Source: Deltaproteobacteria bacterium
Lineage (GTDB): Bacteria; Desulfobacterota; SM23-61
Reading direction: 5' to 3'
Length of the DNA stretch: 6,303 nucleotides
Assembly (NCBI GenBank): GCA_029857975.1
Contig: JAOUFX010000194.1
Location: forward strand, 1 to 6,303
Part shown: in pieces, positions 1 to 6,303 of the stretch
Position numbering within the stretch: the first letter of the stretch is position 1
How the letters are laid out: each line of letters starts with the position of its first letter
Notes under the pieces: generated by a model
The model's input: only the letters and a program-made list of their open reading frames with translations
Database searches by the model: none
Told to the model about the DNA's origin: nothing
Made by a program: the position numbers and the translations under genes

Positions 1-456
1 CTCCTCCGCCTGGTCAAAGAGAGCTGTGGGGTTTATTTGGCCGAAAAGATGAAAAATAAAGATGTGCTTTCTTCTCCCCAGGCCGTACTCGATTTCGCCC
101 GGGTGAAACTGGCCGGTCTTCCCCATGAGGCTTTCATGATTATTTTTTTAAACGCCAAGAATAAAGTTCTGGATTACAAGGTTCTCCAGGAGGGAACAGT
201 GGACCGAGCGGTTATATATCCCAGACGCATGGTTGAGGAGGCCTTGGCCCATCATGCTGCCGGAATCATTTTGGTTCATAACCACCCCAGCGGAGATTCC
301 GAGCCATCCCCGGAGGATAAACAATTGACCCGTATCCTTACCGAAGCCGCCCGCACCATCGACCTACGGATTCTGGATCATATCATCGTGGGGAAAGAAG
401 GATATTGCAGCTTCCTGGAAACCCGCCTGATGCCTGTGGCAGAAAGCAGTCGATGA
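1..456 (+). CDS. radC: RadC family JAMM/MPN-domain protein, C-terminal part (5' end outside window)
   Basis: The frame is open from base 1 to a TGA at 454-456, giving 151 residues. RadC proteins are about 220-230 residues, so roughly the N-terminal third (the helix-hairpin-helix part) lies upstream of the window. The TTG at 37 and ATG at 49 are internal codons, not starts. The visible part is the RadC (PF04002) JAB/MPN fold. It has a glutamate in VLQEGTVD (codon 190-192), then HNHPSGDSEPSPED (277-318), which fits the JAMM zinc signature HxH-x7-Ser-x2-Asp. The C-terminal DHIIVGKEGYCSFLE is also typical of the family. RadC was once linked to DNA repair, but its real role is unsettled; the motif predicts a Zn-dependent hydrolase fold. 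Family assignment is very secure, the function is not. The next conserved gene is over 500 bases downstream, so no operon is visible. Confidence 0.96.
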   Translation, partial: LLRLVKESCGVYLAEKMKNKDVLSSPQAVLDFARVKLAGLPHEAFMIIFLNAKNKVLDYKVLQEGTVDRAVIYPRRMVEEALAHHAAGIILVHNHPSGDSEPSPEDKQLTRILTEAARTIDLRILDHIIVGKEGYCSFLETRLMPVAESSR

Positions 457-511
457 CCACAAAACTGGAATCGAGATCTGAGTTCTTAGAAGGGGGTGTG
501 GAAATAGTTTC

Positions 512-539
512 TTGACAATCCCTCCCATTCTGTTATCAT
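512..539 (+). promoter_or_regulatory. Sigma-70-type promoter with extended -10
   Basis: A perfect TTGACA (512-517) is separated by 16 bases from TATCAT (534-539). The -10 hexamer is preceded by TG one base upstream (531-532), an extended -10. Transcription would start near 546. The only element directly downstream is the short structured segment ending in the 606-636 terminator, so this looks like the promoter of a small RNA. Confidence 0.7.
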
Positions 540-545
540 CTCCAT

Positions 546-636
546 AGAAATACGCTCTCCAATCGCCTTGCCCGGGAGGAAGGTATGGTAAGGAGAATTT
601 GAAACCCCATTTCTCAAAAGAGAGGTGGGTTTTTTT
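546..636 (+). ncRNA. Candidate ~90-nt small RNA
   Basis: The segment is bounded by a near-consensus promoter (512-539) and a well-formed intrinsic terminator (606-636). Inside, CCTTGCC (566-572) pairs with GGTAAGG (587-593) to form a 7-bp stem with one G-U pair. Its 14-nt purine-rich loop carries GGAGGAAGG. The only reading frame in it is ATG at 585 with five codons after a Shine-Dalgarno-like GGAGGAAGG, so it is not a useful mRNA. It does not look like 4.5S or 6S RNA. GGA in hairpin loops is the signature of CsrA/RsmA-binding RNAs, but with one clear loop that is only a suggestion. The start near 546 is inferred from the -10 position. The family is unknown to me. Confidence 0.5.
606..636 (+). 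terminator. Rho-independent terminator
   Basis: A 10-bp stem, 606-615 paired with 620-629 (two G-U pairs), is capped by an AAAA tetraloop and followed directly by seven T (630-636). It ends the candidate small RNA. Confidence 0.8.
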
Positions 637-751
637 CCTAATGACTTCCTGAAATGTTGTTTTTGGGATTTTTCTCGGAAGGCAATAGTTCAAATGCAAA
701 TCTTCAATTTGGGCTTGAAAACCGAGGCTATTTCCAAAGAAAATTTTCCCC

Positions 752-780
752 TTGACTGGCCCTGAGATTAAGAGTATTTT
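752..780 (+). promoter_or_regulatory. Possible promoter for the leader and selenoprotein gene
   Basis: TTGACT (752-757), a 17-base spacer, then TATTTT (775-780). The -35 matches 5/6 and the -10 matches 4/6. This is the best promoter candidate I see between the 636 terminator and the gene at 1010. It would give a leader of about 220 nt. The assignment is tentative. Confidence 0.35.
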
Positions 781-848
781 TTGATAGTCGTTTCCCTCCG
801 TAGCCTGGTAAATCAAAAAACCTAACCTCTAACCTTCTGGAGGAAGTC

Positions 849-959
849 ATGAGAAGGAGTTTCCGGAAAGTGCCAATAGGAAGGCTCCTGGGAGATTCTT
901 GTTTCTCCTTGGAGCCTATTACTTTTCGACCCGAAGAGCGGTATTTTTTATTTTACTGA
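849..959 (+). CDS. Possible 36-residue leader or small ORF
   Basis: ATG at 849 follows a strong Shine-Dalgarno GGAGGA (839-844) and opens a 36-codon frame ending in TGA at 957-959. The product would be basic at its N-terminus (MRRSFRKVPIGRLL) and aromatic at its end (RYFLFY). I recognise no family. The ribosome binding site and ATG sit exactly in the loop of a small hairpin, CCTTCT (833-838) with AGAAGG (852-857). The frame overlaps two larger hairpins (875-920 and 922-938) and ends 50 bases before the selenoprotein start. It could be a leader peptide whose translation changes the folding of the leader, or simply an accident inside a structured leader. Nothing in the peptide itself is diagnostic. 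Confidence 0.3.
   Translation: MRRSFRKVPIGRLLGDSCFSLEPITFRPEERYFLFY
875..938 (+). promoter_or_regulatory. Two tandem hairpins in the selenoprotein leader
   Basis: AATAGG...GGCTCC (875-888) pairs with GGAGCCTATT (911-920) with a 4-nt insertion in the 5' arm. An inner GGAGA/TCTCC continues the stem. Two bases later CTTTTCG (922-928) pairs with CGAAGAG (932-938) around a 3-nt loop, and T-rich sequence begins at 942. The second hairpin with its T-rich tail resembles a weak terminator, so attenuation of the downstream gene is possible. Confidence 0.35.
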
Positions 960-995
960 GGACTGGGTAACTTTCGGATAATTTTGGTAAAGAAA

Positions 996-1000
996 GGAGG
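996..1000 (+). promoter_or_regulatory. Shine-Dalgarno that sets the start at 1010
   Basis: AAAGGAGG ends at base 1000. An in-frame ATG at 1001 abuts it with no spacing and cannot be used efficiently. The ATG at 1010 lies 9 bases downstream, so 1010 is taken as the start. Confidence 0.8.
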
Positions 1001-1009
1001 ATGATACTC

Positions 1010-1717
1010 ATGGGTCAATCAAGTCAGTTGGACAGGACCTTTTCCTTTATCCTGAAACGCATGGTGGAGACAGGCCAAGCGCCTTTCTATGCGGAAATTG
1101 CTGCTGAATTGGGGGTTTCCGTGGAAGAAGGTCGTAAAGCCCTCCATGATCTTTTAGGGGCGGGAATTCCTGGTTGGGTCTATCCGAATACCAGCTACCT
1201 CGTTTCCTTGGCCCCTTTCAACAATCTTCCCACCCAATATCGGATCACGATCGATGGGCAACAAAAGTGGTTTGGGGAGTGAGGGTTTGAGTCGCTGGCG
1301 GTCAGCTGGCTCTTCAAAGGAAAAACAGTACAGATCGATGCTCCATGTCTTGATTGCGGATCACCCATCCGAGTGGAGATGAAAGATGGTATCATCAAAA
1401 GTACCGAACCCGAAGGTCTAATAGGGTACACATCGGTACCTTTCCGGGAATGGTTCAAAGACCTTCCTTATAGCTGAAGTACCATGAATCTCTTCCGGTC
1501 GGAAGAGCACGTTCGTAACTGGAGCGGTTTCAAATCGGGTACTGACGAAGGGATTGTTGAATTGTCTGCGTTGGTCAAAGTTTTTTCGGGCAATTTATTC
1601 ACCCGGCGGCTAAACCCGGATTATGTGTCCAATTATCAGAAGTATATAGGGGAATTCATCTCTGCCATTGGAGAGATAGGGAAAGTCCGCCCGTTCTGGT
1701 CCCCACAGGGTTCGTAG
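1010..1717 (+). CDS. MerB-like organomercurial-lyase family protein with two selenocysteines (U91, U156)
   Basis: One frame runs from ATG 1010 to TAG 1715-1717 (235 residues), interrupted only by TGA at 1280-1282 and 1475-1477. Residues ~1-65 are the MerB-type helix-turn-helix domain. The rest follows the MerB (PF03243) core: WFGE-U91-GFES matches YAWC96ALD99T, PCLDCG (112-117) matches HCAATG, and PYS-U156-STMNLF matches SFC159CHVHFF. The NLFRSEEHVRNW stretch is typical of MerB-like relatives. Plasmid MerB (212 residues) cleaves carbon-mercury bonds with Cys96, Cys159 and Asp99. Here both cysteines correspond to UGA, and Asp99 to Glu94. Each UGA is followed by a SECIS-like hairpin. A conventional reading gives a 90-residue protein plus orphan pieces without a binding site, including one from ATG 1484. 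Likely cytosolic, single-gene unit. The substrate (organomercury, another organometal, or other) is unknown. The alternative, a pseudogene with two nonsense mutations, is much less likely. Confidence 0.9.
1280..1312 (+). promoter_or_regulatory. UGA (Sec91) and its bacterial SECIS hairpin
   Basis: UGA at 1280-1282 is followed by a 9-bp hairpin, 1289-1297 with 1303-1312, containing one G-U pair and a single bulged U (1307). The apical loop is GCGGU, and GGUC begins 18 nt after the UGA. In E. coli fdhF the SECIS apical loop also presents GGUC, 19 nt after UGA, with a bulged U nearby, and SelB binds it. The form and spacing match the bacterial SECIS model. Confidence 0.85.
1475..1507 (+). promoter_or_regulatory. 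UGA (Sec156) and its bacterial SECIS hairpin
   Basis: UGA at 1475-1477 is followed by a perfect 7-bp stem, CTCTTCC (1490-1496) with GGAAGAG (1501-1507). The tetraloop is exactly GGUC and begins 20 nt after the UGA. The hairpin lies inside the conserved NLFRSEEH codons, so it is constrained both as protein and as RNA. Confidence 0.85.
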
Positions 1718-1744
1718 CTAACCCCGATTAAAATTTACTTAGCA

Positions 1745-1771
1745 GGCAGGCTATTTGAGCCTGCCTTTTTT
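1745..1771 (+). terminator. Rho-independent terminator of the selenoprotein gene
   Basis: GGCAGGCT (1745-1752) pairs perfectly with AGCCTGCC (1758-1765) around a 5-nt loop, then six T (1766-1771). It lies 28 bases after the TAG, so the gene is transcriptionally closed off from atoE. Confidence 0.9.
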
Positions 1772-1992
1772 ATACACATTTCTCCCAATTATCATTACTC
1801 TCCAGACTTATCTCAGAGTCAACAGTAGGTGGAAGCATTAAATTCGGAAGAGGGGCGAATTTTTCCCGGAAAAACATAGAGTTCTTCCTGTAATTTTCGA
1901 GTGACAAATTTTGACAGATGTTGTAGATTTCTATCGGCAATCGAGGTTCGGATATACTTTCCATTTCTTGAATTTTGGCGAATTGCAGAAAG

Positions 1993-2008
1993 TGGCACGA
2001 TAGTTGTC
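1993..2008 (+). promoter_or_regulatory. Possible sigma-54 promoter upstream of atoE
   Basis: TGGCACG, 4 bases, then TTGTC. The -24 block is perfect and the spacing exact, but the -12 block has GT instead of GC. In E. coli the ato genes are activated through sigma-54 and AtoC, which makes the position suggestive. The site is 258 bases from the atoE start. Confidence 0.3.
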
Positions 2009-2108
2009 ATTTTAAAGCTCGATACTTCCCTCCAGATGTTGAATTTCCCTTCGATACTATTATTAAGTCCTTGCAAAAGAGCGAAGCAAAAAAAGAAATA
2101 TTTTTTTC

Positions 2109-2137
2109 TTGACAATATTTTTCATTCTCTATATAAG
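2109..2137 (+). promoter_or_regulatory. Sigma-70 promoter of atoE
   Basis: TTGACA (2109-2114), a 17-base spacer, then TATAAG (2132-2137): a perfect -35 and a 5/6 -10. Transcription would start near 2144 and leave a ~122-nt leader before atoE. Confidence 0.75.
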
Positions 2138-2265
2138 AAACTCGAATAATATTTTCAAATCATCACTTTTGATAGCCCTTCCATAAGAGGATGAGAGATT
2201 GACTGAGACAAGAATTCATTTCTTATTCAATTTTTGTCGGAAATAATATTCAAAAGGAGGGTGAA

Positions 2266-3666
2266 ATGATAGCTACATTTGGTAGGTTTTTTGCTGAAAG
2301 GTTCAGAAGGTGGATACCGGACTCCTTCATTTTTGCTATTATGTTGACTCTGATAGCAGCAGCGATGGCTTTACTATTTGTCGGAGCGAAGCCGTTTGGT
2401 ATTGTTCAGGCGTGGTACAAAGGATTTTGGGTACTGCTGGCCTTTGCGATGCAGATGGTTTTGATTCTCGTTACAGGGTTTGCTATTGCCATATCGCCAC
2501 CAGCGGAAAAATTTCTTGACTGGCTTTCTAAAAAGGTGAAGACACCCGTGGCGGTATACGGAGTGGTAACATTCGCGGGATTGATCTTCTCTATGATCAG
2601 CTGGGGCTGGATCGTTCTTACCGCCGTTCTGGCTAGGGAAATGGCTAAGAGAGTCAAAGGGGTTGACTATTGTCTTCTCGCTGCATGCGTGTATTCATCC
2701 AATTTGGGGTGGCACGGAGGTCTTTCAGGATCAATACCTCTGGTTCTCAATACACCAAACAACTTTTTAATCCAAGCGAAGGTATTGGAAACGACAATCC
2801 CAACTACCATGACGCTTCTGAATCCCATGAACATTGGGGTGTGCGTAGGCCTCCTTATAGTACTTCCCGTATTGATGATACTAATGAGACCGGCAGATAA
2901 CCAAGTGACAGAATTTGCTGATATGGTCGATGAAGAGCATAAGGCAATTAGGCCCATGACTGTGGAAGAAGAAGCGAATACCCTAAAACTTCCTGATAAG
3001 AATCTTTCCGATGCATTAAATAGCAGCATTATTCTCCAATTTATAATCGTTATAGCCGGTCTCTGGTTCCTTGTCCATCATTTCGCTACAAAGGGATTCG
3101 ATATAAACCTTAATATCATGAACTTCCTCTTCATCATTCTTGGTATGCTTGCCCATAAAACCCCGTTACGATATCTCGTTGCCATGAAAAGGTCTTGTAG
3201 CAATATTTCAGGTATTGTGCTCCAGTTCCCCTTCTATGCCGGTATTATGGGAATCATGATACATACGGGGCTCGGTAAAGCCATTGCCGTGTGGATCGCC
3301 GGGTTTGCCACGGTAAGCACCTATCCATTCATTGCATTTATTATAGGCGGTGTGGTGAATATCTGGGTACCCTCGGGAGGTGGAGAATGGGCCGTCATTG
3401 GACAGCCTATCCTTGAAGCAGCCAAGACCCTGGGTGCTTCTTTGCCAAAAGAACAGCTAACAGAACTCTTTGCGAGATCAAGTATGGCCGTTGCTTATGG
3501 TGATGCATGGACTAACATGATCCAACCGTTCTGGACGCTCGCGTTCCTTCCGGTTATGGCTGCGGGAACAAAGATGCAAGCACGCGATATTATGGGATAT
3601 ACATTCGTATCGATGATTGTTTCATTCTTCATCTATGCTATCTGCGTTACATGGTTACCAATATAA
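2266..3666 (+). CDS. atoE: AtoE-family short-chain fatty acid transporter
   Basis: This is a 466-residue polytopic membrane protein of the short-chain fatty-acid transporter family (PF02667); E. coli AtoE is about 440 residues. Family landmarks include RRWIPDSFIFAIMLTL (14-29), the GFWVLLAFAMQM stretch (53-64), ISWGWIVL (111-118) followed by LAREMAKRVKG and YCLLAACVYSS, the HGGLSGSIPL loop, FNFLFIILGMLAHKTP-like and LQFPFYAGI segments, VPSGGGEWAV (368-377), and the MIQPFW motif near the C-terminus. About 10-12 hydrophobic segments are visible, with a charged cytosolic loop around residues 205-245. Family members are thought to import short-chain acids such as acetoacetate or butyrate. The start is fixed by AAGGAGG (2254-2260), five bases before ATG. 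No CoA-transferase or thiolase genes flank it, so it stands apart from an ato operon here. The exact substrate is not determinable. Confidence 0.95.
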   Translation: MIATFGRFFAERFRRWIPDSFIFAIMLTLIAAAMALLFVGAKPFGIVQAWYKGFWVLLAFAMQMVLILVTGFAIAISPPAEKFLDWLSKKVKTPVAVYGVVTFAGLIFSMISWGWIVLTAVLAREMAKRVKGVDYCLLAACVYSSNLGWHGGLSGSIPLVLNTPNNFLIQAKVLETTIPTTMTLLNPMNIGVCVGLLIVLPVLMILMRPADNQVTEFADMVDEEHKAIRPMTVEEEANTLKLPDKNLSDALNSSIILQFIIVIAGLWFLVHHFATKGFDINLNIMNFLFIILGMLAHKTPLRYLVAMKRSCSNISGIVLQFPFYAGIMGIMIHTGLGKAIAVWIAGFATVSTYPFIAFIIGGVVNIWVPSGGGEWAVIGQPILEAAKTLGASLPKEQLTELFARSSMAVAYGDAWTNMIQPFWTLAFLPVMAAGTKMQARDIMGYTFVSMIVSFFIYAICVTWLPI

Positions 3667-3673
3667 ACCATGT
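3649..3673 (+). other. Hairpin over the atoE stop codon
   Basis: ACATGGTT (3649-3656) pairs with AACCATGT (3666-3673) around a 9-nt loop that contains most of the TAA stop. No T-tract follows, so it is not an intrinsic terminator. It may protect the mRNA 3' end, or it may be chance. Confidence 0.35.
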
Positions 3674-3950
3674 GAAGGAACCTTAATAGGTGACCCGTTT
3701 GCATGGCCTCTTCGGAAATAGAAAAAAATTGAGCTGTCAATAAACGAGGCAGGGTCAGAAATGGCTTTGCCTTTGTGCCATCTATATATGGTGGCTCGGG
3801 CATTGGACCAGGAGTAATGTTATCTGCTGAGCCTGTCGAAAAAGGTATAAATCTTCGTATTTGGTCCATCCTCAGAAATTCCTCTTCTGTCTGCTAAATC
3901 TTTCTTTTCGATCTTATCCCTCATTAAAATATTTTTATTACATAACAAGA

Positions 3951-3987
3951 CGGATGCAGGCGACTCGTAATACTCGCGCCTGATCCG
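3951..3987. repeat. Long inverted repeat (hairpin)
   Basis: CGGAT-g-CAGGCG (3951-3962) pairs with CGCCTGATCCG (3977-3987): eleven base pairs with one bulged G (3956) and a 14-nt loop. The loop region contains ACTCG twice. No T-tract lies on either side. It resembles a REP-like or structured-RNA element, not a terminator. Confidence 0.5.
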
Positions 3988-4073
3988 GGGCGTTACTCAC
4001 TTCCAACCAGAAATCATTAACCCTTAGAGTAGGTCCCTATTAACACTTCGTAGGTGAAGACCCCATTTCCTAA

Positions 4074-4101
4074 AACAAAAAAAGCCCCATTGCTGGGGCT
4101 T
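4074..4101 (-). terminator. Terminator-like hairpin reading leftward
   Basis: AAGCCCCA and TGGGGCTT form a perfect 8-bp stem with a TTGC loop. On the minus strand it is followed by a run of seven or more T. It lies downstream of the minus-strand gene's main terminator and may be a backup or a repeat copy: a degenerate version of the same hairpin occurs near 5130-5147. Confidence 0.55.
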
Positions 4102-4126
4102 GGGGGTGTGCTTAAAACGGTATTTT

Positions 4127-4175
4127 GGGCCAGTTTTTAGAAACGCTTTCTTTCGGCTACTTAATTCCCTACTGA
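4127..4175. repeat. Dispersed degenerate repeat, copy 1
   Basis: GGCCAGTTTTTAGAAACGCTT at the start of this segment recurs as GGCCAGTTTTTAAAAACACTT at 5050-5070. The following ~28 bases, ending in ATTCCC, are about 65% alike by eye. It is non-coding and of unknown origin. Confidence 0.5.
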
Positions 4176-4233
4176 ACGTTAAAAAGCCAGGGCTCTTCAG
4201 GTGCAGAAAACTTGCAGAGCTTACGGAATAAAT

Positions 4234-4273
4234 AAAAAAAGAGGGAAGAATCTCTTCTGCGACTCTTCCCTCT
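4234..4273 (-). terminator. Rho-independent terminator of the ZraP-like gene
   Basis: AGAGGGAAGA (4240-4249) pairs perfectly with TCTTCCCTCT (4264-4273) around a 14-nt loop. On the minus strand a run of seven T follows (4240-4234). It lies 27 bases after the minus-strand stop codon. Confidence 0.85.
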
Positions 4274-4300
4274 AATACGGGAGTGAGCAAAATATTCAGC

Positions 4301-4657
4301 TTACCACCCGTAACCAGACCCATACCCCATTCCGGGCCCACGTCTGTTACCCATTCCGGCCCCATGTCCGTAACCCATTCCGCCTCTCATGCCGTATCTC
4401 GGGCCATAATTCTGATACCCATTGCGAGAAGCGTTCAGCCGGGCCTGCTGTTCAAGGGTAAAACCGTTTTGAGCCTGATCAGGAGCTATATTGGATCGGG
4501 GACACCAATCCGAAGGATCCGCCGGGCCATACCCGCTTGCGCCGGGGCCATAACCACTATAACCCATGCCAAAACCTCTCCCCCATCCTTGAGCCAATGC
4601 CAAACCTGATGTAACCAGAATGGCAATCACAGAAATGGCTACTATCATCTTTTTCAT
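4301..4657 (-). CDS. Exported Gly/Tyr-rich ZraP-like small protein
   Basis: From ATG at 4657 to TAA at 4301, 118 residues. MKKMIVAISVIAILVTSG-LALA-QG is a classical Sec signal peptide with an AxA-type cleavage site near residue 22. The mature part begins with Gly/Tyr repeats and a single Cys in DWCPRS. It has a short FTLEQQARLNASR segment resembling the LTxxQ motif of the CpxP/Spy/ZraP group, then ends in a tail of GMGYG-type repeats. E. coli ZraP has the same LT-EQQ start and the same kind of GAGMGMGYG tail, but with about 80 residues of helix between them that are absent here. A start at 4687 would add MGKNGEKGEK before the signal peptide. It is rejected because AAAGGAG lies properly before 4657 and the predicted transcription start (~4683) is downstream of 4687. 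A periplasmic metal- or stress-related role is an inference by analogy. Confidence 0.75.
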   Translation of the reverse strand: MKKMIVAISVIAILVTSGLALAQGWGRGFGMGYSGYGPGASGYGPADPSDWCPRSNIAPDQAQNGFTLEQQARLNASRNGYQNYGPRYGMRGGMGYGHGAGMGNRRGPGMGYGSGYGW

Positions 4658-4693
4658 TTTTTCTCCTTTCTCTCCATTTTTACCCATTTAAAG

Positions 4694-4709
4694 AGCAATC
4701 CGGATGCCA
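4694..4709 (-). promoter_or_regulatory. Sigma-54 (-24/-12) promoter of the ZraP-like gene
   Basis: On the minus strand the site reads TGGCATC, 4 bases, TTGCT, with GG and GC at the exact -24/-12 spacing. It differs from the TGGCACG-N4-TTGCW consensus at two positions. Transcription would start near 4683, leaving a ~25-nt leader that contains the AAAGGAG binding site. E. coli zraP is also sigma-54 dependent, through ZraSR, which supports the pairing. Confidence 0.7.
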
Positions 4710-4861
4710 AGCTGGGGATAGAGGAAAAATATGTGCCCAAGCCTATAATAATAAAGAACATGTCTGCTGGCCCACACAGAACTCTTTGATCCATTACACA
4801 ATACCACAGCGGAAAAAATGTCGAAGGGTTTCACATAAAGTAAAAAAATGCATAAAATTTT

Positions 4862-4919
4862 GAATCGTTAAGGCCATCTTCCCTCTCGACGATTTAAGGG
4901 TGCTTCGACGATATTGTCG
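4862..4919. promoter_or_regulatory. Candidate upstream activator sites
   Basis: CGACGATATTGTCG (4906-4919) is symmetric at 12 of 14 positions. TCGACGAT occurs at 4886 and again at 4905. GAATCGTTAAGG (4862-4873) is a partial inverted copy of the 4886-4900 segment. The cluster lies ~180-235 bases upstream of the sigma-54 start, the usual range for enhancer-binding activators. Function is inferred. Confidence 0.35.
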
Positions 4920-5049
4920 CATTAAAAAGTGGACTAATTTACTTTTGACTCTGATAACCCAGAAATCCAAAGCTCTTTCCTCTGCTGCCGATTTTTTTTG
5001 AGCTGTCGAATCTGCGGAATGAAGGCTAATGCCTCAAAAGCTGACCTTT

Positions 5050-5098
5050 GGCCAGTTTTTAAAAACACTTAATATCCGCGACATGATTCCCCTCCGGT
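5050..5098. repeat. Dispersed degenerate repeat, copy 2
   Basis: This segment matches 4127-4175, best over its first 21 bases (19 identical by eye). It abuts the terminator-bearing repeat that begins at 5096. Confidence 0.5.
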
Positions 5099-5199
5099 CA
5101 ATCTACTGCCACAAATCCCAAAACAAATAAAGCGCCTGAAGGGGCTTAGGTGGGACAAAATAAAAGCCCGGGTTGATTAGCCTGGGCTTTTGTTTTTGG
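5096..5199. repeat. Terminator-bearing intergenic repeat, copy 1
   Basis: GGTCAATCT, then GGGGCTTAGG (5141-5150), ACAAAATAAAAGCCC and CCTGGGCTTTT recur in the same order at 6123-6217. A degenerate hairpin near 5130-5147 resembles the one at 4074-4101. Confidence 0.6.
5161..5194. terminator. Bidirectional intrinsic terminator
   Basis: AAAAGCCCGGG pairs with CCTGGGCTTTT (11 bp, one G-U) around an 8-nt loop. A-rich sequence precedes it and T-rich sequence follows, so it could stop transcription from either side. No gene of obvious need adjoins it. Confidence 0.65.
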
Positions 5200-5386
5200 T
5201 TGAGGTGAGTTGGAGGGATGGTGCAGGTAATTTTTTTGATTATTTTTTTGCAGCGTTTAGGGAAGGATTGGATATAAATTAGTTTTTCCAGGTTCAAACG
5301 AGGAGATTCTAAATGCTTATTTGTTTATTGTTGATTTTTTAGCACCTCATCCATGACAGATCGATCCAACTCGGTTTTTGAATTTA

Positions 5387-5415
5387 TCGACAATCCCCCG
5401 CAGATGTGCTATAAA
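5387..5415 (+). promoter_or_regulatory. Promoter of the lipoprotein gene
   Basis: TCGACA (5387-5392), 17 bases, then TATAAA (5410-5415), with TG at 5407-5408 forming an extended -10. Transcription would start near 5422, ~65 bases before the gene. Confidence 0.7.
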
Positions 5416-5486
5416 AAAACTGAATCAGCCCAAAGTTATGGGTTACTCATTGGAAAGATATCTCTTTAATGAGAGGGGAAAGGGAA

Positions 5487-5957
5487 ATGCGAGTTTTCAG
5501 GGACAAAAAACGGTTTGGATACATTTTAGCCATTATATTCGGGGCGGGCATGATCCTCGCGGGCTGCGGAGCGAAAATCAATTATTCCTATGATCTCTTG
5601 GTGGATTTCTCGACGATCAAGAGCTATAGCTGGGCACCGGGATCGTTAGCAACCCGCCAGGCTGCCCTCATCGAAAAAAACGTCCGCTACTATGCCGACC
5701 AATCTCTCAAAAATAAGGGATTCATCCTGACCTCCGATAAACCGGATTTTGTGATTTCGATGAATTACGAATCAGATTATAATAACCCTTACAATGTGCA
5801 AATGCTTAACCTGTATGTTTACAGAATGCAAGGCAAGGAACTGATCTGGCAGGGAACGGCCGCAGGTACCATCAAAGGCATTAAAGCCGACACGGCCTCA
5901 TCCGACCTGGCCAAAGCCGTAAAGAAGATTCTAAAGAATTTTCCACCCAAGCGGTAA
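5487..5957 (+). CDS. DUF4136-type outer-membrane or periplasmic lipoprotein
   Basis: This gene encodes 156 residues. The N-terminus MRVFRDKKRFGYILAIIFGAGM-ILAGC is a lipoprotein signal peptide. The lipobox LAGC places the lipidated cysteine near residue 26. The mature part has the DUF4136 (PF13590) pattern: an early aromatic DF-ST-KSYSWAPG segment, a middle NKGFILTSDKPDFVISMNY segment (poorly soluble variable element, then pDf-v), and a late KELIWQGTAAG segment. Family members are small lipoproteins of unknown function. ATG 5469 is in frame but has no binding site. ATG 5487 follows GAGGGG (5473-5478) by eight bases, so it is preferred. It is a single-gene unit with its own promoter and terminator. 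Confidence 0.85.
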   Translation: MRVFRDKKRFGYILAIIFGAGMILAGCGAKINYSYDLLVDFSTIKSYSWAPGSLATRQAALIEKNVRYYADQSLKNKGFILTSDKPDFVISMNYESDYNNPYNVQMLNLYVYRMQGKELIWQGTAAGTIKGIKADTASSDLAKAVKKILKNFPPKR

Positions 5958-6014
5958 CTCCTTTTGACTATCCTGGTCACCTCCACCGACTGGATCAAAG
6001 CTTCAAGGAATTTG

Positions 6015-6047
6015 AGCCCACTATTTCACCAAGATGGGCTTTTTTTT
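6015..6047 (+). terminator. Intrinsic terminator of the lipoprotein gene
   Basis: AGCCCA (6015-6020) pairs with TGGGCT (6035-6040) around a 14-nt loop, followed by seven T. The stem is short but GC-rich and is placed 57 bases after the stop codon. Confidence 0.7.
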
Positions 6048-6122
6048 GAAGGTTATGGTTTTAGAACCGGATGGGTAATGGAAGAACTTTGAAAGGAGAT
6101 TTTAAAGCCATAAATTGAATAT

Positions 6123-6217
6123 GGTCAATCTGGCCCCGGCCGATGTAAAGAAAGAAGGGGCTTAGGATAGACAAAATAAAAGCCCAGGTTAAATGGCCTG
6201 GGCTTTTTTGTTTGGGG
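6123..6217. repeat. Terminator-bearing intergenic repeat, copy 2
   Basis: Same order of blocks as 5096-5199, highly similar from GGGGCTTAGG onward and slightly shorter at its left part. Two copies about 1 kb apart flank the lipoprotein gene. Confidence 0.6.
6177..6209. terminator. Bidirectional intrinsic terminator
   Basis: AAAAGCCCAGG pairs perfectly with CCTGGGCTTTT (11 bp), with A-rich sequence before and six T after. It is the unmutated version of the hairpin at 5161-5194. Confidence 0.75.
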
Positions 6218-6300
6218 GTTATGCAGTACCATTAAGGGGGGGCTGAAAAAAACTATCGCTTCGAATCTTACGTTTTATTTGACCGCTGAGGATAAAATCA

Positions 6301-6303
6301 ATG
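6301..6303 (+). CDS. Possible first codon of a gene continuing beyond the window
   Basis: ATG at the last three bases is preceded by GAGGA (6288-6292) at an 8-base spacing, and an intrinsic terminator lies just upstream (6177-6209). Only the start codon is visible, so nothing can be said about the product. Confidence 0.35.

What the first reader, a model, noticed from the sequence alone, without database searches (positions are those of the whole stretch)
1010..1717. MerB-like lyase with both catalytic cysteines encoded by UGA: a candidate double selenoprotein
Seen: a single frame of 235 residues with exactly two in-frame UGAs, a TAG stop, conserved MerB-like sequence before, between and after them, and a terminator right after. 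Known: in E. coli MerB, Cys96 and Cys159 are the two catalytic thiols that attack and extract mercury. Inference: the UGAs align with those two positions and no others, so this is a Sec/Sec active site. Selenolates bind soft metals such as mercury much more tightly than thiols, so the chemistry could shift toward a different organometal, faster protonolysis or metal trapping. Standard gene calling would split it into a 90-residue protein and orphan fragments. I do not recall a characterised MerB with two selenocysteines.
Basis: partly seen in the sequence, partly recalled or inferred. Interest (0 to 1): 0.95.

Follow-up and report, generated by a model that had tools for sequence, protein, structure and literature searches.

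The report
MerB-like lyase with two selenocysteines
Bacteria of several phyla carry a relative of the mercury-splitting enzyme MerB whose two catalytic cysteine positions are both encoded by UGA and so are predicted to be selenocysteine, a likely way of breaking organic mercury or a similar organometal that gene annotation appears to truncate or misread.

Summary
Window 1010-1717 is one 235-residue frame with UGA at codons 91 and 156 and a TAG stop. Profile alignment puts these codons on Cys96 and Cys159 of MerB, and the AlphaFold model matches MerB2 and MerB. The pattern is widely conserved: 74 of 80 genome loci have TGA at both codons and 6 have TGC plus TGA. In an evenly drawn phylum sample all 20 strong matches had exactly two TGAs. 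Each UGA is followed by a SECIS-like hairpin with a GGUC loop, compensatory changes and locally frozen synonymous codons; a strict form fits 130 of 155 sites, against 5 of 30,445 other TGAs. UGA is an ordinary stop nearby, and 41 of 48 relatives' genomes have selB.

Reading: a predicted two-selenocysteine MerB-family organometal lyase. It is not SaoL (37.5 bits; cut-off 140), the only MerB-like selenoprotein I found in print (one Sec). merA is rare in carriers (3 of 48); hgcA is enriched, partly through genome size. Sec insertion and substrate are untested, and the window's own genome was not held. A second, distant MerB-like family with UGA at both sites turned up.

The parts
1010..1717 (+). 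coding frame of the MerB-like protein, 235 residues read through two UGAs, TAG stop
993..1000 (+). AAAGGAGG ribosome-binding-like stretch, 9 nt before the ATG at 1010
   Evidence: read from the sequence
1280..1282 (+). UGA codon 91, column of MerB Cys96, predicted Sec
   Evidence: TGA in 74 of 80 loci and TGC in 6
1294..1310 (+). SECIS-like hairpin 1: 6-pair stem, loop GGUCA, loop 17 nt after the UGA
1289..1291 (+). Glu94 codon, column of MerB Asp99
1346..1357 (+). Cys113-Leu-Asp-Cys116; Cys113 falls on MerB Cys117
1475..1477 (+). UGA codon 156, column of MerB Cys159, predicted Sec
   Evidence: TGA in 80 of 80 loci
1490..1507 (+). SECIS-like hairpin 2: 7-pair stem, loop GGUC, loop 19 nt after the UGA
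1744..1766 (+). intrinsic-terminator-like hairpin followed by T run
   Evidence: 2 found in the region scanned, 1.9 expected by shuffling, so its position is the argument

Best explanation
This gene encodes a MerB-family protein whose two in-frame UGA codons are predicted to be read as selenocysteine at exactly the two positions of MerB's catalytic cysteines, so that a Sec/Sec pair would likely attack the metal of an organometal such as methylmercury while Glu94, in the place of MerB Asp99, would pass the proton that releases the carbon group. Shown by sequence: the frame, the two UGA columns, the MerB fold assignment, the conserved hairpins with compensatory changes, and wide conservation. 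Inferred: SelB reads each UGA through its own hairpin; the two selenolates hold the freed metal ion; low-molecular-weight thiols or selenols rather than MerA take it over, since merA is rare in carrier genomes. No conserved operon partner was found.
Against: No selenium, product or activity has been measured, and the window's genome is not held. selB is near-universal in the phylum (263 of 297), so its presence in carriers is weak support; 7 of 48 carriers and 1 of 16 in the sample (G057) lack a selB over the cut-off. tRNA-Sec was below the cut-off in 8 of 48, one pass is marginal, and 5 of 14 control genomes also pass, so that cut-off is loose. selA and selD were not searched. As single strands the stretches fold little better than shuffles (hairpin 1 z 0.13 and -0.83, hairpin 2 z -1.26 and -2.57). 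A loose hairpin definition fits 152 of 155 sites but also 4,952 of 30,445 other TGAs. On two of five covariation measures hairpin 1 does not exceed shuffles (411 and 361 of 500 reach it), and on one of five hairpin 2 does not clearly (56 of 500). Asp99 is replaced by Glu. The substrate is unknown; there is no other mer gene among the window proteins scanned and merA is over cut-off in 3 of 48 carriers.
Confidence: 0.72

Rival explanations
1. Same double selenoprotein, but it acts on another organometal or metalloid (organotin, organolead, organoarsenic) or only traps a metal, not on organomercury.
For: Asp99 replaced by Glu94; no other mer genes among the five window proteins scanned and merA over cut-off in only 3 of 48 carriers; the review names the related SaoL system Sec-assisted organometallic rather than mercury (PMC13188914 passages).
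Against: Fold and both catalytic columns are those of MerB; hgcA enrichment points to mercury, though partly through genome size.
Confidence: 0.2
2. The protein is a redox or metal-sensing selenoprotein on a MerB scaffold: the two Sec form a diselenide and do not cleave carbon-metal bonds.
For: Most prokaryotic selenoprotein families are thought to act in redox reactions (start of the abstract of PMC9312934); the N-terminal part resembles LexA/DtxR winged helices; Cys113 is invariant and Cys116 nearly so.
Against: MerB chains align over the same N-terminal part and share the Cys117 column; Glu is kept at the Asp99 column in 90% or more of the rows.
Confidence: 0.07
3. UGA means Trp or another residue in these organisms (code change), as some gene calls seem to assume.
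For: 50 of 120 relatives listed from the protein database carry Trp at both columns; I read these as UGA translated as Trp by the source's gene caller, without having checked their DNA.
Against: The same columns are TGA in 74 of 80 genome loci and otherwise TGC/TGA, never TGG; 227 of 541 neighbouring ORFs of 150 residues or more end in TGA (ORFs were called with the standard stops); relatives have Cys there; the UGAs have hairpins.
Confidence: 0.01
4. A decayed merB gene with two nonsense mutations or assembly errors.
For: Standard calling breaks it into 93- and 77-residue pieces.
Against: Same two codons in 20 of 20 strong matches of an evenly drawn sample and 74 of 80 loci; residues after each UGA stay conserved; one truly decayed copy looks different (L085).
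Confidence: 0.005

Closest known systems
MerB organomercurial lyase (MerB and MerB2 of the PDB; PF03243)
   Different: Both catalytic columns are UGA; Glu for Asp99; about 30 C-terminal residues beyond the part aligned to MerB; below both NCBIfam MerB cut-offs (32.9 of 193, 25.3 of 200); no other mer gene among the window proteins scanned
SaoL, MerB-like selenoprotein of the SAO system (NF040728)
   Same: MerB-like; UGA at the Cys159 column (seen here in one member over the SaoL cut-off, L081, 148.3 bits)
   Different: SaoL is listed with one Sec in a CU motif (PMC13188914 passages); L081 has Cys at the Cys96 column; the window protein scores 37.5 against a cut-off of 140 and none of the other four window proteins scanned matches an SAO model
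Metal-binding protein (putative mercuric reductase) with UxxU (NF041115)
   Same: Two Sec in a protein linked to mercury by name (PMC13188914 table passage)
   Different: By name and model another family (no match to the window protein); its Sec pair is one short motif

Membership tests
bacterial selenoprotein | in-frame UGA at a column that is Cys in relatives | tested here: met
   column 91: TGA in 74, TGC in 6 of 80 loci; column 156: TGA in 80 of 80 loci, Cys in 5 of 120 listed database relatives
bacterial selenoprotein | bSECIS hairpin after each UGA (loop 3-9 nt with early G, stem 4-16 pairs, spacing 16-37 nt, MFE -7.5 or lower) | tested here: met
   window hairpins: 6 pairs, 17 nt, -12.1 kcal/mol; 7 pairs, 19 nt, -13.2 kcal/mol (model as printed in PMC13188914)
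bacterial selenoprotein | Sec machinery in the same genome | not testable with these tools
   no genome held for the window; in relatives selB 41 of 48, tRNA-Sec 40 of 48 over cut-off; selA, selD not searched
bacterial selenoprotein | selenium in the product | not testable with these tools
   needs 75Se labelling or mass spectrometry
MerB family (PF03243) | Pfam domain over gathering score | tested here: met
   66.6 bits against 27
MerB family (PF03243) | MerB fold | tested here: met
canonical MerB (signature Cys96, Asp99, Cys159, Cys117 as screened in PMC8261052) | Cys at 96 and 159 | tested here: not met
   UGA at both
canonical MerB (signature Cys96, Asp99, Cys159, Cys117 as screened in PMC8261052) | Asp99 | tested here: not met
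   Glu94
canonical MerB (signature Cys96, Asp99, Cys159, Cys117 as screened in PMC8261052) | Cys117 | tested here: met
   Cys113
canonical MerB (NCBIfam NF009710, NF033555) | curated score cut-off | tested here: not met
   32.9 of 193 and 25.3 of 200 bits
SaoL (NF040728) | curated score cut-off | tested here: not met
   37.5 of 140 bits
SaoL (NF040728) | single Sec | tested here: not met
   two UGAs
organometal lyase | carbon-metal bond cleavage | not testable with these tools
   needs an enzyme assay

The most novel reading that the evidence does not exclude
A MerA-independent methylmercury demethylase built on a catalytic pair of selenocysteines, carried mainly by anaerobes that often also hold the mercury-methylation gene hgcA, where the two Sec both cut the carbon-mercury bond and lock mercury to selenium; Sec at MerB active sites arose or spread in more than one MerB-like family, and surveys that require Cys96 and Cys159 have overlooked it.
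Probability: 0.25. Interest if true: 0.95.

Novelty: new variant of a known kind. Interest (0 to 1): 0.86.

Why it matters
An enzyme in which both catalytic cysteines are replaced by predicted selenocysteine, conserved over several phyla, is an unusual design. Mercury binds selenium very strongly (general knowledge, not from a call), so how such an enzyme would release its product is a sharp chemical question. Two published merB surveys screen for Cys96, Asp99, Cys159 and Cys117 (PMC8261052 passages; PMC8605020 passage), and gene calls in the protein database end at the second UGA or appear to read UGA as Trp, so a class of possible methylmercury degraders in sulfate-reducer-related anaerobes could be invisible to such surveys. 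The gene gives a direct target for testing demethylation in organisms that also carry hgcA.

Tried and rejected
Code change and pseudogene were rejected. Conserved operon: 699 neighbouring ORFs within 6 kb in 81 loci were clustered; the widest cluster reached 10 loci, so no general operon partner was found; the clusters were not annotated. Rfam scan of the window at E up to 1: 4 matches, none at its gathering score; no tRNA. Viral contigs: 8 stretches matched a pattern, none encodes a relative. Plasmids: 3 records at 25-27% identity, two of them annotated merBA. A paper search for SaoL returned unrelated uses of the letters in the 20 of 88 papers listed; the one paper listed for the SAO phrase was not opened; two searches listed nothing on a selenocysteine MerB.

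hgcA link: 10 of 16 carriers against 73 of 281 others in the phylum sample (one-sided P = 0.003) and 9 of 10 against 58 of 147 in the class sample (P = 0.002). Among genomes of 4.0 Mb or more, read by hand from the table (4 of 157 genomes not listed there), it is 8 of 9 against 38 of 69 (P = 0.05). The link is therefore partly genome size; the samples share some genomes (G002, the centre of both, is a carrier in both), and kinship below class was not controlled. Counting two carriers with sub-cut-off hgcA fragments would give 12 of 16; I did not apply that to the others, so it is not used. selB cannot discriminate because it is near-universal.

Bias to know: one search kept the best 80 of 193 by similarity to a UGA/UGA query, and one of its two DNA patterns cannot match UGA at codon 91; the samples were not chosen that way. 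In the Chloroflexota sample (251 genomes), 4 strong places had two TGAs and 1 strong place had one; of 18 weaker places 11 had one TGA and 7 none.

Full report
What is in the window. The frame 1010-1717 runs from ATG to TAG with UGA at codons 91 and 156 and no other stop. A ribosome-binding-like stretch lies 9 nt upstream and a terminator-like hairpin downstream at 1744-1766. Standard ORF calling gives only a 93- and a 77-residue piece. Neighbours are a RadC-family frame upstream (ending in TGA), a short-chain fatty acid transporter downstream, and a DUF4136 protein further on. None of the other four proteins scanned matches a mer gene or an SAO gene.

Conservation of the two UGAs. A scan of one genome per species gave 193 relatives, of which the best 80 were kept. 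Codons at the two columns are TGA/TGA in 74 and TGC/TGA in 6 of 80; the spacing is 195 nt in 78, 201 in 1 and 210 in 1. Because those 80 are the ones most like a UGA/UGA query, I also searched samples drawn evenly. Of 297 genomes of one phylum, 29 have any match; 16 hold 20 places scoring over 250 bits, and all 20 have exactly two TGAs. Of 157 genomes of one class, 10 hold a match over 320 bits, all with two TGAs; one more genome holds a partial match that covers only the first site and has one TGA. In 251 Chloroflexota genomes 4 strong places have two and 1 has one. By NCBI names drawn from record titles, the 80 loci span Thermodesulfobacteriota (29), Chloroflexota (10), Pseudomonadota (6), six phyla with one each, 9 unplaced, and 20 under Myxococcota, apparently through the old label Deltaproteobacteria. 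In the protein database, of 120 listed relatives (243 found), 50 have Trp at both columns, 62 have Cys at 91 and end just before column 156 (61 at 155, 1 aligned a residue later), 5 are Cys/Cys, and 3 have Trp, Ser or Gly at 91 and end before 156. P0070, a 155-residue deposited protein, coincides in the tree with locus L052, which has TGC and TGA, so in that case the truncation is a gene-calling effect of the second UGA.

SECIS hairpins. After UGA 91 the window has a 6-pair stem with loop GGUCA, 17 nt downstream; after UGA 156 a 7-pair stem with loop GGUC, 19 nt downstream. Both meet the bacterial SECIS model printed in PMC13188914 (passage). E. coli fdhF, as recalled, has the same GGUC loop at about 18 nt. 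Loop GGTC occurs in 60 of 75 UGA-91 sites and 74 of 80 UGA-156 sites; at Cys-91 members it occurs in 2 of 6. Stem 1 is fully paired in 72 of 75, stem 2 in 69 of 80. Compensatory changes: stem 1 outer pair GC in 62, CG in 11; stem 2 outer pair CG 43, UA 20, UG 2, unpaired 11, with two more pairs changed on both sides in 2 sequences each. The covariation score, the share of paired cells and the number of cells changed on both sides were reached by 0 of 500 shuffles for both stems, and sliding the partners broke the pairing. For stem 1 the number of pairs changed on both sides (1) and of further pair types was reached by 411 and 361 of 500; for stem 2 by 2 and 56 of 500. Related sequences can exceed shuffles without structure, as the tool warns. 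Synonymous codon choice is frozen at the hairpins: mean divergence from the gene's own usage 0.91 (4 codons) and 0.70 (6 codons) bits against 0.115 at 45 other conserved codons in 72 sequences (P = 6e-4). A strict hairpin definition, chosen after seeing the alignments, fits 130 of 155 Sec sites and 5 of 30,445 other TGAs in the same loci; a loose one fits 152 of 155 and 4,952 of 30,445. One of the 5 lies in what reads by eye as a formate dehydrogenase Sec site. Single-sequence folding energies are unremarkable, most of all for hairpin 1.

Sec decoding. UGA is an ordinary stop around these genes: 227 of 541 neighbouring ORFs of 150 residues or more end in TGA. selB is over its cut-off in 41 of 48 carrier genomes, against 2 of 14 control genomes; tRNA-Sec in 40 of 48, one of them marginal, against 5 of 14 controls, so the tRNA cut-off is loose. 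In the phylum sample selB is over cut-off in 263 of 297; judged by E-value 15 of 16 carriers have it and G057 does not. It therefore does not discriminate. The window's own genome is not held.

Evolution. A quick maximum-likelihood tree of 100 rows needs 14 changes of the UGA/UGA label, 6 forced by well-supported branches. Cys-91 and Cys/Cys forms are scattered, which speaks for repeated switching; the tree is unrooted and cannot give direction. L044 and L053, with TGC at 91, keep the full hairpin sequence, which may be a relic of lost Sec use.

Comparison with what is known. The review PMC13188914 (passages) lists one MerB-like selenoprotein, SaoL, with one Sec and motif CU. L081, fetched here, passes the SaoL cut-off (148.3 against 140); its UGA sits at the Cys159 column after a Cys, and its Cys96 column is Cys. 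The window family differs by the second Sec and by its scores. Searches for selenocysteine or selenoprotein with MerB, organomercurial lyase or alkylmercury lyase (listings), and word searches in the main texts of PMC9312934, PMC12013277, PMC5029168 and PMC2398784, showed no MerB with two Sec. The two papers by Haft and colleagues were not held, and most subscription papers are outside the library.

How it likely works. In MerB, Cys96, Asp99 and Cys159 are the essential residues (PMC8261052 and PMC4525700 passages). By analogy the two selenolates would take the metal and Glu94 would take part in proton transfer; this is inference. PMC8261052 notes that current models have MerB pass mercury directly to MerA, and that MerB-only organisms raise the question of product release; PMC8605020 states that 34% of merB genomes in IMG also hold merA (passage), so a missing merA is not peculiar to this family. 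Here merA is over its cut-off in 3 of 48 carriers. hgcA, the mercury-methylation gene, is over its cut-off in 25 of 48 selected carriers, in 10 of 16 carriers against 73 of 281 others in the phylum sample, and in 9 of 10 against 58 of 147 in the class sample. Restricting to genomes of 4.0 Mb or more leaves 8 of 9 against 38 of 69, so genome size explains part of it. In genome G002 the two genes lie more than a megabase apart. The link to methylmercury is a lead, not a result.

A second family. Two weak matches, L083 and L084, are distant MerB-like proteins (Pfam MerB 59.6 and 61.6 bits) with UGA at both catalytic columns and the same GGTC hairpin core after the second one. Of 94 database relatives, 57 end exactly before the first site, 24 have Trp at both, 4 have Cys at the first and end before the second, and 9 are other or incomplete. 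This suggests that double Sec at the MerB active site is not confined to one family.

Noticed in passing
L083:846-1586 (-), L084:641-1381 (+): A second, distant MerB-like family with UGA at both catalytic columns; 94 database relatives, 57 of which end exactly before the first UGA site. A frame that looks MarR-like by eye lies upstream in both loci.
   Followed up: partly
L081:946-1491 (-): A SaoL-family gene (148.3 bits, cut-off 140) in a genome of the same phylum sample; the NCBI model ends at the residue before the UGA, so its Sec is at the MerB Cys159 column.
   Followed up: partly
L082:949-1533 (+) and Chloroflexota sample: Further MerB-like frames with a single TGA: 11 weaker places besides one strong one in the Chloroflexota sample, positions not read there; in L082 the Cys96 column is Cys and the Cys159 column TGA.
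   Followed up: partly
L006:4233 (+): A UGA in a frame that reads by eye like formate dehydrogenase, picked up by the same strict hairpin definition.
   Followed up: no
L085: A decayed copy of the gene with an internal deletion and the first UGA column still present.
   Followed up: no
window about 5135-5195 and 6155-6210: Two similar intergenic stretches with a terminator-like hairpin, seen by eye.
   Followed up: no
window:4301-4687 (-): Small Gly/Met/Tyr-rich protein with a signal-peptide-like start (by eye) and no NCBIfam or Pfam match.
   Followed up: no
G129, G186, G037, G048: Several genomes carry two or three copies of the double-UGA gene.
   Followed up: no
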